Part shown: piece by piece, positions 1 through 64,000 of the stretch
Numbering within the stretch: the stretch's first letter is position 1
Layout: every line of letters starts with the position of its first letter
NCBI RefSeq assembly: GCF_900002575.1
Contig: NZ_LN650648.1
Location: 2,085,565-2,149,564, forward strand
Reading direction: 5' to 3'
DNA from: Romboutsia hominis
GTDB taxonomy: Bacteria; Bacillota; Clostridia; Peptostreptococcales; Peptostreptococcaceae
Length of the DNA: 64,000 nucleotides
The notes under the pieces: model-generated
Seen by the model: only the letters and a program-made list of their open reading frames with translations
Told to the model about the DNA's origin: nothing
Databases searched by the model: none
Made by a program: the position numbers and the translations under genes

Positions 1-264
1 AATGTCTTTATTAGCTTTTCTATCAAGCCCTGTATATCTTATTTTTATTTTTATATCTTTAAAGTAGTCTAGCTTATTGTGCAAGTCTTCCTTTAACATA
101 TCAAGTACTTCATAGGATATTATAGATTTTGAGTTTAAATAAAAATATACTATTTTGTCTTCTTTAAAGTAAGTTACTTTGTTTATATAAACTTCTTTTA
201 GTTGTTTTTTTAATATATTATTGTTTATTTCTAGTTTATCTAAGTATTCACTAACAGTTTCCAT
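1..264 (-). CDS. polC: PolC-type DNA polymerase III alpha subunit, N-terminal fragment
   Basis: The window holds only the first 88 codons; the gene runs off the left edge. The start ATG at 262-264 follows a strong GGGAGG ribosome binding site. The translation begins METVSEYLDKLEINNN and continues with alternating short strands and helices, as in the small N-terminal domain of Gram-positive PolC, the replicative polymerase with built-in proofreading exonuclease. None of the catalytic, OB-fold or exonuclease motifs lie in the window, so the call rests on resemblance of this N-terminus and on the Peptostreptococcaceae core-gene context. An unrelated protein with a similar start cannot be excluded. 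Confidence 0.7.
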   Translation of the reverse strand, partial: METVSEYLDKLEINNNILKKQLKEVYINKVTYFKEDKIVYFYLNSKSIISYEVLDMLKEDLHNKLDYFKDIKIKIRYTGLDRKANKDI

Positions 265-425
265 AGTATCCTCCCTTCAAAACTTAGTAATATATTATAT
301 CACAGTTTTTAAGTTTTAGAGTTATCTATATTTATACCCATATATACTATTTTAATTTGGATTAGCTACAAATTGCACCTATTTTAATATTATATTAAAA
401 GACTATATAATTAGGCGGTGTTAAT

Positions 426-1097
426 ATGGCTACCTTTAACGAAAATAATTATAGAAAAATAACAACTTATTATAAAACATTAGGCGAAAAAAAATTATTT
501 AAATCTTCTTTAAGTAGTCTAAACCTAAACAAAAGAGTATTTTTATTTTATTTTAAATATAAAAATATTCCTATATGTGCCTTACCTAGACTAAGATCAA
601 TACTTGCTTCTAGACATAGCTTTTTATCTTTTTGCTATAATTTTTTTAACTTTGTAAACTCAAATGGTGTTTGTGTTGAAATTAGCGAAGATTCTATATC
701 TCTAATTGCTAAGTTTGTTGTATCTCACGAGATTGGTCATATTGTAGATAAAAATATATATAAATCTAAGGAACAATACAGCGCTATAATATATTCAATA
801 ATAGATAAAATAATAGAATACGATATAGACGTTAGTAATAACAATATCCATAAAGAAAATATTCCTGATGATTTAGAAAAAAACCTTATTGCTTTAAAGA
901 AAAATCTTATTAATCGAGAAGTTACAGCTTGGAATAATGCTAAATCTATGGTAAACATTAAAAATAGCCATGAAGAGTTTATATTTAACAAGGTAAAAGA
1001 GTATGCACTTGCTACTTATAACTTTGGAAATCTTAAAAGTGTTGTAAGAGAACATAATATAGATACTATTTTACGATATACAAAAAAAGTTGCATAG
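426..1097 (+). CDS. Putative zinc metallopeptidase-like protein, orphan (HEIGH motif)
   Basis: The family is not recognised with certainty. The 223-residue protein has a gluzincin-type zinc motif HEIGH at residues 101-105 following SLIAKFVVS, and about 60 residues later NREVTAW, whose Glu could be the third zinc ligand, as in ImmA/IrrE-like and M78-like proteins. No signal peptide or membrane segment is seen, so it is probably cytoplasmic. It is Lys/Asn-rich, stands alone between polC and the rsiV terminator region, and points away from both neighbours. The ATG follows GGCGGTG. An ImmA-type regulator-cleaving protease is possible, but no XRE repressor lies beside it. Confidence 0.6.
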   Translation: MATFNENNYRKITTYYKTLGEKKLFKSSLSSLNLNKRVFLFYFKYKNIPICALPRLRSILASRHSFLSFCYNFFNFVNSNGVCVEISEDSISLIAKFVVSHEIGHIVDKNIYKSKEQYSAIIYSIIDKIIEYDIDVSNNNIHKENIPDDLEKNLIALKKNLINREVTAWNNAKSMVNIKNSHEEFIFNKVKEYALATYNFGNLKSVVREHNIDTILRYTKKVA

Positions 1098-1130
1098 CTT
1101 TACATACTCTTATATTTTTTAAATTAAAAA

Positions 1131-1156
1131 TGTCTCAAAATAATAATTTTGAGACA
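1131..1156. terminator. Bidirectional intrinsic terminator
   Basis: An 11-bp perfect stem, TGTCTCAAAAT pairing with ATTTTGAGACA around the loop AATA, is flanked by an A run on the left and a T run on the right. It lies between the convergent metallopeptidase-like gene and the sigV-rsiV operon and could serve both. Confidence 0.8.
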
Positions 1157-1183
1157 TTTTCCCTAAATATTAAAATATATTAA

Positions 1184-1267
1184 TTATTTTGACATTATTA
1201 TGTACATAGATATTATAAGCCCTATACATCCAGTACAAAACATTATGTCAATAACCTTTTTATTCAT
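1184..1267 (-). CDS. Possible 27-residue membrane peptide after rsiV
   Basis: A short reading frame starts 17 bases after the rsiV stop and encodes MNKKVIDIMFCTGCIGLIIS followed by a few residues. It has a single hydrophobic segment and a CTGC motif. GGGGAG lies only two bases before the ATG and a GGGGG run lies further up, so the translation signal is imperfect. It would be co-transcribed with sigV-rsiV before the terminator. It may be a small membrane peptide or chance. Confidence 0.3.
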   Translation of the reverse strand: MNKKVIDIMFCTGCIGLIISMYIIMSK

Positions 1268-1283
1268 TCTCCCCTATTTCCCC

Positions 1284-2141
1284 CTATTTATTAAGTAATG
1301 GTTTTATTACATTATTAGGTATAGTAAATTCAACTAATCCCATATACCCTGGCGCTACGTCATACTTATCAAAGCATATAACAAGTTCACCATTTTTATT
1401 TATATAAAAATCTTGATTTTTATCAATAAACTTAAAATTCATTTCTTTTATTTCATCATCTATCCAATAATGTTTATTCTTATCTTTTTTCATATTGTCT
1501 CTCATTTGTTCTTTTATATTTTGACTTATAACATTTATATAGTCATTATTTTTAAACATCCCCTCTAAAGACAATACTGTTTCATTTTTTTTATCTATAT
1601 TATAAAATTTTCTTATTGTATTTGATGAACCTTGTGCATAATGAGTGTAAACTACTACTGAAAACAAATCTTCGTTATCTGTTAATACTTCATACCAAGA
1701 TTCTACTAAGCTATGCCCTTGTACTTTATCTGATTTTAATATTTCCATTTCTTCTAAGAAATCTTCGTATAATTTTTTTCCTTCTTTTTCAAACTCACTA
1801 TTTAATTTGTACTCTAATTTTTTATCTGTTAATCCGCTTATTTTTGGAACATCTATTGATGCCTTATATCCATTTTCATCTATACTGTAATTTTTTATAG
1901 TTATTATTTTTACTAAATTTCCTATTATCGGTATTTTAGAAAGAGTTTGAGCAAATGCTGGGCTAATATTTATGCCTAAAACAACAAGTAAAAGAGATGC
2001 TGCTATTACCATTTTGTTTTGATATTTTCTATATTTTATATTGCTATTTAGTGCATCATTTACTACATCATCTAATTCTTTTGGTATTTTAATATTATCA
2101 TAATCTTTCTTTAACATTTTCAAGCTATCTTTATCCTTCAT
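1284..2141 (-). CDS. rsiV: Anti-sigma-V factor RsiV, lysozyme-sensing type
   Basis: This membrane-bound anti-sigma factor would hold SigV inactive. Residues 1-42 form the cytoplasmic sigma-binding part, 43-60 a membrane segment, and PAFAQ at 61-65 resembles a signal peptidase cut site after Ala64. The remaining ~220 residues match the extracellular DUF4179/DUF3298 arrangement of RsiV. In Bacillus subtilis and Clostridioides difficile this family binds lysozyme, which allows cleavage by signal peptidase and release of the sigma factor. The gene follows the sigma gene with a two-base gap, so the two are one operon. It ends with a typical DUF3298 segment (residues PGYMGLVEFTIP). A different ECF anti-sigma with the same fold is the main alternative. 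Confidence 0.85.
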   Translation of the reverse strand: MKDKDSLKMLKKDYDNIKIPKELDDVVNDALNSNIKYRKYQNKMVIAASLLLVVLGINISPAFAQTLSKIPIIGNLVKIITIKNYSIDENGYKASIDVPKISGLTDKKLEYKLNSEFEKEGKKLYEDFLEEMEILKSDKVQGHSLVESWYEVLTDNEDLFSVVVYTHYAQGSSNTIRKFYNIDKKNETVLSLEGMFKNNDYINVISQNIKEQMRDNMKKDKNKHYWIDDEIKEMNFKFIDKNQDFYINKNGELVICFDKYDVAPGYMGLVEFTIPNNVIKPLLNK

Positions 2142-2143
2142 TA

Positions 2144-2656
2144 TTAACCATCCTCTCTCTTGATGTCTATTTTTATTTTAAGCTTACTAAGAGCCTTATA
2201 AATTCTAGTTTTTATTGTGCTTATATTTTGGTCTAATGTCTTTGCTATATCCTCTATTTTCATATCTTCAAAGTATCTAAGTATTATAACTGTTTTATAA
2301 ATTTCATCTAAGCTATCTACTGCCCTTAGTAGATCTATATCACTATATTTATCATAATCTATTTTAGAATCTTCTAAAACATCATCACTTACTACTATGT
2401 ATTTTTTATTTTTCCTTATGTAGTCTGTTGTAGTATTTATAAGTATTTTATAAAACCATGGCTTTATATTATCCGTATCTTTTAATGTATCTATTTTAGA
2501 AAGAGCTTTACATATAGCATCATGAACTATGTCTAGGGCATCATATTCATTTTTAACATAGCTATAAGCTATTTTGTAAAATGACTCTTTGTTTTTAACT
2601 ATATAGTCTTTTAATTTTTTTTCTTTTAAATCTTTGCTTAAGCTTAGCAGTTTCAT
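2144..2656 (-). CDS. sigV: ECF RNA polymerase sigma factor SigV
   Basis: A 170-residue group 4 sigma factor. Region 2 contains DIVHDAICKALSKI and a WFYKILINTTTDYIR segment; region 4 (LRYFEDMKIEDIAKTL, then STIKTRIYKALSKL) is the helix-turn-helix that binds the -35 box. It directs RNA polymerase to envelope-stress genes. The reading frame is open up to an ATG at 2686, but that ATG has no ribosome binding site and sits at the predicted transcription start of the ECF promoter just upstream; the ATG at 2656 is preceded by AAGGAAGG 12 bases away and is preferred. rsiV follows two bases after the stop. The SigV name, rather than another ECF sigma, rests on the partner. Confidence 0.88.
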   Translation of the reverse strand: MKLLSLSKDLKEKKLKDYIVKNKESFYKIAYSYVKNEYDALDIVHDAICKALSKIDTLKDTDNIKPWFYKILINTTTDYIRKNKKYIVVSDDVLEDSKIDYDKYSDIDLLRAVDSLDEIYKTVIILRYFEDMKIEDIAKTLDQNISTIKTRIYKALSKLKIKIDIKREDG

Positions 2657-2693
2657 TAATAATTTAAACCTTCCTTTCTTGTACATATATATA

Positions 2694-2720
2694 GACGACT
2701 TATGTACACTAAAAAGTTGC
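2694..2720 (-). promoter_or_regulatory. ECF (SigV-type) promoter of sigV-rsiV
   Basis: Reading on the minus strand, a -35 like GCAACTTTTT is followed after a normal ECF spacing by GTCGTCTA, matching the AAC ... CGTC form of ECF promoters. Transcription would begin near 2686. It suggests autoregulation of the operon by SigV. Confidence 0.65.
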
Positions 2721-2752
2721 TTATTTTTTAATTTTTTAATTTAATATATAAA

Positions 2753-2784
2753 ATACCCTCATCTTTTAACTTAGATGAGGGTAT
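2753..2784. terminator. Intrinsic terminator after the glucosaminidase gene
   Basis: A 12-bp perfect stem, ATACCCTCATCT with AGATGAGGGTAT and an 8-base loop, has T runs on both sides. It separates the glucosaminidase gene from the sigV promoter. Confidence 0.85.
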
Positions 2785-2792
2785 TTTTTTAT

Positions 2793-5225
2793 TTATCTGC
2801 TATATTTTGGAATATCAAATACTAAATTGCTTCCTTTATCATACATGCCAACTATTTTTACCATTACTCCTGATATACCATTTGCCCAGTTTACATCTGT
2901 TGCATATTGATGCCATGAGTAATCATAGTTAAATTTCATTTTAAATATGTTATTTTGCTTATATTTTGTATTTTTTATGTAATTTTGAGCTATCCATTTA
3001 GCTGAACCATCAATTGTTGCCTCTACACTTGTCCAACCATTTGAATAAGCAGCTTCAGCACCGCTTACGTTTGCACTATGGTCTATTGCACCTATACCAA
3101 AGAAGTTGTAAACCTTAACTGGTGATGGTAGTGGTTTTCCTTTGTATGATGTTATAGTTTGACCTTGTGCTAAAGTTGATCTTCCATAAGCTGTTTCCCA
3201 CATAGCATGAGATACTAAATAAGCTAAATCTATATCATATCTTTTAGCTGCATTTATAAAAGTTTGCCCTTGATTATAAAATACATTAGTTCCTGAAGAT
3301 GCTGGTCTTAAAGAGTTTAAATATGAGTTTAATTCACTAGCAGTAACTCCACCTTTATATGAATCTGTTCTTAAAAACTGCATCATTCCCTTTGTACTAC
3401 CTGTAAAGTTATTTGGGTTTAAGTAGTATTCTAAGTCTGCTCTACTAGCAGTAACAAATCCTCTTTTTATAGATGAATCTATAACATTTCCACCTACACG
3501 TGCTCTTTCTAATTGAACTACTACATGATCTTCTAATGTATATCCTAGTTGTATATGATTTACAGTTGCTCCATTTATATTGGCAGTTCCTCCACCATTA
3601 TCTGGAGTTTCACTTCCTCCACTAGAACCTATGTTACTTAAATACATACTAGAAACATATGCATTACTTCCTCTGTAATCTATTTTTGACCATCCATTAC
3701 TTTCTTCTTTTACTTTTACTTCATCACCCTTGCTTAAAACACCTATTTTAGAGTGAGATGTTGATGGACCACTTCTTACGTTTAGGAAGTCGTAGTTTAC
3801 TACTTTTACTGTATGATTATCTGGATTACTTGGTACCTCTGGTGTTGTACTTTCACTACTTAAGTACGAACTTGATACATATGCTACCTTTCCATTGTAT
3901 TTTATTTTACTCCATCCATTACTTTCTGATATTACTCCTACTTTATCTCCTTTTTTTAGTGTTCCTACTTTTGAGTGAGATGTTGATGGTCCACTTCTTA
4001 CATTTAAAAATTCATAGTTTACTACTTTTGTTTCTTTTATACTTTCACCTGGGTTACTTGGTACTTCTGGTGTTGTATTTTCTTTACTTAAATATGTACT
4101 TGATACGTATGCTACTTTTCCATTATATTTTATTTTACTCCATCCATTGCTTTCAGATATTACTCCTACTTTATCTCCCTTTTTTAATGTTCCTATTTTT
4201 GAGTGAGATGTTGATGGTCCACTTCTTACATTTAAAAATTCATAGTTTACTACTTTTGTTTCTTTTATACTTTCACCTGGGTTACTTGGTACTTCTGGTG
4301 TTGTATTTTCTTTACTTAAATATGTACTTGATACGTATGCTACATTTCCATTGTATTTTATTTTACTCCATCCATTGCTTTCAGATATTACTCCTACTTT
4401 ATCTCCCTTTTTTAATGTTCCTATTTTTGAGTGAGATGTTGATGGTCCACTTCTTACATTTAAGAAGTCATAGTTTACTACTTTTGTTTCTTTTACGCTT
4501 TCATTATTTGAATCTGGCTTTTCAGGATTTGTATTTGATAGATTACTTAAATATCTACTAGATACATAAGAAACTTTTCCATTGTAATTTATTTTACTCC
4601 ATCCATTACTTTCTGATATAACCCCTACCTTATCTCCTCTATTTAGTTTACCAACTATAGAATGAGATGTTGATGGTCCACTTCTTACATTTAAGAAGTC
4701 ATAATTTACTACCTTTGTAGTATTCGCTCTAGTATTTATATTAGAATCTGAAACTTTTTCTAAATAATCACTATATACATAGCCTATTCTTCCATCATAT
4801 TTAACTTTAGACCATCCATTGTTTTCTGATATTAATTCTAATATTGTTCCATTTTTTAATTTAGTTATAGCTCTATAACTAGTACCTGCACCATTTCTCA
4901 TGTTAAGTCCTTCTATTGTAACTCTTCTTTGGTTATCTGAAGAAGGATTATCATTTGATTCATTATTAGATAATGATATGTATGTAGATGACGCCCATCC
5001 AGTATTTCCTGTATTAGTTTTTATTTTGTACCATCCGTCTGTTTGTTCTTCAATTGATACTTTTTCATCCTTTTTAACACTAAATATTACTGCATGACTA
5101 GTTGAAGGTCCACTTCTTACATTTAAATAACTTGTTGTAACAATTCCTGTTAAATCAGAAGCATAAACACTACTTACGGTCATAGGCACTGCTGCTAGTG
5201 CTGCTAATGCTATCTTTTCTTTCAT
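2793..5225 (-). CDS. Secreted N-acetylglucosaminidase (GH73-like) with seven SH3b repeats
   Basis: A cell-wall hydrolase of 810 residues. A signal peptide (KEKIALAALAAVP, cleavage probably after VYA near residue 22) is followed by seven bacterial SH3 domains, each with a FLNVRSGPSTSH-like core, spanning about residues 25-530. The C-terminal ~230 residues are a glucosaminidase domain with HAMWETAYGRS; Glu677 is the likely catalytic acid. SH3b domains usually bind peptidoglycan. Repeats 4-6 are almost identical at the DNA level with a 228-bp period. The start follows AAGGAGAG. It lies just upstream of the lysozyme-responsive sigV operon but has its own terminator. The sugar bond cut is inferred from the family. 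Confidence 0.88.
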   Translation of the reverse strand: MKEKIALAALAAVPMTVSSVYASDLTGIVTTSYLNVRSGPSTSHAVIFSVKKDEKVSIEEQTDGWYKIKTNTGNTGWASSTYISLSNNESNDNPSSDNQRRVTIEGLNMRNGAGTSYRAITKLKNGTILELISENNGWSKVKYDGRIGYVYSDYLEKVSDSNINTRANTTKVVNYDFLNVRSGPSTSHSIVGKLNRGDKVGVISESNGWSKINYNGKVSYVSSRYLSNLSNTNPEKPDSNNESVKETKVVNYDFLNVRSGPSTSHSKIGTLKKGDKVGVISESNGWSKIKYNGNVAYVSSTYLSKENTTPEVPSNPGESIKETKVVNYEFLNVRSGPSTSHSKIGTLKKGDKVGVISESNGWSKIKYNGKVAYVSSTYLSKENTTPEVPSNPGESIKETKVVNYEFLNVRSGPSTSHSKVGTLKKGDKVGVISESNGWSKIKYNGKVAYVSSSYLSSESTTPEVPSNPDNHTVKVVNYDFLNVRSGPSTSHSKIGVLSKGDEVKVKEESNGWSKIDYRGSNAYVSSMYLSNIGSSGGSETPDNGGGTANINGATVNHIQLGYTLEDHVVVQLERARVGGNVIDSSIKRGFVTASRADLEYYLNPNNFTGSTKGMMQFLRTDSYKGGVTASELNSYLNSLRPASSGTNVFYNQGQTFINAAKRYDIDLAYLVSHAMWETAYGRSTLAQGQTITSYKGKPLPSPVKVYNFFGIGAIDHSANVSGAEAAYSNGWTSVEATIDGSAKWIAQNYIKNTKYKQNNIFKMKFNYDYSWHQYATDVNWANGISGVMVKIVGMYDKGSNLVFDIPKYSR
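3973..4656 (-). repeat. 228-bp tandem repeats encoding near-identical SH3b domains
   Basis: The string GAGTGAGATGTTGATGG recurs at 3973, 4201 and 4429, giving a period of 228 bp (76 codons). The units starting at 3973, 4201 and 4429 differ by few bases, including linker codons, which suggests recent duplication or gene conversion. Confidence 0.85.
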
Positions 5226-5331
5226 CTATATTCTCTCCTTGTGGATAAATTTGACATTATATACGATTAGTATAATTATACGACAGTATATTTTTTTAGT
5301 AAATCTTATCCGACAAATAAAACTAAAATTT

Positions 5332-5348
5332 TGTAGTTTTTTTGTAAC
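5332..5348 (+). promoter_or_regulatory. Possible WalR-like box upstream of the glucosaminidase gene
   Basis: TGTAGT, five bases, TGTAAC: two hexamers spaced as in the TGTWAH-N5-TGTWAH site of the WalR cell-wall regulator, with one mismatch in the first half. It lies about 110 bp before a muralytic gene, a usual WalR target. T-rich surroundings make a chance match possible. Confidence 0.3.
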
Positions 5349-5389
5349 TTTTTCTAGAAATATAGAGAAATTTATATTTAAAAACATTT

Positions 5390-5860
5390 TTATTTGAAAT
5401 ATTTTTTATTAAGTACCTCTGCACATTTTACACCATATGGAACTTTTTTAAGTCCAGTTTCTTTTTTAAATACTTCTACTAAATTTTTATTATTTTCAAT
5501 ATAGCTTTTATGATTTGGATAAATTATTGGATATTCTAAATAAGACATAAAGTACTCTAAATCTCTTCCACTACATCTTTTCCAATATCCATCCCATAAT
5601 GTATTGTTTATATAGTCCCATTGTTCTATTGCCTTTCCATTTTCTATAAAGTATTTTATAGGGTCTGGAATAGGACTTGTATTTTTTTTAAATTCAAAGT
5701 CTAATTCACATAATTCTTTTATATATTCTGTTATTTCTTCATTTAAATTTTTCATATTCTTTTCTAATTTTTCTATTCTTACTAAATCTACTTTTAATGA
5801 ACTTTTCTTATATGCCTTTGCATATATTTCTAGTAATTTATAATCTTTATCATTTATCAT
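5390..5860 (-). CDS. Conserved-looking hypothetical protein
   Basis: No family is recognised for this 156-residue protein. It is charged and soluble, with no signal peptide or membrane segment. Residues 18-60 (Lys/Glu/Leu-rich) could form a coiled coil or helical hairpin. The second half is aromatic-rich (WDYINNTLWDGYWKRCSGRD, then YPIIYPNHKSYI) and ends KVPYGVKCAEVLNKKYFK. The ATG has a good TAGGGG site. It is monocistronic, with no terminator seen before the glucosaminidase promoter region. Codon use resembles its neighbours. Confidence 0.65.
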   Translation of the reverse strand: MINDKDYKLLEIYAKAYKKSSLKVDLVRIEKLEKNMKNLNEEITEYIKELCELDFEFKKNTSPIPDPIKYFIENGKAIEQWDYINNTLWDGYWKRCSGRDLEYFMSYLEYPIIYPNHKSYIENNKNLVEVFKKETGLKKVPYGVKCAEVLNKKYFK

Positions 5861-6040
5861 ATATCTCTACCCCTAAAAATATATTTATTATAATATTTTG
5901 ATAAACTCTATTGTTTACCTCTTTTTTAAACGATAAATTGTTTGTATTTCTATATTTTATAAATTCCTTCTATCATAATATATACTATGTTATAGTAAAT
6001 TCATAATATGTAATTAATTTAGTGGTTTTGGAGGATATTT

Positions 6041-7327
6041 ATGAAGATAGGAGTTGTAGGACCTTTAGATTCTAGTAAAAAAATAAAAGAATATTTAAAT
6101 GAAATAGATAATGATTTAGAGATAAAATTATATATAAGAGAAAAGTTAGTAGATGCACCAGAAGTAATAGTAGATTGTGAAAATGAATGTGATGGAATAA
6201 TATTTACAGGTTGTGGAGTTTATGAATCTGTTAGGGCTAAGCATAAAATAAACTTGCCTAATGTTTTTGTATCAAGAGGTAATGCAAGTATTGTTAAAGC
6301 TCTATGGCAAATAAAAAACAGTAATATAAATTTTAATAAGTTTAGTATAGATGTAGTTGATAATGAGATTTTAAGTGATGCTTTATATGAAATTGACTTT
6401 GATATTAATAATGTATATTCTATGCCTTATTCTAATGATATTTCTGAAATGGATTATGCTAAATGGCATATTGATTTATTTGAAAGTAAAAAAACAGATG
6501 TAATGTTAACTGGACTTGCAAATGTTTATAATTGCTTAAAGTCAAAAGGATATCCAGTATTTAGACTAGAAGCAACTAGACCTCTTATAAGAGTAAGTTA
6601 TAATGAGCTAAAAAGTAAATATGAATTAAATAAAGCTAAACACTCTCAAATAGGTGTAGAGATTCTTAGCTTAGTAGATTATAAAGAAAGTATGGACAAG
6701 TATTACTCTAACATGATTAAAAGATGTGACCTTGATAAAATTATAGTTGAATATGTTAGAGATATACAAGGTTCTGTATTTAATTTTGGTAGAGATGAAT
6801 ACATAATATTTGCTCATAAAGGTGCTATTGAAAATGATATAAACTACAATAAATTATTTAGTTTAAAAAATAAAATAAAGTCTATTGGATTTTCTCTTGC
6901 TGTAGGTATTGGTATTGGAAATACTTCATATCAAGCTGAAACAAATGGATATAAAGCATTAAAGCGTTCTTTAGATTCTTCTGATTTTGATATATATTTA
7001 ATTGATGAAAATAAGTTTTTAAAAGGTCCTCTAGGGTTAGATAGTGAAATTAACTATTCACTTATAGCCTCTGATGAATATACAATAGATATTTCTAAAA
7101 AGTCAGGACTAAGCTGTGAATCAATATCAAAAATTATAGCAATAAGTAATACTAGACAAAGTAAAATATATGATACAAAAGAGTTAGCTACACACTTAAA
7201 TATAAGTGATAGAAGTGCTCGAAGAATTTTAAATAAATTAGTTTCAAAAGAACTAGCAAGAGTGTGTGCAAAGGGAACTAGTGAGGGGGTCGGTAGACCT
7301 AAAAACCTTGTAGAACTTTTATTTTAG
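6041..7327 (+). CDS. Transcriptional regulator: N-terminal sensor, degenerate GGDEF-like domain, C-terminal winged helix
   Basis: A 428-residue cytoplasmic regulator. The N-terminus (MKIGVVGPLDSSKKI, then DGIIFTGCGVYESV) resembles a Rossmann-like ligand-sensing domain such as those in PrpR-type regulators. The middle (DEYIIFAHKGA through GFSLAVGIGIGNTSYQAE and YKALKRSLDS) looks like a GGDEF-fold domain lacking the GGDEF catalytic motif. The last ~70 residues (YDTKELATHLNISDRSARRI) are a winged helix-turn-helix. It converges on the M20 hydrolase/DUF3100 operon across a shared terminator, so it may control that operon; this is inferred from position only. GGAGG supports the start. Confidence 0.72.
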   Translation: MKIGVVGPLDSSKKIKEYLNEIDNDLEIKLYIREKLVDAPEVIVDCENECDGIIFTGCGVYESVRAKHKINLPNVFVSRGNASIVKALWQIKNSNINFNKFSIDVVDNEILSDALYEIDFDINNVYSMPYSNDISEMDYAKWHIDLFESKKTDVMLTGLANVYNCLKSKGYPVFRLEATRPLIRVSYNELKSKYELNKAKHSQIGVEILSLVDYKESMDKYYSNMIKRCDLDKIIVEYVRDIQGSVFNFGRDEYIIFAHKGAIENDINYNKLFSLKNKIKSIGFSLAVGIGIGNTSYQAETNGYKALKRSLDSSDFDIYLIDENKFLKGPLGLDSEINYSLIASDEYTIDISKKSGLSCESISKIIAISNTRQSKIYDTKELATHLNISDRSARRILNKLVSKELARVCAKGTSEGVGRPKNLVELLF

Positions 7328-7330
7328 TAC

Positions 7331-7360
7331 AAAAAAGGGCTTATTAAAAGCCCTTTTTTT
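7331..7360. terminator. Bidirectional intrinsic terminator
   Basis: The stem AAAAAGGGCTT with AAGCCCTTTTT lies between the convergent regulator and M20 hydrolase genes, with A and T runs on the two sides. Confidence 0.85.
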
Positions 7361-7365
7361 ATTAA

Positions 7366-8679
7366 TTATATAGTTCTATCGTATTTTTCTAAGAAGCTTA
7401 AGTACTCTTCTTTAGTCATTACAGGAGTGAAGTTATTTAATATTTCATTAGCTTCTTTTGCTCCATCAAATAATAAATCTACAACAGTCATAGCCATAGA
7501 CTTTGCAGGTACTATGTATGCTAATTCTTCATCTACTATTTCATACTCTCTAGTATGAAGTGCCCCTTTTACACCACCTACCATTGGGTGAAGTGTTGGC
7601 ATTAGATGAGATATATCACCAAAGTCAAATGAACCTGTAAAATCTCCACCGTCAACTATTTTTTCTGATTCTATTCCTAAATCAACTAAGTTATCACTAA
7701 ATAATTTATCCATATCTCTATAACGAAGTATTGGTAAATATCCTGGTATTTCAGTTAATACTACCTCTGCTCCTACTGCATTACCACCTGCTATTAAAGC
7801 TCTATTTATTCTCTCACTAGCATCTATCATACCATCTATAGTTCTAGCTCTTACATATGATTCCATTTGAACATCAGCAGGTACAACATTTACTATATCT
7901 CCAGCTTTAGTTAAAATTGGATGGAATCTAACTCTTTCAGATTCTTTAAATGTTTCTCTTAGTGCATTTACATTATTTATAGCAAGCATTGCTGCATTTA
8001 AAGCATTTATTCCTTCATGTGGTGCTGAACCTGCATGTGATTCTTTTCCTATAAATTGAACTTTCTTTCCTATAAATCCATTACTTTCTGGACCTACTAA
8101 TGCCTTATTTTCTCCCATATCTAATGAATGGAACATCATAGACATATCTATATTATCAAAGTATCCTCTTTTAACAAGTTCTTGCTTTCCACCAAAGTAA
8201 GTTATTTCACCTTTATTTTTTAATGATTGTCTATATTCTAACTCTATAAATTCTTCTGCTGGAGTAGCCATAAAAGATACTTTTCCATCAAGATTATCTA
8301 ATACACCACTTTTAACTAATCCAACTGCAGCACCTAACATACCAGCTATTTGTATATTATGTCCACAAGTATGAGATGCACCTATTTCATTAGAGTGTTT
8401 ATGCTCTTTACAAGATATTCCGTCTAATTCACCTAATATAGATACATGTGGTCCTTTTTTATCACTATTTGCAGTAGCCATACATCCTGTAACAGCTATA
8501 TTTTTTTCTACTTCTAGTCCTAATTCTTCACTTAAAAAGTTTGATACAGCTTCAGTAGTTTTATATTCTTTATATCCGTATTCTGGATTTTCATATATTC
8601 CACGACCTACTTCTATTATTTTATCTCTATTTTCATCTATTGTTTTTATAATTAATTCTTTTAATTTAGCTTTATTCAT
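7366..8679 (-). CDS. M20-family amidohydrolase/carboxypeptidase
   Basis: A 437-residue metal-dependent hydrolase of the M20 (AbgA/IAA-amino-acid amidohydrolase-like) type. SHTCGHNIQIAG carries the CGHN metal-ligand signature, ATPAEEFIE the EE pair with the catalytic Glu, and MFHSLDM and LHTREYE further ligands. The dimerisation insert includes ESHAGSAPHEGINALNA, where the His helps bind substrate. No signal peptide is present, so it acts in the cytoplasm, probably cutting an N-acyl or p-aminobenzoyl-glutamate-like amide. It is the third gene of an operon behind two membrane proteins, which suggests they import its substrate. The true substrate cannot be read from the sequence. Confidence 0.85.
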   Translation of the reverse strand: MNKAKLKELIIKTIDENRDKIIEVGRGIYENPEYGYKEYKTTEAVSNFLSEELGLEVEKNIAVTGCMATANSDKKGPHVSILGELDGISCKEHKHSNEIGASHTCGHNIQIAGMLGAAVGLVKSGVLDNLDGKVSFMATPAEEFIELEYRQSLKNKGEITYFGGKQELVKRGYFDNIDMSMMFHSLDMGENKALVGPESNGFIGKKVQFIGKESHAGSAPHEGINALNAAMLAINNVNALRETFKESERVRFHPILTKAGDIVNVVPADVQMESYVRARTIDGMIDASERINRALIAGGNAVGAEVVLTEIPGYLPILRYRDMDKLFSDNLVDLGIESEKIVDGGDFTGSFDFGDISHLMPTLHPMVGGVKGALHTREYEIVDEELAYIVPAKSMAMTVVDLLFDGAKEANEILNNFTPVMTKEEYLSFLEKYDRTI

Positions 8680-8723
8680 AATTAATTCCTCCCAAAATAT
8701 ATAAATATTTGTATTATATTAAA

Positions 8724-9194
8724 CTATATAACCCCTTGCATTTTTAGTACTATATGTCCTATAGATGCACAAGCAAAGAATATTGTTGTGAAAACTACTA
8801 AAGATATAACTACTATTTTCCAAGACATTTTCTTTAATTCTTCTATTTTATTACCTACAGATATTCCAGCAAATGCTAGTAGCGGTGTAGTTATAGCCAT
8901 AAAGTTTATATTTGCAACTTGTTCATTAAATACATCTGATACTGGGTTTCCTGGAATACTAAGTATTAACCCTATTATTGTTGCAAATCCAAATGCAGGA
9001 AATATTGATTTTGGAAACATATCTTTTAATATCATTGCTGCCATAGCCGCTGCTATCATTATTAACATTCCTGGAAGAGCTGTAGTTATTGCTACTCCCT
9101 TACTTATATACTGTCCTATTAAAATCATAGCCCCAACCATTAGCATTACTATAAGTTGATTAAAACTTTTTTTAACATTTATATTAGCAAACAT
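8724..9194 (-). CDS. Small polytopic membrane protein, partner of the DUF3100 protein
   Basis: This 156-residue protein has about five hydrophobic segments (for example LIVMLMVGAMILIGQYI, then MLIMIAAAMAAMIL, and IVVISLVVFTTIFFACASIG at the end). It lies 18 bases after the DUF3100 gene and 44 bases before the M20 hydrolase gene. The glycine/proline pattern GFATIIGLILSIPGNPVSD is transporter-like. The pair looks like a permease encoded as two polypeptides. AGAGAGGG precedes the start. I cannot name a family with confidence. Confidence 0.65.
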   Translation of the reverse strand: MFANINVKKSFNQLIVMLMVGAMILIGQYISKGVAITTALPGMLIMIAAAMAAMILKDMFPKSIFPAFGFATIIGLILSIPGNPVSDVFNEQVANINFMAITTPLLAFAGISVGNKIEELKKMSWKIVVISLVVFTTIFFACASIGHIVLKMQGVI

Positions 9195-9212
9195 TTTTTA
9201 TCCCTCTCTTTA

Positions 9213-10064
9213 CTAAGCTACACTATTTTTTGATGTTTCTTTAGACTTTCTACCTATTTTAGGCTCTAAAACTTTATATAACTTATTTGTAAATGGTAAA
9301 GTTATAAATACTAAGAATATTAGTCCAGTTAAACTAGACATCATATTACTTGTAGCCCCATATGAAAGTATAGTATCAACCATAGCAGGATCAGCTGCTA
9401 TTTCTGGTACTTTTGTAAGTGCTGCTGAAGCTGCAGTCATCATACTACCACTACCAACTCCTGTTGCCATACCAAGTGCATATGGATGAAGACCTGTATA
9501 TATTGAAACAGAACCTAGTATAGAGAAGTATATAGTTCCTATTACTGTTCCCATTAAATATGTACCTAAAACACCACTACCTTCTGGTGAATTTATTCCG
9601 TATTTTTCAGATATAACTCCTAAAGAAGTTTCACGACTTATACTAGAGCAAGCCCCCACAGCTTCTCTTTTAAAACCAAATAGTAACGCTAAAGGAAGTG
9701 CTACTATAGGTGCTAATATATGTCCAAATTCTTGAGCTAAAAATGCTGGACCTGCTTGTATTATTTTTGCAAGGTTAGGACCAACTGTTGAACCATACTT
9801 TATACCAAGTAAAACAAGTGCGATACCAACAACATCTCCAGCTATATTTATTTCTTTTTCCCCAACCATTTCTTTTAATACTTTTATTTTCTTTCCTAAT
9901 AAATCTGGTGTGATTATAATTCCTATAATTACTGCGTATAACATTGGGAATAATACTAAGGCTACAGAACCTAGCTTAACTGTATACTCTCCAATAAATT
10001 CGCACCCTACAACTATTAATAAAGTTGCAAGCATAACTTTCATAAGACTTTTGTTATTTTCCAT
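9213..10064 (-). CDS. DUF3100-family polytopic membrane protein, putative transporter component
   Basis: A 283-residue membrane protein with about eight hydrophobic helices and small-residue motifs (ATGVGSGSMMTAASAAL, GACSSISRETSLGVIS) typical of secondary transporters. It matches my memory of DUF3100, a family of unknown function found next to amidohydrolases. First gene of a three-gene operon ending with the M20 hydrolase. A basic tail (GRKSKETSKN) ends the protein. AGGGAGG precedes the start. Transport of an amide later cut by the M20 enzyme is the simplest hypothesis. Confidence 0.75.
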   Translation of the reverse strand: MENNKSLMKVMLATLLIVVGCEFIGEYTVKLGSVALVLFPMLYAVIIGIIITPDLLGKKIKVLKEMVGEKEINIAGDVVGIALVLLGIKYGSTVGPNLAKIIQAGPAFLAQEFGHILAPIVALPLALLFGFKREAVGACSSISRETSLGVISEKYGINSPEGSGVLGTYLMGTVIGTIYFSILGSVSIYTGLHPYALGMATGVGSGSMMTAASAALTKVPEIAADPAMVDTILSYGATSNMMSSLTGLIFLVFITLPFTNKLYKVLEPKIGRKSKETSKNSVA

Positions 10065-10385
10065 ATTTCCTCCCTAAAAAATATAAGTATTTAACTAAGA
10101 CAAAGTTCCCCTTTTTAAGAATACGTTTGCCTATTTTCAAAAATAAAAACTTTACATAAAATATTTAAAGCTTTATTTTTGACATGTCATTAAGTTGTCC
10201 GTAATTAAAGAATAAAATATTTGGAGATTTTTGTCAATATATTTTTCATCTTAAACATTTGTATTTAAAAAATATTTATTTCAAAATGTTATTGACAAAA
10301 TTTGTATAAAGTGATGATTTTTAAAAGTCAACTTTAGTATAGATTAACTTAATGTTAACTAATATCAAGAAAAGGGGTAGGTAAA
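10065..10385. other. AT-rich divergent intergenic region
   Basis: This region separates the minus-strand DUF3100 operon from the plus-strand lipoprotein gene and must hold both promoters. A TTGACA at 10292-10297 points to the lipoprotein, but its best -10 at 17 bp spacing (TGATTT) is weak. I see no riboswitch or strong repeat. Confidence 0.5.
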
Positions 10386-10904
10386 TTGAAGAAAAAATTA
10401 GTTGGTATCTTAGTAGCATCTAGTATGATGTTAATGGTTGGCTGTAGTGCAAAAGAAAGCAATAAAACGGAAGCTGAGGAAATCAAAAAAGTATTTATAT
10501 ATGGTAGTTTAAGAAGTGATATGTTTAACTACGATATATATTTAGACGGAAAAGTAACGAAAAATGATAAAGCTACTATAAAAGGTGATTTATCCCATAT
10601 AGAAAATAAGGGGTACCCTGCTGTAACACCAGGAAATGGTGAAGTAATTGGGGAGTTAATGGAATTTAAAGATTTTGATTCTACTTTAAAAGAATTAGAT
10701 GAATTAGAAGCTTATGAAGTAGGAAAAGAAAATGAAAATGAATATAATAGAGAAATAGTAGATGTTAAGTTAGAGGATGGAACTACAGAAAAAGCTTATT
10801 ATTATGAGTATAATCCTCCAGCTGAATACAATAAAGATGATAAATTAGTTCCAGTTAAACATGGAGACTGGAAAGTATATATGGAAGAAAATAATAAAAA
10901 ATAA
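10386..10904 (+). CDS. Lipoprotein with a gamma-glutamylcyclotransferase (AIG2/GGCT)-like domain
   Basis: The N-terminus KKKLVGILVASSMMLMVGC has a lipobox with the lipidated Cys at residue 20. The rest is a GGCT-fold domain: KKVFIYGSLRSD at 35-45 contains the YGSL substrate-binding loop, and LKELDELEAY at 101-110 holds a Glu (E108) at the place of the catalytic Glu of GGCT/GGACT enzymes. Family members release 5-oxoproline from gamma-glutamyl compounds, usually in the cytoplasm; here the domain would sit outside the membrane. The start is TTG, preceded by AAGGGGTAGG. It is monocistronic, with a terminator just after. A loss-of-function binding role is possible. Confidence 0.75.
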   Translation: MKKKLVGILVASSMMLMVGCSAKESNKTEAEEIKKVFIYGSLRSDMFNYDIYLDGKVTKNDKATIKGDLSHIENKGYPAVTPGNGEVIGELMEFKDFDSTLKELDELEAYEVGKENENEYNREIVDVKLEDGTTEKAYYYEYNPPAEYNKDDKLVPVKHGDWKVYMEENNKK

Positions 10905-10920
10905 TAATTATATTAAGAAA

Positions 10921-10951
10921 TAACACTCCATGTATATTATATGGAGTGTTA
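10921..10951. terminator. Bidirectional intrinsic terminator
   Basis: The stem TAACACTCCAT with ATGGAGTGTTA is followed by TTTTTT on the plus strand and sits between the convergent lipoprotein gene and dltC. Confidence 0.8.
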
Positions 10952-10983
10952 TTTTTTAATTATTTAATAAACTAATTTAAATA

Positions 10984-11214
10984 TTATTTTCTATTTTCTA
11001 AGAATTTAACTAAGTTATTAACTGTAGCCATGTCACTTCTTTCTAAGTCTGTTGGTTGAAGTACTATTCCTAATCTAGATTCTATTTCAAGTAATACTTG
11101 TATTATAGCTAGTGAGTCTAAAAGCTCTGCTTCAAATAAATCAAAATCTAAATCATCTCTTATTTCATCACTACCTAAAACATCTTCAAATATTTCTATA
11201 ACTGTTTCTTGCAT
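10984..11214 (-). CDS. dltC: D-alanine--poly(phosphoribitol) ligase carrier protein DltC
   Basis: An acyl-carrier-like protein of 76 residues that carries D-alanine as a thioester from DltA to the membrane machinery. The motif ELLDSLAIIQV contains the Ser (in DSL) that receives 4'-phosphopantetheine. Length and acidic character are as usual. It is the last gene of the dlt operon, 18 bases after dltB, with AAGGAGG before its start and a terminator after it. Confidence 0.95.
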   Translation of the reverse strand: MQETVIEIFEDVLGSDEIRDDLDFDLFEAELLDSLAIIQVLLEIESRLGIVLQPTDLERSDMATVNNLVKFLENRK

Positions 11215-11232
11215 TTTGTTGTCCTCCTTAAA

Positions 11233-12381
11233 TTAAGCAAAATATCCTGAGAATATTAATAGTCCAAAACATGCTATATTAAATGTTACAAATATTTGCA
11301 CATATTCAAACCATTTCTCTTTTTTATGCTTTTTGTAGAATTTGGATTTTTTCTGATATATATCTGTAAGAACTAATGCTAGACCTTGATATATACCATA
11401 TACTATATAAAACCATGTTAAACCATGCCAAAATCCCATAACTAACATTGTTATCATTTGAGCAACACGACCTGCTGTAGCTCTACTTTTAAATCTTTTC
11501 TTTCTCATAGAAGATATTAAATATCTTGAGAATATATAATCTCCAAACCATCTAGAAAGACTTATATGCCATCTTGTCCAGAATTCTTTCATATCTTTAC
11601 TTATAAATGGTTTGTTAAAGTTATCTGGTGCTTTTATACCAAATATATAACTTGTACCTACTGCAAATAAACTATATCCTCCAAAGTCAAAGAATAAATA
11701 TAAACTATAAGCATACATATAGCTTAGTGCATTTTTAAAAGTTATATCAGTAGGTATTTTTGACATCCAGTAAACATTTATTAAAAATGCTATTACAAAC
11801 TTATATCCAATCCCCATAAATATTTTTTTAATACCTGGAGCTAAATATTCATTTACATATTCGCTTCTTGATATATTTTTTTCTAATTCTTTTTCAAATC
11901 TTCTTGATCTATCTATTGGTCCTGAACTTAATGTTGGGAAAAATAGTACAAAGTAAATCATATCTAATAATTTTACTTCTTTTATTGCCCCATCATAAAT
12001 TTCTATAACCATTTGTATTGTTCTAAAGTTTAAATAAGATATTCCTATAAAACCAATAGTCCCCATTGATGTATATGGTGATAATTTATTAATTATTATT
12101 GGAGACATTGATGCTAATAAAAATAATCTATATACAAGCTTACTGTCTGTTTTCTTTCTTACATATTCATATCCTTTAACTACTATAACTTCAATTACCA
12201 TAAAGGCTATTAAGAATTTTAGGTGTACATTTACTCCAACTATTAAAAGTATCATAAATGCAGTTGCTATCATTCCATAGTACTTTATCTTTTTTTCACA
12301 AAGTCCTAATATTATAGCTGGTATTGACGTTAATAATAATATATAAAGATAAAAATAATCTCCATATTGTGAAAAAGTCAT
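11233..12381 (-). CDS. dltB: D-alanyl transfer membrane O-acyltransferase DltB
   Basis: A 382-residue polytopic MBOAT protein that passes D-alanine from DltC across the membrane. MGFWHGLTWFYIVYG contains the invariant MBOAT His; FWTRWHISLSRWF is the second conserved block. About ten membrane helices are visible. Its ATG overlaps the dltA stop (TAATG), which implies translational coupling, and dltC follows 18 bases later. Confidence 0.95.
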   Translation of the reverse strand: MTFSQYGDYFYLYILLLTSIPAIILGLCEKKIKYYGMIATAFMILLIVGVNVHLKFLIAFMVIEVIVVKGYEYVRKKTDSKLVYRLFLLASMSPIIINKLSPYTSMGTIGFIGISYLNFRTIQMVIEIYDGAIKEVKLLDMIYFVLFFPTLSSGPIDRSRRFEKELEKNISRSEYVNEYLAPGIKKIFMGIGYKFVIAFLINVYWMSKIPTDITFKNALSYMYAYSLYLFFDFGGYSLFAVGTSYIFGIKAPDNFNKPFISKDMKEFWTRWHISLSRWFGDYIFSRYLISSMRKKRFKSRATAGRVAQMITMLVMGFWHGLTWFYIVYGIYQGLALVLTDIYQKKSKFYKKHKKEKWFEYVQIFVTFNIACFGLLIFSGYFA

Positions 12382-13889
12382 TAAATTTCCTCCATAAGTT
12401 TCTTTCTATCTATTTTTCCGTTTATGTTTGTTGGGAATTCATCTATAACCTTTATATTTCTAGGAATCATATATGATGGTATATATTTTCCTAATTCTTT
12501 TTTGATTATCATCCCATTTTTAAGATTGCTTAGGGAGTTCTTTTCCTTTAATTGTACTATACCTGTTAAGTATGCTATTTTTTCATCCTTATAAACTGGT
12601 ATAACTACTGCATTTTTTATATTTTCAACTTTTCTTAAGTTGTTTTCTATATCTTCTATTTCTATCCTAAATCCGTTTAATTTTATTTGGAAATCTTTTC
12701 TACCGTAGTAGTATATTCTTCCATCTAGAAGATATCCTATATCTCCTGTTTTATAAGCTCTATGTTTTACTCCATCTATTTCATCAAAGTAAAATACTTC
12801 ATTAGTTTTTTCTTCATTGTTGAAGTATCCTTTTGAAACTGAAGGTCCTATTATTACTATTTCACCTTTTTCACCTTCACCTAGTTCATTTCCCTCTTCA
12901 TCTATAATTTTTATCTTACAGTTTTCCATAGGGAATCCTACAGGTAAGCTTTTTTCATCTTCTACTAATTCCATAGTCATATCATTTACACTTACTCCAA
13001 CAGTAGCTTCAGTTGGTCCGTATCCATTTATAACTCTAGTATTTTCAAATCTTTCTAAAAGTTCTTTTGTTAAACTCTTTGGAAGTGCTTCACCTATAAA
13101 TATCATAGATTCAAGTTTTGGTAACATTTCACTATTAAAGCTCTTTTCTGTTACACAAACTCCTGCAAATGATGGTGTTGAAACCCATACTGCCATATCA
13201 GATTCACCAAATTGTCTAAATAGTTCCTTGTAGTCTGCTAATACTTTCTTTGTTAAAGAGAATAAAGTAGCACCATGAACTAATCCTGGATATATAGATG
13301 TAACTGATAAGTCAAATGAATATGCTGCTTGATTCATTATTACTTTTTCACTTCCATCTATGTTTAAATATGGACTAATCCAATCAACAAAGCTATCTAA
13401 GTTATTTGAACTTATTTGAACTCCCTTTGGTTTTCCTGTACTTCCTGATGTAAATAAGATGTATGCATTTTCATCATCTTTTACCCAGTTAGATTTATCT
13501 ATTTCTTTATTTTCATATTTTTTTATAATTTCTTTTAATTCATTTTCATTAACTACATTTAAGCCTTCTAAGTTTACTTCACTAAAGTTAAATACAACTT
13601 TTGGCTTAATTTCACCAGTTACATCATATACTCTATCTAGTGGGAAACTTATATCAAGTGGTACATATGCTCTTCCTGATTTTAGGGCACCTATCATACA
13701 TGCCATTATCATATTTTCCTTGTTTCCATATATAACTATTGGTGTGTTATCTTCATGTATCTCTTTTAAATATAAAGCTATTGCTTCTGAGTACTTATCT
13801 AAATCTTTATAAGAAAGACTTTCATCATTACATTTTAATGCTATCCTGTCTGTATTTGCGTATTTTTTTATACCTTCAATGATTTTCAT
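12381..13889 (-). CDS. dltA: D-alanine--DltC ligase DltA
   Basis: An adenylate-forming enzyme (502 residues, normal length) that activates D-alanine with ATP and loads it on DltC. AYILFTSGSTGKPKGV is the phosphate-binding loop, INGYGPTEATVG the core A5 motif, and YKTGDIGYLLDGRIYYYGR the hinge motif; the C-terminal Lys region is INGKIDRKKL. It is cytoplasmic, third in the dltD-dltX-dltA-dltB-dltC order, 15 bases after dltX. AAGGAGG lies before the start. Confidence 0.96.
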   Translation of the reverse strand: MKIIEGIKKYANTDRIALKCNDESLSYKDLDKYSEAIALYLKEIHEDNTPIVIYGNKENMIMACMIGALKSGRAYVPLDISFPLDRVYDVTGEIKPKVVFNFSEVNLEGLNVVNENELKEIIKKYENKEIDKSNWVKDDENAYILFTSGSTGKPKGVQISSNNLDSFVDWISPYLNIDGSEKVIMNQAAYSFDLSVTSIYPGLVHGATLFSLTKKVLADYKELFRQFGESDMAVWVSTPSFAGVCVTEKSFNSEMLPKLESMIFIGEALPKSLTKELLERFENTRVINGYGPTEATVGVSVNDMTMELVEDEKSLPVGFPMENCKIKIIDEEGNELGEGEKGEIVIIGPSVSKGYFNNEEKTNEVFYFDEIDGVKHRAYKTGDIGYLLDGRIYYYGRKDFQIKLNGFRIEIEDIENNLRKVENIKNAVVIPVYKDEKIAYLTGIVQLKEKNSLSNLKNGMIIKKELGKYIPSYMIPRNIKVIDEFPTNINGKIDRKKLMEEI

Positions 13890-13904
13890 TAGTAATCCTC
13901 CTTA

Positions 13905-14045
13905 TTAAAATTCATTATATATAAATGGTAATTCTTTAAATGATGTAAATGTCATCACTAATATAGCCATTATTATAACTATTGTTAATGTAATACTTAT
14001 CATTAAGTATTTATTGTTGATTAAGTTTTTTAAATAATTTTTCAC
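13905..14045 (-). CDS. dltX: Small D-alanylation peptide DltX
   Basis: A 46-codon gene hidden between dltD and dltA. With GTG at 14043-14045 it overlaps the end of dltD by 35 bp in another frame. It begins MKNYLKNLINNKYL, then has one hydrophobic segment (ISITLTIVIIMAILVMTF) and ends LPFIYNEF. The C-terminal FIYNEF is the hallmark of the DltX family, single-pass peptides of about 45-50 residues required for D-alanylation. AAAGGATGG lies 10-13 bases before the GTG. An internal ATG at 14003 would give 32 residues but lacks a ribosome binding site. Confidence 0.82.
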   Translation of the reverse strand: MKNYLKNLINNKYLMISITLTIVIIMAILVMTFTSFKELPFIYNEF

Positions 14046-15201
14046 AAACATCTACCCATCCTTTCGTACCAAGGTGCATAACGTCTCTTAAGTAATACTT
14101 TTCAGTTTCTTTGTCTCTTAAATCTATAACATCAAAACCTTTTTGTTTTGCCATATTTTCAGCTTTATCATAAAAAGCATGTCTTTCTTCTTTTGATATT
14201 CCTGTTAAGTTATAGAACTTGTCCATAGCTGGAAGCATAACAACTACTGGCTTTATTCCTAAATCTTTACATACTGATAATGTTAACTCATAATCATCAA
14301 ATTCTCTTGATTCTAATAGATTAACATAATCGTATCTACCTTTCATCTTGTCTAGGTTTTTACCAAAGTTTTTCTCATAGTACATTTTGTCTATACATAA
14401 ATCATTGTTTCCAACCCTCTTTTTAGCATCTTCAATTGCTTGTTTTGTCTCATTTTCCCAGTTAATAGGCTCTCCTTTTTTAACTTCTTTTTTCATAGGA
14501 GCTCTTAATAACTTTTTAAATAACATTCCCTTGTCTTTTAACACTACTTCAAATTGTCTTGCTTTAAAGTAAGGGTATAATATAGTTTTTTCTACTTTTG
14601 AAGTGAACGAATTGTCATTATATAACTTTGCATATACAGCTTCTGGCTTAAACTCTCCAGATCCAGCTAATAACTCACTTGCTCTTTTTGCAAACTCCTC
14701 TTTATTTTTCTTTGATATTTCAGGATTTTGTAAAAAGGCATAAAATTGAACAGGTGAAAATCTACCTTGGTAGTGGTGAGCTGTAACACCGCCTTTATCC
14801 ATAAACCACTGCATAGAAAGTAGTAATACAACTTTTTTATCTTTTATATTAGGGTCTGTACTCCCAATTATAGTTGCATCTTGTAAGTTTTGAGTATATG
14901 CCTTTCCTATTATAAATACTTTATTTTTGCTTCTATTTGTATTGAAATAGTAAGTAGGATGTTGCTTTGTAGCATGTCCTAGTTCTGATGAACCTATCAT
15001 CATAATGTCATTTTGTTTTAAAAGATGATTATTTAATATAATTCCCTTATCCTTTTCCACGCTTAGAGGATAATCCATTACAGGAATTAAATCTTTTTTA
15101 TTTAATAGGTCTTTTATCTCATGATCTAGGAATTTGTCTAATCCGAATAAAAATAATCCTCCTATTAATACCGGCACAATGAAATAAGTTATTTTTTTCA
15201 T
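14011..15201 (-). CDS. dltD: D-alanylation protein DltD
   Basis: A 396-residue membrane-anchored protein: an N-terminal helix (ITYFIVPVLIGGLFLFGLD, about residues 4-22) followed by an extracytoplasmic SGNH-like domain. MMIGSSELGHATKQHP carries the conserved GSSE nucleophile block and YLRDVMHLGTKGWVD the Asp/His block. DltD acts on the outer face in the final transfer of D-alanine to teichoic acid-like polymers. It is the first gene of the operon, the order known from C. difficile. AGAGGAGAG precedes the start. Confidence 0.93.
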   Translation of the reverse strand: MKKITYFIVPVLIGGLFLFGLDKFLDHEIKDLLNKKDLIPVMDYPLSVEKDKGIILNNHLLKQNDIMMIGSSELGHATKQHPTYYFNTNRSKNKVFIIGKAYTQNLQDATIIGSTDPNIKDKKVVLLLSMQWFMDKGGVTAHHYQGRFSPVQFYAFLQNPEISKKNKEEFAKRASELLAGSGEFKPEAVYAKLYNDNSFTSKVEKTILYPYFKARQFEVVLKDKGMLFKKLLRAPMKKEVKKGEPINWENETKQAIEDAKKRVGNNDLCIDKMYYEKNFGKNLDKMKGRYDYVNLLESREFDDYELTLSVCKDLGIKPVVVMLPAMDKFYNLTGISKEERHAFYDKAENMAKQKGFDVIDLRDKETEKYYLRDVMHLGTKGWVDVCEKLFKKLNQQ

Positions 15202-15646
15202 ATTTCTCTCCTCTAATTTAATCGTAATACCTAACTATTTTATTACTTTATCGACATATATTCAATAACACTTTTGTAACTTTATGTTTTTTTAAGGTAT
15301 TTTTAAGATTTTTTTAAATTTTTTTTAAAATAATTTCAATCTTAAATATTTTATTTTTAGTATATTTCAAATAAAAAATATAAGTTTTTTATAATTTTTC
15401 TTTTAGTTAATAAAAATTTGCATAAAAAAAAGTATAGATATATATCTATACTTTTACCTTTTGTTTTAATTTTTTAGTTTTTAATAGTTTTATATTAAAA
15501 AACCTTAATTATTTAAGTTTAGTTATTTTTCTAATATTTAAATACTATATTTATATAATTAGTATTTTTGTTATCAATAAATATATAAATATATTTTTAT
15601 TATAATGTATAATTTAATTTTTTAATAATTTTGTAACCTAATTTTT
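15202..15646. other. AT-rich intergenic region upstream of dltD
   Basis: This 445-bp stretch contains the dlt promoter region, which I could not pin down, and the terminator at 15430-15453. TGTCGATA near the dltD start recalls an ECF -10 but lacks a -35 at the right spacing. No open frame, tRNA or riboswitch is visible. Confidence 0.5.
15430..15453 (-). terminator. Perfect palindrome acting as intrinsic terminator
   Basis: The 24-bp palindrome AAGTATAGATAT/ATATCTATACTT is followed on the minus strand by a run of eight T. It would stop transcripts from the Mor-like gene about 195 bp downstream of its stop. Confidence 0.7.
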
Positions 15647-15913
15647 TTAAATTCTATCAATTTTGTCATTTATAATATTTCTAACTTGAACTTCACTTAT
15701 GCCAAATTTTCTAGACAGTTCCTTGTAATTACCATTAAAATCTTTTTTCATAATTTTATTCCTAACAGATTTAGTAATACTACTTTCATTAGGAATGTAT
15801 ACGCTACTTCCCCCAGCAAACTTAACAAGCTTTTTAAAGGAATCTATTCCAATAACATCAGCTAAATCCTTAATAGACTCTGGTAAATCATCTTTAGTCA
15901 AATAATCTAGCAT
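15647..15913 (-). CDS. Mor-like transcription activator family protein
   Basis: An 88-residue protein with the layout of the phage Mu Mor/C activator family: an N-terminal dimerisation part (LPESIKDLADVIGIDSFKKL), a GGSSVYIPNE strand, and a C-terminal helix-turn-helix (NYKELSRKFGISEVQVRNII). It is divergent from the DUF1659 gene across a 209-bp region with repeated ATAGGTATTT arms, so regulation of that operon is plausible. GGTGGAGGTG precedes the start. It may be a domesticated phage regulator. Confidence 0.75.
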   Translation of the reverse strand: MLDYLTKDDLPESIKDLADVIGIDSFKKLVKFAGGSSVYIPNESSITKSVRNKIMKKDFNGNYKELSRKFGISEVQVRNIINDKIDRI

Positions 15914-16025
15914 AAAATAGCACCTCCACCTTTAACTTAAATTATACTTAACTTTCAATATTTTTTAATATACTTCCTTCTATTTTTAATTATAAAATAC
16001 AATACCCTACGTCGTGTTTTCATAC

Positions 16026-16085
16026 ATAGGTATTTAAATTTTTTTATAAAAAACTTTAATTTCTATTAAAACTCAAAATACCTAT
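16026..16085. promoter_or_regulatory. Inverted repeat in the Mor-like/DUF1659 divergent region
   Basis: ATAGGTATTT at 16026-16035 is repeated as the exact inverted copy AAATACCTAT at 16076-16085, 40 bp apart. The arms flank the likely promoter of the plus-strand operon. It is a candidate activator or repressor site. Confidence 0.4.
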
Positions 16086-16122
16086 ACTTATTATCAAGAA
16101 CTACAAAAAAGGGGGAATGATT

Positions 16123-16347
16123 ATGGCAGTAGTAGCAACTAAAAATCTATCAGGATTAAAGATAAGATTTGACTGTGGTATGGATGATGTAACTGGAAAG
16201 ACAAAGGTAAAAAGTAAGACTTACTCTAATGTTGACCCAGAAGCAACAGATGATGATGTATATGCTGTTGGATCTGTTATAGCATCACTTCAAAATAATA
16301 CGTTACTTGAAGTAGCTATAATAGATAACACTACATTATCAGAATAG
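16123..16347 (+). CDS. DUF1659 domain-containing protein
   Basis: A 74-residue protein starting MAVVATKNLSGLKIRFDCGM and ending ATDDDVYAVGSVIASLQNNTLLEVAIIDNT, the pattern of DUF1659, whose function is unknown. It probably forms a small beta-rich fold. The ATG at 16123 is 6 bases from GGGGGA; the frame also has an ATG at 16117, which abuts the ribosome binding site and is less likely. It is 26 bases before the DUF2922 gene, with YvrJ next, a conserved trio in Firmicutes. Confidence 0.8.
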   Translation: MAVVATKNLSGLKIRFDCGMDDVTGKTKVKSKTYSNVDPEATDDDVYAVGSVIASLQNNTLLEVAIIDNTTLSE

Positions 16348-16373
16348 GTTATTAAATTATATGGAGGTGTATT

Positions 16374-16601
16374 ATGGAAATTACAAAGAAATTATTAATG
16401 AGCTTTATGACAACATCAGGAAAAAAAGTTTCTATATCAGTAGATGACCCTAGAGAAAATTTAACTGAATCAGAGATAAAAACAGCTATGACTACTATAC
16501 TTTCTAAAAATATATTTAAACCAGGTGGAGAAAACTTTGCATCTTTAGTAGAGGCTAAAGTTGTTGAAACTGGAACTACTGAGTACGACTTGGTTTTATA
16601 G
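16374..16601 (+). CDS. DUF2922 domain-containing protein
   Basis: A 75-residue protein (KLLMSFMTTSGKKVSISVDD, later FKPGGENFASLVEAKVVETG) that matches DUF2922, which regularly follows DUF1659. Both resemble small paralogous beta proteins; their role is unknown. TATGGAGGTG precedes the start. A terminator-like hairpin directly after the stop could reduce expression of the yvrJ gene downstream. Confidence 0.8.
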   Translation: MEITKKLLMSFMTTSGKKVSISVDDPRENLTESEIKTAMTTILSKNIFKPGGENFASLVEAKVVETGTTEYDLVL

Positions 16602-16608
16602 TTAATAA

Positions 16609-16632
16609 GGCTATGCTATTTTTAGCATAGCT
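16609..16632 (+). terminator. Terminator or attenuator between DUF2922 and yvrJ
   Basis: The stem GGCTATGCTA with TAGCATAGCT (one G-T pair) and loop TTTT is followed by three T and then AATTT. It lies within the operon and may be a partial stop. Confidence 0.65.
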
Positions 16633-16659
16633 TTTAATTTATTGAAAGGATGTGTTTTT

Positions 16660-16806
16660 ATGAATTCTGAATTACAAAATCTTATAGCTTCTGTTGGCTT
16701 TCCTATAGCCCTTAGTATGTATTTGCTTGTAAGGATTGAAGGAAAGCTTCAGGTTCTATCTGATAGTATTAATGAGTTATCTAAAAATATAATAGGAATG
16801 AAATAA
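16660..16806 (+). CDS. YvrJ-family small membrane protein
   Basis: A 48-residue protein, MNSELQNLIASVGFPIALSM followed by YLLVRIEGKL and a polar tail. The SVGFPIALSMYLL membrane segment plus a charged RxE and a helical C-terminus are diagnostic of YvrJ. Function is unknown; size and topology are holin/BhlA-like. GAAAGGATG lies before the start. It completes the DUF1659-DUF2922-YvrJ set and is followed by a strong terminator. Confidence 0.8.
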   Translation: MNSELQNLIASVGFPIALSMYLLVRIEGKLQVLSDSINELSKNIIGMK

Positions 16807-16831
16807 ATGAGCTGTAAAATACAGCTCATTT
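16805..16831. terminator. Bidirectional intrinsic terminator
   Basis: The 12-bp stem AAATGAGCTGTA with TACAGCTCATTT and loop AAA overlaps the yvrJ stop and separates it from the convergent nuclease gene. Confidence 0.8.
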
Positions 16832-16879
16832 GTTGTTTATATTAAGTTATCATAAAATCAACTTCTATTTACTCATGGC

Positions 16880-17995
16880 CTACTTTAAACACTTATCTAC
16901 TATGTTTTCTACTATAATCATATACTTTTCAATTGACTCTATAAACTCTTTAATTGTGATATTTTCATCTATTGGTATATTAATAGATGCTATCGTGTTA
17001 GACCCGTTGTAAGGTTTTATATTACTATCTCCAAGCTCATGAATTTCATTATGTACTAAACCTTTTACATAATCTCTTTTAGTTATATATTTTTGATAAT
17101 CTTCTTCATTTGTTTTTTCTATTAATCTTTTTCTAGGTATATATGGTCTAGGTTCATAATGTAGAGGTAATGTCATCTTTTTATTAAAAATATCAAAAGA
17201 TGCTTCTAGATGTATATCATAACAATCTTTTGTTATTTTATAAGTATTATTTATAAATCGTGCTTCCTCTTTTCCTATCCAACTATCTTTAGATATTTTT
17301 GCATAATAACTTAACCTACCATTTCCACCTGCCTTTCCAATTTCTCTAACACTTAGTCCACTTTTACCGTTTATATTTTTTACTATATTTTTAAACTTTA
17401 TAAATGCCCTAGTTTTATCTTCTTCATTAAAACAACTATCTATAAGTTTATCATATTCATTAATATCTAAATCTTTATAGAAATCTTTTAATATTGATAC
17501 AAAATCACAATATACTCTTTTTAATACTTCATCTTCAATATCTACGTCTACATTTTCAATTAAATCTTTATATGTTATGTTTTTAAATTTATCCCCAGTA
17601 GGTATTTGTTCAGGAATTAAAGTTAAAAATATAAACTCTGTTGTTAAATCTTTATTTTTTAATTCCAATAACTTATTATCTACTAAATCCTCTATACATT
17701 TTTCATCTGAATACCTTAAAGTTTGATTAAACCCTTCATCTGCCTTTAACTTATTTTCCACTATTAATAATCTTGAATCTTTTTCATTTTCTAATGTTAC
17801 AATTATATCTGGAATACCAGCTGATGTTGCTATTCTTGTATAAGCCTTAACTTTAAAATCTGATGGATTTTCTATATTTAAAATATTTTTAATAAATGAG
17901 TTTCTAAATACTTTAGATTCATTTATTAATCCAACTATTAAGTTGCTTATTATATCTTCTTTGTACGTTATTCCTAATAAGTTTACTATATTCAT
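16880..17995 (-). CDS. PD-(D/E)XK superfamily nuclease-like protein
   Basis: A 371-residue protein whose first third matches the PDDEXK_4-type nuclease fold: TRIATSAGIPDIIVTLE provides the Asp and LLIVENKLKADEG the ExK part (VENK). FNQTLRYSD follows, as in that family. The rest is a less conserved C-terminal region (RLSYYAKISKDSWIG, then LHYEPRPYIPRKRLIE). The start at 17995 has GAGGG five bases away; an ATG four codons earlier overlaps that site. No restriction, toxin or CRISPR partner is adjacent, so it is an orphan with a possible defence or repair role. Confidence 0.72.
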   Translation of the reverse strand: MNIVNLLGITYKEDIISNLIVGLINESKVFRNSFIKNILNIENPSDFKVKAYTRIATSAGIPDIIVTLENEKDSRLLIVENKLKADEGFNQTLRYSDEKCIEDLVDNKLLELKNKDLTTEFIFLTLIPEQIPTGDKFKNITYKDLIENVDVDIEDEVLKRVYCDFVSILKDFYKDLDINEYDKLIDSCFNEEDKTRAFIKFKNIVKNINGKSGLSVREIGKAGGNGRLSYYAKISKDSWIGKEEARFINNTYKITKDCYDIHLEASFDIFNKKMTLPLHYEPRPYIPRKRLIEKTNEEDYQKYITKRDYVKGLVHNEIHELGDSNIKPYNGSNTIASINIPIDENITIKEFIESIEKYMIIVENIVDKCLK

Positions 17996-18366
17996 TTTAT
18001 CCCTCATGTTTTATAATTTATAAACAATATTTATTTTTTAACTGTAATATTATACCATATTTTATATTTACCTGAATCGCAAATGAAAACATTTACAATT
18101 ATTCTAATGTATATCCATACTTTTTATGATTTATAATTAAGTCTAAATCATCTAATATATTTTATTCTAATTATTTATTTATAAATTTTTTGTATATTAA
18201 TTCCATTTTAGGGCATACTTTAAATATCCTACTAAAATAAATCCATTATTATTTTTTATTCTTTTTATTTAATATAATTTTCACTAATTAAAAAAGACAG
18301 GCATCGGAAACCTGTCTTTTTTATTACTTAAATTGTTTATTTTTGCTATTTATAATAAATTAAATT
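17996..18366. other. AT-rich intergenic region without recognisable gene
   Basis: Apart from the terminator at 18291-18321 and the likely promoter of the nuclease gene, I see nothing in this stretch. The low GC and lack of open frames suggest decayed sequence next to the accessory block. Confidence 0.45.
18291..18321. terminator. Intrinsic terminator after the lipoprotein gene
   Basis: The stem AAAAAGACAGG with CCTGTCTTTTT is flanked by A and T runs and sits 45 bp after the lipoprotein stop on the minus strand. Confidence 0.85.
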
Positions 18367-18795
18367 CTAATAACCCGAACCATCAATTTTCCAATTGCCT
18401 GCTTTATTATCTCTTATCAATGTCCATTGATAGTCTGTGTATGTGGTATTTGGCTCTAAAACAGGATTGTCACCAGAGCCATCAACATCAAAATCTGATA
18501 GTAAAACAATAACATTTTCTGCCCTAGCTCCATTTTCCAAACCACGTCCATATTCTAAATAAGCATCAACCCAATGATTAGATTTCTCTTCATCATACCA
18601 TATCTTTGTTAAAGTAGATCCTTCAAAACTAAAATTATCTTTAACACATTTAATTGCATTATCTATTTCCTCTTTAGAAAATTTAGTAGATTCACTAACT
18701 TCAATTTTAATATCATTAGATACTTTTCCTTTATTACAGCCAACTAATGAAAATATTGATAATATAAAACAAAGACATATAATAAGTTTTTTCAT
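18367..18795 (-). CDS. Small lipoprotein, DUF4829-like
   Basis: A 142-residue lipoprotein: KKLIICLCFILSIFSLVGCN with lipobox Cys at residue 20. The mature part (SKEEIDNAIKCVKDNF, then GARAENVIVLLSDFDVDGSG and YTDYQWTLIRDNKAGNWKI) resembles the DUF4829-type lipoproteins common in clostridia, an NTF2-like fold ending in a W-x-I strand. Function is unknown; it is anchored on the outer face of the membrane. AAAGGGGAG precedes the start, and it forms a single-gene unit. Confidence 0.72.
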   Translation of the reverse strand: MKKLIICLCFILSIFSLVGCNKGKVSNDIKIEVSESTKFSKEEIDNAIKCVKDNFSFEGSTLTKIWYDEEKSNHWVDAYLEYGRGLENGARAENVIVLLSDFDVDGSGDNPVLEPNTTYTDYQWTLIRDNKAGNWKIDGSGY

Positions 18796-18889
18796 ATAAC
18801 TCCCCTTTTATTTAATAATTTGTTATTACTATTATTTTACATAATTTTGTAATATATCTCAATTTTCATATTATATAAACTTAGTTTCT

Positions 18890-19684
18890 CTATCCCCTCA
18901 TCCTATAATTAAGCTTCTTTCCTCTAATCTCACAAATATAATCACCACACATCTCAACAATCCTACTACCAATAGCCTCATCAATATCTATAAGCTCACT
19001 AACTTTCTTTTCACAACTAACAATAACAGGCAAATTATTAAAATATCTATGATTTACAATCTCAAAAATAATATTAACATCACTATGGCTTATCCTACCC
19101 TTAAACAAATCATCAATCAAAAGGACTCTAGCATTTTTATACCTATTCATAACATTGTTATAATAAACTTCATCCATAATATTTTGCTTAAGCCTAGTTA
19201 TAACATCCCTATAACCCATATACACAACACCAACACCACTATCCATAAGCTCATTACAAATAGCAAGACTTAAGTGAGTCTTACCAGAGCCTACTTGTCC
19301 TAAAAACATAATAGAATTTCCTCTATCATTTTCAATTTCATTAAAAAACTTTACATAATCACTAGCCTTTTTATAAGCATCCATTAGAATCATATCTACT
19401 GAGTAGTCAAAGTTATCAAATCTTTTATTTCTAAACTTTTCACTTATTCCACTCTTTTTTAAAATATCTTCAGCTTCTCTAACTTTTCTACAACTACAAG
19501 GAATTGCTACACCATCATTTATAATAAAAGTCATATCTCTACACTTATAACATCTATATTCTTTTAAGTTCTTCTCTAAACTTTCTAAGTTGTTCTTCAC
19601 TTGGCTTTTTATAAAGTACTCCATCCTCTTTTTCATATTTTGTGGTACATTTAAATTTTTTAAACTCATTTTTATACTTTCCAT
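18890..19684 (-). CDS. Phage DnaC/IstB-like helicase loader ATPase
   Basis: An AAA+ ATPase that would load the replicative helicase on phage DNA. The N-terminus has a zinc-finger-like cluster (YRCYKC, then IPCSCRK). FLGQVGSGKTHLSLAI is Walker A, ARVLLIDDLF Walker B, and IVSCEKKVSELID sensor 1. It overlaps the upstream replication gene by about 130 bp. Three early starts are possible; the ATG at 19684 follows AGGGGTGG and is preferred. It is the last gene of the phage-type early operon. The IS21 helper IstB is excluded because no transposase gene is present. Confidence 0.82.
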   Translation of the reverse strand: MESIKMSLKNLNVPQNMKKRMEYFIKSQVKNNLESLEKNLKEYRCYKCRDMTFIINDGVAIPCSCRKVREAEDILKKSGISEKFRNKRFDNFDYSVDMILMDAYKKASDYVKFFNEIENDRGNSIMFLGQVGSGKTHLSLAICNELMDSGVGVVYMGYRDVITRLKQNIMDEVYYNNVMNRYKNARVLLIDDLFKGRISHSDVNIIFEIVNHRYFNNLPVIVSCEKKVSELIDIDEAIGSRIVEMCGDYICEIRGKKLNYRMRG

Positions 19685-20237
19685 CACTACCACCCCTATT
19701 TATCTCATCATCTCTATATTTTTCTTTTTCTTTTTGTTTTTCTTTTTGTTTTTCTTTTTCCCCATACCCATACTCAAAGTTATTTTCTACTTTAGTTATG
19801 GGTATAGATACACTATCCATAGTGGTAATATTTTTATTTTTTATGTCTATAGCGTATCCATACCTATGACATTCTTTTAAAAATAAATTTATAAGGTCAA
19901 TGCTTTTAATATCTAAAAGTTCTTTTTCTACGCATTTTTTAACCTTTGGACTTACCACCTTGTTGTGCTTAAGCCAATTCTTAATAAAAATCTCCTTACT
20001 TTCCTCACTATAAATAATTTTTCCATAGTCCTCAAATCTTTTAAGAAGCTTTTCTACTGTTTCTCTGTTGTATCCTGTTTCTGTTTCTATAATCCTTTTA
20101 GGTAATTCATATATTCCACATTGGCTAGTCTTGCTATTTGTCATAAGGTAAATATAAAAATATTTCTCCTCTGGTGTTAAATCAAGTACAAAACCATCTT
20201 GCCAATAATCTATGTGTATATGCCTATAAACTGCCAT
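19554..20237 (-). CDS. Phage replication initiation-type winged-helix protein
   Basis: A 227-residue protein starting AVYRHIHIDYWQDGFVLDLT, then EEKYFYIYLMTNSKTSQCGI and IIETETGYNRETVEKLLKRF, the helix-turn-helix layout of phage replisome organisers related to the DnaD N-terminal domain. A Lys/Glu/Gln low-complexity linker at about 160-172 (EKEKQKEKQKEKEK) precedes a basic tail. It sits directly before the helicase loader, as in many Firmicutes phages, and binds the origin or loader by analogy. TTAGGGGG precedes the start. Confidence 0.75.
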   Translation of the reverse strand: MAVYRHIHIDYWQDGFVLDLTPEEKYFYIYLMTNSKTSQCGIYELPKRIIETETGYNRETVEKLLKRFEDYGKIIYSEESKEIFIKNWLKHNKVVSPKVKKCVEKELLDIKSIDLINLFLKECHRYGYAIDIKNKNITTMDSVSIPITKVENNFEYGYGEKEKQKEKQKEKEKYRDDEINRGGSDGKYKNEFKKFKCTTKYEKEDGVLYKKPSEEQLRKFREELKRI

Positions 20238-20284
20238 ATTAATCCCCCTAATTTTAAGCTTTTAAATCCATAATTAATTTTTCC

Positions 20285-21289
20285 TTAAATTCTAAACACT
20301 CTTGATGTAGTAGTTTTCATGTACTTTTTAGCTAAATCAGGATGTTCTTTTTTTAATCTTTTAGAATCTAATATATTTTTACTTTGCTTTTTCCAACTAA
20401 TTTTTCTATCCCCAATATAAGCTATTTCATACTCTTTCATTTGACTTTGTATATATTGTTCTATAGCCTTTTTCTCACTATCTAACTCTTTTATAAGACC
20501 TACTACATCATCATATCTATTTAAGTAATTTTCCTTTTCAAATAGTATTATCTCTTCTTCTTTGCTTTCTTTATAAAGATTTTTAAGTACCTTTGAATAA
20601 TCATCACTTCCATCTGGTATTGGGATATTATCTCCTAGTACACACTTTTCCCAAAACATTTTCTCTAACTTCATAATATCTTCTATTATTTCTTCATCTC
20701 TATCAATCTTATGAATAACCAAATCTTCATTACCTATAAGTGCTGCTACATAACAATGAGTAGCTCCTGTAACTGCCATATAATGATAACATTGTACTTT
20801 ATAATTAATTGGCACCCCATTTTTCCATTCTCCTTTAAAGTAGCTTCCACTTACCTTGCACTCTAAAAATGCTTTTTCTCCTACAATAGCTCTATCAATA
20901 TTTGCTATTGCAAATGGATATTTATCATTTTTAAGTATCCCATTAATATTTCTGACTTTCTTATTAGTTTTTAAGGCAAATTCCTTAGCTACAAAATCCT
21001 TTAACTTATTACCTAGCTCTATTTTGTAATTTGTATAAATAGTATCTTCAATATGTTGTGTATTTTTATTTAACATACTATTTATAGTTTTATCATCTAT
21101 ATTGTTTATGTTATTTTTTATATAGTTAAGTTTTTCTAAATATACACTTACAGAGCTTTTGTATGGATTAAGCCCAACTACGCTAGATGCATCACTTCCA
21201 CCTATACCTTTTCCCCTTTCCTTTAACCACTCATATTTACTCATTTTCTTTGTATTATGAGTTATATTAGCCTCTAAAAATTTTCTCAT
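20285..21289 (-). CDS. YqaJ-family viral recombinase nuclease
   Basis: A lambda-exonuclease-like protein of 334 residues. KYEWLKERGKGIGGSDASSV with the GGSDAS motif starts the YqaJ domain; AIANIDRAIVGEKAFLECKV supplies the catalytic Asp and E-x-K residues; YKVQCYHYMAVTGATHCYVA is the next conserved block. The C-terminus (about 255-334) is helical and charged. It makes 3' single strands for phage recombination, normally with a RecT/Erf annealing protein, which is absent here. It lies 47 bases before the replication protein gene. AAGGGGG precedes the start. Confidence 0.85.
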   Translation of the reverse strand: MRKFLEANITHNTKKMSKYEWLKERGKGIGGSDASSVVGLNPYKSSVSVYLEKLNYIKNNINNIDDKTINSMLNKNTQHIEDTIYTNYKIELGNKLKDFVAKEFALKTNKKVRNINGILKNDKYPFAIANIDRAIVGEKAFLECKVSGSYFKGEWKNGVPINYKVQCYHYMAVTGATHCYVAALIGNEDLVIHKIDRDEEIIEDIMKLEKMFWEKCVLGDNIPIPDGSDDYSKVLKNLYKESKEEEIILFEKENYLNRYDDVVGLIKELDSEKKAIEQYIQSQMKEYEIAYIGDRKISWKKQSKNILDSKRLKKEHPDLAKKYMKTTTSRVFRI

Positions 21290-21359
21290 TAGTTTATCCC
21301 CCTTTATATTTATTTGTAAGTTTTTTCCTAGTAATATATAATACTTCTGAGGTGATTAT

Positions 21360-21617
21360 TTGAAATTAACTGATAAACAGCAATTTATAATATTTTTATT
21401 ACTTGCCATAGGTTTAAGTATATTTGATGCTATATTTTTACCTAATACCAACTTTAGTTCTTATAATTCTCTAATTAGCGTATTTGTTGTAATTATATTA
21501 ATTAGAGTACTTTATAGATTTTTTAAAGATTTTAAATCATTTACAAAAGTAGATATACTAGGATATATAGTTGTTTTTATTATTGGTTTATCTTTATTAT
21601 TTACTGTTAATACTTAA
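21360..21617 (+). CDS. Small three-helix membrane protein
   Basis: An 85-residue protein with hydrophobic segments at about 9-26 (FIIFLLLAIGLSIFDAIF), 37-54 and 65-83. The TTG start is six bases from GAGGTG. It lies on the strand opposite to the phage early genes, between YqaJ and the antirepressor, and has its own terminator. This is a typical place for a cargo (moron) gene expressed from the prophage, possibly for exclusion or host benefit. No family recognised. Confidence 0.6.
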   Translation: MKLTDKQQFIIFLLLAIGLSIFDAIFLPNTNFSSYNSLISVFVVIILIRVLYRFFKDFKSFTKVDILGYIVVFIIGLSLLFTVNT

Positions 21618-21619
21618 GG

Positions 21620-21635
21620 TGGTTAATTTTAACCA
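21620..21635 (+). terminator. Intrinsic terminator after the small membrane protein
   Basis: TGGTTAA with TTAACCA is followed by TTATTTTTTT, directly after the plus-strand stop. Confidence 0.65.
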
Positions 21636-21647
21636 TTATTTTTTTAT

Positions 21648-22454
21648 CTATTTATAAGTTTTTTCTAAAAAATATTTTTGACCTTTTCCAGTTATAAGTG
21701 TTGTTGTTGATATTATTTCACCTTCACTTGTATTTAAAATACTTTCAGATACTTTAAAAAGCCCTCTTTCTATATACACTTGCTTTGGCATGTTCTTTTC
21801 TTTACCACTTTTTATAAGATAACCATTTGCTCTTAACATACTAAATAGTCTATTTCTTCCTATTTTTATGTTATTGTTGTTTAATATTTTAGCAAACTGT
21901 CCTATTGTTATAGCATCTTCACTTGTAGCTATAGTTTTTGCAAAATTTACAAGTGGCTTATCTAGTTCTATAGTTTTTTCAAGCTTTCTAGCCTTTTTCT
22001 CTACTAACATTCTTTGATTTCTTTCTTCCTTTAACTTAGTTACCATTTGTATTATAAAGTCTGGATTTTCTAAAGCTTTTTCAATAACATCTTCATTCAT
22101 ATAAGCTCCATTTTTTCTAATAGAAGGTATTACTTCTTCCATTATCCACTTTTCAAATCTTTTTGCACTAGGTAGTTTTGACCTAATAATTAATCTATAC
22201 ACATTACTTTCATCTATAAATTTCTTTCTAACAAATTGTATTATTTCACTTTTATTATCTCTAAAACCAGTAACTACCCCCACGTCGGAAAAAATTACCC
22301 CCTCTTTTTTACAATGTCTTATTATTGCATCTCTAGGATTTACATATCCTAATATCTTAGCTATTCCTATAGCCTCTATATATTCCTTGTTATTTACTAC
22401 TATTACATTTATTTCTCCAAATTCCTTATTAAAAAATACCTTTAAATCTCTCAT
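21648..22454 (-). CDS. Phage antirepressor (BRO-N plus KilA-C type)
   Basis: A 268-residue DNA-binding regulator. Residues 1-105 are a BRO-N domain (EIINVI-like start, IEAIGIAKILGYVNPRDAII, RLIIRSKLPSAKRFEKWIME). The C-terminal part (ATSEDAITIGQFAKILNNNN, GRNRLFSMLRANGYLI) is the phage antirepressor KilA-C/ANT domain. Such proteins counteract the lysogeny repressor or sense host state. It is second in the minus-strand early operon after the Cro-like gene. AAAGGGGA precedes the start. Confidence 0.88.
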   Translation of the reverse strand: MRDLKVFFNKEFGEINVIVVNNKEYIEAIGIAKILGYVNPRDAIIRHCKKEGVIFSDVGVVTGFRDNKSEIIQFVRKKFIDESNVYRLIIRSKLPSAKRFEKWIMEEVIPSIRKNGAYMNEDVIEKALENPDFIIQMVTKLKEERNQRMLVEKKARKLEKTIELDKPLVNFAKTIATSEDAITIGQFAKILNNNNIKIGRNRLFSMLRANGYLIKSGKEKNMPKQVYIERGLFKVSESILNTSEGEIISTTTLITGKGQKYFLEKTYK

Positions 22455-22507
22455 ATAAATCCCCTTTGTATATATTTATTATCATTTTTTATAATTTAGC
22501 TATTTTT

Positions 22508-22523
22508 ATTACCTTTTGGTAAT
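22508..22523. promoter_or_regulatory. Operator-like palindrome in the lysogeny region
   Basis: The palindrome ATTACC-TTTT-GGTAAT lies between the antirepressor and Cro-like genes. It lacks the T run of a terminator on the minus strand. The 13 bases before and including TTACC (TATTTTTATTACC) recur exactly at 22921-22933. Confidence 0.45.
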
Positions 22524-22548
22524 ATAATAAGTAAAAATTTTTGTATAA

Positions 22549-22764
22549 CTAATTCTCAATATCTAAATTTAAAAATATCTCATTTACTTCTTTAATATTA
22601 AGATTTAATACCTTACTTATTTTTACTACTTCCTCTAATGAAAAATCTACCCTTCCATTTTCTTTAAGATTATAAGTTTTTGTATTCATCCCCATCATAT
22701 TTGCTACTTTAACTTGTGTTAATCCAAATAATGCCCTTTTTGATTTAAGTATTCTAAGTCCCAT
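22549..22764 (-). CDS. Cro-like XRE-family regulator
   Basis: A 71-residue helix-turn-helix protein (SKRALFGLTQVKVANMMGMN, TKTYNLKENGRVDFSLEEVV). It is the first gene of the minus-strand early operon and divergent from the CI-like gene, the classical Cro position. It would bind operators in the 250-bp divergent region. AGGGGAG precedes the ATG. Confidence 0.82.
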   Translation of the reverse strand: MGLRILKSKRALFGLTQVKVANMMGMNTKTYNLKENGRVDFSLEEVVKISKVLNLNIKEVNEIFLNLDIEN

Positions 22765-22863
22765 TATTTTACTCCCCTATCTCTATTTTATTTTTTTATG
22801 ATAAATATTTTTTTGCTCCTTTGTAACTAAATATTACATCCATATTTTGTAAGTGTCAATTAG

Positions 22864-22933
22864 TTTTTGGTAATTTTATTATACAAATTATCATTTTTTT
22901 AGTAATTTGTATATTTTGTATATTTTTATTACC
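22864..22933. promoter_or_regulatory. Candidate lysogeny-switch operators
   Basis: GGTAAT at 22869-22874 and ATTACC at 22928-22933 are opposite-facing half-sites in the divergent cro/cI region; the second sits in TATTTTTATTACC, identical to the arm of the palindrome at 22508. They would overlap the two divergent promoters. Confidence 0.4.
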
Positions 22934-23026
22934 GTATGTACATTTTTATTTCCTTTTTAATAACACTGTGATATTATTAAAATATAACTAAATAATGTTA
23001 ATTTTAACCAAAGGAGCGTGAAGAAT

Positions 23027-23428
23027 TTGGAGACTATTGCACAGAGAATTTCTAGAGCTAGACGTTATTTAAATTTAAATCAAAAAGAATTAGCAAAAAG
23101 AGCAAATATAACAGAAGCTAGTTTATCTAGATATGAAAATGGATTAAGAGAACCAAAATCTGCCGTACTTTCAAGACTTGCTGATGCACTTGAAGTGTCT
23201 ACTGACTACTTACTAGGCCTTACTGATGAAAGAACTTATGATGAATGTGATATAACTAAAAAAAGTGAAAAAGATATTAAAAACATATTAGAAAATGCTG
23301 AAGAAATGTTAAAGCAAGATGGATTAATGTTTTGTGGTAAGCCAGCTTCTAAAGAAGCCATAGATGGGGTTTTACAAGCTATTAAAATGGGGATGCTTTT
23401 AGCTATAGACAAAGAAAAGAATAAATAG
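23027..23428 (+). CDS. CI-like XRE-family lysogeny repressor
   Basis: A 133-residue repressor with a textbook N-terminal helix-turn-helix (RRYLNLNQKELAKRANITEA, SLSRYENGLREPKSAVLSRL, ALEVSTDYLLGLTDE). The C-terminal part is short and helical, without a LexA-type peptidase domain, so induction probably depends on the ImmA protease encoded next. The upstream GTG at 23018 lies one base from AAGGAG; the TTG at 23027 is ten bases away and is preferred, though this is not certain. Divergent from the Cro-like gene. Confidence 0.85.
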   Translation: METIAQRISRARRYLNLNQKELAKRANITEASLSRYENGLREPKSAVLSRLADALEVSTDYLLGLTDERTYDECDITKKSEKDIKNILENAEEMLKQDGLMFCGKPASKEAIDGVLQAIKMGMLLAIDKEKNK

Positions 23429-23447
23429 TAATAACTTTTAATTTTTT

Positions 23448-23507
23448 GAGCGAAGCGATTTTTGAGCAACGGACGAAGTCGTTGGCGACATGAGCAAAGC
23501 GATTTTT
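23448..23507 (+). repeat. Dispersed repeat family 1, copy 1
   Basis: A direct repeat (GAGCGAAGCGATTTTT and GAGCAAAGCGATTTTT) flanks a hairpin-forming core, GAGCAACGGACGAAGTCG plus TTGGCGACAT. The core and one arm recur in inverse orientation at 30926-30971 with about four differences. GC content is above the surroundings. It lies between the CI-like and immA genes. Confidence 0.8.
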
Positions 23508-23525
23508 ATGAAGGGGAGATTAATT

Positions 23526-24038
23526 TTGAATTTAAAATATATAAAAGAAAAAGTGAGAATTCTAAAGAAGTATTATCCAGGATATAGTGCATTAGAATTA
23601 CTTCATCAATTTAAAGTTGTTACTTCTTGTTTTGATGATATTTTGGGGACTGACTTACCTGAGGGGTGTTATTTTAAGATTGGTAATACAAAGTATGTAC
23701 TTATAGACCCTAATCTTTCTGATGAAGATAAAAAAAGAGTTTATACTCATGAACTTGGACATGTACTACTTCATCCAGATATAAATACTTTAGAGGTTGA
23801 AAAATATGATCCGATTCTTTATGAAAAACTTGAAAAGGAAGCTGATACTTTTGTAGCTGAGTTTTTATTAGATGATGATGTCTTTATGAAATACTTTACT
23901 GGTTGTAATTATAAAATAGCAAATCATGAAAAAATACCTGTTAGGTATGTTAATATCAAAGTAAATAATTTAGATAAATCTGTTAAAAAACACTATGAAC
24001 AACTTTTTGCTACAAATTCTCACTATGTTTCATATTAA
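23526..24038 (+). CDS. ImmA/IrrE-family metallopeptidase
   Basis: A 170-residue cytoplasmic zinc protease. YTHELGHVLLHPD at 74-86 contains the HExxH motif (75-79), and EKEADTFVAEFLL the third ligand Glu. In ICEBs1 and related phages ImmA cleaves the XRE repressor encoded beside it to induce the element; the same pairing is seen here. The frame is open upstream to 23490 through the repeat, but the TTG at 23526 is seven bases from AAGGGGAG and gives a normal N-terminus, MNLKYIKEKVRILKKYYPGY. A terminator follows. Confidence 0.88.
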   Translation: MNLKYIKEKVRILKKYYPGYSALELLHQFKVVTSCFDDILGTDLPEGCYFKIGNTKYVLIDPNLSDEDKKRVYTHELGHVLLHPDINTLEVEKYDPILYEKLEKEADTFVAEFLLDDDVFMKYFTGCNYKIANHEKIPVRYVNIKVNNLDKSVKKHYEQLFATNSHYVSY

Positions 24039-24043
24039 ATAAT

Positions 24044-24065
24044 ATTGGTAATACTTTTTACCAAT
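24044..24065 (+). terminator. Intrinsic terminator after immA
   Basis: ATTGGTAA with TTACCAAT and a short loop is followed by TATTTTTA. The GGTAA/TTACC arms also resemble the operator motif of the lysogeny region. Confidence 0.6.
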
Positions 24066-24110
24066 TTATTTTTATGCCTAATTTTAGATATTTATAAAAA
24101 TTTTTTAAAT

Positions 24111-24137
24111 AAAAAAGAGCAATATTTCTAATGCTCT
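24111..24137 (-). terminator. Intrinsic terminator after the vanZ-like gene
   Basis: On the minus strand AGAGCA pairs with TGCTCT and is followed by six T, 16 bp after the vanZ-like stop. Confidence 0.6.
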
Positions 24138-24152
24138 ATTAGTTTTAGTATA

Positions 24153-24764
24153 TTAAATTTGACCCTCTTCAATTAACTGAGAATGTGTATTATCTATCAT
24201 AATTTTTATTTTACCTCTATACATAAGTTTAAATATGCCCCACGCTATAATCCCACCTAATGTATTTAATATTAAATCTTCAACATGAACAACTCTTGTA
24301 TATGTAAGTCCAAATATATTCATAACTAACTGAGTTAACTCTATTGATAATGATATTAAAAAAGTTATCTTAGTAGCGGATTTTAAATCTCTTGATTTTT
24401 CACTTTTTGCACATATATACAGTATAAATGGCATTAATAAAATTAAATTTCCAACTATATTTCTTATTATACTTCCAAGGTAATTTGCACCTTTAAAATA
24501 ATCTATAAATGGAACTATGTTTATATTACACCTTTCTATAAAGCTTAATTCCTGTAAATATGGAGACATTTCACCTATAGTTATAGGTAAAATAGTTATT
24601 CCTATAAGTAAAAATAAATATATAACAAATAGATTAGTTAAAATTTCATCCCCAATGTTAAATTTAATCCCCTTTTTCTTTCTGTTCATTAAGATTATTA
24701 TTCTTGCAATTATCCATATTGGTAATCCAAAAATAAATAATCCACGCAGTTCAAATGAATACAT
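24153..24764 (-). CDS. VanZ-family membrane protein
   Basis: A 203-residue protein with about five membrane helices. Family marks are NINIVPFIDYF, NIVGNLILLMPFILYI, SLSIELTQLVMNIFG and VVHVEDLILNTLGGIIAWGI. VanZ of Tn1546 gives low-level teicoplanin resistance; chromosomal relatives are common in clostridia and mostly uncharacterised. It stands alone next to the phage module, with AAGGGGAG before its start. No vanA/B-type genes are near, so a resistance role is not implied. Confidence 0.82.
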   Translation of the reverse strand: MYSFELRGLFIFGLPIWIIARIIILMNRKKKGIKFNIGDEILTNLFVIYLFLLIGITILPITIGEMSPYLQELSFIERCNINIVPFIDYFKGANYLGSIIRNIVGNLILLMPFILYICAKSEKSRDLKSATKITFLISLSIELTQLVMNIFGLTYTRVVHVEDLILNTLGGIIAWGIFKLMYRGKIKIMIDNTHSQLIEEGQI

Positions 24765-24879
24765 ATCTTACTCCCCTTCAACTATTTTCCAAAATTTACA
24801 ATACTTAATATACCATGATTGTAAATTTATATCAATTAGGTCATAAGAATATTCACTTGCCTTTTATTGTTTCAAATAA

Positions 24880-25095
24880 TTATTTTATTTCTTTTTCAAA
24901 AATAATTTGATAACAATATGATGCTTGATATGGTGCTATACCAGTATTTTCATTTACTGGAACAATAACTTGCTTTAATCTCCATCCATTTTTTACTTCT
25001 TCTTGAATAGTATTTTTACATTCCTCAAAAGTATCACCAGTTTTAATATTCCATCCTTTTTTTAATGGCACTTTTATAAATTTATACTCATACAT
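24880..25095 (-). CDS. DUF4177 domain-containing protein
   Basis: A 71-residue soluble protein, MYEYKFIKVPLKKGWNIKTG ... VKNGWRLKQVIVPVNENTG ... ASYCYQIIFEKEI, with the alternating strands and GW motif of DUF4177, function unknown. A GGGGGGGGGAG run precedes the start. Likely its own transcript. Confidence 0.72.
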   Translation of the reverse strand: MYEYKFIKVPLKKGWNIKTGDTFEECKNTIQEEVKNGWRLKQVIVPVNENTGIAPYQASYCYQIIFEKEIK

Positions 25096-25222
25096 ATAAC
25101 TCCCCCCCCCTTTATTTAATTATAGCAATTGTTACAGGTAATATATAACAATAAAATAGAAGCAAATGCTCCTATCTTATAAAATAATAGTATCTATTTA
25201 AATTTATATAATAAATAAAATA

Positions 25223-25438
25223 TCATTTTGATAGTAATTTATTAAGTACCCTTTTTTTGTATTTTCCTATTTTAGATACATCATGAGTTTCTGAATATAT
25301 CCCAATAAATATTAATGTAAAACCTAATCCAACACATATCCCTTTTATAAACTCTGGAAGTAAATTAGTGCAATTTCCTAACAAGAAAATAATGTTGAAT
25401 AATAATCCAAAATTTATATAATTATTTAATCTCTTCAT
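25223..25438 (-). CDS. Small two-helix membrane protein
   Basis: A 71-residue protein (MKRLNNYINFGLLFNIIFLL, later GICVGLGFTLIFIGIYSETH) with two membrane segments and a basic tail (KYKKRVLNKLLSK). The ATG at 25438 is eight bases from GGAGGTGA; longer versions of the frame start within or before that site. No family is recognised. Confidence 0.6.
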   Translation of the reverse strand: MKRLNNYINFGLLFNIIFLLGNCTNLLPEFIKGICVGLGFTLIFIGIYSETHDVSKIGKYKKRVLNKLLSK

Positions 25439-25511
25439 ATATATCACCTCCACCCCTTTTATAATATATTCTATACAGAAATTTAACTTTCGCAACTATA
25501 TAATCCTCTAT

Positions 25512-25537
25512 AAAAAAGGCTAGGCAAAATGCCTAAC
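25512..25537 (-). terminator. Intrinsic terminator overlapping the flavoprotein stop
   Basis: On the minus strand GGTTAGGC pairs with GCCTAGCC (one G-T) around ATTTT, followed by TTTTTTA. Confidence 0.8.
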
Positions 25538-26816
25538 CTATAACCTTCTTATCATATATACCTTCCAGACTAGCCTTTCTAACCCTATCCCTTATAACAT
25601 CCTTATCTATAGTATAAAATCCTAGCTCCTTCATCCTATTAAAATAAATACTTCCTGCAAATGTAAATCTTAACTTATCTCCACCTTCTTTTTGCATTTC
25701 ATTATTAGAATAAGCTAAAAAATCACCTATTAATAAATTCGTTGGAAGTTGAAGTAAATACATTCCAACACAGCTTCTAGCTGCATTATGTCCTGCCAAG
25801 CTTCCTGTACATATTGCCTCTGTATGACCTACATAAAATCCTGATTTTTCTCCACCAACAAATAAATTATTTATACCTTTAGCTCTCATATAGTTATCTC
25901 TTTTAGCTACAGATAAATATCTAATAGAATTACCCTTACCACCAGCATATGGGTCAACTATACAAGCATTCTCAAAGCCTTTAACTTTTCTTAGTTTTTC
26001 TATAGCAAAAAATGGACTCATAAGTTTTGCATGACCTGTATCTAGTAAAACTATATTATCAGAAAATGCAGGTAGAGCATATTGTTGACATACCTTTAAG
26101 TCTAACTTCTTTTCATTTTTAAGTTCATCAGGTAGCGCTATTACTGCACATCCTTTTTCATTTAATTCCTTTTGTATATCTTCACTTAAAGATTCTTTTA
26201 ATAGTTTCATAGAACCACTAAATGCACCAAAGTCACCATTATTTCTTCTTCCCATCATATCTTCTAATCCACAAGTTTCACTTATACTCACTCTTCCTCC
26301 AAAAGATGGACATCTTAGTACACACATTGCACACCCATTACCATACTTTGTACAGTTACCCATAGGACCTGCTGAACCTGTTGTTTCAACAAATGCTTCA
26401 CCATATACTTTTTCTCCATCTTCTAAAATTACAGCTTTTATATTACCGTTTTCAACCTCTGCATCTACAACTCTGCTAAATAATCTAACGTCTATTCCCA
26501 TTTCTATTAACTTATTTCTTACTTGTCTTTCTACCTTTGTTACATTATACAATGTAGCATGATCATGTCCTGGGAAATTTATATCTTTATGAGTACAATA
26601 TTTATCAGTGATTTCAAATAACTCTCTAGCACCTAGTGCTATTGCTTCTTCTGCTGCTGTATATCTTCCGTTATTTCTCATTATTCCACCAACATTACCT
26701 AGACCTATTAATAAGTCTGTTTTTTCTAATACGGTAACATCAGCACCTGCTTTTTTAGCAGATATGGCAGCAGCACATCCTGACCATCCACCACCAATAA
26801 CAACTACTTTAGGCAT
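25533..26816 (-). CDS. FAD-dependent oxidoreductase (FAD_oxidored type)
   Basis: A 427-residue flavoprotein: KVVVIGGGWSGCAAAISAKK at 3-22 is the dinucleotide-binding motif, followed by VTVLEKTDLLIGLGNVGG. A cysteine motif NGCAMCVLRCPSFGG near residue 160 could be redox-active or bind a cluster. INNLFVGGEKSGFYVGHTEA is the second FAD contact (GG-x-x-SG), with a C-terminal part distantly like TrmFO/GidA-type proteins. It lies 11 bases after a PyrK-like iron-sulfur reductase gene, its likely electron donor or acceptor. The substrate is unknown; it is not a true TrmFO, whose N-terminal signature is absent. Confidence 0.75.
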   Translation of the reverse strand: MPKVVVIGGGWSGCAAAISAKKAGADVTVLEKTDLLIGLGNVGGIMRNNGRYTAAEEAIALGARELFEITDKYCTHKDINFPGHDHATLYNVTKVERQVRNKLIEMGIDVRLFSRVVDAEVENGNIKAVILEDGEKVYGEAFVETTGSAGPMGNCTKYGNGCAMCVLRCPSFGGRVSISETCGLEDMMGRRNNGDFGAFSGSMKLLKESLSEDIQKELNEKGCAVIALPDELKNEKKLDLKVCQQYALPAFSDNIVLLDTGHAKLMSPFFAIEKLRKVKGFENACIVDPYAGGKGNSIRYLSVAKRDNYMRAKGINNLFVGGEKSGFYVGHTEAICTGSLAGHNAARSCVGMYLLQLPTNLLIGDFLAYSNNEMQKEGGDKLRFTFAGSIYFNRMKELGFYTIDKDVIRDRVRKASLEGIYDKKVIG

Positions 26817-26827
26817 TACAACTCCCC

Positions 26828-27787
26828 CTATACATTGTTAGAATTTAAAAAATCTCTACTGTTTATTTGCATCTTACAAGATTTAACTTTTTCTCCATTT
26901 ACATTGATTATGCAAGCACCACATATTCCTTCACCGCAACATATTAAGTTATTGTTTGATATAGCAAATTTTATATCTTTGCTGTATTCATCTACAATAT
27001 CCATAATATATTTATTAAATCTATTGCCTCCAGCTGAATACACTAGGCTTATATCATTTCTTTTTATATAGTCTAATAAGAAGTCTTTATTTTCATTTAT
27101 ATCAGTTATATATACATTTATTCCTAATTTTTCTAACTTATCTACTACTTCATCTAATATATCTGCTTGGTTATTTATAAACACTTCTACCTTGTTATTA
27201 TTCTCTATAAGTCTTTTAACTACATTTATAGAGTTTACTAAAGATAATCCATTGCCTATTACAACTACATTTTCTCCGGATGTAGATTTTATTTCTTTAA
27301 TCCCAAATATTCCATTAAAATACGGTCCTTTTACTCTTATTTTTTTAAAGTTTATTATATTTTTAGTCTTTACTCCTACTGGCTTTATGATTATTTCTAG
27401 TATGTTTTCTTTATCATCCACATCCATAACAGATATAGGCGTGTTAAATATATCTCTATCCTTGTCTATCCCCTTAATAAGCATGTAAGCGCCTGGGCTT
27501 TTTAAATCTATTATGATATTTTTAGGAACTTGTATTTTTATAAGGTATACATTATCCTTAATTTCTTTTATATCTTTTATATCACAGATATATTCTTCTC
27601 TTTGTTTAATTTTTGAATTCTCACTATGCTTAAGTTCATTATAAATACATACTCCTTGCCATGAACAACTTGAGCATTTTTCTCCTCTTATAAGAGGACA
27701 TTTTATACAATCCCCTGAGTACGCAAGATGACACGGGCAATACTTGCTCCCAGCATCTGCACATATTTTCCCACTACCCTTTTTCAA
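26828..27787 (-). CDS. PyrK-like FAD/NAD and iron-sulfur electron-transfer protein
   Basis: A 319-residue protein with three parts: a Cys-rich N-terminus (KYCPCHLAYSGDCIKCPLI, then GEKCSSCSWQGVC) likely to bind a cluster; a ferredoxin-reductase-like FAD/NAD domain (PGAYMLIKG, TPISVMDVD, VVVIGNGLSLVNSINVVKRL); and a C-terminal 2Fe-2S site (CCGEGICGACIINVNGEKVK) as in PyrK and sulfide dehydrogenase subunits. The TTG at 27787 is about ten bases from AAGGAT, while the frame's earlier GTG touches that site. Together with the next gene it looks like a two-subunit redox enzyme. PyrK itself is unlikely because no pyrD is adjacent. Confidence 0.75.
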   Translation of the reverse strand: MKKGSGKICADAGSKYCPCHLAYSGDCIKCPLIRGEKCSSCSWQGVCIYNELKHSENSKIKQREEYICDIKDIKEIKDNVYLIKIQVPKNIIIDLKSPGAYMLIKGIDKDRDIFNTPISVMDVDDKENILEIIIKPVGVKTKNIINFKKIRVKGPYFNGIFGIKEIKSTSGENVVVIGNGLSLVNSINVVKRLIENNNKVEVFINNQADILDEVVDKLEKLGINVYITDINENKDFLLDYIKRNDISLVYSAGGNRFNKYIMDIVDEYSKDIKFAISNNNLICCGEGICGACIINVNGEKVKSCKMQINSRDFLNSNNV

Positions 27788-27998
27788 TATATTCACATCC
27801 TTAAATTGTTTATTTTTTAATGTCTTGAATAGTATATTATCAATTTATTATTTTAATTTTTTTTTGTTACACTACCACAAATTAATACAAATTTTATTAC
27901 TTCTATTTTTGTAGCCTCAAAATATACTTTAGTATATATAAAATTTTTGGATATGCCGTATACTTGATTTTATTAAATTTATCTTAGGAGAGTTATTT

Positions 27999-28652
27999 AT
28001 GAATGGAGATTTCATTTTTTCTAAAGAACATCTAACTATACTTTTATTATTTTCAATATTTCTATATGTTTGTCCAAAGCTTACTAAAAATTTATTACCT
28101 TATAGTTATATTGTTGAGAAAGTAATATGTGCACTTATTATATTAGAAATAGTATCTGAACAAGTTTCATTAATATCTATGGGAGGCTATGATACATTAA
28201 ATTCACTACCTATTGGACCAGGTCGATTTTGTTCTTATATTTGCATAGCAATTTTATATTTTAAAAGATATCAATTGTTTAATGTATTTTTTTCATGGAG
28301 TTTGGTTTGTTCTATAGGTGAGATAATATTTTTTAAAAGTATTCCTTATAGGTTTCCAAATATACTTTATTTCTTACTTATATTTTCTAAAATGATATTA
28401 GTATATGCTAATGTATATCTAATAGAAGTTAGAAAATTTAAGGTAAGCTCTAGTGCTATTAAAGATAATTTAATTACTTGTATAATATATTTTTCATTTT
28501 TATTTTTCTTAAATATTTTTACAAACTTTAATTTTAATCGTGATTTTTCCAATTTTAATATTTTAAATATCATTGTATTTATAATTTCAACTAATATAGT
28601 ATATATACCAGTACTTTTATTTGATAAATTTAATTTTAATATTAAAAGGTAA
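27999..28652 (+). CDS. Six-helix membrane protein, YwaF/TMEM164-like
   Basis: A 217-residue polytopic membrane protein with about six helices. SLPIGPGRFCSYICIAILYF corresponds to the central LPxx-rich region of the YwaF (TIGR02206) family, though the match is partial. No catalytic motif is evident. GGAGAG precedes the start. It is divergent from the PyrK-like gene and its transcript ends at a hairpin preceded by a dispersed repeat. Confidence 0.55.
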   Translation: MNGDFIFSKEHLTILLLFSIFLYVCPKLTKNLLPYSYIVEKVICALIILEIVSEQVSLISMGGYDTLNSLPIGPGRFCSYICIAILYFKRYQLFNVFFSWSLVCSIGEIIFFKSIPYRFPNILYFLLIFSKMILVYANVYLIEVRKFKVSSSAIKDNLITCIIYFSFLFFLNIFTNFNFNRDFSNFNILNIIVFIISTNIVYIPVLLFDKFNFNIKR

Positions 28653-28683
28653 ATTTTTAAACCTATTAATATATATTATTTTC

Positions 28684-28735
28684 ATGAGTTATCAATAGAT
28701 TTATGCTTAATATAATTTAATTACATGTAAAAAAA
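28684..28735 (+). repeat. Dispersed repeat family 2, copy 1
   Basis: It begins ATGAGTTATCAATAG, continues with CTTAATATAATT and ends ATGTAAAAAA directly before a terminator hairpin. A 51-bp relative with the same position relative to a hairpin is at 31020-31070. Confidence 0.75.
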
Positions 28736-28756
28736 TGCTCGCTAATTTAGCGAGCA
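28736..28756. terminator. Bidirectional intrinsic terminator
   Basis: TGCTCGCT and AGCGAGCA with a 5-base loop, preceded by seven A. It separates the YwaF-like gene from the convergent MarR gene. Confidence 0.75.
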
Positions 28757-28853
28757 AATATACTTTTATTTCCTAATAATAAATGTAAGAAGAAAATAAA
28801 AATCTTAGGTTATTTTCATTATAACATAATTTGGTATGATTTTTTATTTTATT

Positions 28854-29294
28854 TTATAATAATTCCTTAAATATAACGCTTGATTCAACCATACAGTTGT
28901 ATAACCTTTCTTTTTTATCTTCATCTAACTTTTCTATTCTATGACCTATTACATCTAGTAAATGGTCTACTTCAGCTTTGATTAAAACATGCCCTTTTTC
29001 AGTTATACAGTAGAAAGTATTTCTTCTATCCTTTGGATCTTCTTCTCTGTACACATATCCTTGTTCCACCAATTTGTTTAATAATATACATAAACTAGAA
29101 GTTGATACATATAAATCTTTACTTAAATTTTTAAGCTCGATTTTTTTATGCATATTTATTCTGCTTAATGTAACAAATTGCCTCTCTGTTAAAACACTAT
29201 CATGTTGCACCCTCTCCGCACTTATAAGCTTTACTAAGTTAGCAAAGTCATTCATACTGTCCACCATTAATGTAGAAATTTCTCTGTTGTTCAT
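28854..29294 (-). CDS. MarR-family transcriptional regulator
   Basis: A 146-residue winged-helix protein. FVTLSRINMHKKIELKNLSK and DLYVSTSSLCILLNKLVEQG form the helix-turn-helix; YVYREEDPKDRRNTFYCITE is the wing with the DxRR motif. The C-terminus is a dimerisation helix. CGAGGTGAAG precedes the start. No cognate target is obvious; the gene is isolated, with the gerW operon terminator upstream. Confidence 0.88.
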   Translation of the reverse strand: MNNREISTLMVDSMNDFANLVKLISAERVQHDSVLTERQFVTLSRINMHKKIELKNLSKDLYVSTSSLCILLNKLVEQGYVYREEDPKDRRNTFYCITEKGHVLIKAEVDHLLDVIGHRIEKLDEDKKERLYNCMVESSVIFKELL

Positions 29295-29438
29295 AGCTCT
29301 TCACCTCGAAATTTTGCTCTATACACCCTATAATACCCTCTACATTAGTTAGTATTTTAACTATACACTTTATTATACTACACAATTTTAATATTTACCA
29401 ATTAAATTATTTGCTTTCAAAGTATTTGCTAAAATAAA

Positions 29439-29475
29439 GCTATCTATAATTTATTTATTTTAAACTCTAGATAGC
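29439..29475 (-). terminator. Possible terminator after gerW
   Basis: On the minus strand GCTATCTA pairs with TAGATAGC across a 21-base AT-rich loop, followed by TTTATTTT. The long loop makes it weaker than the others. Confidence 0.45.
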
Positions 29476-29491
29476 CCTAATTTACTTACTA

Positions 29492-29926
29492 TTAGCATTG
29501 TTTTTTGTTTAAATCATCCTTCTTAGATAACTTTTGAATTTTTTCTATAACCTTTGGTGTAACTGCTAATATATTGTCTACCATATTTATATTGTTATCT
29601 AAGCTCATAAGTCTTGTTTCACCATCTTCAACTACTACAAATGCTACGGGTTGTATAGATATGGCTCCTGCACTTCCTCCTGCAAAGTTTGTTTCATTGT
29701 CCCATTCTACTTTTGAAATTCTATTTTCTTTATGTGGACCTCTAGAGTAATCTCCTCCACCTATACCAAATCCTATTGTTATTTTTGATATAGGTACAAC
29801 AACTGTTGTATCTGTTTTTATAGGGTCTCCTATTACTGTATTTGCATCTATTGAGCCTTTAATAGTTTCAAATGTTGTCTCCATAAGACTTTTTATTGAG
29901 TTTGTCGATTTCAATATTACCACCAT
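29492..29926 (-). CDS. gerW: Spore protein GerW (YtfJ family)
   Basis: A YtfJ/GerW protein of about 145 residues. SIKSLMETTFETIKGSIDAN matches the family start, followed by VIGDPIKTDTTVVVPISKIT and GFGIGGGDYSRG, then the FAGGSAGAISIQPVAFVVVE core. In Bacillus GerW is needed for germination in response to alanine. The frame is open to 29971, deep inside the DUF2953 gene, but family alignment supports a start at 29926, or at the TTG at 29914 behind GGTGG. The gene overlaps and follows DUF2953, the usual order in clostridia. Confidence 0.85.
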   Translation of the reverse strand: MVVILKSTNSIKSLMETTFETIKGSIDANTVIGDPIKTDTTVVVPISKITIGFGIGGGDYSRGPHKENRISKVEWDNETNFAGGSAGAISIQPVAFVVVEDGETRLMSLDNNINMVDNILAVTPKVIEKIQKLSKKDDLNKKQC

Positions 29927-30479
29927 TCCTTTTACCTTTATTAATTTTAATGTAAATTTTATATATAGCAATCGATATTATTATTATATCTTTTATTGTC
30001 GGTTTTATTTCTATCTTTGAATCACAATTTATAAAGTTTTTAGTAAAATCTGGTTTTACATTTAAATATACCTTATTAGAGTTTATAATGTTTATTATGC
30101 TAGAATAAATAAAATTTATAAGTACATATATAAAACTTGTAAAAGGTATATTTTCACTGCCGAAATTTATATCTATATATATTTCTTCTATCTTAACTCT
30201 TTTTAGTAACCCAAATACTACTTTTATTTCTTTTAAATTTGAATTGTATATGCTTCTATTTCTTTTAATTTCTCCCTTCTTAGTTTTGGTACATTTTTTA
30301 TTAGTTGGATAAAGTGGTATATTTATATTTATTATATTAAAGAAATACTTTATCCTTAAATCTACCCTTATATGTTCATTCTTTACTTTAGAAATGATTA
30401 ATATATGTAACTTTGAGTTAAATAGTATTAGTAATAATACTATTACTATACAAATAATTAATAACACACTGTATCTCAT
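29868..30479 (-). CDS. DUF2953 domain-containing membrane protein
   Basis: A 203-residue protein starting MRYSVLLIICIVIVLLLILF, a single N-terminal membrane helix, followed by a soluble part with EHIRVDLRIKYFFNIININI and ISIAIYKIYIKINKG, as in DUF2953, which routinely precedes ytfJ/gerW. It probably acts in sporulation, but the role is unknown. The frame extends to a TTG at 30515 without a ribosome binding site; the ATG at 30479 is chosen because it starts at the membrane helix, although it too lacks a clear site. Confidence 0.7.
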   Translation of the reverse strand: MRYSVLLIICIVIVLLLILFNSKLHILIISKVKNEHIRVDLRIKYFFNIININIPLYPTNKKCTKTKKGEIKRNRSIYNSNLKEIKVVFGLLKRVKIEEIYIDINFGSENIPFTSFIYVLINFIYSSIINIINSNKVYLNVKPDFTKNFINCDSKIEIKPTIKDIIIISIAIYKIYIKINKGKRNGGNIEIDKLNKKSYGDNI

Positions 30480-30657
30480 AGTTTTATTATTTCTAAATAT
30501 TGAATATATATACAAAAAAATACAGATATTAATTTAAATATAAAGTTATATAAGCAGTAATTTCATATACTTTTATATAGAATTTTAATATCTTGTATTA
30601 TATTTTAAATTACGTATATCCTATTTTATAAATACAACAAATGAAAGGATGTATTCT

Positions 30658-30900
30658 ATGAATAAACCAATTAACCAAAATGCAAAACAAGCTTTAAATA
30701 TGCTTAAAATGGAAATTGCTAATGAACAAGGATTTAACTACAATGAAGTTAGTGATAAAATTGAAAGTAATGCCCCTCAAAACACACTAGAAGGGATATA
30801 TAAGAATGTTCTTGCTGGAGAGCTAGTTGGAGGAGCTATGACTAAATCATTAGTTACTAAAGGCGAAGAAATACTTTTAAAGATGTATAAAGAAAAGTAA
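30658..30900 (+). CDS. Alpha/beta-type small acid-soluble spore protein
   Basis: An 80-residue SASP: NAKQALNMLKMEIANEQGFN contains the GPR protease cleavage region (EIANE), and ELVGGAMTKSLVTKGEEILL corresponds to the second conserved helix. These proteins coat and protect spore DNA and feed germination. The ATG at 30658 is nine bases from GAAAGG; an in-frame ATG at 30649 overlaps that site. It lies on the plus strand inside the otherwise minus-strand scpAB-DUF2953-gerW cluster. The sequence is more divergent than typical SspA/SspB. Confidence 0.85.
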   Translation: MNKPINQNAKQALNMLKMEIANEQGFNYNEVSDKIESNAPQNTLEGIYKNVLAGELVGGAMTKSLVTKGEEILLKMYKEK

Positions 30901-30925
30901 GTTTTTATTAAAATTAATATAATTA

Positions 30926-30971
30926 AAAAAATTCGCTTCGCTCATATCGCCAACGACTTTGTCCGTTGCTT
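30926..30971 (-). repeat. Dispersed repeat family 1, copy 2
   Basis: On the minus strand it reads AAGCAACGGACAAAGTCG, TTGGCGATATGAGCGAAGCG, AATTTTT, nearly the same as the core and arm of the copy at 23448-23507. It lies downstream of the SASP gene. Confidence 0.8.
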
Positions 30972-31019
30972 AAAATATTATTTTTTACATTTTCAAAGCT
31001 ATTGAAATATCTTACCTTT

Positions 31020-31070
31020 ATGAGTTATCAATAGTTTTATACTTAATATAATTATCTTGAATGTAAAAAA
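31020..31070 (+). repeat. Dispersed repeat family 2, copy 2
   Basis: It shares ATGAGTTATCAATAG, CTTAATATAATT and ATGTAAAAAA with the copy at 28684-28735 and likewise runs directly into a terminator hairpin. Confidence 0.75.
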
Positions 31071-31096
31071 TCCAATAGGATAAACCTATTGGATTT
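31068..31096. terminator. Bidirectional intrinsic terminator at the scpB end
   Basis: AAATCCAATAGG pairs with CCTATTGGATTT around a 5-base loop; T runs lie on both sides. It overlaps the scpB stop codon. Confidence 0.85.
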
Positions 31097-31615
31097 CTTT
31101 TTCTTCATTTAATGGTGGTAAATCATCTAAGCTTTCTATGCTTAGTAATTTTAAAAACTCATCAGTAGTTTTATATATTATAGGTTTCCCTATTTTTTCT
31201 AACCTTCCAGCTTCTTTTATAAGTTCATTTTCAAGTAAAACAGATATTGCTCTATCACATTTTACTCCTCTTATATTTTCTACTTCAACCTTTGTTATAG
31301 GTTGTTTGTAGGCTATTATAGTTAGTGTTTCAAGAGTTGCCTGACTTAGTGTTTTCTTTTTTTTGGTTCTAATAATTTTTTTATAAATCCTGCATACTCT
31401 TTGTTAGTAGTCATTTGGTATTTATTTTCTAATTTTATTATTTGTATACCTCTATTGTTTTCCTTATACTCTTCTATTAAAGAGTTTAACATTAACTCTA
31501 TCTCTTTGCTTGATAGCTCTTCATTTATTATACTATTTAGCTCACCAATACTTATAGGTTCTGAGTAAGCAAACATTATAGCTTCTATAATATTTTTAAT
31601 ATCTTCACGTCTCAT
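31086..31615 (-). pseudogene. scpB: Segregation and condensation protein ScpB, interrupted by a frameshift
   Basis: ScpB binds ScpA and Smc to form the chromosome condensin. Its first half (REDIKNIIEAIMFAYSEPIS ... YAGFIKKLLEPKKRKH) stops at 31346. Moving to the -1 frame inside an A8 tract at 31357-31364 gives the rest of the protein: KTLSQATLETLTIIAYKQPI, TKVEVENIRGVKCDRAISVL, then EKIGKPIIYKTTDEFLKLL, up to the TAG at 31086-31088, total about 176 residues, a normal length. Everything outside the tract is intact. The cause may be a sequencing error in the homopolymer, a real mutation, or slippage that restores the product. Confidence 0.85.
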
Positions 31616-31619
31616 TTTA

Positions 31620-32342
31620 TCACTCCGAGCTTTTCTTTATTATTATGTCATCAAAGAATAAGTCTTGTTCTACTATTACTTCTTTTCCTTTTATCATTTC
31701 TAATATAGATAAAAATGTTGCTATAACTTCATCTTTATCACAAGACTCTATTATCTTTGTAAATCTTACTTCTTTTTCTACTTCTATTATACTTCTTATA
31801 AAAGATATCTTTTCTTCAACAGGTATTATTCTACCTCTTACTATTTTGTCTAATCTTTTATCTTCTACTTTTTCATCTTCAACAGATTTTACTTTAAGTA
31901 TTAAAGGAAGTATATTTTTTATAGCCTCTATAGATATATCTTCTAATTCTACTTTTTCATCTGTTATTATTTCTTCTTTTTTTCTAAAGAATAATTCATC
32001 TATATAAGTTATGTTATCTTTTATAGAATCTGTTGCTAGCTTGAACTTTTTATATTCTTCTAATTGTTCTACTAATTCAAGTCTAGGGTCAACACTTTCT
32101 TCATCTTCTTTTTGTTTATATAATAAATACTTAGATTTTATTTGAAGTAACTTAGATGCCATTGTTATAAATTCACTAGTTACCTCTAAGTCCATTTTCT
32201 CTAGCATTTTTATATAATTTATGTATTGTTTTGTTATTTCTATTATTGATATGTCCTTTATATCTATCTTTTGCTTAGATATCATATCATATAATAAATC
32301 TAGTGGTCCATCATAAACCTGTAAATGTATATTATACTTCAT
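31620..32342 (-). CDS. scpA: Segregation and condensation protein ScpA
   Basis: A 240-residue kleisin subunit. YNIHLQVYDGPLDLLYDMIS is the invariant N-terminus that contacts Smc; ISIIEITKQYINYIKMLEKM and TSEFITMASKLLQIKSKYLL follow. The C-terminal winged helix ends EVIVEQDLFFDDIIIKK. scpB starts four bases later, so translation is coupled. AGAGGTAA precedes the start. It follows the M50 protease gene by 15 bases. Confidence 0.95.
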   Translation of the reverse strand: MKYNIHLQVYDGPLDLLYDMISKQKIDIKDISIIEITKQYINYIKMLEKMDLEVTSEFITMASKLLQIKSKYLLYKQKEDEESVDPRLELVEQLEEYKKFKLATDSIKDNITYIDELFFRKKEEIITDEKVELEDISIEAIKNILPLILKVKSVEDEKVEDKRLDKIVRGRIIPVEEKISFIRSIIEVEKEVRFTKIIESCDKDEVIATFLSILEMIKGKEVIVEQDLFFDDIIIKKSSE

Positions 32343-32357
32343 GGATTACCTCTTAAA

Positions 32358-32945
32358 TTATGCAAATAAAAATACTATGTTAATTATTATATCTCTTATT
32401 GGTTCTACAAATATACCAACTAATCCTGTAAATATTAAAACTAAAAATATTATACTACTCATATTTTCATATCTATAAACATATTCATTGTATTTATATG
32501 GTATAAATGTTGATACTATTCCCCATCCATCAAGTGGAGGTAGGGGAAGTAAGTTAAATGCAGCAAAACCTACATTATATATCATAGTCATAGAAGCTAT
32601 TAAATTAATAGCATACATATTTATATACTTATTTATAAGCACACATATTATAGCAGTTATAATGTTTGCTATAGCTCCTGAAAATGAAACTAACACATTT
32701 CCTATCTTGTAGTTTTTAAAATTATTTGGATTAACAGGAACAGGTTTTGCCCAACCTATTTTAAATATAATCATCATTAAAAGCCCAATAGGGTCTATAT
32801 GCTTAGCTGGATTTATAGTCATTCTTCCATACATCTTAGCCGTATCATCCCCCAGTAAGTGTGCCGAATACGCATGACCAAACTCATGAACGCTTATAGC
32901 AACAGCAATTGCAACTACCGTTGACAATATATAATCTAAATTCAT
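32358..32945 (-). CDS. Site-2 protease-like M50 family membrane protease
   Basis: A 195-residue intramembrane metalloprotease with five or six helices. SVHEFGHAYSAHLLGDD carries HExxH at 20-24 and NLLPLPPLDGW near 146 the third zinc ligand Asp. This short form lacks PDZ and CBS domains, like YwhC/FtsH-independent minimal S2P proteins in Firmicutes. The natural target is unknown. It lies upstream of scpA in the same direction, the order common to clostridia. GGAGATG precedes the start. Confidence 0.88.
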   Translation of the reverse strand: MNLDYILSTVVAIAVAISVHEFGHAYSAHLLGDDTAKMYGRMTINPAKHIDPIGLLMMIIFKIGWAKPVPVNPNNFKNYKIGNVLVSFSGAIANIITAIICVLINKYINMYAINLIASMTMIYNVGFAAFNLLPLPPLDGWGIVSTFIPYKYNEYVYRYENMSSIIFLVLIFTGLVGIFVEPIRDIIINIVFLFA

Positions 32946-33055
32946 TTTTTCATCTCCTATATTTAGTTTTAATTTTATTATATCAAGTAATTAATTCATA
33001 ATCAAAACTTTTGTATAATCAGATACTTATATGTTAACCACTAATCTATTACATT

Positions 33056-33095
33056 AAAAGGCAGCTACTAATTATTTATTAATAGCTGCCTTTTT
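33056..33095 (-). terminator. Intrinsic terminator after the M24 remnant
   Basis: GGCAGCTA pairs with TAGCTGCC with an AT-rich loop and A/T flanks. It is analogous in place, not in sequence, to the hairpin after the intact M24 gene. Confidence 0.7.
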
Positions 33096-33105
33096 AATTT
33101 ATATA

Positions 33106-33545
33106 TTATTTATAATGTGGTGTAAGTGGTGTTAATACTTCACAACCATCTTCAGTAACTAATATCATATCTTTTATATTAAATCCACCAAATCCAGATA
33201 TATAACATGGTGTTTCTATACAAAGTATCATACTAGCTTCTAGTTTTCTTTTTTCGATTAATGATATAAATGGTGTCTCCACCGTTTGAGGTCCCATACT
33301 TATACTATGTTCTAAATGACCTCTTTCATAGAACTTATACTTTTCCTTTACATAATTAAATCCTATTGAGAATAATTCATTAAAACCAAGTACTGGCTTA
33401 ACTAAATCTATCATAAGCCTTTGAGCTTTAACTATCCAACTTCTAGATAAATCTGTTGTATAAAAGTTAGTGTCTCCATTTACCCCCCGTCGAATTTAAC
33501 TACGCTCCATTTTTTATTATCCTGTCGGTTGAATGACAAAATAAA
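33106..33545 (-). pseudogene. Degenerate C-terminal copy of the M24 aminopeptidase gene
   Basis: This region is a partial duplicate of 34308-34800. The last 102 codons (GFNELFSIGFNYVKEKYKFY to VLTPLTPHYK) remain open and differ from the intact gene at about a dozen residues, including GHLGHS to GHLEHS and EVGM to EASM next to metal-binding positions. Further upstream a 45-bp in-frame deletion, a C7 to C6 frameshift and scattered changes break it, and similarity ends near 33545. No start with a ribosome binding site remains. It is best read as a remnant of a duplication that placed the coat genes between the copies. Confidence 0.88.
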
Positions 33546-33580
33546 GGTTACAATTTAAGTTCTTTAAAATTGAAATATAA

Positions 33581-33883
33581 CTATCTATTTTCGCTAATAA
33601 CATGTTTTGATTCATTATAAGCACATGTTAATTGTTGAATAGGAGTATCATATGGCTTAATCCATCCCTTATTAAGACTTAATTCAGTAAGTGCTGTATG
33701 ACCTCCAACCATTTGAGTTAATGATGCTGAATATAGCGCTCTTAATTCTGGTGTACTACTTGTTAATGTAGAATTAAGATACATGTCTGCAGCTTCTTTT
33801 GCAGATGAAAGCATACCTAAAGCTATTATTTCATCGTTTAGATCTGCATTATCTTTTATTAAATTTCCTAGCATATTTCTCAT
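33581..33883 (-). CDS. CotF-type spore coat protein
   Basis: A 100-residue protein with a coat F domain: KEAADMYLNSTLTSSTPELR, ALYSASLTQMVGGHTALTEL and LNKGWIKPYDTPIQQL are the typical blocks. The fold is a ferritin-like helical bundle. Its product is probably a spore coat component. It starts five bases after the upstream small gene stop, behind GAGGAGG, so the two form a pair. The N-terminus (NLIKDNADLNDEIIALGMLS) is the first helix. Confidence 0.82.
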   Translation of the reverse strand: MRNMLGNLIKDNADLNDEIIALGMLSSAKEAADMYLNSTLTSSTPELRALYSASLTQMVGGHTALTELSLNKGWIKPYDTPIQQLTCAYNESKHVISENR

Positions 33884-33888
33884 AGTAT

Positions 33889-34104
33889 CTATTCCTCCTC
33901 AGTAGCTGGTATTTTATTCTCAACTATAAATTGTTGTATTGCTTTAATTCTTCCTTCTGTTGCTAATATACTAGCCTCTGATTGTCTCTTTAAGTCTTCA
34001 TCTGATATTAAAGAATCTATTGCTCTTTGCATAATTAAACCATCAGATTCCATTTTTAACACTGCTGCTAAAGATAGATTTTCTATTTCTGAAAGTGCTC
34101 TCAT
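33889..34104 (-). CDS. Small helical protein paired with the CotF-type coat protein
   Basis: A 71-residue, helical, acidic protein (MRALSEIENLSLAAVLKMES, DGLIMQRAIDSLISDEDLKR, QSEASILATEGRIKAIQQFI). It resembles short partner proteins found before CotF-like genes in clostridia and could form the other half of a helical bundle. AGGAGGTAATTG precedes the ATG. It is presumably made in the mother cell during sporulation. Confidence 0.65.
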   Translation of the reverse strand: MRALSEIENLSLAAVLKMESDGLIMQRAIDSLISDEDLKRQSEASILATEGRIKAIQQFIVENKIPATEEE

Positions 34105-34269
34105 TCAATTACCTCCTACAATATATTTTCATATAATATTATGCGTATTAATATTTAAAAGTAATCATGTTAATATCTACCTTATTAATAAATTCAAAAT
34201 AAATATATAAACTTACTATACAACAATTTTTCATAACTTTTAAAATATTATAATTTCATCAGTATATAA

Positions 34270-34304
34270 AAAGGTAGTGTTAAGCACTTTAACACTACCT
34301 TTTA
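34270..34304 (-). terminator. Intrinsic terminator after the intact M24 gene
   Basis: AGGTAGTGTTAA pairs perfectly with TTAACACTACCT, with A/T flanks, just after the stop of the intact M24 peptidase. Confidence 0.85.
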
Positions 34305-34307
34305 TTT

Positions 34308-35483
34308 TTATTTATAATGTGGTGTAAGTGGTGTTAATACTTCACAACCATCTTCTGTAACTAATATCATATCTTCTATATTAAATCCACCAAATCCAGA
34401 TATATAACATGGTGTTTCTATACAAAGTATCATACCAACTTCTAGCTTTCTTTTTTCGCTTAATGATATAAATGGTGCCTCTGCCGTTTGAGGTCCCATA
34501 CTTATACTATGTCCTAGATGACCTCTTTCATAGAACTTATACTTTTCTTTTACATAATTAAATCCTATTGAGAATAATTCATCAAAACCAAGTCCTGGTT
34601 TAACTGAATCTATCATAAGCCTTTGAGCTTCAACTAATCTTTGCTTTAACTCACTAAGTACTGGGTGAGCATCTCCAACTATCCAACTTCTAGAAAAATC
34701 TGTTGTATAAAAGTTAGTGTCTCCATTTACCCCCCCGTCGAATTTTACTACATCTCCATTTTTTATTATCCTATCAGTAGATCGACAAAGTCTTCCTGAA
34801 TTTTCACCTGCACAAAATGATGACCATCCACTTGGGAAGCATATTCCTGATTCCATTACCTTTTTACAGTATATATCAAACAGTTCTCTTTCACTTACTC
34901 CCTCTTTAACAAACTGACTTGTATGTAAAAGTGCCTCATCAGCTACTCTAGCTAACTTTCTAAAGTATTCTATTTCATCATCTTCTTTAACACTTCTAGC
35001 TTCTATAAATAAATTAGAAACATTTACAAAATCCACATTAGGAAGAGCTCTCTTTAAAGAATCAAAATATGTTGCTGATATAAAATCAAGTTCTATACCT
35101 ACTTTTTTATCTTCAAGATTTAATTCTTTTATACTTTCAACTACTACATCTAATGAAGTTACAAAAGTTTTATTAGATACAACTTCTTTATTAGCTAAAA
35201 CTTCTTCAAAAGTTTTTCCCCCAACCCATGTACTATATTTTTTAACTATACAGTCCATATAATCAGAAAATGCTTCACTTTCAAAATCCATTCCTATAGC
35301 TATAGCCCTACTTTCTTCTTTGTTATCTAATACACTTACAGCAAAATGTGCTTGTCTAGATACTGTATGTTGATGTGAAGAATAAGCTGTTATATAAGTA
35401 AAATTTTCCGGAGAGTTTACTATAACTCCATCAATATTATTTTCTCTTAATAATCTCTTTATTTTTTGAACTTTAGGTTTCAT
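34308..35483 (-). CDS. M24-family Xaa-Pro aminopeptidase
   Basis: A 391-residue peptidase with a creatinase-like N-terminal domain (IDGVIVNSPENFTYITAYSS) and the pita-bread catalytic domain: VVKFDGGVNGDTNFYTTDFS supplies the two metal-binding Asp, GHLGHSISMGP the His, and MILCIETPCY and MILVTEDG the two Glu. It removes N-terminal residues before proline or hydrolyses small dipeptides. The ATG at 35483 is nine bases from AGGAG; an earlier GTG is only three bases away. It follows an AbgT transporter gene by 22 bases, suggesting peptide use. Confidence 0.9.
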   Translation of the reverse strand: MKPKVQKIKRLLRENNIDGVIVNSPENFTYITAYSSHQHTVSRQAHFAVSVLDNKEESRAIAIGMDFESEAFSDYMDCIVKKYSTWVGGKTFEEVLANKEVVSNKTFVTSLDVVVESIKELNLEDKKVGIELDFISATYFDSLKRALPNVDFVNVSNLFIEARSVKEDDEIEYFRKLARVADEALLHTSQFVKEGVSERELFDIYCKKVMESGICFPSGWSSFCAGENSGRLCRSTDRIIKNGDVVKFDGGVNGDTNFYTTDFSRSWIVGDAHPVLSELKQRLVEAQRLMIDSVKPGLGFDELFSIGFNYVKEKYKFYERGHLGHSISMGPQTAEAPFISLSEKRKLEVGMILCIETPCYISGFGGFNIEDMILVTEDGCEVLTPLTPHYK

Positions 35484-35505
35484 ATTCACTATCTCCTAAT
35501 TTAAA

Positions 35506-37065
35506 TTATGCTCCGTAAAATAATGGTGATCCTGGTCCTATTGGTAAACCAAATGTATACCAAACTATAAATAATAACGTCCATCCTATTAAAAATGCTA
35601 TTGAGTATGGTAACATTGTTGTTATTAATGTACCAACCCCAGCTTTTTTCTCATACTTTTGACAAAAGGCTACTATAAGTGCAAAGAATGGCATAAGTGG
35701 TGCTATAACATTAGTACATGAATCTCCTATTCTAAATACTAATTGAGTAAGCTCTGGTGATAATCCTATTTGCATAAACATAGGAACAAATATTGGAGCC
35801 ATTAAAACCCATTTAGCAGAGTCAACAGCTATTATTATATTTAAAAGAGCTGTTAAAACTATAAAGCATATTATAAGTGGTAATCCTACAAAGCCTGTAT
35901 TTTCTAAGAAATGTGCTCCATTAACTGACATTATAGTTCCAAGCTTTGAATAGTCAAAGAACTTTATAAATTGTCCTGCAAAGAATACTAAAACTAAAAA
36001 TCCTGCTATACTAGTTACACCTTTTATCATTAACTCTATAACATCTTTATCATTTTTTATAACCTTAGCTCCTATTCCATAGAATATTCCAGGTACCAAA
36101 AATAAACATGCCATTATAGGTATAATACTACTCATAAATGGTGAAGTTAATATTGAACCAGTTTCTGGGTCTCTAAGTACTCCATTTTGAGGAAGTACTA
36201 ATAATCCTATAAATGCTATATAAACTATTAATGATAATACTCCCCACTTCATACCTCTTTTTTCAAGGTCTGTTATATCTTCAACTACTGCGTCTTCATC
36301 TGATACATATTTTCCAAGTCTTGGCTCTACTATTTTTTCTGTTACAAATGTTCCTACTGCTACTATTAAGAAAGTTGATGCTATCATAAAGTACCAGTTA
36401 GCTGTTGGTTGAACAAAGTATTCTGGATTTATCATATTTGCAGCTTCTGTTGATATACCTGCAAACATTGGGTCATTTGTACCTATAAGTAAGTTTGCAC
36501 TCCATCCTCCAGATACTCCTGCAAATGCTGCTGCCATACCTGCTATTGGATGTCTTTTAAAACTCATAAATATTATTGCTCCTAATGGAACTAATACAAC
36601 ATATCCAGTAGATGATGCTACATTTGACATTATTCCCAAGAATATTATCATAGCTGTAACCATCTTCTTTGGTGTAACTTTTGCTACTTTTCTTAAGGCT
36701 GCTGATAAAAATCCTGTTCCTTCTGCAACTCCAACACATAGTATTATTACAAATACTGGTCCTAGTGCAAAAAAGCTAGTAAAGTTTGATACTATAGAAG
36801 TAAACATATATCTAATACCATCTGGTGATAGTAAACTTTCTGCTACAACTTGAGTTTCAACTATAGCTCCAGTTGCTTGGTCATAAGCATCATAACTTAC
36901 AGAAAGACCCATACTACTTGCAATAGCTGATCCTAATATTACAACTGCTGTTAATATTATAAATATTGTCGCTGGATGAGGTAGCGAATTACCTACTCTT
37001 TCAACTGTGTCTAAAGATCTTAAAAGAAAGCTCTTTTTTGACTTTGCCTGTGCTTTAATTTCCAT
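35506..37065 (-). CDS. AbgT-family transporter
   Basis: A 519-residue membrane transporter with about 12 segments. RVGNSLPHPATIFIILTAVV, NFTSFFALGPVFVIILCVGV, SSTGYVVLVPLGAIIFMSF and GGWSANLLIGTNDPMFAGIS match the AbgT (p-aminobenzoyl-glutamate) family, which includes importers and sulfonamide efflux pumps. AIVDSAKWVLMAPIFVPMFM-like and IAPLMPFFALIVAFCQKYEK blocks are near the end. In one operon with an M24 peptidase, it more likely imports a dipeptide-like compound. GGGGG precedes the start. Confidence 0.92.
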   Translation of the reverse strand: MEIKAQAKSKKSFLLRSLDTVERVGNSLPHPATIFIILTAVVILGSAIASSMGLSVSYDAYDQATGAIVETQVVAESLLSPDGIRYMFTSIVSNFTSFFALGPVFVIILCVGVAEGTGFLSAALRKVAKVTPKKMVTAMIIFLGIMSNVASSTGYVVLVPLGAIIFMSFKRHPIAGMAAAFAGVSGGWSANLLIGTNDPMFAGISTEAANMINPEYFVQPTANWYFMIASTFLIVAVGTFVTEKIVEPRLGKYVSDEDAVVEDITDLEKRGMKWGVLSLIVYIAFIGLLVLPQNGVLRDPETGSILTSPFMSSIIPIMACLFLVPGIFYGIGAKVIKNDKDVIELMIKGVTSIAGFLVLVFFAGQFIKFFDYSKLGTIMSVNGAHFLENTGFVGLPLIICFIVLTALLNIIIAVDSAKWVLMAPIFVPMFMQIGLSPELTQLVFRIGDSCTNVIAPLMPFFALIVAFCQKYEKKAGVGTLITTMLPYSIAFLIGWTLLFIVWYTFGLPIGPGSPLFYGA

Positions 37066-37232
37066 AATAAACCCCCGTATTATAAAATTTTATTTAAAAC
37101 AATGTATAAAACCCTTTTCCTTTTGAGCAAAATTATTATTAGTTATATAAATCATTAACTCTTAGATAAATTTATTTTCAAGAGATTATAACTAAACTAG
37201 CTATAATCCCTTATTTTAAAACCTATACTCCC

Positions 37233-38411
37233 CTATAAGTTTTTCTTATCTACTGCTTCTTTTAATTGATTCATAGCTTTTTCTAATAACTTTCTAGAAC
37301 AAGCTACATTTAATCTCATATAGCCTTCTCCACCTATTCCAAAACTTCTTCCATCATTTAATCCAAGTCTAGCTTCATTTGTAAAGAAATCAACTAATTT
37401 ATCTCCCTCTAGCCCTAAATCCTTACAATCTAGCCACATTAAATATGTACAGTCTGGAGTATTTGGCTTTATTTGTGGTATATGTTCTTTACAGAAGTTA
37501 TTTATAAACTCAACATTACCTTCTAAGTAAGTTAATAATTGCTCTAACCATTCTTCACCATGAGCATAAGCTGCCATATTTGCCACTACACTAAATGCAT
37601 TGTTTCTTTTAGAATCCAACTTTCCTTGTACATCTTCATATATCTTTTTCATTTCTAAGTTAGGAAATACTGTAGTTGATACTTGAAGACCTGCTAAATT
37701 AAAAGTCTTTGTAGCTGACATACAAGTTATAGTATTCTTTTTAAAGTTTTCATTTATAGATGCCATTGGTATATGCTTGTTATTAAATAATATTAAGTCT
37801 GAATGTATTTCATCAGATATAACCATAACATTGTTTTCTAAACATAAATTACCAAGTTTAGTTAGTTCTTCTCTACTCCAAACTCTCCCAACTGGGTTAT
37901 GAGGATTACAAACTATTAAAAACTTAGCCCCATCTTTAAGCTTCTTTTCTAAGTCTTCAAAGTCCATTTGATAATCTCCATCTACTAGCTTTAAAGGATT
38001 GTATACTAATTCTCCTCCCCAATCTTTTACAGCTGTAAAGAATTCCGAATATACTGGTGGTTGAACTATAACCTTATCACCTTCATTTAAAAACTCTCTC
38101 ATAAAATGACACATCATTGGCATTACTCCTGTAGCATGTGCCATATACTTTGTATCAACATCCCAATTATTTCTCTTTAATTGCCACTCTCTTACTAATT
38201 CAAAGTATCTTTCTGGTCTTGATACATATCCAAACATCCCTTGATTAGCTCTTCCTATTATTGCATCTATTATAGGCTGTGCTGTTTTTAAATCCATATC
38301 AGCAATCCAAAGAGGTATTATATCATCTCTCCCAAATTTATTTTTAGCCTCATCATACTTTGCTGAAAAATTGTTACTACGATCCATTATTTCATCGAAA
38401 TTATATATCAT
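37233..38411 (-). CDS. MalY/PatB-type PLP-dependent C-S lyase or aminotransferase
   Basis: A 392-residue fold-type I PLP enzyme. NFDEIMDRSNNFSAKYDEAK and IPLWIADMDLKTAQPII are the MalY/PatB start; CNPHNPVGRVWSREEL binds the cofactor; ISDEIHSDLILF and TCMSATKTFNLAGLQ carry the Asp and the Schiff-base Lys. C-terminal Arg (YMRLNVACSR) binds the substrate carboxylate. Such enzymes cleave cystathionine or other cysteine conjugates. The flavoprotein gene with the rhodanese domain is 21 bases upstream, so both may deal with thiol or sulfur compounds. Confidence 0.9.
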   Translation of the reverse strand: MIYNFDEIMDRSNNFSAKYDEAKNKFGRDDIIPLWIADMDLKTAQPIIDAIIGRANQGMFGYVSRPERYFELVREWQLKRNNWDVDTKYMAHATGVMPMMCHFMREFLNEGDKVIVQPPVYSEFFTAVKDWGGELVYNPLKLVDGDYQMDFEDLEKKLKDGAKFLIVCNPHNPVGRVWSREELTKLGNLCLENNVMVISDEIHSDLILFNNKHIPMASINENFKKNTITCMSATKTFNLAGLQVSTTVFPNLEMKKIYEDVQGKLDSKRNNAFSVVANMAAYAHGEEWLEQLLTYLEGNVEFINNFCKEHIPQIKPNTPDCTYLMWLDCKDLGLEGDKLVDFFTNEARLGLNDGRSFGIGGEGYMRLNVACSRKLLEKAMNQLKEAVDKKNL

Positions 38412-38432
38412 ATTACTCCTCCAAATTGTCCC

Positions 38433-40133
38433 CTAATTAAAATTATATTGTGTAACTATAGGCTTTCTATTTTTAGTCTTATCATTAAAATATTCATATA
38501 AGCATATACCTAAAAAGCTTCCAGCTATATTATATACATTTTCAAATCCTAACTGCTTAAGTGCTAATACTGCATTATAACTTCTTTGTGCACTTCTACA
38601 GTGTACATATAATGTTTTATCCTTTGGTATTTCATCTAATCTATCTCTTAATTGACTTAAAGGTATGTTTTTAGCCCCTACTACATGACCTAATTCAAAT
38701 TCATTTTCTTCTCTAACATCTATTATATATTCCCCATTTTCTACTAGCTCTCTAACCTTTGTAACAGGTACTTGCTTAAATGTATTGTTAAGTAAATTAG
38801 ATGCTACATATCCAGCATGGTTTACTACATCCTTTGCAGTTGAAAATGTTGGTGCATAACATAACTCTAAATCTTTTAAATCTTCTACAGTTGCACCAAA
38901 TTTTATAAGAGTTGCTATAACATCTATTCTTTTGTCTACACTTCCTTTACCTATAGCTTGTGCTCCTAGTATTTTTCCTGTTGGTACTTCAAATATTAAT
39001 TTAAAGTGCATTGGACTTGCTCCTGGCATTAATCCAACTTTATCTGAAGGTATAACCCTTGCAACTTCATAGTCTATATTAATGTCTAATTCCTTTATCA
39101 TATTTTCATTAAGACCAGTAGATGCTCCATTTAAATCAAATACTTTTATAACTGAAGAACCTATAAATCCAGTATTTCTAACTTGAATATTGTTTATATG
39201 ATCTGCAACAGCTCTTGCTTGTTTTTGAGCAGGCCCTGCAAGTGGCAATCTAGTCTTTCTATGAGTTAAAGCGTTATATACTTCTATTGCATCCCCTACT
39301 GCATATATGTCTTTATCATTTGTACAGTAATTATGGTCTACCTTTATAGATCCATTTTCACCTATATCTAACCCTGCTTGTTTAGCTAACTTATTATCAG
39401 GAGTAACTCCTATAGCCATAATAACTACGTCTGACTTTATTTTTCTTCCTGAATTTAAAACAGTATGTCCATCTTCAAATGCTACTACCTTATCTTCTAA
39501 TATTAAGTTAACTCCTTTATCATCTAACTCTTTATGAAGTATTTGTACCATATCATAGTCAAATGGCTTCATTATTTGCTTAGATGCTTCTATTAATGTT
39601 ACATCATATCCAGCTTCTCTAAGATTTTCAGTAACTTCAACTCCTATAAATCCTCCACCTATTACAGTTACTTTATTTTCATATGACTTATTAGCAAAAT
39701 ATTTTAATTTTGCTATATCAACAACATTTCTAACTGTAAATACATTTATATTTTCAATTCCAGGTATATTAGGTACTATTGGATTTGCACCAGGAGATAA
39801 TATTAACTTATCGTAACTTTCTTCATACTCTTTATTATTTATTAAATCTTTAACTTTAATTTTTTTATTTGTTCTATCTATATCTATAACTTCATTATTT
39901 ATTCTTGTATCTATTCTATATTGATTAAAGAACTTATCTGGTTGCATAAGAACTAAAGACTCTGCATCCTCTATAACTTCACTTAAGTGATATGGTAAAC
40001 AGCAATTTGAGAAAGATACATGTGGCCCTTTTTCAAACATTATTATTTTATCATTTTCATTAAGTCTTCTAAGCCTAGCAGCAGCTGAAGCTCCACCTGC
40101 AACTCCACCTACTATTAAAATTTTCCTACTCAA
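38433..40133 (-). CDS. CoA-disulfide reductase/NADH oxidase-like flavoprotein with C-terminal rhodanese domain
   Basis: A 566-residue fusion. ILIVGGVAGGASAAARLRRL is the FAD motif; VSFSNCCLPYHLSEVI holds the redox Cys of the CoADR family; VTVIGGGFIGVEVTENLREA binds NAD(P)H. The last ~100 residues are a rhodanese domain (VRELVENGEYIIDVREENEF, LYVHCRSAQRSYNAVLALKQ) with Cys in the CRSAQR loop. Relatives reduce CoA disulfides, polysulfide or persulfides. The TTG at 40133 is six bases from GAGGTG; the earlier GTG lies inside that site. It is divergent from a LysR gene, the probable regulator. Confidence 0.9.
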   Translation of the reverse strand: MSRKILIVGGVAGGASAAARLRRLNENDKIIMFEKGPHVSFSNCCLPYHLSEVIEDAESLVLMQPDKFFNQYRIDTRINNEVIDIDRTNKKIKVKDLINNKEYEESYDKLILSPGANPIVPNIPGIENINVFTVRNVVDIAKLKYFANKSYENKVTVIGGGFIGVEVTENLREAGYDVTLIEASKQIMKPFDYDMVQILHKELDDKGVNLILEDKVVAFEDGHTVLNSGRKIKSDVVIMAIGVTPDNKLAKQAGLDIGENGSIKVDHNYCTNDKDIYAVGDAIEVYNALTHRKTRLPLAGPAQKQARAVADHINNIQVRNTGFIGSSVIKVFDLNGASTGLNENMIKELDINIDYEVARVIPSDKVGLMPGASPMHFKLIFEVPTGKILGAQAIGKGSVDKRIDVIATLIKFGATVEDLKDLELCYAPTFSTAKDVVNHAGYVASNLLNNTFKQVPVTKVRELVENGEYIIDVREENEFELGHVVGAKNIPLSQLRDRLDEIPKDKTLYVHCRSAQRSYNAVLALKQLGFENVYNIAGSFLGICLYEYFNDKTKNRKPIVTQYNFN

Positions 40134-40328
40134 TTTCTTCACCTCTTTGAAATATTTTTTATAATATTAATTACTCGTTAATTTTATATCAAACCTATAT
40201 TTAAATATTAACATAGTTTTTATATCATTTTATATAAGTATTTGTTATATATGATAACGTTTTGTTATATAATGTATTTATTGTAAGAATTAATTATCAT
40301 TATTTGAAAAACTTTTAGGAGAGTGTTT

Positions 40329-41222
40329 ATGAATCTTATACATTTACGTTCGTTTTACAATACTGTTAAATTTAAAAGTATATCTAAAGCTGCTAAGATG
40401 CTTCACTTAAGTCAGCCTGGTCTTAGTATGCAAATCCAAAGTCTTGAAAATACTCTTGGAGTATGTCTATTAAATAGAGGACGTCGAGGCGTTGAACTTA
40501 CTGAAGAAGGTAAGATAGTTTATGATTATGCAGATGCTATATTAGCACTTGAAGATAATATACATCTTTCTTTAAAAAAACTTGAAGAAAGAAATACTGA
40601 TTTAAATATAGGTTCATGTAGGAGTATGGGGGACTATGCCCTTCCTTGTACTTTATATACTTTTAAACAAATATACAGTGATATAAATATATCCATGCAT
40701 ATAGATAGTACTTTTTCAATTATAAAAAAAATACAAGATATGACCCTAAACTTAGGAATAATTCAAGAATCATCTGTTCCTAATGACTTAGAATGTGTAT
40801 CTATACTTTCTGATGAACTTGTTTTAGTTGCAAGTCCAGATTCTACTTATAATAAAATATCTATAGATGATATTTATAATATACCAATAGTAATGAGAGA
40901 AGATTCATCTGCTACTAGGCTTAATTTAGAGAATATACTTAGAAAAAATGGTTTAGATGTTGATAAACTAAATATAATATTTTCATTTAATTCCCCTGAA
41001 GCAATAAAACAATCTGTAGTTTCTGGTAGAGGACTTTCTTTTGTTCCTAAAATTACAATTAGACAAGAACTTAGAAATCAAACTCTAAAAAAAGTTGATG
41101 TAAAAGAATTAGATACTAAATTTAATTATTATATATCTTATAGAAAAAATCATAAATTTAGTAAATCAGAAGAAATTTTTATGAAATTTATAACATCTAA
41201 ATCTAGATGTTTTTGTTATTAG
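40329..41222 (+). CDS. LysR-family transcriptional regulator
   Basis: A 297-residue LysR protein: HLRSFYNTVKFKSISKAAKM and LHLSQPGLSMQIQSLENTLG form the helix-turn-helix, followed by an effector domain (LNIGSCRSMGDYALPCTLYT, VSGRGLSFVPKITI). The ATG at 40329 is five bases after AGGAGAG; the frame's GTG at 40323 abuts it. It is divergent from the CoA-disulfide-reductase-like gene across 195 bp and likely controls that gene and the PatB-type gene. Confidence 0.9.
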   Translation: MNLIHLRSFYNTVKFKSISKAAKMLHLSQPGLSMQIQSLENTLGVCLLNRGRRGVELTEEGKIVYDYADAILALEDNIHLSLKKLEERNTDLNIGSCRSMGDYALPCTLYTFKQIYSDINISMHIDSTFSIIKKIQDMTLNLGIIQESSVPNDLECVSILSDELVLVASPDSTYNKISIDDIYNIPIVMREDSSATRLNLENILRKNGLDVDKLNIIFSFNSPEAIKQSVVSGRGLSFVPKITIRQELRNQTLKKVDVKELDTKFNYYISYRKNHKFSKSEEIFMKFITSKSRCFCY

Positions 41223-41223
41223 T

Positions 41224-41276
41224 AAAAATAGGTGCCTTATTCTAACTATAAAAGTTGTTTAAGGCACCTATTTTTT
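41224..41276. terminator. Bidirectional intrinsic terminator
   Basis: A long stem, AAAAATAGGTGCCTTA with TAAGGCACCTATTTTT, lies between the convergent LysR and dacF genes. Confidence 0.85.
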
Positions 41277-42423
41277 AAAACATGTTTTCTATAACCCTTT
41301 GTAGCATTTTCATATATCCAGCTTTATTTATATCTTTATTATTTACTAAGTCCACTTTCCCTATAGACTTTTTATTTTGATATATTTCCATCTGTCCAAG
41401 TACACTTCCCTTTTTGATAGGAAGTTTTAGGTTTTCATTTAACTTAACTTTTCTTTCAAAGTTTTTATTTCCACCCTTTTTGATTAAAAGGCTTAAATCA
41501 TCTTTTGCAACTAATTCTATATTTTCATCTTCAGCTTTATCTATCTTTATGTTTGCTATTTTATCATCTTTTGTACAAAGATTAACACTTTCATAATTTG
41601 CAAATCCATAGTTTAGTAAGTTAGAAGAATCTTTAAATCTTTCTGGTGAAGTTTCTGCACCTAATGTTACTGCTATTAAATGAGTATTTCCTCTTTTAGC
41701 TGATGCAGATAAACAATATTTTGCTTGTTGTGTAAATCCTGTTTTAACACCTGTTGTACCTTGATAGTGTTTTACCATCTTATTAGTATTAGCAAGTCCT
41801 ACTTCTACCTTTTTCTTTCCTACTACAACCTTGTCCATCCAAGTTGTAAGGTACTTACTTATAGCTTCATGCTTTAATAACTCTCTAGACATTAAAGCTA
41901 TATCATAAGCAGTAGTGTAGTGATTATCAACTGGAAGACCATTAGTGTTTACAAAGTTAGTATCCTTCATACCTAATTCTTTAGCCTTTTTATTCATCAT
42001 ATCTACAAAGCCTTCTACACTTCCTCCAATATGTTCTCCCATAGCTACACAAGCATCATTTGCTGATGCTACTGCTATACCTTTTATTAACGTATCTACA
42101 TCTTGTACTTCTCCAGCTTCTAAAAATATCTGACTTCCACCCATACTAGATGCATTTTCACTTATTTGCACTTCATCTGTTAATTTTAGCTTACCACTTT
42201 CTAGTGCTTCCATACATAAAAGCATAGTCATTACTTTTGTTACACTAGCTGGTGGCAACTTTTCATGTGCTTGTTTTTCATATAAAACTTTTCCGCTACC
42301 TACATCCATAAGTACTGCGGATTTTGAGGATACATTTATGTTTCCCGTATCATTTGCAAAACTTGTATTAATAGGTATAATAGCCATTATAAATGCAACT
42401 AATATACTAGCTAGCTTTTTCAT
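41275..42423 (-). CDS. dacF: D-alanyl-D-alanine carboxypeptidase DacF
   Basis: A class C low-molecular-weight penicillin-binding protein of 382 residues. A signal peptide (KKLASILVAFIMAIIPINTS) precedes PPASVTKVMTML with nucleophile Ser60 and Lys63, a SANDACVAMGEH (SxN) motif and TTGVKTGFTQQAKY (KTG). A PBP5-like C-terminal domain and an amphipathic tail (YMKMLQRVIENMF) anchor it. It trims stem peptides, in spores for DacF. The ATG at 42423 is six bases from AGAGGTG; the earlier GTG overlaps that site. It is next to a spore protein gene, as in C. difficile. Confidence 0.92.
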   Translation of the reverse strand: MKKLASILVAFIMAIIPINTSFANDTGNINVSSKSAVLMDVGSGKVLYEKQAHEKLPPASVTKVMTMLLCMEALESGKLKLTDEVQISENASSMGGSQIFLEAGEVQDVDTLIKGIAVASANDACVAMGEHIGGSVEGFVDMMNKKAKELGMKDTNFVNTNGLPVDNHYTTAYDIALMSRELLKHEAISKYLTTWMDKVVVGKKKVEVGLANTNKMVKHYQGTTGVKTGFTQQAKYCLSASAKRGNTHLIAVTLGAETSPERFKDSSNLLNYGFANYESVNLCTKDDKIANIKIDKAEDENIELVAKDDLSLLIKKGGNKNFERKVKLNENLKLPIKKGSVLGQMEIYQNKKSIGKVDLVNNKDINKAGYMKMLQRVIENMF

Positions 42424-42451
42424 ATTATACACCTCTTATGCTTAAGTTATA

Positions 42452-42643
42452 TTAATTTTGATTATTTAATTTGTTAGAAAAATAAGTCTTATGTTCTTCT
42501 ACTCTTTTTAAATGATTAGCTAAAACTTCATTTACATGTGCATTTTCTATTATTTCAAATGCATCATCATAAGTCATCCCATAATCAGCTGCAACTTCCA
42601 TTTTTAGTTGCTTTAGAGCTTTTTTTGCATTTTGCTTGCTCAT
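42452..42643 (-). CDS. Divergent small acid-soluble spore protein
   Basis: A 63-residue protein whose N-terminal half (NAKKALKQLKMEVAADYGMT) follows the alpha/beta SASP pattern, with EVAAD at the protease-site position; the second half (NEVLANHLKRVEEHKTYF) lacks the usual GGxMxKRM motif. A similar atypical SASP gene lies beside dacF in C. difficile. AGGAGG precedes the start; it is 28 bases before dacF. DNA binding may be weaker than for normal SASPs. Confidence 0.72.
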   Translation of the reverse strand: MSKQNAKKALKQLKMEVAADYGMTYDDAFEIIENAHVNEVLANHLKRVEEHKTYFSNKLNNQN

Positions 42644-42724
42644 ATTTTTACCTCCTATTAGTAAATTTCTATATGTTTTTATCTTTTACTAATATAAGGT
42701 ATTTATGATTGTTATTTTTTGTAA

Positions 42725-42754
42725 TAAAAAAAGGACTTAACTTTAAGTCCTTTT
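42725..42754. terminator. Intrinsic terminator after the DUF503 gene
   Basis: AAAGGACTTAA pairs with TTAAGTCCTTT around a 2-base loop with T runs on both strands; it overlaps the DUF503 stop. Confidence 0.8.
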
Positions 42755-43041
42755 TAGTAATTTATTATTTCTTCTTCTATTTCAAATATTAATGCATCAG
42801 TATTATCTTCTATAAAGTTTATTATTTTTTCTTTTATTGAATCACACATACTAAATTCTAAACTTATACTACATATTCCTATTGATATTATCTGATGAAC
42901 ATCTTGATTATCTACTTCTATAATAGATACATTAAAATTATTTTGTAGTTTTTTTATTATACTTTTTACTATCATTCTTTTTTCCTTAAGGGAATGAACC
43001 CAATTTGCTCTTAAACTTATTTTTAAGACTAGTATCTTCAT
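42754..43041 (-). CDS. DUF503 (YlxP-like) protein
   Basis: A 95-residue protein: MKILVLKISLRANWVHSLKE, KRMIVKSIIKKLQNNFNVSI, EVDNQDVHQIISIGICSIS match DUF503/YlxP, a ferredoxin-like fold often found near rbfA and infB and thought to bind RNA or ribosomes. Here it follows ylbF-like and rnj genes. AAGGAG precedes the start. No catalytic residues are known in the family. Confidence 0.85.
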   Translation of the reverse strand: MKILVLKISLRANWVHSLKEKRMIVKSIIKKLQNNFNVSIIEVDNQDVHQIISIGICSISLEFSMCDSIKEKIINFIEDNTDALIFEIEEEIINY

Positions 43042-43088
43042 ATATTATTTTCTCCTTAGTGAGTCTATGAAATTTATTAATAGTATTT

Positions 43089-43424
43089 CTATTTATAATC
43101 CTTTTCAACACTTTTAGCAAGTATTTTATTTATATCATCCATCATAGATTTAAATTTTTGCTCACTATTTAAGTAGTTATATAATTTTTTATTATTAGAT
43201 ACCTTTTTTCCTACAGATTCTAATTTCATAATGACTTTTTTATCTACCTCTTGGTTTCTTAGTACATATCCTTGTGCTTTAATTTGAATATCTTGATATT
43301 CCTTTAAAAGTTTTTCACAAGATTTATCTTTTTTTACTTCATTCATATTTTTTCTAAAGTCTTTATATTCCTTACTATTTCTTATTTCATTTGCTAATTT
43401 CATAGCGCTATCTTTTACTGACAT
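43089..43424 (-). CDS. YlbF/YmcA-family protein
   Basis: A 111-residue helical protein (SAMKLANEIRNSKEYKDFRK, LKEYQDIQIKAQGYVLRNQE, YLNSEQKFKSMMDDINKIL) of the Com_YlbF family. In B. subtilis YlbF, YmcA and YaaT form the Y-complex that acts with RNase Y on mRNA maturation. Its position directly after rnj fits an RNA-processing role. GGGGGG precedes the start. Confidence 0.85.
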   Translation of the reverse strand: MSVKDSAMKLANEIRNSKEYKDFRKNMNEVKKDKSCEKLLKEYQDIQIKAQGYVLRNQEVDKKVIMKLESVGKKVSNNKKLYNYLNSEQKFKSMMDDINKILAKSVEKDYK

Positions 43425-43436
43425 AGTTTCCCCCCA

Positions 43437-43480
43437 TAAAAAAAGATTGAATATAATAAATTATATTCAATCTTTTCTAA
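43437..43480 (-). terminator. Intrinsic terminator after rnj
   Basis: AAAAAGATTGAATATAA pairs with TTATATTCAATCTTTT; on the minus strand a T run follows. The ylbF-like gene therefore probably has its own promoter or depends on readthrough. Confidence 0.8.
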
Positions 43481-45157
43481 TTATACCTCCATTATTATAG
43501 GAAGTATCATAGGATTTCTCTTTGTTCTTTGGTATAAATATTCTTTTAAGTTTTCTTTTATACTATTTTTTAAATAAGCCCACTCTTTAATATTTTTATC
43601 TTCGCAGTCTCTTAATACATCTTTTATAACATTTTTAGCTCCATCCATTAAATCTTCAGATTCTCTTACATATACAAATCCTCTAGATATTATGTCTGGT
43701 CCTGCTAATACTCTTCCTTCTTCTTTAGATATAGTAACTACAACTATCATAAGTCCATCTTCTGATAAATGCTTTCTATCTCTTAAAACAATGTTTCCTA
43801 CATCTCCCACACCTAATCCATCAACTAATACATTTCCTGTTTGTATAGTTCCTGTTACCTTAGCTGAATTTCTATCTATTTCTAAAACATCTCCTGTTTT
43901 ATTTACAAATATATTTTGACTAGGCATACCTAATTCTTCTGCTAGTTCCGCATGCTTTTTAAGCATCCTATACTCACCATGTGCTGGCATGAAAAACTTA
44001 GGTCTAGCTAATCTATGGATTAACTTTAATTCTTCTTGCTTAGCATGTCCTGATACGTGTATGTCTACTTCATCATAGACAACTTCTGCCCCTTTTTCAA
44101 ATAAGCAGTTTATTACTTTAGATATTAATTTCTCGTTTCCTGGTATTGGATGAGCTGATATTATTATAAAATCTCCATTTCTTATTTCCACTTTCTTATG
44201 ATCAGAACTTGCCATTCTAGCAAGAGCTGACATTGGCTCTCCTTGAGAACCTGTAGTTATTATAACTACTTCACTATCTTCATATCTGTGAAGATCGTTT
44301 AGATCTATTAGCATATTTTCAGGTACGTCTAAATATCCTAATTCACTAGCAACGCCTACTACATTTACCATAGATCTTCCTGAAACTGCAACTTTTCTTC
44401 CAAATCTTTCTGCTGCATTTATTATTTGTTGCAATCTGTGTATATTAGATGCAAATGTTGCAACTATTATTCTATTATTTTCAGCTTTTCTAAATAAATC
44501 ATATAATCCTAATCCTACTGTCTTTTCAGATAATGTAGATCCTGGTCTTTCAGCATTAGTACTATCAGCTAACATTAAAAGTATACCTTTTTTACTTAGC
44601 TCACATATTCTATGCATATCCATTACATCCCCATCAATAGGTGTTAAGTCTATTTTAAAGTCACCTGTATGATATATTATTCCTTGATCTGTATGAACAG
44701 CTATAGAACAAGCATCCGGTATACTGTGATTATTTCTTATGAATTCAACATCCATATGATCTAACTTTATTATTTGTCTTGGTGTAGTAACGTTTAACTT
44801 AACGTTATTTAACTTATGTTCCTTTAACTTAACTTGTATAAGACCTATGCTTAACTTAGAACCGTACACAGGTACATTAATTTTTTTAAGTATATAAGGA
44901 AGCGCTCCTATGTGGTCTTCATGTCCATGTGTGATGAATATACCCTTTATTTTATCTCTGTTTTTGATTAAATAAGTTATATCTGGTATAACTATATCTA
45001 CCCCTAACATATCATCATCTGGAAAACTTAACCCCGCATCTATAACAATTATTTCATCTTTGTATTCGATAACTGTCATGTTTTTGCCGACTTCGTTAAG
45101 ACCGCCTAGTGCCATTACTTTTATCTTATTGGCGCTTTTTTTGAACAACTGCATCAT
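43481..45157 (-). CDS. rnj: Ribonuclease J
   Basis: A 558-residue metallo-beta-lactamase/beta-CASP nuclease with 5'-exonuclease and endonuclease activity on mRNA. ITHGHEDHIGALPYILKK at 76-93 is the zinc motif; LMLADSTNAERPGSTLSEK and IVATFASNIHRLQQIINAAE are beta-CASP blocks; FFMPAHGEYRMLKKHAELAE motif C. KIKVMALGGLNEVGKNMTVI starts the domain. The start is uncertain: the two ATG at 45157/45154 are 0-3 bases from GAGGAG, while TTG at 45148 is nine bases away. RNase J2 paralogy cannot be judged from this window. Confidence 0.93.
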   Translation of the reverse strand: MMQLFKKSANKIKVMALGGLNEVGKNMTVIEYKDEIIVIDAGLSFPDDDMLGVDIVIPDITYLIKNRDKIKGIFITHGHEDHIGALPYILKKINVPVYGSKLSIGLIQVKLKEHKLNNVKLNVTTPRQIIKLDHMDVEFIRNNHSIPDACSIAVHTDQGIIYHTGDFKIDLTPIDGDVMDMHRICELSKKGILLMLADSTNAERPGSTLSEKTVGLGLYDLFRKAENNRIIVATFASNIHRLQQIINAAERFGRKVAVSGRSMVNVVGVASELGYLDVPENMLIDLNDLHRYEDSEVVIITTGSQGEPMSALARMASSDHKKVEIRNGDFIIISAHPIPGNEKLISKVINCLFEKGAEVVYDEVDIHVSGHAKQEELKLIHRLARPKFFMPAHGEYRMLKKHAELAEELGMPSQNIFVNKTGDVLEIDRNSAKVTGTIQTGNVLVDGLGVGDVGNIVLRDRKHLSEDGLMIVVVTISKEEGRVLAGPDIISRGFVYVRESEDLMDGAKNVIKDVLRDCEDKNIKEWAYLKNSIKENLKEYLYQRTKRNPMILPIIMEV

Positions 45158-45456
45158 CTCCTCTATGTCTATTCAGTTTTTATTAAAATTTCAACACGTT
45201 CTAAAATTTTAAATAATATCGATTCACGCACTCTTTACCAGTTATTATCATTGTACCATAATTTCATCAATAAATTAAGTAGTATTTGAAATACATTTAT
45301 TGTATTATTTTGACAAAGTCAAATTATTCTGATATTCTCAAACTATAAAATAAAATATTATTATATACTTAAATATGCATTTTATTTAGGTATTGATTAA
45401 ATAAAATTTAGCGATAAATATACATTATATTTATCTAAATTATAATGGGAGGTTTT
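45158..45456. other. Divergent intergenic region with a TTTGAC palindrome
   Basis: It separates rnj from the plus-strand YdjM-like gene. At about 45309-45323 the palindrome TTTGAC-AAA-GTCAAA, extended by AT-rich arms, could be an operator. Nothing else is recognisable. Confidence 0.4.
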
Positions 45457-46221
45457 ATGAGGGGTAAAACTCATTGTACTATAGGTGTTTTAAGTGTTAT
45501 TCAAGCCTCATTATTATTTAATATACCAATATCTATTTTTAATATCATATTATCTGCATTTTTCTCTATTCTACCAGATTTAGATGAATCAAATTCAATA
45601 GTATCTGAAATGTTTTTAAAAAAGAATACTTCTAAGTTTATTTTAAAAATCACAATATATTTGATAAATGTATTTATATTTTTTATATCACTTAAAATAA
45701 ATGATAACTTTTTTTTAAGCTCATTAATAACATTTATATCTATTTTTATAATAGAGTCAAAGCTTAATCATACTTTCTTAAGAAAAGTATTTATATCATT
45801 AATATTTATACTTCTCGGATTTTGTCTTTATTTAGTTAATATTAAAATATACTTTTCTATATTTTGCTTTATGCTTGCCACATTTCCTTGGCTAAAACAT
45901 AGAAGTTTTTCTCACAGTATATTTGCAATAATTATAGTATATTTTTTATTAAAACAAATCGAGCTAATAACTAATATATTAAATTTATCATTTTTTGGAA
46001 CTATAAGTTATGCTAGTCATATATTTTTAGGAGATTTATTTACAAGATCAGGTATTCCTCTTTTATATCCTATTAGTGATAAAAAGTTTTCTCTAGGATT
46101 TTTTAAAGTAGGTGGCTTTTTAAATAACGCTATAGAAATAATATTTATTATGATTTTAACTACATTGGTAGTTTTCACTATAATAAATAAGTTTAATTTA
46201 TTAAATTTATCAATATTATAA
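45457..46221 (+). CDS. YdjM-family membrane-associated metal-dependent hydrolase-like protein
   Basis: A 254-residue polytopic membrane protein. MRGKTHCTIGVLSVIQASLL, SILPDLDESNSIVSEMF, FPWLKHRSFSHSIFAI and ISYASHIFLGDLFTRSGIPL contain the ordered His/Asp residues of the YdjM (LexA-binding, DUF457-like) family. The actual reaction is unknown. The ATG at 45457 follows GGGAGG by four bases; the ATG twelve bases earlier contains that site. Monocistronic, followed by a strong bidirectional terminator. Confidence 0.82.
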   Translation: MRGKTHCTIGVLSVIQASLLFNIPISIFNIILSAFFSILPDLDESNSIVSEMFLKKNTSKFILKITIYLINVFIFFISLKINDNFFLSSLITFISIFIIESKLNHTFLRKVFISLIFILLGFCLYLVNIKIYFSIFCFMLATFPWLKHRSFSHSIFAIIIVYFLLKQIELITNILNLSFFGTISYASHIFLGDLFTRSGIPLLYPISDKKFSLGFFKVGGFLNNAIEIIFIMILTTLVVFTIINKFNLLNLSIL

Positions 46222-46268
46222 TAGTATTTATTAAAAAATACTTAAAATATTAAAGCTTAGTTGTATAT

Positions 46269-46307
46269 AAAAAAGATATTAACACAATTTGTGCTAATAT
46301 CTTTTTT
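46269..46307. terminator. Bidirectional intrinsic terminator
   Basis: A long interrupted hairpin: AAAAAGATATTA and TAATATCTTTTT enclose CACAA and TTGTG. It lies between the YdjM-like gene and the convergent motB. Confidence 0.8.
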
Positions 46308-46403
46308 AATTCTAAATTATAGCTACTATAAATATTCAGTAACTACACTAGTAATATTTAAATTAATAATTTTATGTAAATTGTTAATTAGAGCATATAT
46401 GTT

Positions 46404-47141
46404 TTATTTTTTGTTATTCTCAACTTCATTAAACTTAGAATTTAATATTAATATATCCACTCTTCTATTTTTAGCCTTACCTTCTACTGTATTATTATCA
46501 GATTTTGGTCTATATTCTGAATAACCTATTGCTGATATTTTTTGAGGATTTATTCCACCATTATTTATTAAAATCTGCGCTACGTTACTAGCCCTCATTA
46601 CTGATAAATCCCAGTTAGATTTAAATATTTCATTGTGCATAGGCACATTATCTGTATAACCTTCAACTCTTATATAACTATCCTTTACTAAGGATTTATT
46701 TATAATCTCACTTATTTTAACAAGTTTATTAACTTGATCTGGTTTTACGTCTGCTTTACCACTATTAAAGAATAATGAATCATTAAAGCTAACAACTAAT
46801 CCTCTTTTTTCTATTGTTGTATTAACACTACCTGAAAGATTATTTTCTTTTAGATACTTATCTAACTTTTCTTTTACTTTCTCTAACTTTTCATTTTCAC
46901 TTAGGCCATTTCCAGTTTCTCCACCCATATTGCTTCCAGTATCTGCTATAGCTGTTCCATCACCCATAGCCTCATTTAAAGCAGTTGTAAGTTTTTCATA
47001 TTTCCCTTTATTTATACTACTCATTGCATACATTATAATGAAAAATATCATTAATAATGTTATAAAGTCTGCATAGGAAAGCAACCAACGTTCATGGTTT
47101 TCATGCTCTTCTTCTTCTTCAAATCTATTTCTTTTTTGCAT
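46404..47141 (-). CDS. motB: Flagellar motor stator protein MotB
   Basis: A 245-residue stator subunit. ENHERWLLSYADFITLLMIF at 14-33 is the single membrane helix with the proton-binding Asp25. The C-terminal OmpA-like domain (VEGYTDNVPMHNEIFKSNWD, SVMRASNVAQILI, ISAIGYSEYRPKSDN) anchors to peptidoglycan. It follows motA with a two-base gap. GGAGGG precedes the start. No other flagellar gene is in the window, so this is an isolated stator operon. Confidence 0.93.
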   Translation of the reverse strand: MQKRNRFEEEEEHENHERWLLSYADFITLLMIFFIIMYAMSSINKGKYEKLTTALNEAMGDGTAIADTGSNMGGETGNGLSENEKLEKVKEKLDKYLKENNLSGSVNTTIEKRGLVVSFNDSLFFNSGKADVKPDQVNKLVKISEIINKSLVKDSYIRVEGYTDNVPMHNEIFKSNWDLSVMRASNVAQILINNGGINPQKISAIGYSEYRPKSDNNTVEGKAKNRRVDILILNSKFNEVENNKK

Positions 47142-47143
47142 GA

Positions 47144-47947
47144 TTAACCCTCCAATTCAACGTGTTCTAAATATCTTTCTTCTAACTTAGCTTGATCCTT
47201 TTTATCTAAAAAACCTTTAAGAGTTTCTATAAATATTGTTGAGCTTACTTCTTGTTGAATTAATGTTATACCTTCCATTATAATTTCTTTTTCTAATTGT
47301 TCATTTTTTCCTAAATTTTTAAGTCTAGTTCCAATTGGAAGGAATATTAAGTTGGCACTTCCAAGTCCATAAAGAGTTGCTAAGAATGCAGCCGATATAC
47401 TACCTCCTAGTGCATTCATATCTGCACTTGCTAGTCCTCCAAGAACGTGTATAAGACCTAAAACTGTACCAACGATACCCATAGTTGGTGCTGTTCCTCC
47501 AGCAGAGTCAAATATAGCTGCACCAACCTTATGTCTTTTAAAACTCATTGATGCTTCAATTTCTAACATATTTCTAAGCTCTTCAGGGTGAACCCCATCA
47601 ATAGCTGATAAAAGTGCCTTTTTCATAAAAGGATCCATTTTTTCTTCTTCGTCTACTTCAGCTTCAATACTTAAAAAACCTTCTTTTTTTACTTTGTCTA
47701 ATACATGATTAAGATATGCTATTACTTCTACTAAGTCTGCTGATTTTCTAGTAAAAGCAACTTTTAAAATTCTACCTATATTTTTTAATTGTTTAGGAGT
47801 AAATGATGTACCTAAGGAACCAATTGTTCCTCCAAATACTATTACAAGAGGCGTCCAAGAAACAAGAGCACTAGCATGCCCTCCTTCACCCATGAAACCT
47901 AGTAATAAAAATCCAAAACCTAAAAATAATGATATTAAACCAGTCAT
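47144..47947 (-). CDS. motA: Flagellar motor stator protein MotA
   Basis: A 267-residue protein with four membrane segments (LISLFLGFGFLLLGF, LVSWTPLVIVFGGTIGSLG, APTMGIVGTVLGLIHVLGGL, AAFLATLYGLGSANLIFLPI). The large cytoplasmic loop (residues ~55-155) has the charged residues that contact FliG. Pro and Gly positions (TAPTMGIVGTVLGL) are diagnostic. With MotB it forms the proton- or sodium-driven torque generator. AGGGA lies nine bases before the start. Confidence 0.93.
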   Translation of the reverse strand: MTGLISLFLGFGFLLLGFMGEGGHASALVSWTPLVIVFGGTIGSLGTSFTPKQLKNIGRILKVAFTRKSADLVEVIAYLNHVLDKVKKEGFLSIEAEVDEEEKMDPFMKKALLSAIDGVHPEELRNMLEIEASMSFKRHKVGAAIFDSAGGTAPTMGIVGTVLGLIHVLGGLASADMNALGGSISAAFLATLYGLGSANLIFLPIGTRLKNLGKNEQLEKEIIMEGITLIQQEVSSTIFIETLKGFLDKKDQAKLEERYLEHVELEG

Positions 47948-48137
47948 AATTCAATGTCCCTTCTATATTTTTTGTATCTTTAGAAAGCTTTACTATACTA
48001 ATATTTATAATTTATATTATCGGCTTTTATCATCATATATTAAGTATGTTTTTATATATTTAACATGTTTTTATTTATATAGCTTATGTAGCTTTTATAC
48101 ATTATTAAGTAAACACATTTAATAAATATCCATAATC

Positions 48138-48171
48138 AAAAAGGCATCTATCTTTTGATAGATGCCTTTTT
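48138..48171. terminator. Intrinsic terminator after fur
   Basis: A 15-bp perfect stem, AAAAAGGCATCTATC with GATAGATGCCTTTTT, around loop TTTT. Confidence 0.9.
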
Positions 48172-48197
48172 ATCTAGTAAAAAATATAATTATATTT

Positions 48198-48635
48198 TTA
48201 TTTAGAACAATCTTCACATAGTCCGTAAAACTTTAAATCATGATCCATTATTTCAAATTTGTATGTTTCTTGTATTTGTCTTTCGATTGAGTCTAGTAAA
48301 TCTTCTTTAACCTCTATTATCTTTGAACAGTTTTTACATATTAAATGATGGTGATTATGGCTATCTTCTTTATCTAGGCATATTTCATATCTTATACATC
48401 CATCGTCTAAGTTAAGCTTTGATATAACCCCAACATCATCTAATAACTGCATAGTTCTATAAACTGTTGCTAATCCGATTTCAGGACAATCTACTCTAAC
48501 TAAATCATATATTTCTTCACTGCTTAAATGTTTATCTGTATTTTTTATAAGTATTTCAACTATTGCTCTTCTTTGTGGTGTTATTTTAAATCCTGTTTCT
48601 TTTAATTTATCTTTTAATAACTCCATTGTATTCAT
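48198..48635 (-). CDS. fur: Ferric uptake regulator Fur
   Basis: A 145-residue Fur-family repressor. GFKITPQRRAIVEILIKNTD and DCPEIGLATVYRTMQLLDDV form the winged helix; NHHHLICKNCSKIIEV is the metal-binding HHH-CxxC segment and FYGLCEDCSK the second CxxC. The conserved cluster position next to LCP, DUF1292 and ruvX genes matches the fur locus of C. difficile. It represses iron-uptake genes with Fe(II). PerR or Zur paralogy is less likely given the context. AAGGGTGAT precedes the start. Confidence 0.9.
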   Translation of the reverse strand: MNTMELLKDKLKETGFKITPQRRAIVEILIKNTDKHLSSEEIYDLVRVDCPEIGLATVYRTMQLLDDVGVISKLNLDDGCIRYEICLDKEDSHNHHHLICKNCSKIIEVKEDLLDSIERQIQETYKFEIMDHDLKFYGLCEDCSK

Positions 48636-48720
48636 ATAATATCACCCTTATTTTCAATTGATAATCTTTATTAATTATTTTATTTGATAATGGCCATTTT
48701 GTCAATAATTTATAGACATT

Positions 48721-49608
48721 TTATTTGTTATATATAAAACCATTTAGAATTTTCAGATTTTCTTCTTTGTCCCACTTTATAACATACTTTTTACTTTCAT
48801 TGCTTATACCTTCATCTCTATACTTTTCTACTGGAAACTCCAATTGCTTTATCTCATAATTAGCTAACTTTTGAGATATTAATGCTAATTTAAATATTTT
48901 ATCAATAGATATATTTACATCTATATGTTTAACTACACTACTTATAACCTTTGGATAATCTTTTAAAGGTATATTAGTTAATTTGTTTGCTATATCAGTT
49001 AATATTTTTCTTTGTCTTTCATCTCGCTTATAAATGGTATCCATCTTCCTTATTCTTGCATAAGCAAGAGCTTGGTATCCATTTAATTTATTATTTCCTA
49101 CTTTGTCTATATACTTTATATTACCCTCATTTTGAGAATTTAAATCATAACAGACTTCTATAGTTTTATTAAGGTATTCTATTTCTTTTTGACTAACGTC
49201 TACTTCTACCCCTCCTATAGTATCTACTATTTCTATAAATGATTTAAAATCTACTACTGCATAATCCTTTATATCTAAATTAAAATTATTATTTATTGTT
49301 TCTAAAAGTAGTTTTTCCTTACCATAAGCATATGCATGATTTAATTTTTCATATCCTATATTAGGTATATTAACTAATGTATCTCTGGCTAGGGACGTAA
49401 GCCTTAGAGCTTTATTTTTAGTATCTATAGTTAGTATTATCATACAATCAGACCTTGATGGTTTATTAGTATTTGAACTATCTGTCCCAATTAGAAGTAT
49501 ATTTTCAATATCATTTTTACTATTTTCTAAACTACTATTTTCTAATGAGTCAATCTTTTGTGTTATACAAATAAGTATTATAAAAAGACATAATATAAAT
49601 TTTTTCAT
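48721..49608 (-). CDS. LytR-CpsA-Psr (LCP) family protein
   Basis: A 295-residue envelope enzyme. KKFILCLFIILICITQKIDS is the membrane anchor, and the LCP domain follows at once: NILLIGTDSSNTNKPSRSDC, ALRLTSLARDTLVNIPNIGY, EKLNHAYAYG, VDTIGGVEVDVSQKEIEYLN, LAYARIRKMDTIYKRDERQR. LCP proteins transfer teichoic acid-like glycopolymers from lipid carriers to peptidoglycan; conserved Arg residues are present. The ATG at 49608 is eight bases from AAGGAG, the ATG six bases earlier only two. Confidence 0.92.
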   Translation of the reverse strand: MKKFILCLFIILICITQKIDSLENSSLENSKNDIENILLIGTDSSNTNKPSRSDCMIILTIDTKNKALRLTSLARDTLVNIPNIGYEKLNHAYAYGKEKLLLETINNNFNLDIKDYAVVDFKSFIEIVDTIGGVEVDVSQKEIEYLNKTIEVCYDLNSQNEGNIKYIDKVGNNKLNGYQALAYARIRKMDTIYKRDERQRKILTDIANKLTNIPLKDYPKVISSVVKHIDVNISIDKIFKLALISQKLANYEIKQLEFPVEKYRDEGISNESKKYVIKWDKEENLKILNGFIYNK

Positions 49609-49849
49609 TATCATTACTCCTTATTCTTATTTGTAAATATTTTGCCTCACTATTATATTTTTACTCAAAAAATTTACTATGCTTAAGCGACGTATCGACG
49701 AAATATTTCATTTTACCAATTATATATCTTATCTAACTTATGTTTGCATCAATCTCTCAAACTAAGTATCAGTAAAATATTTTAAATTTTATATATTAAA
49801 CTACTATAAATTATCCTAAAACTAAATAGTTTATAATACCTTAATATAT

Positions 49850-49880
49850 AAAAAACTACCTATTGCTAGGTAGTCTTTTT
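49850..49880 (-). terminator. Intrinsic terminator after the DUF1292 gene
   Basis: ACTACCTA pairs with TAGGTAGT around TTGC; on the minus strand TTTTTT follows. Confidence 0.8.
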
Positions 49881-49881
49881 A

Positions 49882-50154
49882 TTATTCTTCGTCTTCGTCG
49901 AAGTTTAATCCTTCTTCTTCCATTAATGTGTTGTATACATCAACAACTATTTCATATTCTTTGTCATCTTCTAATGGAACTAATATTTCGCCTTCTTCAT
50001 CTTGGTCAATTCTAAATACTAAAGCTTCTTCTGTTTCTTCTTCTAAAGGAACTAATATAGCATATTCTTTTCCTTCTGCTTCTAGTGTTAATATTATTTC
50101 AAAAGCACTTTCTTGGCCATTTTCATCGATTAAGTTTATTATATTTTCTTGCAT
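49882..50154 (-). CDS. DUF1292 domain-containing acidic protein
   Basis: A 90-residue, very acidic protein (ESAFEIILTLEAEGKEYAIL, VPLEEETEEALVFRIDQDEE, YEIVVDVYNTLMEEEGLNFD) of the DUF1292 (YrzB) family, which is conserved between ruvX and fur-like genes in Firmicutes. Function is unknown. The ATG at 50154 is five bases from AGGTGG; a GTG nine bases earlier overlaps that site. Confidence 0.88.
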   Translation of the reverse strand: MQENIINLIDENGQESAFEIILTLEAEGKEYAILVPLEEETEEALVFRIDQDEEGEILVPLEDDKEYEIVVDVYNTLMEEEGLNFDEDEE

Positions 50155-50221
50155 GTTATCCACCTCTAATTCTATTTATTAACTATATTATATATCATAA
50201 ACTAGTTAATTTATATATATT

Positions 50222-50647
50222 TTAAAAATTTCTTTGTCTATCTAAGTATCCTTGAAGTATTATTACAGCAGCTACCATATCTATAACACTTTTTCTATTT
50301 TCTCTTCTAACATTACCTTGTATAAGTGTTCTTTCTGCTGCTACTGTTGATAATCTTTCATCCCAGTATTCTATTGTTATTCCCGTTTCTTCTTGTAATA
50401 ATTCACAAAACTTTATTACTTTTTCACCTTGTGGACCTAATGTTCCATTCATATTCTTAGGTAACCCTGAAACTATCTTAGTTACTTGTCTTTCTTTTAT
50501 TATTTCTTTTAATGCTTCTATGTCTTTTTTCTTCCCTATTCTCTTTACTGTTTTAACTCCTTGTGCTGTAAGACCCATTAAGTCACTAACTGCAACTCCT
50601 ATAGTCTTATCACCAACATCAAGTCCCATTATTCTTCCGTCTAGCAT
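50222..50647 (-). CDS. ruvX: RuvX/YqgF Holliday junction resolvase-like protein
   Basis: A 141-residue RNase H-fold nuclease: [20 protein letters not shown] has the first catalytic Asp, [20 protein letters not shown] the GLP-N-G motif, and [17 protein letters not shown] the Glu, with the last Asp in [17 protein letters not shown]. In other bacteria it is needed for 16S rRNA 5'-end processing and can cut Holliday junctions. AAGGAG precedes the start; it lies between the 725-residue membrane protein and DUF1292. Confidence 0.93.
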
Positions 50648-50671
50648 TTTTTTCTCCTTAAATTTTAAGAT

Positions 50672-50693
50672 AGGTCAGGTTTTAACCTGACCT
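50672..50693 (-). other. Perfect hairpin between the 725-residue protein gene and ruvX
   Basis: AGGTCAGGTT and AACCTGACCT form a GC-rich 10-bp stem, but no T run follows on the minus strand. It may be an mRNA processing or stability element rather than a terminator. Confidence 0.5.
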
Positions 50694-50700
50694 TTATGGT

Positions 50701-52878
50701 TTAATTTTTATTGTCTTCTTTGTTAAATATTATCATATTTATACTTATAATTATTATTGGTATAAGTATGTATATTGATGCAGTTGAAGCTGCTACTATT
50801 CCTGAGTCATTAACTAAAAGTGTAACTATACATCCTACCATAGATGCAATAAATCCTTTAAATAATATAGGATATTTCTTAGCTATGTCTCTAAAGTGTC
50901 TAGGTGGCTTAAATATAAACATAGCAATTATAAATATTCCTGCTAGTAATATATTAACCCATACACTAGTTTGAGCTAACTTCATATTCATTTGTATCTT
51001 TCTACCAAATGTTTGTAGTATAGCTCCTGGTCCATTTACTAGTATTTGATTTACAAATACAGATAAATGAGATTCACTTCCTGATACTACGTCTAATACT
51101 GCAAAGGCTACAACTACAGCTACTGCTGCTACTCCTAGTAATATAACCTTTTTAAAGTCTAATTTTACATCATATATAAGTAGTATAAATAATAAGTATG
51201 CTACTGATTCAGATATAGCACCACCAACGTTGGCTCCCATAGAAGGATATGCACTTGTTATTAGTATTACTATACTCATTAGGGCTACTAACCACTTAGG
51301 TATTTTTTTGTAATTTAGAAGCACTGCCATAGCAAATACAGCACTTGCTATTGTTACTCCTTCATATTCATTACCTATACCGTAGTATCTTGCACCTATT
51401 ATAGCATCATAACTCATTATATTGTTTCTCATTAAATATGTTCCAAATACGGAGTCAATAACTATAACAATTATAGTTACTAAAGCAAAGAATCCCATTT
51501 GCTTTATATCATCTTTAAATAGCTTTCTACCTAATATATAAAGAATTAGTGTAGTAAGTACTATCCCAGCTGTTATAGTCATAGGTGTCTTAAAATTAAA
51601 TACAGGTGCCAGAAGTAGTGCTAGTGGCATTATTATCCCTAATTTTATAAGCTCTTTTAATACATTAAATACTCGTTCTTTGTATGGTACATATTTTCTA
51701 AGTAATATAGCAATCATTCCTATTACCCAAGAAGCTGACACTATACCAACAAATGTATTTACTACATTTGCTCTTATGTCAGATACTGAAACCATTTTTA
51801 CAAATTCATGTTGAATATAACCTATGTTATCATCCTTTTGAATTAATTCATAGCTTCTACCTACCATATTTTTATTTTTAAGTCCAAATTCATTTAAGAT
51901 ATCAACACCAACATCTATATTAGCAACTATTCCTTCTCTTCTAGTAGTTGCTGATGATAACAATCCTTTTTTATTTCCTTCAAACTTTATTATAGGAGAT
52001 AATCTTCTTCTGTTTTTGTAGTCTAGATCATTTGGAAATGCACTACTTATATATACAACATCATTTTCTCCTACCATATTAAATACTTCTTTAAGGTATT
52101 TATTTATATTTTTAACTATATTTGCCTTCATACTTTTGTATGTATTATCATTTAAGAATAATCTATATTGATCTAATCTATATGTATCTCCTAAGTCAAC
52201 AAATATAGCATCACTTTCATTGTAATATTTTTGAGTTTCTTTTATAAGTTTATTATAATCTGTTCTTATTCCATACGGCATAGATTCATCTTTTACATTA
52301 ATATTATCAATGTTTCCACCATCTATTCTTCCGTACTCATCCATTGCAACTAAGCCTATATTTCTATTTTTTACAAGCTCTCCATTTTCAATCTTGTCAC
52401 TATTTCCAAGAACTGCTGTTTTTAAATTATTTTCAGATAATGTTTGTCCAAGGGCACCTAGCATTGATCCATATTGGCCATATTCTATATTATCATTTAT
52501 AGATTTATTTATATCTATATTGTTTATTGCCTTTGGTTCTTTACCTGTTACGGATTTAAAAACTTTTCCATTTTCTTTAGTTAACTCTTGAAAATCTATA
52601 TACTCTTGTGCAGATACATTAACTCTTCCTCCTGCACCCATACTAGCATAAGATCTTCTATCATCAGTACCTCCATCGCCTCTTATATTCATAAGGGCAA
52701 CATATCCCCTATTTTTTAATTCTTTTTTAAGAGTTGGTACACTTAGCATAGTATTTAAATTAGTTCTATTCATATTAATAAATATAACTTTGCCGTGTTC
52801 ATCGGCAAAGCTATATTTTGGAATAGAAACTAGGAGTATCATTAATGTTATCAACACTGATACAACCTTTTTTTTCAT
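50701..52878 (-). CDS. Large membrane protein with N-terminal extracytoplasmic domain, function unknown
   Basis: A 725-residue protein. A signal peptide (KKKVVSVLITLMILLVSIPK) leads to an extracytoplasmic domain of about 340 residues (KVIFINMNRTNLNTML, SMGAGGRVNVSAQEYIDFQE, SDAIFVDLGDTYRL, DVVYISSAFPND) whose pattern recalls alkaline-phosphatase-fold proteins without a clear metal site. Then come about ten membrane helices (from residue ~365) with the motif GARYYGIGNEYEGVTIASA. It is encoded between ireB and ruvX, a place conserved among Peptostreptococcaceae as I recall. The role may be in the cell envelope; this is inference. Confidence 0.75.
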   Translation of the reverse strand: MKKKVVSVLITLMILLVSIPKYSFADEHGKVIFINMNRTNLNTMLSVPTLKKELKNRGYVALMNIRGDGGTDDRRSYASMGAGGRVNVSAQEYIDFQELTKENGKVFKSVTGKEPKAINNIDINKSINDNIEYGQYGSMLGALGQTLSENNLKTAVLGNSDKIENGELVKNRNIGLVAMDEYGRIDGGNIDNINVKDESMPYGIRTDYNKLIKETQKYYNESDAIFVDLGDTYRLDQYRLFLNDNTYKSMKANIVKNINKYLKEVFNMVGENDVVYISSAFPNDLDYKNRRRLSPIIKFEGNKKGLLSSATTRREGIVANIDVGVDILNEFGLKNKNMVGRSYELIQKDDNIGYIQHEFVKMVSVSDIRANVVNTFVGIVSASWVIGMIAILLRKYVPYKERVFNVLKELIKLGIIMPLALLLAPVFNFKTPMTITAGIVLTTLILYILGRKLFKDDIKQMGFFALVTIIVIVIDSVFGTYLMRNNIMSYDAIIGARYYGIGNEYEGVTIASAVFAMAVLLNYKKIPKWLVALMSIVILITSAYPSMGANVGGAISESVAYLLFILLIYDVKLDFKKVILLGVAAVAVVVAFAVLDVVSGSESHLSVFVNQILVNGPGAILQTFGRKIQMNMKLAQTSVWVNILLAGIFIIAMFIFKPPRHFRDIAKKYPILFKGFIASMVGCIVTLLVNDSGIVAASTASIYILIPIIIISINMIIFNKEDNKN

Positions 52879-52887
52879 AAGATTGAC

Positions 52888-53145
52888 CTACTTTCTATTT
52901 AGATAATGTGTTATTACTTCCTCTAGTATTTCATCCCTTTCAAATCTCTTTATAACAGCCCTTGCATTGTTATGACTAGTTATATAACTAGAATCACCTG
53001 ATAAGATATATCCTATTAATTGGTTTATAGGATTGTACCCCTTTTCAACTAGTGATTGATATACAAATTTTATTGTATCACTAATACTCATATTTTCAGA
53101 TTCAAATCCTTCAAATTTCACAGTACTATCAAAATTATTATTCAT
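52888..53145 (-). CDS. ireB: IreB-family regulatory phosphoprotein
   Basis: An 85-residue protein: SISDTIKFVYQSLVEKGYNP, INQLIGYILSGDSSYITSHN, NARAVIKRFERDEILEEVIT. These blocks match IreB (DUF965/YrzL). In Enterococcus IreB is a Thr-phosphorylated substrate of the kinase IreK (PASTA-type) that affects cephalosporin tolerance; Thr residues are present in the N-terminus and in SDTIK. It is 21 bases after alaS, the usual arrangement. AGGGGGA precedes the start. Confidence 0.92.
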   Translation of the reverse strand: MNNNFDSTVKFEGFESENMSISDTIKFVYQSLVEKGYNPINQLIGYILSGDSSYITSHNNARAVIKRFERDEILEEVITHYLNRK

Positions 53146-53166
53146 GTTAAATCCCCCTTATTAAAA

Positions 53167-55812
53167 TTATTTTATTTGAGATTTTACAACTTCACTAGCT
53201 CCATTTAATACTTCTTCTACTTTTTCTACATCTGGTGCACCAGCTTGAGCCATATTAGGTCTTCCTCCACCTTTTCCACCAGCTATAGCTGCTATAGATT
53301 TAACTATATTTCCAGAGTGTATTCCTTTATCTACTGCATCCTTAGTAGCAGTTACAACAAGATTTAACTTATCATCAGCTACATTTGCTAAAACAACAAC
53401 TCCACTTTGTAATTTGTCTCTTAAGTTATCTGCTACTTCTTTTAAAGTATTCATATCCATTCCTTCGAATTTAGCAGTAACTAAGTTAACTCCATTTACA
53501 TCAACCTTTGAATCAAGTACTGATTCTATTGATTGTAAACTCATCTTAGTTTTAACATCGTGTAATTCTTTAGCTAAGTTTTTGTTTTCTTCTAATAAAG
53601 CTACTACTCTTGTAGTTAAGCTATCTTCTTTAGTTTTTAAGCTTGAACAAACATTAGCTATTACATCTTCTTTTCCATTTAAGTAGTTGTAAACTGCCTT
53701 ACCTGTTATAGCTTCTATTCTTCTAACTCCTGCAGCTACTCCACCTTCAGATAATATCTTAAACATTCCTATTTGAGAAGTGTTAGTTAAGTGAGTTCCT
53801 CCACAAAGTTCTATAGAATAATCTCCCATAGAAACAACTCTTACTTCATCACCATATTTTTCTCCAAATAAAGCCATAGCACCTTTATTTTTAGCATCTG
53901 TTATACTCATATTTTCACAAGTTATATCTAAAGCATCAAATATTATATCATTTACTTTTTCTTCTATAACTTTTATTTCCTCTTTAGTTATAGCTTCAAA
54001 ATGAGTTACGTCAAATCTTAATCTATCTTCTGTAACTAAAGAACCTGCTTGATTAACATGTTCTCCTAATACTTCTTTTAATACTTTATGAAGTATGTGA
54101 GTAGCACTATGGTTTCTAGCACAAGCCATTCTTCTTTCTTTATCTACTTTAACAAATAAAGTTTCTCCTACATTTATTTTACCACTTCTTACAACAACTA
54201 TGTGTTTTATAGTATTGTTTGGACCTTTTTTAGTATCAACAACATCTATTACGATATCTTCATTTTTATTAACTAAAGTACCTTTATCTCCTGCTTGACC
54301 TCCACCTTCTGGATAGAAAGTAGTTTTATCAAGTACTATTATAGCTTCATCACCTGCTTCAACACTTTCAACTATTTCATTATCCTTAACTATTGCCTTA
54401 ACAGTAGCTTCTTCATTTAAGTTGTTATATCCTTCAAATGATGTGCATATAGACTTATCTAATTGAGATACTGCATCTTTTTCCCAAGCTACAGAGTCCA
54501 TATTTCCTCTAGCATCTCTTGCTGCTTGTCTTTGCTTTTCCATTTCAGCATGGAATCCTTCTTCATCTATAGTCATATGTTCTTCTTCTAATATTTCTCT
54601 AGTTAAGTCAACAGGGAATCCATAAGTATCGTATAGTTTGAATGCATTTTCTCCACTTAATACTGTCTTTTCTTCTTTTCTTAAATCTTCCATATAAGAA
54701 GCTAATATTTCTATACCTTTATCTATAGTTTCATTAAACTTTTCTTCTTCTATTCTTATAACTTTTTGTACATAGTCTCTCTTTTCAACTAGCTCTGGGT
54801 AAGCTTCTCCACTTACTTTTATAACTTCGTCAACTAATTTATATAAGAATGATTCCTTCATTCCAAGTAATTTTCCATTACGAGCAGCTCTTCTAAGTAA
54901 TCTTCTAAGAACGTATCCTCTTCCTTCATTTGATGGAAGTACACCATCTGATACTAAGAAACTAACACTTCTTATATGGTCAGTTATTATTCTTATAGAT
55001 TTATCATTCTTAGCATCTTTTCCATAAGTTGTATTAGTTATTTTTTCAACAGAGTTTAATATATGCTTTATAGTATCGACTTCAAATATAGTGTCAACAC
55101 CTTGCATTATACAAGCCATTCTTTCAAGACCCATACCTGTATCTATGTTTTTATGCTCAAGTGGGTTGTAGTTTCCATCTTCATCTTTGTTAAATTGAGA
55201 GAATACGTGATTCCAGAATTCTAAGTATCTATCACAATCACATCCTGGCTTACAATCTGGATTGTCACACCCATATTCAGGACCTCTATCAAAATGTATT
55301 TCTGAACAAGGACCACAAGCACCAGTACCTATTTCCCAGAAGTTATCTTCTTTACCAAGTCTAACTATTCTTTCTTTAGGTATACCTATTTCTTTTTCCC
55401 ATATTTCGTAAGCTTCATCATCTTCTAAGTATACACTTACCCATATTTTATCTTGAGGTATGTTTAAATGTTCTGTAACAAATTCCCATCCCCACTTTAA
55501 TGTTTCATGCTTAAAGTAATCTCCGAAAGAGAAGTTACCTAGCATTTCAAATAATGTAGCATGTCTAGCTGTAACACCTACATTTTCTATATCACCTGTT
55601 CTTATACATTTTTGACAAGTTGACATTCTCTTGCTTGGTGGTACTTCAGCACCTGTAAAGTAGTTTTTAAGCGGTGCCATACCTGCATTTATTAATAATA
55701 AACTTTTGTCATTTTGTGGAACTAGTGAATAACTTGGTTGCACTAAATGACCTTTAGATTCAAAGAAGTTTAAAAATTTACTTCTTATTTCATTTAATCC
55801 CATTGATTGCAT
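53167..55812 (-). CDS. alaS: Alanyl-tRNA synthetase
   Basis: An 881-residue class II synthetase (normal length). GLNEIRSKFLNFFESKGHLV and FEMLGNFSFGDYFKHETLKW contain motifs 1-2 of the catalytic core; GMGLERMACIMQGV lies in motif 3. The editing domain has NHSATHILHKVLKEV and ELCGGTHLTNTSQIG zinc ligands, and the C-Ala part ends with AGGKGGGRPNMAQAGAPDVE. It charges tRNA-Ala and removes Ser/Gly errors. An alanine T-box precedes it. AAGGAGG lies before the ATG. Confidence 0.97.
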   Translation of the reverse strand: MQSMGLNEIRSKFLNFFESKGHLVQPSYSLVPQNDKSLLLINAGMAPLKNYFTGAEVPPSKRMSTCQKCIRTGDIENVGVTARHATLFEMLGNFSFGDYFKHETLKWGWEFVTEHLNIPQDKIWVSVYLEDDEAYEIWEKEIGIPKERIVRLGKEDNFWEIGTGACGPCSEIHFDRGPEYGCDNPDCKPGCDCDRYLEFWNHVFSQFNKDEDGNYNPLEHKNIDTGMGLERMACIMQGVDTIFEVDTIKHILNSVEKITNTTYGKDAKNDKSIRIITDHIRSVSFLVSDGVLPSNEGRGYVLRRLLRRAARNGKLLGMKESFLYKLVDEVIKVSGEAYPELVEKRDYVQKVIRIEEEKFNETIDKGIEILASYMEDLRKEEKTVLSGENAFKLYDTYGFPVDLTREILEEEHMTIDEEGFHAEMEKQRQAARDARGNMDSVAWEKDAVSQLDKSICTSFEGYNNLNEEATVKAIVKDNEIVESVEAGDEAIIVLDKTTFYPEGGGQAGDKGTLVNKNEDIVIDVVDTKKGPNNTIKHIVVVRSGKINVGETLFVKVDKERRMACARNHSATHILHKVLKEVLGEHVNQAGSLVTEDRLRFDVTHFEAITKEEIKVIEEKVNDIIFDALDITCENMSITDAKNKGAMALFGEKYGDEVRVVSMGDYSIELCGGTHLTNTSQIGMFKILSEGGVAAGVRRIEAITGKAVYNYLNGKEDVIANVCSSLKTKEDSLTTRVVALLEENKNLAKELHDVKTKMSLQSIESVLDSKVDVNGVNLVTAKFEGMDMNTLKEVADNLRDKLQSGVVVLANVADDKLNLVVTATKDAVDKGIHSGNIVKSIAAIAGGKGGGRPNMAQAGAPDVEKVEEVLNGASEVVKSQIK

Positions 55813-55851
55813 TATTTTATCCTCCTTAATTATGTATTACAAATTTGCATA

Positions 55852-56090
55852 TAAAAAAGCTCGCCACTATAACATAGTATAGGGGCGAGCTTATTCTCGC
55901 GGTACCACCCTACTTACTGAATATTCAGTATCTTCGGAAAACCTTAAGTTATAACGGAACTACCGTCGATTCATACTATTATTTCAAAATCGATACTCAA
56001 AGACTGCTTCAATTAATCTATCATAAGAACTCTCACCAATATTCTCTCTCTGTAAAGCTTCAATTAATTTACTATTTCTTTTCACTGCAT
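55852..56090 (-). ncRNA. T-box riboswitch of alaS, specifier GCA (Ala)
   Basis: On the minus strand the T-box sequence GGGTGGTACCGCGAG lies at 55896-55910. It is followed by a strong terminator (AAGCTCGCC at 55857-55865 with GGGGCGAGCTT to about 55892, then TTTTTT). Upstream are Stem I elements (GAGAGAGAAT, GGTGAGAGTTC) and TTGAAGCAGTCTTTGAGTA, where GCA at 56005-56007 is the likely Ala specifier codon. Uncharged tRNA-Ala would stabilise the antiterminator and raise alaS expression. The 5' boundary is approximate. Confidence 0.9.
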
Positions 56091-56227
56091 TTAATATATT
56101 TGTTTTATTACATTATATTACTAAATTATGTTGAAATAATCAATAGTATTTTGCTACACATATAAATTTATATTCATATTGTTTCACAAATACTTGTAAT
56201 TTTATCTTAGTTATTAATAAAATAGCT

Positions 56228-57319
56228 TTATAAAGCTAAGTCTATGATTCCTCCGCCAACTACAACATCACCGTTGTACATAACAACTGATTGACCTTTA
56301 GTTATAGCCCTTTGTGGCTCATCAAATACTATCTTTATAGCATCTTCTCCGTGCTTGTATACAGTAGCTGGTGATGGCTTAGCTGAATATCTAATTTTAG
56401 CTTCAACTCTTATAGGTTCGTCTTCTTTTACACCATCTATTGATATAAAGTTTACATCTTTAGCTATTAATACTTTATTAAATATATCTTCATTATCTCC
56501 AAGTACAACTGTATTTCTAACAGGGTCTATATCAACAACAAACATAGGCTTACCAAGCGCTATTCCTAGACCTTTTCTTTGACCTATAGTATAGTTTATT
56601 ATACCTTTGTGTTTTCCTAATACATTTCCTTTAGTATCTACAAAGAATCCTTCTTCAATTCTTTTTTTAGAATGTTTTTTAACATATCCAGCATAATCAT
56701 TGTCTTTAACAAAGCATATTTCTTGACTATCTGGCTTATTGTGAACATCCATGCCCATTTCTTTTGCTATTTCTCTAACTCTATCCTTTTCATAATCTCC
56801 TATAGGAAGTAAAGTATGTTCTAACTGTTCTTGAGTTAGGTTGTATAAAGCATAAGTTTGGTCTTTTTTATCCGTAACTGATTTTTTAAGTAAAAATCTT
56901 CCATTTTCTTCATCTTTTTCTATTTTCGCATAATGTCCTGTAGCTACATAATCACACCCTATTTGACGAGCTTTTCTAAAGAAGTCATCAAACTTTATGT
57001 GCTTATTACAAGCTATACAAGGATTAGGAGTTCTTCCATTTAAGTATTCATCTATAAATGGTTCTATAACTTTTTCCTTAAATACATCACTAAAGTTTAA
57101 TACATAAAAAGGTATACCTATCTTGTCAGCAACTTTTCTAGCATCTTCAACAGCTGCTAATGAACAACATCCACCTTCATTTTCTATAAGTTCATCATCA
57201 TCATCTTGCCATAGTTTCATAGTAACACCTATTACATCATATCCTTGCTTTTTTAAAAGATATGCTGCAACAGAGCTATCTACTCCACCACTCATACCGA
57301 TCATAACTCTTTTTTTCAT
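56228..57319 (-). CDS. mnmA: tRNA-specific 2-thiouridylase MnmA
   Basis: A 363-residue enzyme that makes 2-thiouridine at the wobble position of Lys, Glu and Gln tRNAs. [20 protein letters not shown] is the ATP pyrophosphatase loop; [15 protein letters not shown] and [10 protein letters not shown] carry the two catalytic Cys (near 101 and 203). GHYAKIE and [20 protein letters not shown] follow. Sulfur comes from a cysteine desulfurase, here IscS encoded nearby with iscU between. GAAGGTGAC precedes the start. Confidence 0.96.
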
Positions 57320-57477
57320 AACGTCACCTTCTTTTGTTAATTACATTTATCTCTTTATTATATATATTTTTATAACTTTTTAAAAGGATAATAGCATAAT
57401 TTTTCAATATATAAAATATAATATCCCTTTTAAGTATTAACTTAAAAGGGATATTATATCATCTATTACTTAATAAA

Positions 57478-57933
57478 TTACATTTCTTCCTCTTCTATAT
57501 CATGGTGATGATCATGATCATCATCTATAACAACACCATCTAATTCTGGTATGTGTATATTGTGCTTTTTAGAATAATCTATTAAAGCTGATTTTATAGC
57601 TTGTTCAGCAAGTACTGAGCAGTGCATTTTAACTGGTGGTAAACCATCTAGCGCTTCAGCAACAGCTTTGTTTGTTACTGCTAATGCTTCATGTATAGTT
57701 TTTCCTTTTACCATTTCTGTAGCCATTGATGAACTAGCTATTGCAGATCCACATCCAAAAGTTTTAAATTTAACGTCTTTTATAACTTTTGTATCTTCAT
57801 CTATATCAAGATATATTCTCATTATATCTCCACATTTAGCGTTTCCTACTTCACCTATTCCACTAGCATTTTCTATTTCTCCTATATTTCTTGGATTCAT
57901 GAAATGATCCATAACTTTTTCACTATATTGCAT
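57478..57933 (-). CDS. iscU: Iron-sulfur scaffold protein IscU/NifU-like
   Basis: A 151-residue scaffold for Fe-S assembly. GNAKCGDIMRIYLDID has the first Cys (~35), KTFGCGSAIASSSMATEMV the second, and LPPVKMHCSVLAEQAIKSA the third. The C-terminus carries an unusual tail, DDDHDHHHDIEEEEM, rich in His and acids, that could bind metal. It lies 43 bases after iscS in the iscR-iscS-iscU order. AAGGAGG precedes the start. Confidence 0.95.
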   Translation of the reverse strand: MQYSEKVMDHFMNPRNIGEIENASGIGEVGNAKCGDIMRIYLDIDEDTKVIKDVKFKTFGCGSAIASSSMATEMVKGKTIHEALAVTNKAVAEALDGLPPVKMHCSVLAEQAIKSALIDYSKKHNIHIPELDGVVIDDDHDHHHDIEEEEM

Positions 57934-57976
57934 GATGTTATCCTCCTTTAATTTTATATATTAAATCTTCCCGATA

Positions 57977-59170
57977 TTATTTGTCTTTGTTTTCTTTTAT
58001 AAATTTATCATATAGAGGTGACATACTTCTTAGTCTCTCTATAACTTTTGGTAATTGTTCTATTATATAATCTATATCTTCTTCAGTTGTAAAGTCTCCT
58101 ATAGATAATCTTAAAGAACCATGAGCTATTTCATGAGGTAATCCTATAGCCATTAAAACATGTGATGGATCTAATGAACCTGATGTACATGCAGAACCAC
58201 TTGATGCAGCTATACCTAACATGTCTAGCATTAATAGTATTCCTTCTCCTTCTATAAATTCAAATGAGAAGTTAACATTTCCTGGTAATCTATGTTCCAT
58301 ACTTCCGTTAACTCTTGTGTATGGTATATTTTCAAGTATTCCATCTATTAATCTTTTTCTTAATGCAGTAAGTCTTTCTATATGGTTATCCATATTTTCT
58401 TTAGCCATTTCTGCTGCTTTTCCATATCCAACTATTGCAGGTATATTTTCAGTACCAGCTCTTCTTCTTCTTTCTTGTGCTCCACCGTGTACAAATGAAT
58501 GTAACTTTGTTCCAGTTTTGATGTATAAAGCACCTATTCCTTTAGGTCCATATATCTTGTGAGAAGACATACTCATTAAGTCTATATTTAATTCTTTAAC
58601 ATCTATATTAATATTTCCAGCTGCTTGAACTGCATCTGTGTGGAATATTATATTATGTTTTTTAGCTATTTCACCTATTTCTTTTATAGGTTGTATAGTT
58701 CCTATTTCGTTATTTGCAAACATTATAGTTATTAATATTGTAGTGTCTTTTATAGCTTTTTCTAATTCATCTAATTTAACTCTACCTTCAGCATCAACAT
58801 CTAGGTAAGTTACTTCAAATCCATGATATTTTTCTAAGTATTCGCATACATGAAGTATACCATGGTGTTCTATTTTAGATGTTATTATGTGGTTTCCTTT
58901 ATGTTTATTAGAGAAAGCAACTCCTTCTATTGCCCAGTTATCACTTTCTGTTCCACCAGCTGTAAAGTATATTTCATTTGGTTTTGCATTTATAAGGTTT
59001 GCTACTTGCCCTCTAGCTTTATCTAATGCAGCTTTTGCTTCTCTTCCGAATGTATGAAAACTAGATGCATTCCCAAAATAATCTGTTAAATAAGGCATCA
59101 TTTCATCTAGTACTTCTTTTTTAACAGGTGTTGTAGCTGAATAATCCATATATAATCTTCTTTTTTCCAT
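57977..59170 (-). CDS. iscS: Cysteine desulfurase IscS
   Basis: A 397-residue PLP enzyme that releases sulfur from cysteine. YMDYSATTPVKKEVLDEMMP is the conserved start, MSMSSHKIYGPKGIGALYIK has the PLP Lys, and SSGSACTSGSLDPSHVLMAI the catalytic Cys loop. EPHGIL-type block ITSKIEHHGILHVCEYLEK is present. It supplies IscU and MnmA. It starts 17 bases after iscR. The ribosome binding site TTGGAG is modest. Confidence 0.96.
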   Translation of the reverse strand: MEKRRLYMDYSATTPVKKEVLDEMMPYLTDYFGNASSFHTFGREAKAALDKARGQVANLINAKPNEIYFTAGGTESDNWAIEGVAFSNKHKGNHIITSKIEHHGILHVCEYLEKYHGFEVTYLDVDAEGRVKLDELEKAIKDTTILITIMFANNEIGTIQPIKEIGEIAKKHNIIFHTDAVQAAGNINIDVKELNIDLMSMSSHKIYGPKGIGALYIKTGTKLHSFVHGGAQERRRRAGTENIPAIVGYGKAAEMAKENMDNHIERLTALRKRLIDGILENIPYTRVNGSMEHRLPGNVNFSFEFIEGEGILLMLDMLGIAASSGSACTSGSLDPSHVLMAIGLPHEIAHGSLRLSIGDFTTEEDIDYIIEQLPKVIERLRSMSPLYDKFIKENKDK

Positions 59171-59187
59171 TTTGTATTCGCTCCAAT

Positions 59188-59634
59188 CTACTTTAATAAA
59201 TTTGTTATATCACAGTCTAATTTGTTTTTGTTGTAATCATCTATCATGTCTTGAAGGTTTATAGCATTTATTACATCCTCTATTCCCTTCTTTAATTTTT
59301 CCCAAACGACTTTTGTAACGCATATATTTGAATTTTCACAAATATCCTCATCTATAACACAATCTGAAATTGATATAGGTCCTTCTAGCACTACTAAAAT
59401 ATCCCCTACTTTTATTTCTTCAGGTTTTTTAGCTAGCAAATATCCACCTTGTGCACCTCTTACACTTTTAACAAGTCCAGATTTCTTAAGTGATGAAAAT
59501 ATCTGCTCTAAATATTGTTCTGATATATTTTGTTTTTTAGCTATATATTTTAATGGAACTGGTCCATTCTCTTCATTTAGAGATAATTCAAACATAGCTT
59601 TAAGCCCATATCTACCTTTAGTTGATAGTTTCAT
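59188..59634 (-). CDS. iscR: Rrf2-family regulator IscR
   Basis: A 148-residue Fe-S-sensing repressor. KLSTKGRYGLKAMFELSLNE, IAKKQNISEQYLEQIFSSLK and SVRGAQGGYLLAKKPEEIKV form the Rrf2 winged helix. The cysteine region (SDCVIDEDICENSNICVTKV) has three Cys for a cluster. First gene of the isc operon, its promoter region carries duplicated operator-like sites, which implies autoregulation. AGGGTGAT precedes the start. CymR is a related alternative, but the cysteines favour IscR. Confidence 0.92.
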   Translation of the reverse strand: MKLSTKGRYGLKAMFELSLNEENGPVPLKYIAKKQNISEQYLEQIFSSLKKSGLVKSVRGAQGGYLLAKKPEEIKVGDILVVLEGPISISDCVIDEDICENSNICVTKVVWEKLKKGIEDVINAINLQDMIDDYNKNKLDCDITNLLK

Positions 59635-59660
59635 ATATTATCACCCTTTACTCAATTACA

Positions 59661-59757
59661 ATTCATAGTAATTTACTAGGTTTTATCTTCAATATTATTT
59701 TATTATATCCTAGTAATTTTGTCAACATTAAATTCATACTAATTTACTAGGTTTTAT
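59661..59757 (-). promoter_or_regulatory. isc promoter with two near-identical IscR-type operators
   Basis: Two 26-bp copies at 59661-59686 and 59732-59757 differ at one base and contain AATTTACTAGGTTTTAT; the first includes the palindrome TAGTAAATTACTA. Between them, on the minus strand, TTGACA (59720-59725), 17 bp, TAAAAT (59697-59702) form a promoter, with a third half-site CCTAGTAA facing the other way in the spacer. Confidence 0.75.
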
Positions 59758-59867
59758 TTTTTCACATTCACTAATTAAAATGCTTTATTTATACTATATA
59801 TATACCACCTTTTTTATAGCGTAAACATATTATTTTTTTAATTTTTCTAAATATTTTTTATAAGTAA

Positions 59868-59893
59868 AAAAGACCGTATTTAAACAGTCTCTT
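59868..59893 (-). terminator. Weak intrinsic terminator after the VanZ-like gene
   Basis: On the minus strand GACTGT and a matching ACGGTC half form an imperfect stem followed by TTTTTT; it overlaps the stop codon. Confidence 0.5.
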
Positions 59894-60413
59894 TATAATT
59901 ACTTTTTTTGAATAGGAAATTAAAAAATCCTCTTATTCCATTAAACATAACTATTATTACAACCAGTATTATTATTCCAGTAATAGCTCCACTTGAATCT
60001 ATAAATACATCCTTTATACTTCCAACTCTTCCAGCTACTGATAGTTGTCTCATTTCATCGTAATAAGCATATAAAGCACTTATTATAAATGCTAGTGTAG
60101 CTGATATAAATACTCTTTTAGTAAATACATAAAGCATTAAACATAAAGAAATGCCAATACATGCATATATACTGAAATGAGCTAATTTTCTAACTATATA
60201 ACTTTTGCTTCCATATCTTTTCAAAACATTAAATACTTTATCTTTTATACTTATTAACTTACTATCTTTTAGAGTAACCTCTTGTCTTACTTCATCAACT
60301 ATTTTAACAACTTTATCTGATTGTATTTTAGATACATTACCTTCTTGGCTTGAAAAATAATACATAGTTCCCATTGCTAAAATAACTAATACTAAGCAAA
60401 TTATTTTTTTCAT
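59880..60413 (-). CDS. VanZ-like membrane protein
   Basis: A 177-residue protein: N-terminal helix (KKIICLVLVILAMGTMYYFS), a polar stretch (residues 25-70), then IVRKLAHFSIYACIGISLCL, and YAYYDEMRQLSVAGRVGSIK, DVFIDSSGAITGIIILVVII. The DE-x-RQ and D-x-x-x-x-x-G motifs are those of VanZ-like proteins in clostridia, including those with a periplasmic insert. Substrate unknown. AGAGGTGAT precedes the start. It has no operon partner. Confidence 0.82.
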   Translation of the reverse strand: MKKIICLVLVILAMGTMYYFSSQEGNVSKIQSDKVVKIVDEVRQEVTLKDSKLISIKDKVFNVLKRYGSKSYIVRKLAHFSIYACIGISLCLMLYVFTKRVFISATLAFIISALYAYYDEMRQLSVAGRVGSIKDVFIDSSGAITGIIILVVIIVMFNGIRGFFNFLFKKSNYKETV

Positions 60414-60558
60414 GGTAGTATCACCTCTTTTATATTTAATGATTATACATTATATAATTATACAAGTCCAATTTTTACAAAAAATATATCCTATAATACT
60501 CACTAAATAATAAAGTTTTTTCTTAAACTTTAGTCATGTCTATATTGTTTGAATATAA

Positions 60559-60592
60559 AATAGGGTATCTCCCAATAAGAGGACACCCTAAG
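60559..60592 (-). terminator. Intrinsic terminator after the GNAT gene
   Basis: On the minus strand TAGGGTGTCCTC and GGGAGATACCCTA pair imperfectly and are followed by TTTTA; it overlaps the stop codon. Confidence 0.65.
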
Positions 60593-61358
60593 CATAATAA
60601 ATACTCCATTTTCCTATTTCTTTAAATCCTAATTTTCTATATATCTTTCCTGCTTCTTCATTATCATAAAATAAACACGGAATTTTTCCTTCTTCTAATA
60701 ATTCTCTGCATAACTTGCTTATACATACAGTTGCATAACCTTTATTTCTGTAATTTGGATGAGTCCCTACACCAACTATAAGTCCATATTTTTGGCTTTC
60801 TAATGTACTCTTTGCCATAGCAACAACTTGTTTATCACATGGTATATAATAACCCCTTCCAGTTTTTAGAAGATTTTTTATGTTTTCTACTGTAGTGTTT
60901 TCAAATTCTTCTATAACTTCATATAATTTTACCACTTTACCTATATTACCAAATCTAATCTTTTTTACATTTGAACTTCTCATTGTATTTTCTAAATTTT
61001 TGGTTGTAAGTAACTTACAAAAACTAACTATTCTTTTTCTATTGATATTTAAATTATTTTCAAATTTTTCTAAACATGCTGTTTTACCACTTATTTCAGT
61101 ATAATCTAATTTGTCTATAAAGTTAGAAAATCTCTTTACATTAAATTTAGAATGAGAATAAAATGTTAAAAAATCTAAATATTTAACTAATACTCCTTCT
61201 ATATTGCCACTTCTATCTATATCTGCCCATACACTAAAAAAACTATTATCATATCCAAATCTTTCAATATCCCCAACTATAAATAAATTAAATTCAGGTT
61301 CCTTGCTTAAATAATCAACTACCTTCTTATGATATTTTTCATCTATTTTCAAAATCAT
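60588..61358 (-). CDS. GNAT-family N-acetyltransferase (FR47-like)
   Basis: A 256-residue protein with a variable N-terminal domain and a C-terminal GNAT domain: KYGLIVGVGTHPNYRNKGYA carries the acetyl-CoA loop (R-x-x-G-Y-A), followed by TVCISKLCRELLEEGKIPCL and NEEAGKIYRKLGFKEIGKWS. The substrate is unknown. GGGGGAAG precedes the start. It is monocistronic, between VanZ-like and rarA genes, and the protein is cytoplasmic. Confidence 0.88.
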   Translation of the reverse strand: MILKIDEKYHKKVVDYLSKEPEFNLFIVGDIERFGYDNSFFSVWADIDRSGNIEGVLVKYLDFLTFYSHSKFNVKRFSNFIDKLDYTEISGKTACLEKFENNLNINRKRIVSFCKLLTTKNLENTMRSSNVKKIRFGNIGKVVKLYEVIEEFENTTVENIKNLLKTGRGYYIPCDKQVVAMAKSTLESQKYGLIVGVGTHPNYRNKGYATVCISKLCRELLEEGKIPCLFYDNEEAGKIYRKLGFKEIGKWSIYYA

Positions 61359-61473
61359 ATACTTCCCCCTGATATAAAAATCAATATATATATGAAAACT
61401 ACCCTTATAATATTTTTATTATCAATAGTGGTTTTTATGATAATTTTATAATTGTTAATATATCTCCTTCTTA

Positions 61474-62748
61474 TTAACCTTTATTTTTTAAATTTTCCCA
61501 ATAAGCTTTAAAAGCCATCTCATTTTTATTTTTACCTGGATTGTAATATTTTTTATCTTTTATAAGTTCTGGCATGTATTGCTGACTTACATAATTATTT
61601 TCATAATTATGAGGGTATTTATAGTCTATACCTCTACCTAGATTTTTAGCACCACTATAGTGTGCATCTTTTAAGTGGACTGGTATATCTCCAACTTCTA
61701 TATTATCTAAATCATATATAGCTGATTGTATAGCAGCGTATGTAGAATTAGACTTAGGACAATTTGCTAGATATATTGTAGCTTGTGCTAAAGGCAATTG
61801 TGCTTCTGGAAACCCTAGTTGATTTGCTGCGTTGACACAAGCCTCAACTATAGTTATAGCTTGGGGTACAGCTAGTCCTACATCTTCACATGCAATACAC
61901 AAAAGCCTCCTAGTTATACTATTTAAGTCTCCTGCCTTTATAAGCCTTGCTAGATAATGTATAGATGCATCTATATCAGAACCTCTTATAGACTTATGAA
62001 ATGCAGACAATATTGAGTAGCTATCATCTCCTTTATTGTCATAATTAAGTATCTTAACAGAAGAACATTCTATTGTATTATCTAGAGTTATGTTAATTTC
62101 ATCAGAATTACTATCAATGCTAACATTAAATACAAGTTCTAATTTGTTTAAAGCACTTCTCATATCACCATTGCAAGTTTCTGCTATATATCTTATAGCC
62201 TTTTCTTCAACTTTTATTGTTTTGCTTTTATAGAGATTTCTTAATTTTTCTATTGAATTCATAAGGCCTATAAATATATCTTGTGAATTTATTTGTTTAA
62301 ACTCAAATACTGAACATCTACTAAGTATTGCTTTATATATAGCAAAGTATGGGTTATCTGCTGTACTTGCTATTAAAGTTACTGATCCTTCCTCTATAAC
62401 TTCTAGTAATGATTGTTGTTGTTTTTTATTTAGAGCTTGTATCTCATCTAACATTAAAATTATACCATTATAAGAAAATAGGTCTCTTTTAGTGGCCTCT
62501 ATTACTTCTTTTATTTCTTTGACACCGCAGTTTACAGCATTTAGTTTTATATACTTTTTTCCTGTTGCGTTTGCTATTATGTTTGCTAAGGTAGTTTTAC
62601 CTGTTCCTGGAGGGCCATATAAAATCATATTTGGTATAGTTTTATTTTGTATTAATTTATTTAATATTTTCCCTTTTCCTATTATGTGAGATTGCCCCAC
62701 CATATCATCTATACTTTGAGGTCTAAATCTATCTGCTAACGGTTGCAT
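61474..62748 (-). CDS. rarA: Replication-associated recombination ATPase RarA (MgsA)
   Basis: A 424-residue AAA+ protein acting at stalled replication forks. PLADRFRPQSIDDMVGQSHI is the RarA signature, LYGPPGTGKTTLANIIANAT Walker A, and IILMLDEIQALNKKQQQSLL Walker B. ISRCSVFEFKQ-like sensor and the C-terminal KSIRGSDIDASIHYLARLI and LLCIACEDVGLAVPQAITIV blocks follow. In Peptostreptococcaceae it sits between codY and the isc cluster, as here. AGGAGG precedes the start. Confidence 0.95.
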   Translation of the reverse strand: MQPLADRFRPQSIDDMVGQSHIIGKGKILNKLIQNKTIPNMILYGPPGTGKTTLANIIANATGKKYIKLNAVNCGVKEIKEVIEATKRDLFSYNGIILMLDEIQALNKKQQQSLLEVIEEGSVTLIASTADNPYFAIYKAILSRCSVFEFKQINSQDIFIGLMNSIEKLRNLYKSKTIKVEEKAIRYIAETCNGDMRSALNKLELVFNVSIDSNSDEINITLDNTIECSSVKILNYDNKGDDSYSILSAFHKSIRGSDIDASIHYLARLIKAGDLNSITRRLLCIACEDVGLAVPQAITIVEACVNAANQLGFPEAQLPLAQATIYLANCPKSNSTYAAIQSAIYDLDNIEVGDIPVHLKDAHYSGAKNLGRGIDYKYPHNYENNYVSQQYMPELIKDKKYYNPGKNKNEMAFKAYWENLKNKG

Positions 62749-62777
62749 ATTACCTCCTAATATACTTGTATTAAATA

Positions 62778-62808
62778 AAGGTACCTATAAACATTTATAG
62801 ATACCTTT
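62778..62808. terminator. Intrinsic terminator after codY
   Basis: AAAGGTACCTATAA pairs with TTATAGATACCTTT (one mismatch) around a short loop, with A/T flanks. Confidence 0.75.
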
Positions 62809-62813
62809 TATTA

Positions 62814-63599
62814 TTAGTAATTTGATTTTAATTTCTTTAATTCTTCTATAAGCTTGTCATTAAGTATTTTTATATGTGTCCCCTTCATACCTAACGATCT
62901 AGATTCTATTACTCCAGCACTTTCAAATTTTCTAAGTGCATTTACTATAACTGATCTTGTTATACCAACTCTATCAGCTATTTTACTAGCTACTAATAAA
63001 CCTTCTTTGCCATCTAATTCTTCAAATATATGCTCTACAGCTTCAAGTTCTGAATAAGATAAAGTGCCTATAGCCATTTGTACTACCGCTTTCTTTCTCA
63101 TTTCAACTTCTAATTCTTCACCTATAGCTCTTAATATTTCAAGACCTACAACTGTTGCACTATACTCTGCTATAACTAGATCATCATCATTAAACTCTTT
63201 ATCATACCTCGATATAAGTAGTGTACCTAATCTTTGTCCACTTCCTAATATAGGAACTATTGTATTATATTTTTGTGCTCTTTCTGCTTCTAGAGGGAAG
63301 AACTCTAATAATTTTTCTCCTGTTAAGTTCTCTAATGTATCAGATACTTTTAGCATATTTTTAGTATACTCTTCTGGGAATTTTTTTTGTCTTGTCCCCT
63401 CTTCTTCTACTACCGAACTATCTTTTTCATCATTTAGGAATAAGCCTAATACTTTACCTTTAGAGCTTAGTATGTATATATTTGCACTTAACACCTCACC
63501 TAATGCTCCAGCTAATAAGTCAAAAGAAACATTACTGCCACCACTTGTTTGTAACGTTTTATTTATCCTTCTAGTTTTTTGTAATACTTCACTCGCCAT
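62814..63599 (-). CDS. codY: GTP- and branched-chain-amino-acid-sensing repressor CodY
   Basis: A 261-residue global regulator. The N-terminal GAF domain ([20 protein letters not shown] to about 155) senses Ile/Leu/Val; the C-terminal winged helix ([40 protein letters not shown]) is highly conserved. It represses nutrient uptake, and in toxigenic clostridia virulence genes, in rich conditions. It follows topA in the same direction across 139 bp. GAGGAGATG precedes the start. No CodY box is seen at its own promoter. Confidence 0.97.
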
Positions 63600-63738
63600 T
63601 ATAATTCATCTCCTCATGAAAATCAGCCTTTTCAGCTTTTCCCTATTCATCTATCTAAATTTTTATTCTTAATACGCATTATGCAATAGAATATTATCAC
63701 AAAATCAAACCTTTTTCAATATAATAGGCCTTATTTTT

Positions 63739-64000
63739 CTAATTTTCGCTATTTTCATTCACTGGTTTTATATTATCGTTTTCTTTATTATTTAAATTCT
63801 TACAATCTTTATTAGAACATACAACTTTAGTTTCACCCTTTGTGACCTTTTCTACCATATATGACCCACATTCTGAACATAATTCTCCTGTTGGTTTATT
63901 CCATGCTACAAAGTCACACTCTGGATACCTAGAACAACCATAAAATGCTTTCCCTCTTTTAGATTTTCTAAGAATGATATCTCCTTCATGACACTTAGGA
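63739..64000 (-). CDS. topA: DNA topoisomerase I, C-terminal zinc-finger fragment
   Basis: The last 86 codons and the stop of a gene entering from the right edge. KCHEGDIILRKSKRGKAFYG, CSRYPECDFVAWNKPTGELC and SECGSYMVEKVTKGETKVVC, then SNKDCKN, are the C4 zinc fingers of bacterial topoisomerase I, the enzyme that relaxes negative supercoils. The tail is Asn-rich. The catalytic part is outside the window. The topA-codY order is standard in this group. Confidence 0.92.
   Translation of the reverse strand, partial: PKCHEGDIILRKSKRGKAFYGCSRYPECDFVAWNKPTGELCSECGSYMVEKVTKGETKVVCSNKDCKNLNNKENDNIKPVNENSEN

Follow-up and report, generated by a model that had tools for sequence, protein, structure and literature searches.

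In Citrobacter rodentium, the conserved gene tssM1 is cut just 3′ of a poly-A run and its remainder lies in another frame; slippage of ~20–25% has been shown on that run of 11 A, and both forms of the protein are needed, as described for that locus (PMC4256274). Frameshifting by −1 on A-rich heptamers is also described in bacteria (PMC3711429, PMC4066793), and a cassette of the A_AAA_AAA type with seven A is given a frameshifting level of 10% in the part of the literature that treats it (PMC3711429). The same source holds that unclustered frame changes validated by BLASTp are expected to be sequencing errors (Antonov et al. 2013, PMC3711429), and the errors of long-read assemblies are characterized elsewhere as mainly short indels at homopolymers, which fragment genes (PMC12007338). 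The passages on scpB in PMC4537597, PMC2721850, and PMC3323550 describe no frameshift in this segregation gene.

The scpB gene of Romboutsia hominis is comparable to each of these systems in part. Like tssM1, it is a conserved gene interrupted just 3′ of a poly-A run with the rest in another frame, but its run is A8, and slippage on it is putative. It shares with the A-rich heptamers the phase A_AAA_AAA, whereas the frame change is not conserved and no strong stimulator is seen. The likeness to the gene-fragmenting homopolymer errors discussed in PMC12007338 lies in a one-base deficit at a poly-A run, in a gene that is otherwise intact, and in more such breaks in the same assembly; the breaks are few here, while one draft in that source contained 2900 detected errors.

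The interrupted scpB gene and its surroundings

The window, that is, the whole stretch of DNA that was analyzed, comprises 64 kb and contains the following features of the scpAB locus.

31620–32342, minus strand: scpA, unbroken, matching PF02616 (E 4e-25) and ending 4 bases before the ATG of scpB
31346–31615, minus strand: N-terminal piece of scpB, 89 codons and a TAA stop codon, matching PF04079 positions 2–78 (E 6e-19)
31357–31364, minus strand: A8 tract (CC-A8-G) in the phase A_AAA_AAA_AG, the site of the frame change
31086–31364, minus strand: C-terminal piece of scpB in the −1 frame, 92 codons and a stop codon, matching PF04079 positions 77–160 (E 8e-34)
Predicted peptide of the C-terminal piece: LETLTIIAYKQPITK

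The initial annotation had placed the end of the scpB reading at 31346 after 89 codons, had followed the C terminus of ScpB in the −1 frame beyond the A8 run to 31086, and had described an intact scpA coupled upstream and a slippery phase of the A_AAA_AAA type. All of this was found in the open reading frames and the profile matches, the phase being CCA AAA AAA AGA. Because the matches of the two pieces to SMC_ScpB (PF04079) are consecutive, jointly 2–78 and 77–160 of the 160 profile positions, the pieces represent successive stretches of a single domain family, lying in two frames rather than in a single ORF. ScpB comprises two separate winged-helix domains, one in each half, which serve dimerization and ScpA binding. 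The stop codon of the N-terminal piece comes eight bases after the end of the A8 run, the remaining two frames of the stretch occupied by the C-terminal piece are full of stops, and GGAG stands just upstream of the scpB ATG. In addition to the adjoining scpA, this genome has a full-length, uninterrupted Smc gene. Runs of A or T of exactly 8 occur 11 times in the window and are not rare; what is unusual about this A8 is that the reading frame of a conserved gene breaks at it.

Two ways in which the break could be harmless or bypassed were rejected. A search at E 0.001 over the whole 3.04-Mb single-contig genome found no second ScpB that could stand in for the broken one. An internal start for the C-terminal half was likewise discarded, since the piece holds no ORF of 20 amino acids or more that begins with ATG, GTG, or TTG.

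ScpB in related genomes

The family set consisted of 71 genomes including this one, which alone represents its genus. ScpB was matched in 70 of the 71, the exception (G079) being 75% complete, and it is full length and unbroken in 69 of the 70 other family genomes; only that of R. hominis is in two pieces. One member (G070) has two further weak partial matches, below the cut-off, beside its full one. In a second set of 60 other family or order genomes, 36 of them in common with the family set, ScpB is unbroken in 59, and a 99% complete relative from the order (G060) has no match. Because it is unique among the genomes searched, the frame change is, as far as these sequences tell, a singleton and not a conserved device. 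The candidate of a conserved recoding site was rejected on the same counts, with 69 of the 70 other family genomes unbroken and the remaining one devoid of a match.

The tract itself was inspected in 56 of 110 relative loci, 9 of which gave no usable row, while the other 47 represent 41 distinct tracts. Many family members have E-P followed mostly by lysine codons at this place. The initial annotation had proposed counting the A residues in related genomes; among the 41 distinct tracts, 7 contain an in-frame A8, 8 is the longest run, and none has nine. In the closest relatives, L020 and L024, AAG codons interrupt the run. These interruptions and the lack of any nine-A tract suggest that the long A run is a derived state of this lineage and that its frame change is a singleton. 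Otherwise the gene is much like the ScpB genes of Peptostreptococcaceae relatives, in which both pieces find consecutive matches and scpA lies directly upstream; the identity to the ScpB of L024, from the genome closest by sequence (G027), is 85.5% for the N-terminal piece and 88.6% for the C-terminal piece. The difference is that the frame is broken here at A8.

Codon comparisons with L024 gave 22 synonymous and 12 amino-acid-changing codons of 83 in the N-terminal half and 34 and 10, respectively, of 87 in the C-terminal half. Against L020, the corresponding numbers were 27 and 12 in the N-terminal half and 34 and 11 in the C-terminal half. By these codon counts, the C-terminal half is constrained as strongly as the N-terminal half, with no sign of relaxation, which points to a lesion that arose very recently, does not exist in the cell, or is bypassed.

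Another sequence from this species was also sought. Among viral contigs, 43 stretches matched the search pattern and none coded for a relative; among genome contigs, none of the best 80 of 555 loci exceeded 84% identity, in a search from which the window's own records were possibly left out.

Poly-A frame breaks and A-run lengths in the assembly

Frame changes were sought with a Viterbi scan under a codon model that permits them. It covered 1.264 Mb of the R. hominis sequence and, in four relatives (G009, G017, G033, and G027), 1.6 Mb in all, and it retained 9 and 5 candidates, respectively. When these were sorted by hand, which was done after the scan and not before, six frame changes at runs of 6–10 A were counted in the 1.264 Mb of this genome and none in the 1.6 Mb of the relatives (p 0.007). 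A looser mechanical rule gave a contrast of 7/9 (p 0.04) and a stricter one 5/5 (p 0.017). Poly-A frame breaks are thus apparently in excess in this assembly compared with the relatives. The six are as follows.

scpB: the break in the window
L127: PP2C phosphatase, +1 direction, both halves matching PP2C_2
L119: methyltransferase, open frame of 232 aa versus 263 aa in its one close relative
L126: N terminus of an AAA-ATPase, weakly supported break
L240: small conserved cysteine-rich protein (named by eye), +1 direction, without a Pfam match, with relatives in 33/40 other family genomes
L162:12566: lipoprotein-like gene (named by eye), without a Pfam match, weakly supported break

The break at L126 is weak because it removes only ~30 N-terminal residues and leaves a frame length within the range of the relatives (1167 aa versus 1130–1206 in five close, complete relatives). 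The open frame of L240 has 87 aa, versus 108–112 aa in its best three relatives. L127 was retained despite start codons in the overlap, since both of its halves match PP2C_2. Four of the six breaks lack a base; L127 and L240 run in the +1 direction and are therefore not simple one-base under-calls. The candidates dropped from this genome were L131, on the opposite strand of ABC-transporter-like genes and antisense by eye; L162:6655, without a run of at least 6; and L242, with a start codon 17 nt past the stop and no family match. Those dropped from the controls were L262 and L269:965, which have A7 and a start codon at the overlap and were taken as ordinary gene overlaps, and L151, L204, and L269:6824, without a run of at least 6.

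Two other loci were recorded in passing. An EF-G/ribosomal-protection-like gene at L162:5993–7980 is split by a frame change with no long A run there, and its pieces, scanned separately, fall under the cut-offs of the resistance models. Matches to a small cysteine-rich protein at G000:C1:1385228–1385461 and 1715108–1715260 contain one in-frame TGA, as do many relatives, and the protein might represent a selenoprotein family.

The distribution of run lengths in the assembly is like that in the relatives, the ratio of A9 to A8 in genes being 11:106 here and 16:175 in the four controls pooled. This similarity indicates that A runs are not under-called in general, and the idea of wholesale under-calling was rejected on this basis. 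Long runs are scarce in the genes: 106 A8 were seen against 204 expected from synonymous codon shuffles, and 11 A9 against 65, a depletion of ~6-fold for the latter. Runs of at least 8 A are depleted in the genes of G009, G017, G033, and G027 as well, and Baranov et al. 2005 (PMC1088944) report that, in many bacteria, selection against A/T runs becomes evident at a length of about nine. The avoidance of A8–A9 in genes fits some cost of slippage, either at replication or at transcription, but outside genes, too, A/T runs become scarcer with length here (75 of length 8, 12 of 9, and none of 10), and the avoidance may therefore in part not reflect slippage in expression.

Origin and possible consequences of the break

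The plain alternative offered by the initial annotation, a homopolymer sequencing error, becomes the best single explanation, and we would put its probability at roughly 0.55. A deficit of a single base relative to the reading frame of the family, occurring once, at a poly-A run and in an otherwise intact and constrained gene, would be a homopolymer under-call that remains in the assembly, while the gene would be whole in the cell and would encode an ordinary ScpB working with ScpA and Smc. If so, the proper annotation of the locus is an intact scpB rather than a pseudogene, and the other poly-A breaks of the assembly should be suspected likewise. Points that weaken this explanation are that A-run lengths in genes resemble those of the relatives, that the six poly-A breaks were sorted only after the scan, that two of them run in the +1 direction and that those at L126 and L162:12566 have weak support; moreover, because A9 is avoided and no tract of a relative exceeds 8 A, the assumed whole scpB would carry a rare tract.

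Another possibility, which we regard as tenable but doubtful, is that one A was really lost very recently in this strain by replication slippage. Most of the product would then be the N-terminal fragment, and some full-length ScpB, perhaps enough of it, may arise through leaky −1 shifting by ribosomes on A_AAA_AAA or through slippage of RNA polymerase. The avoidance of A8–A9 runs in genes would be expected were such runs to slip, the frequency reported for the seven-A cassette points the same way, and the genome has more poly-A breaks, two of them in the +1 direction. Such a loss could also be tolerated in some bacteria, given that scpB was scored as nonessential in Staphylococcus aureus, unlike in Bacillus subtilis, in the data presented in PMC2721850; a literature search on its essentiality in Clostridioides difficile returned nothing relevant. 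Against a recent loss stand the constraint without a trace of relaxation, the thinning of A/T runs outside genes too, and the absence of any positive feature that sets it apart from an under-call. Furthermore, mutS and mutL are uninterrupted in this genome, so there is no evident mutator, and a mutator strain was rejected as the source of the breaks. Together with the excess of poly-A breaks, the intact mutS and mutL favor the under-call over a genuine one-base loss, and the evidence tilts toward residual homopolymer errors without amounting to proof. Should A8 be real, some full-length protein would probably, or at least possibly, be made by slippage, A8 being at the margin of the run length for slippage, and the strain would show, as a natural experiment, how much ScpB is needed and how well A8 slippage can supply it.

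The initial annotation had also considered two products or a full protein made by slippage. Developed into programmed recoding, this would mean that A8 is real and maintained in the genus and that a fixed ratio of N-terminal fragment to full-length ScpB meters the formation of the Smc-ScpAB condensin and so tunes it; if true, a subunit of a bacterial condensin would be controlled by recoding. The correct phase of A_AAA_AAA, the lysine-rich stretch common at this site in the family together with the in-frame A8 of some relatives, a 5-bp hairpin 12 nt past the run, and a downstream region that folds somewhat better than its shuffles (z −1.94; 7/200 shuffles equally good) are in keeping with it. 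Nevertheless, it seems very improbable: comparative support for the proposal is absent, as the frame change occurs in 0/69 other family genomes with ScpB and in no other genome searched; AAG codons break up the run in L020 and L024, the nearest relatives; the near hairpin of only 5 bp is weak and the stronger one begins ~45 nt downstream; and by eye no Shine-Dalgarno-like element lies 10–14 nt upstream. Still less credible is an established pseudogene, in which scpB would be dead in the lineage. The main frame does end at codon 89 with the rest lacking a common start codon, and the nearly complete order relative without a ScpB match shows that loss of ScpB is possible. The lesion is a single one, though, the C-terminal half stays open for 92 codons under the same constraint as the N-terminal half, and scpA and smc are uninterrupted, which make an old pseudogene very unlikely. 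The stops in the downstream half of relatives that the initial annotation had named as the sign of a true pseudogene were not found, the relatives being unbroken, and its interpretation as a whole is in part supported.

Elsewhere in the window, a neighboring M24-type peptidase (34308–35489, by eye) has its C-terminal part duplicated in truncated form at 33106–33414, and the copy differs from it at several residues. A phage-like gene cluster at 18890–24038 includes, by eye, DnaC/DnaD-like, YqaJ-like, Rha-like, XRE repressor, and ImmA/IrrE-like genes. Among the G/C runs of the window, the longest is C9 at 25102–25110 (G9 on the minus strand); it lies upstream of a VanZ-like ORF (24153–24764, minus strand, by eye), at a distance of ~340 bp, and is a possible phase-variable element.
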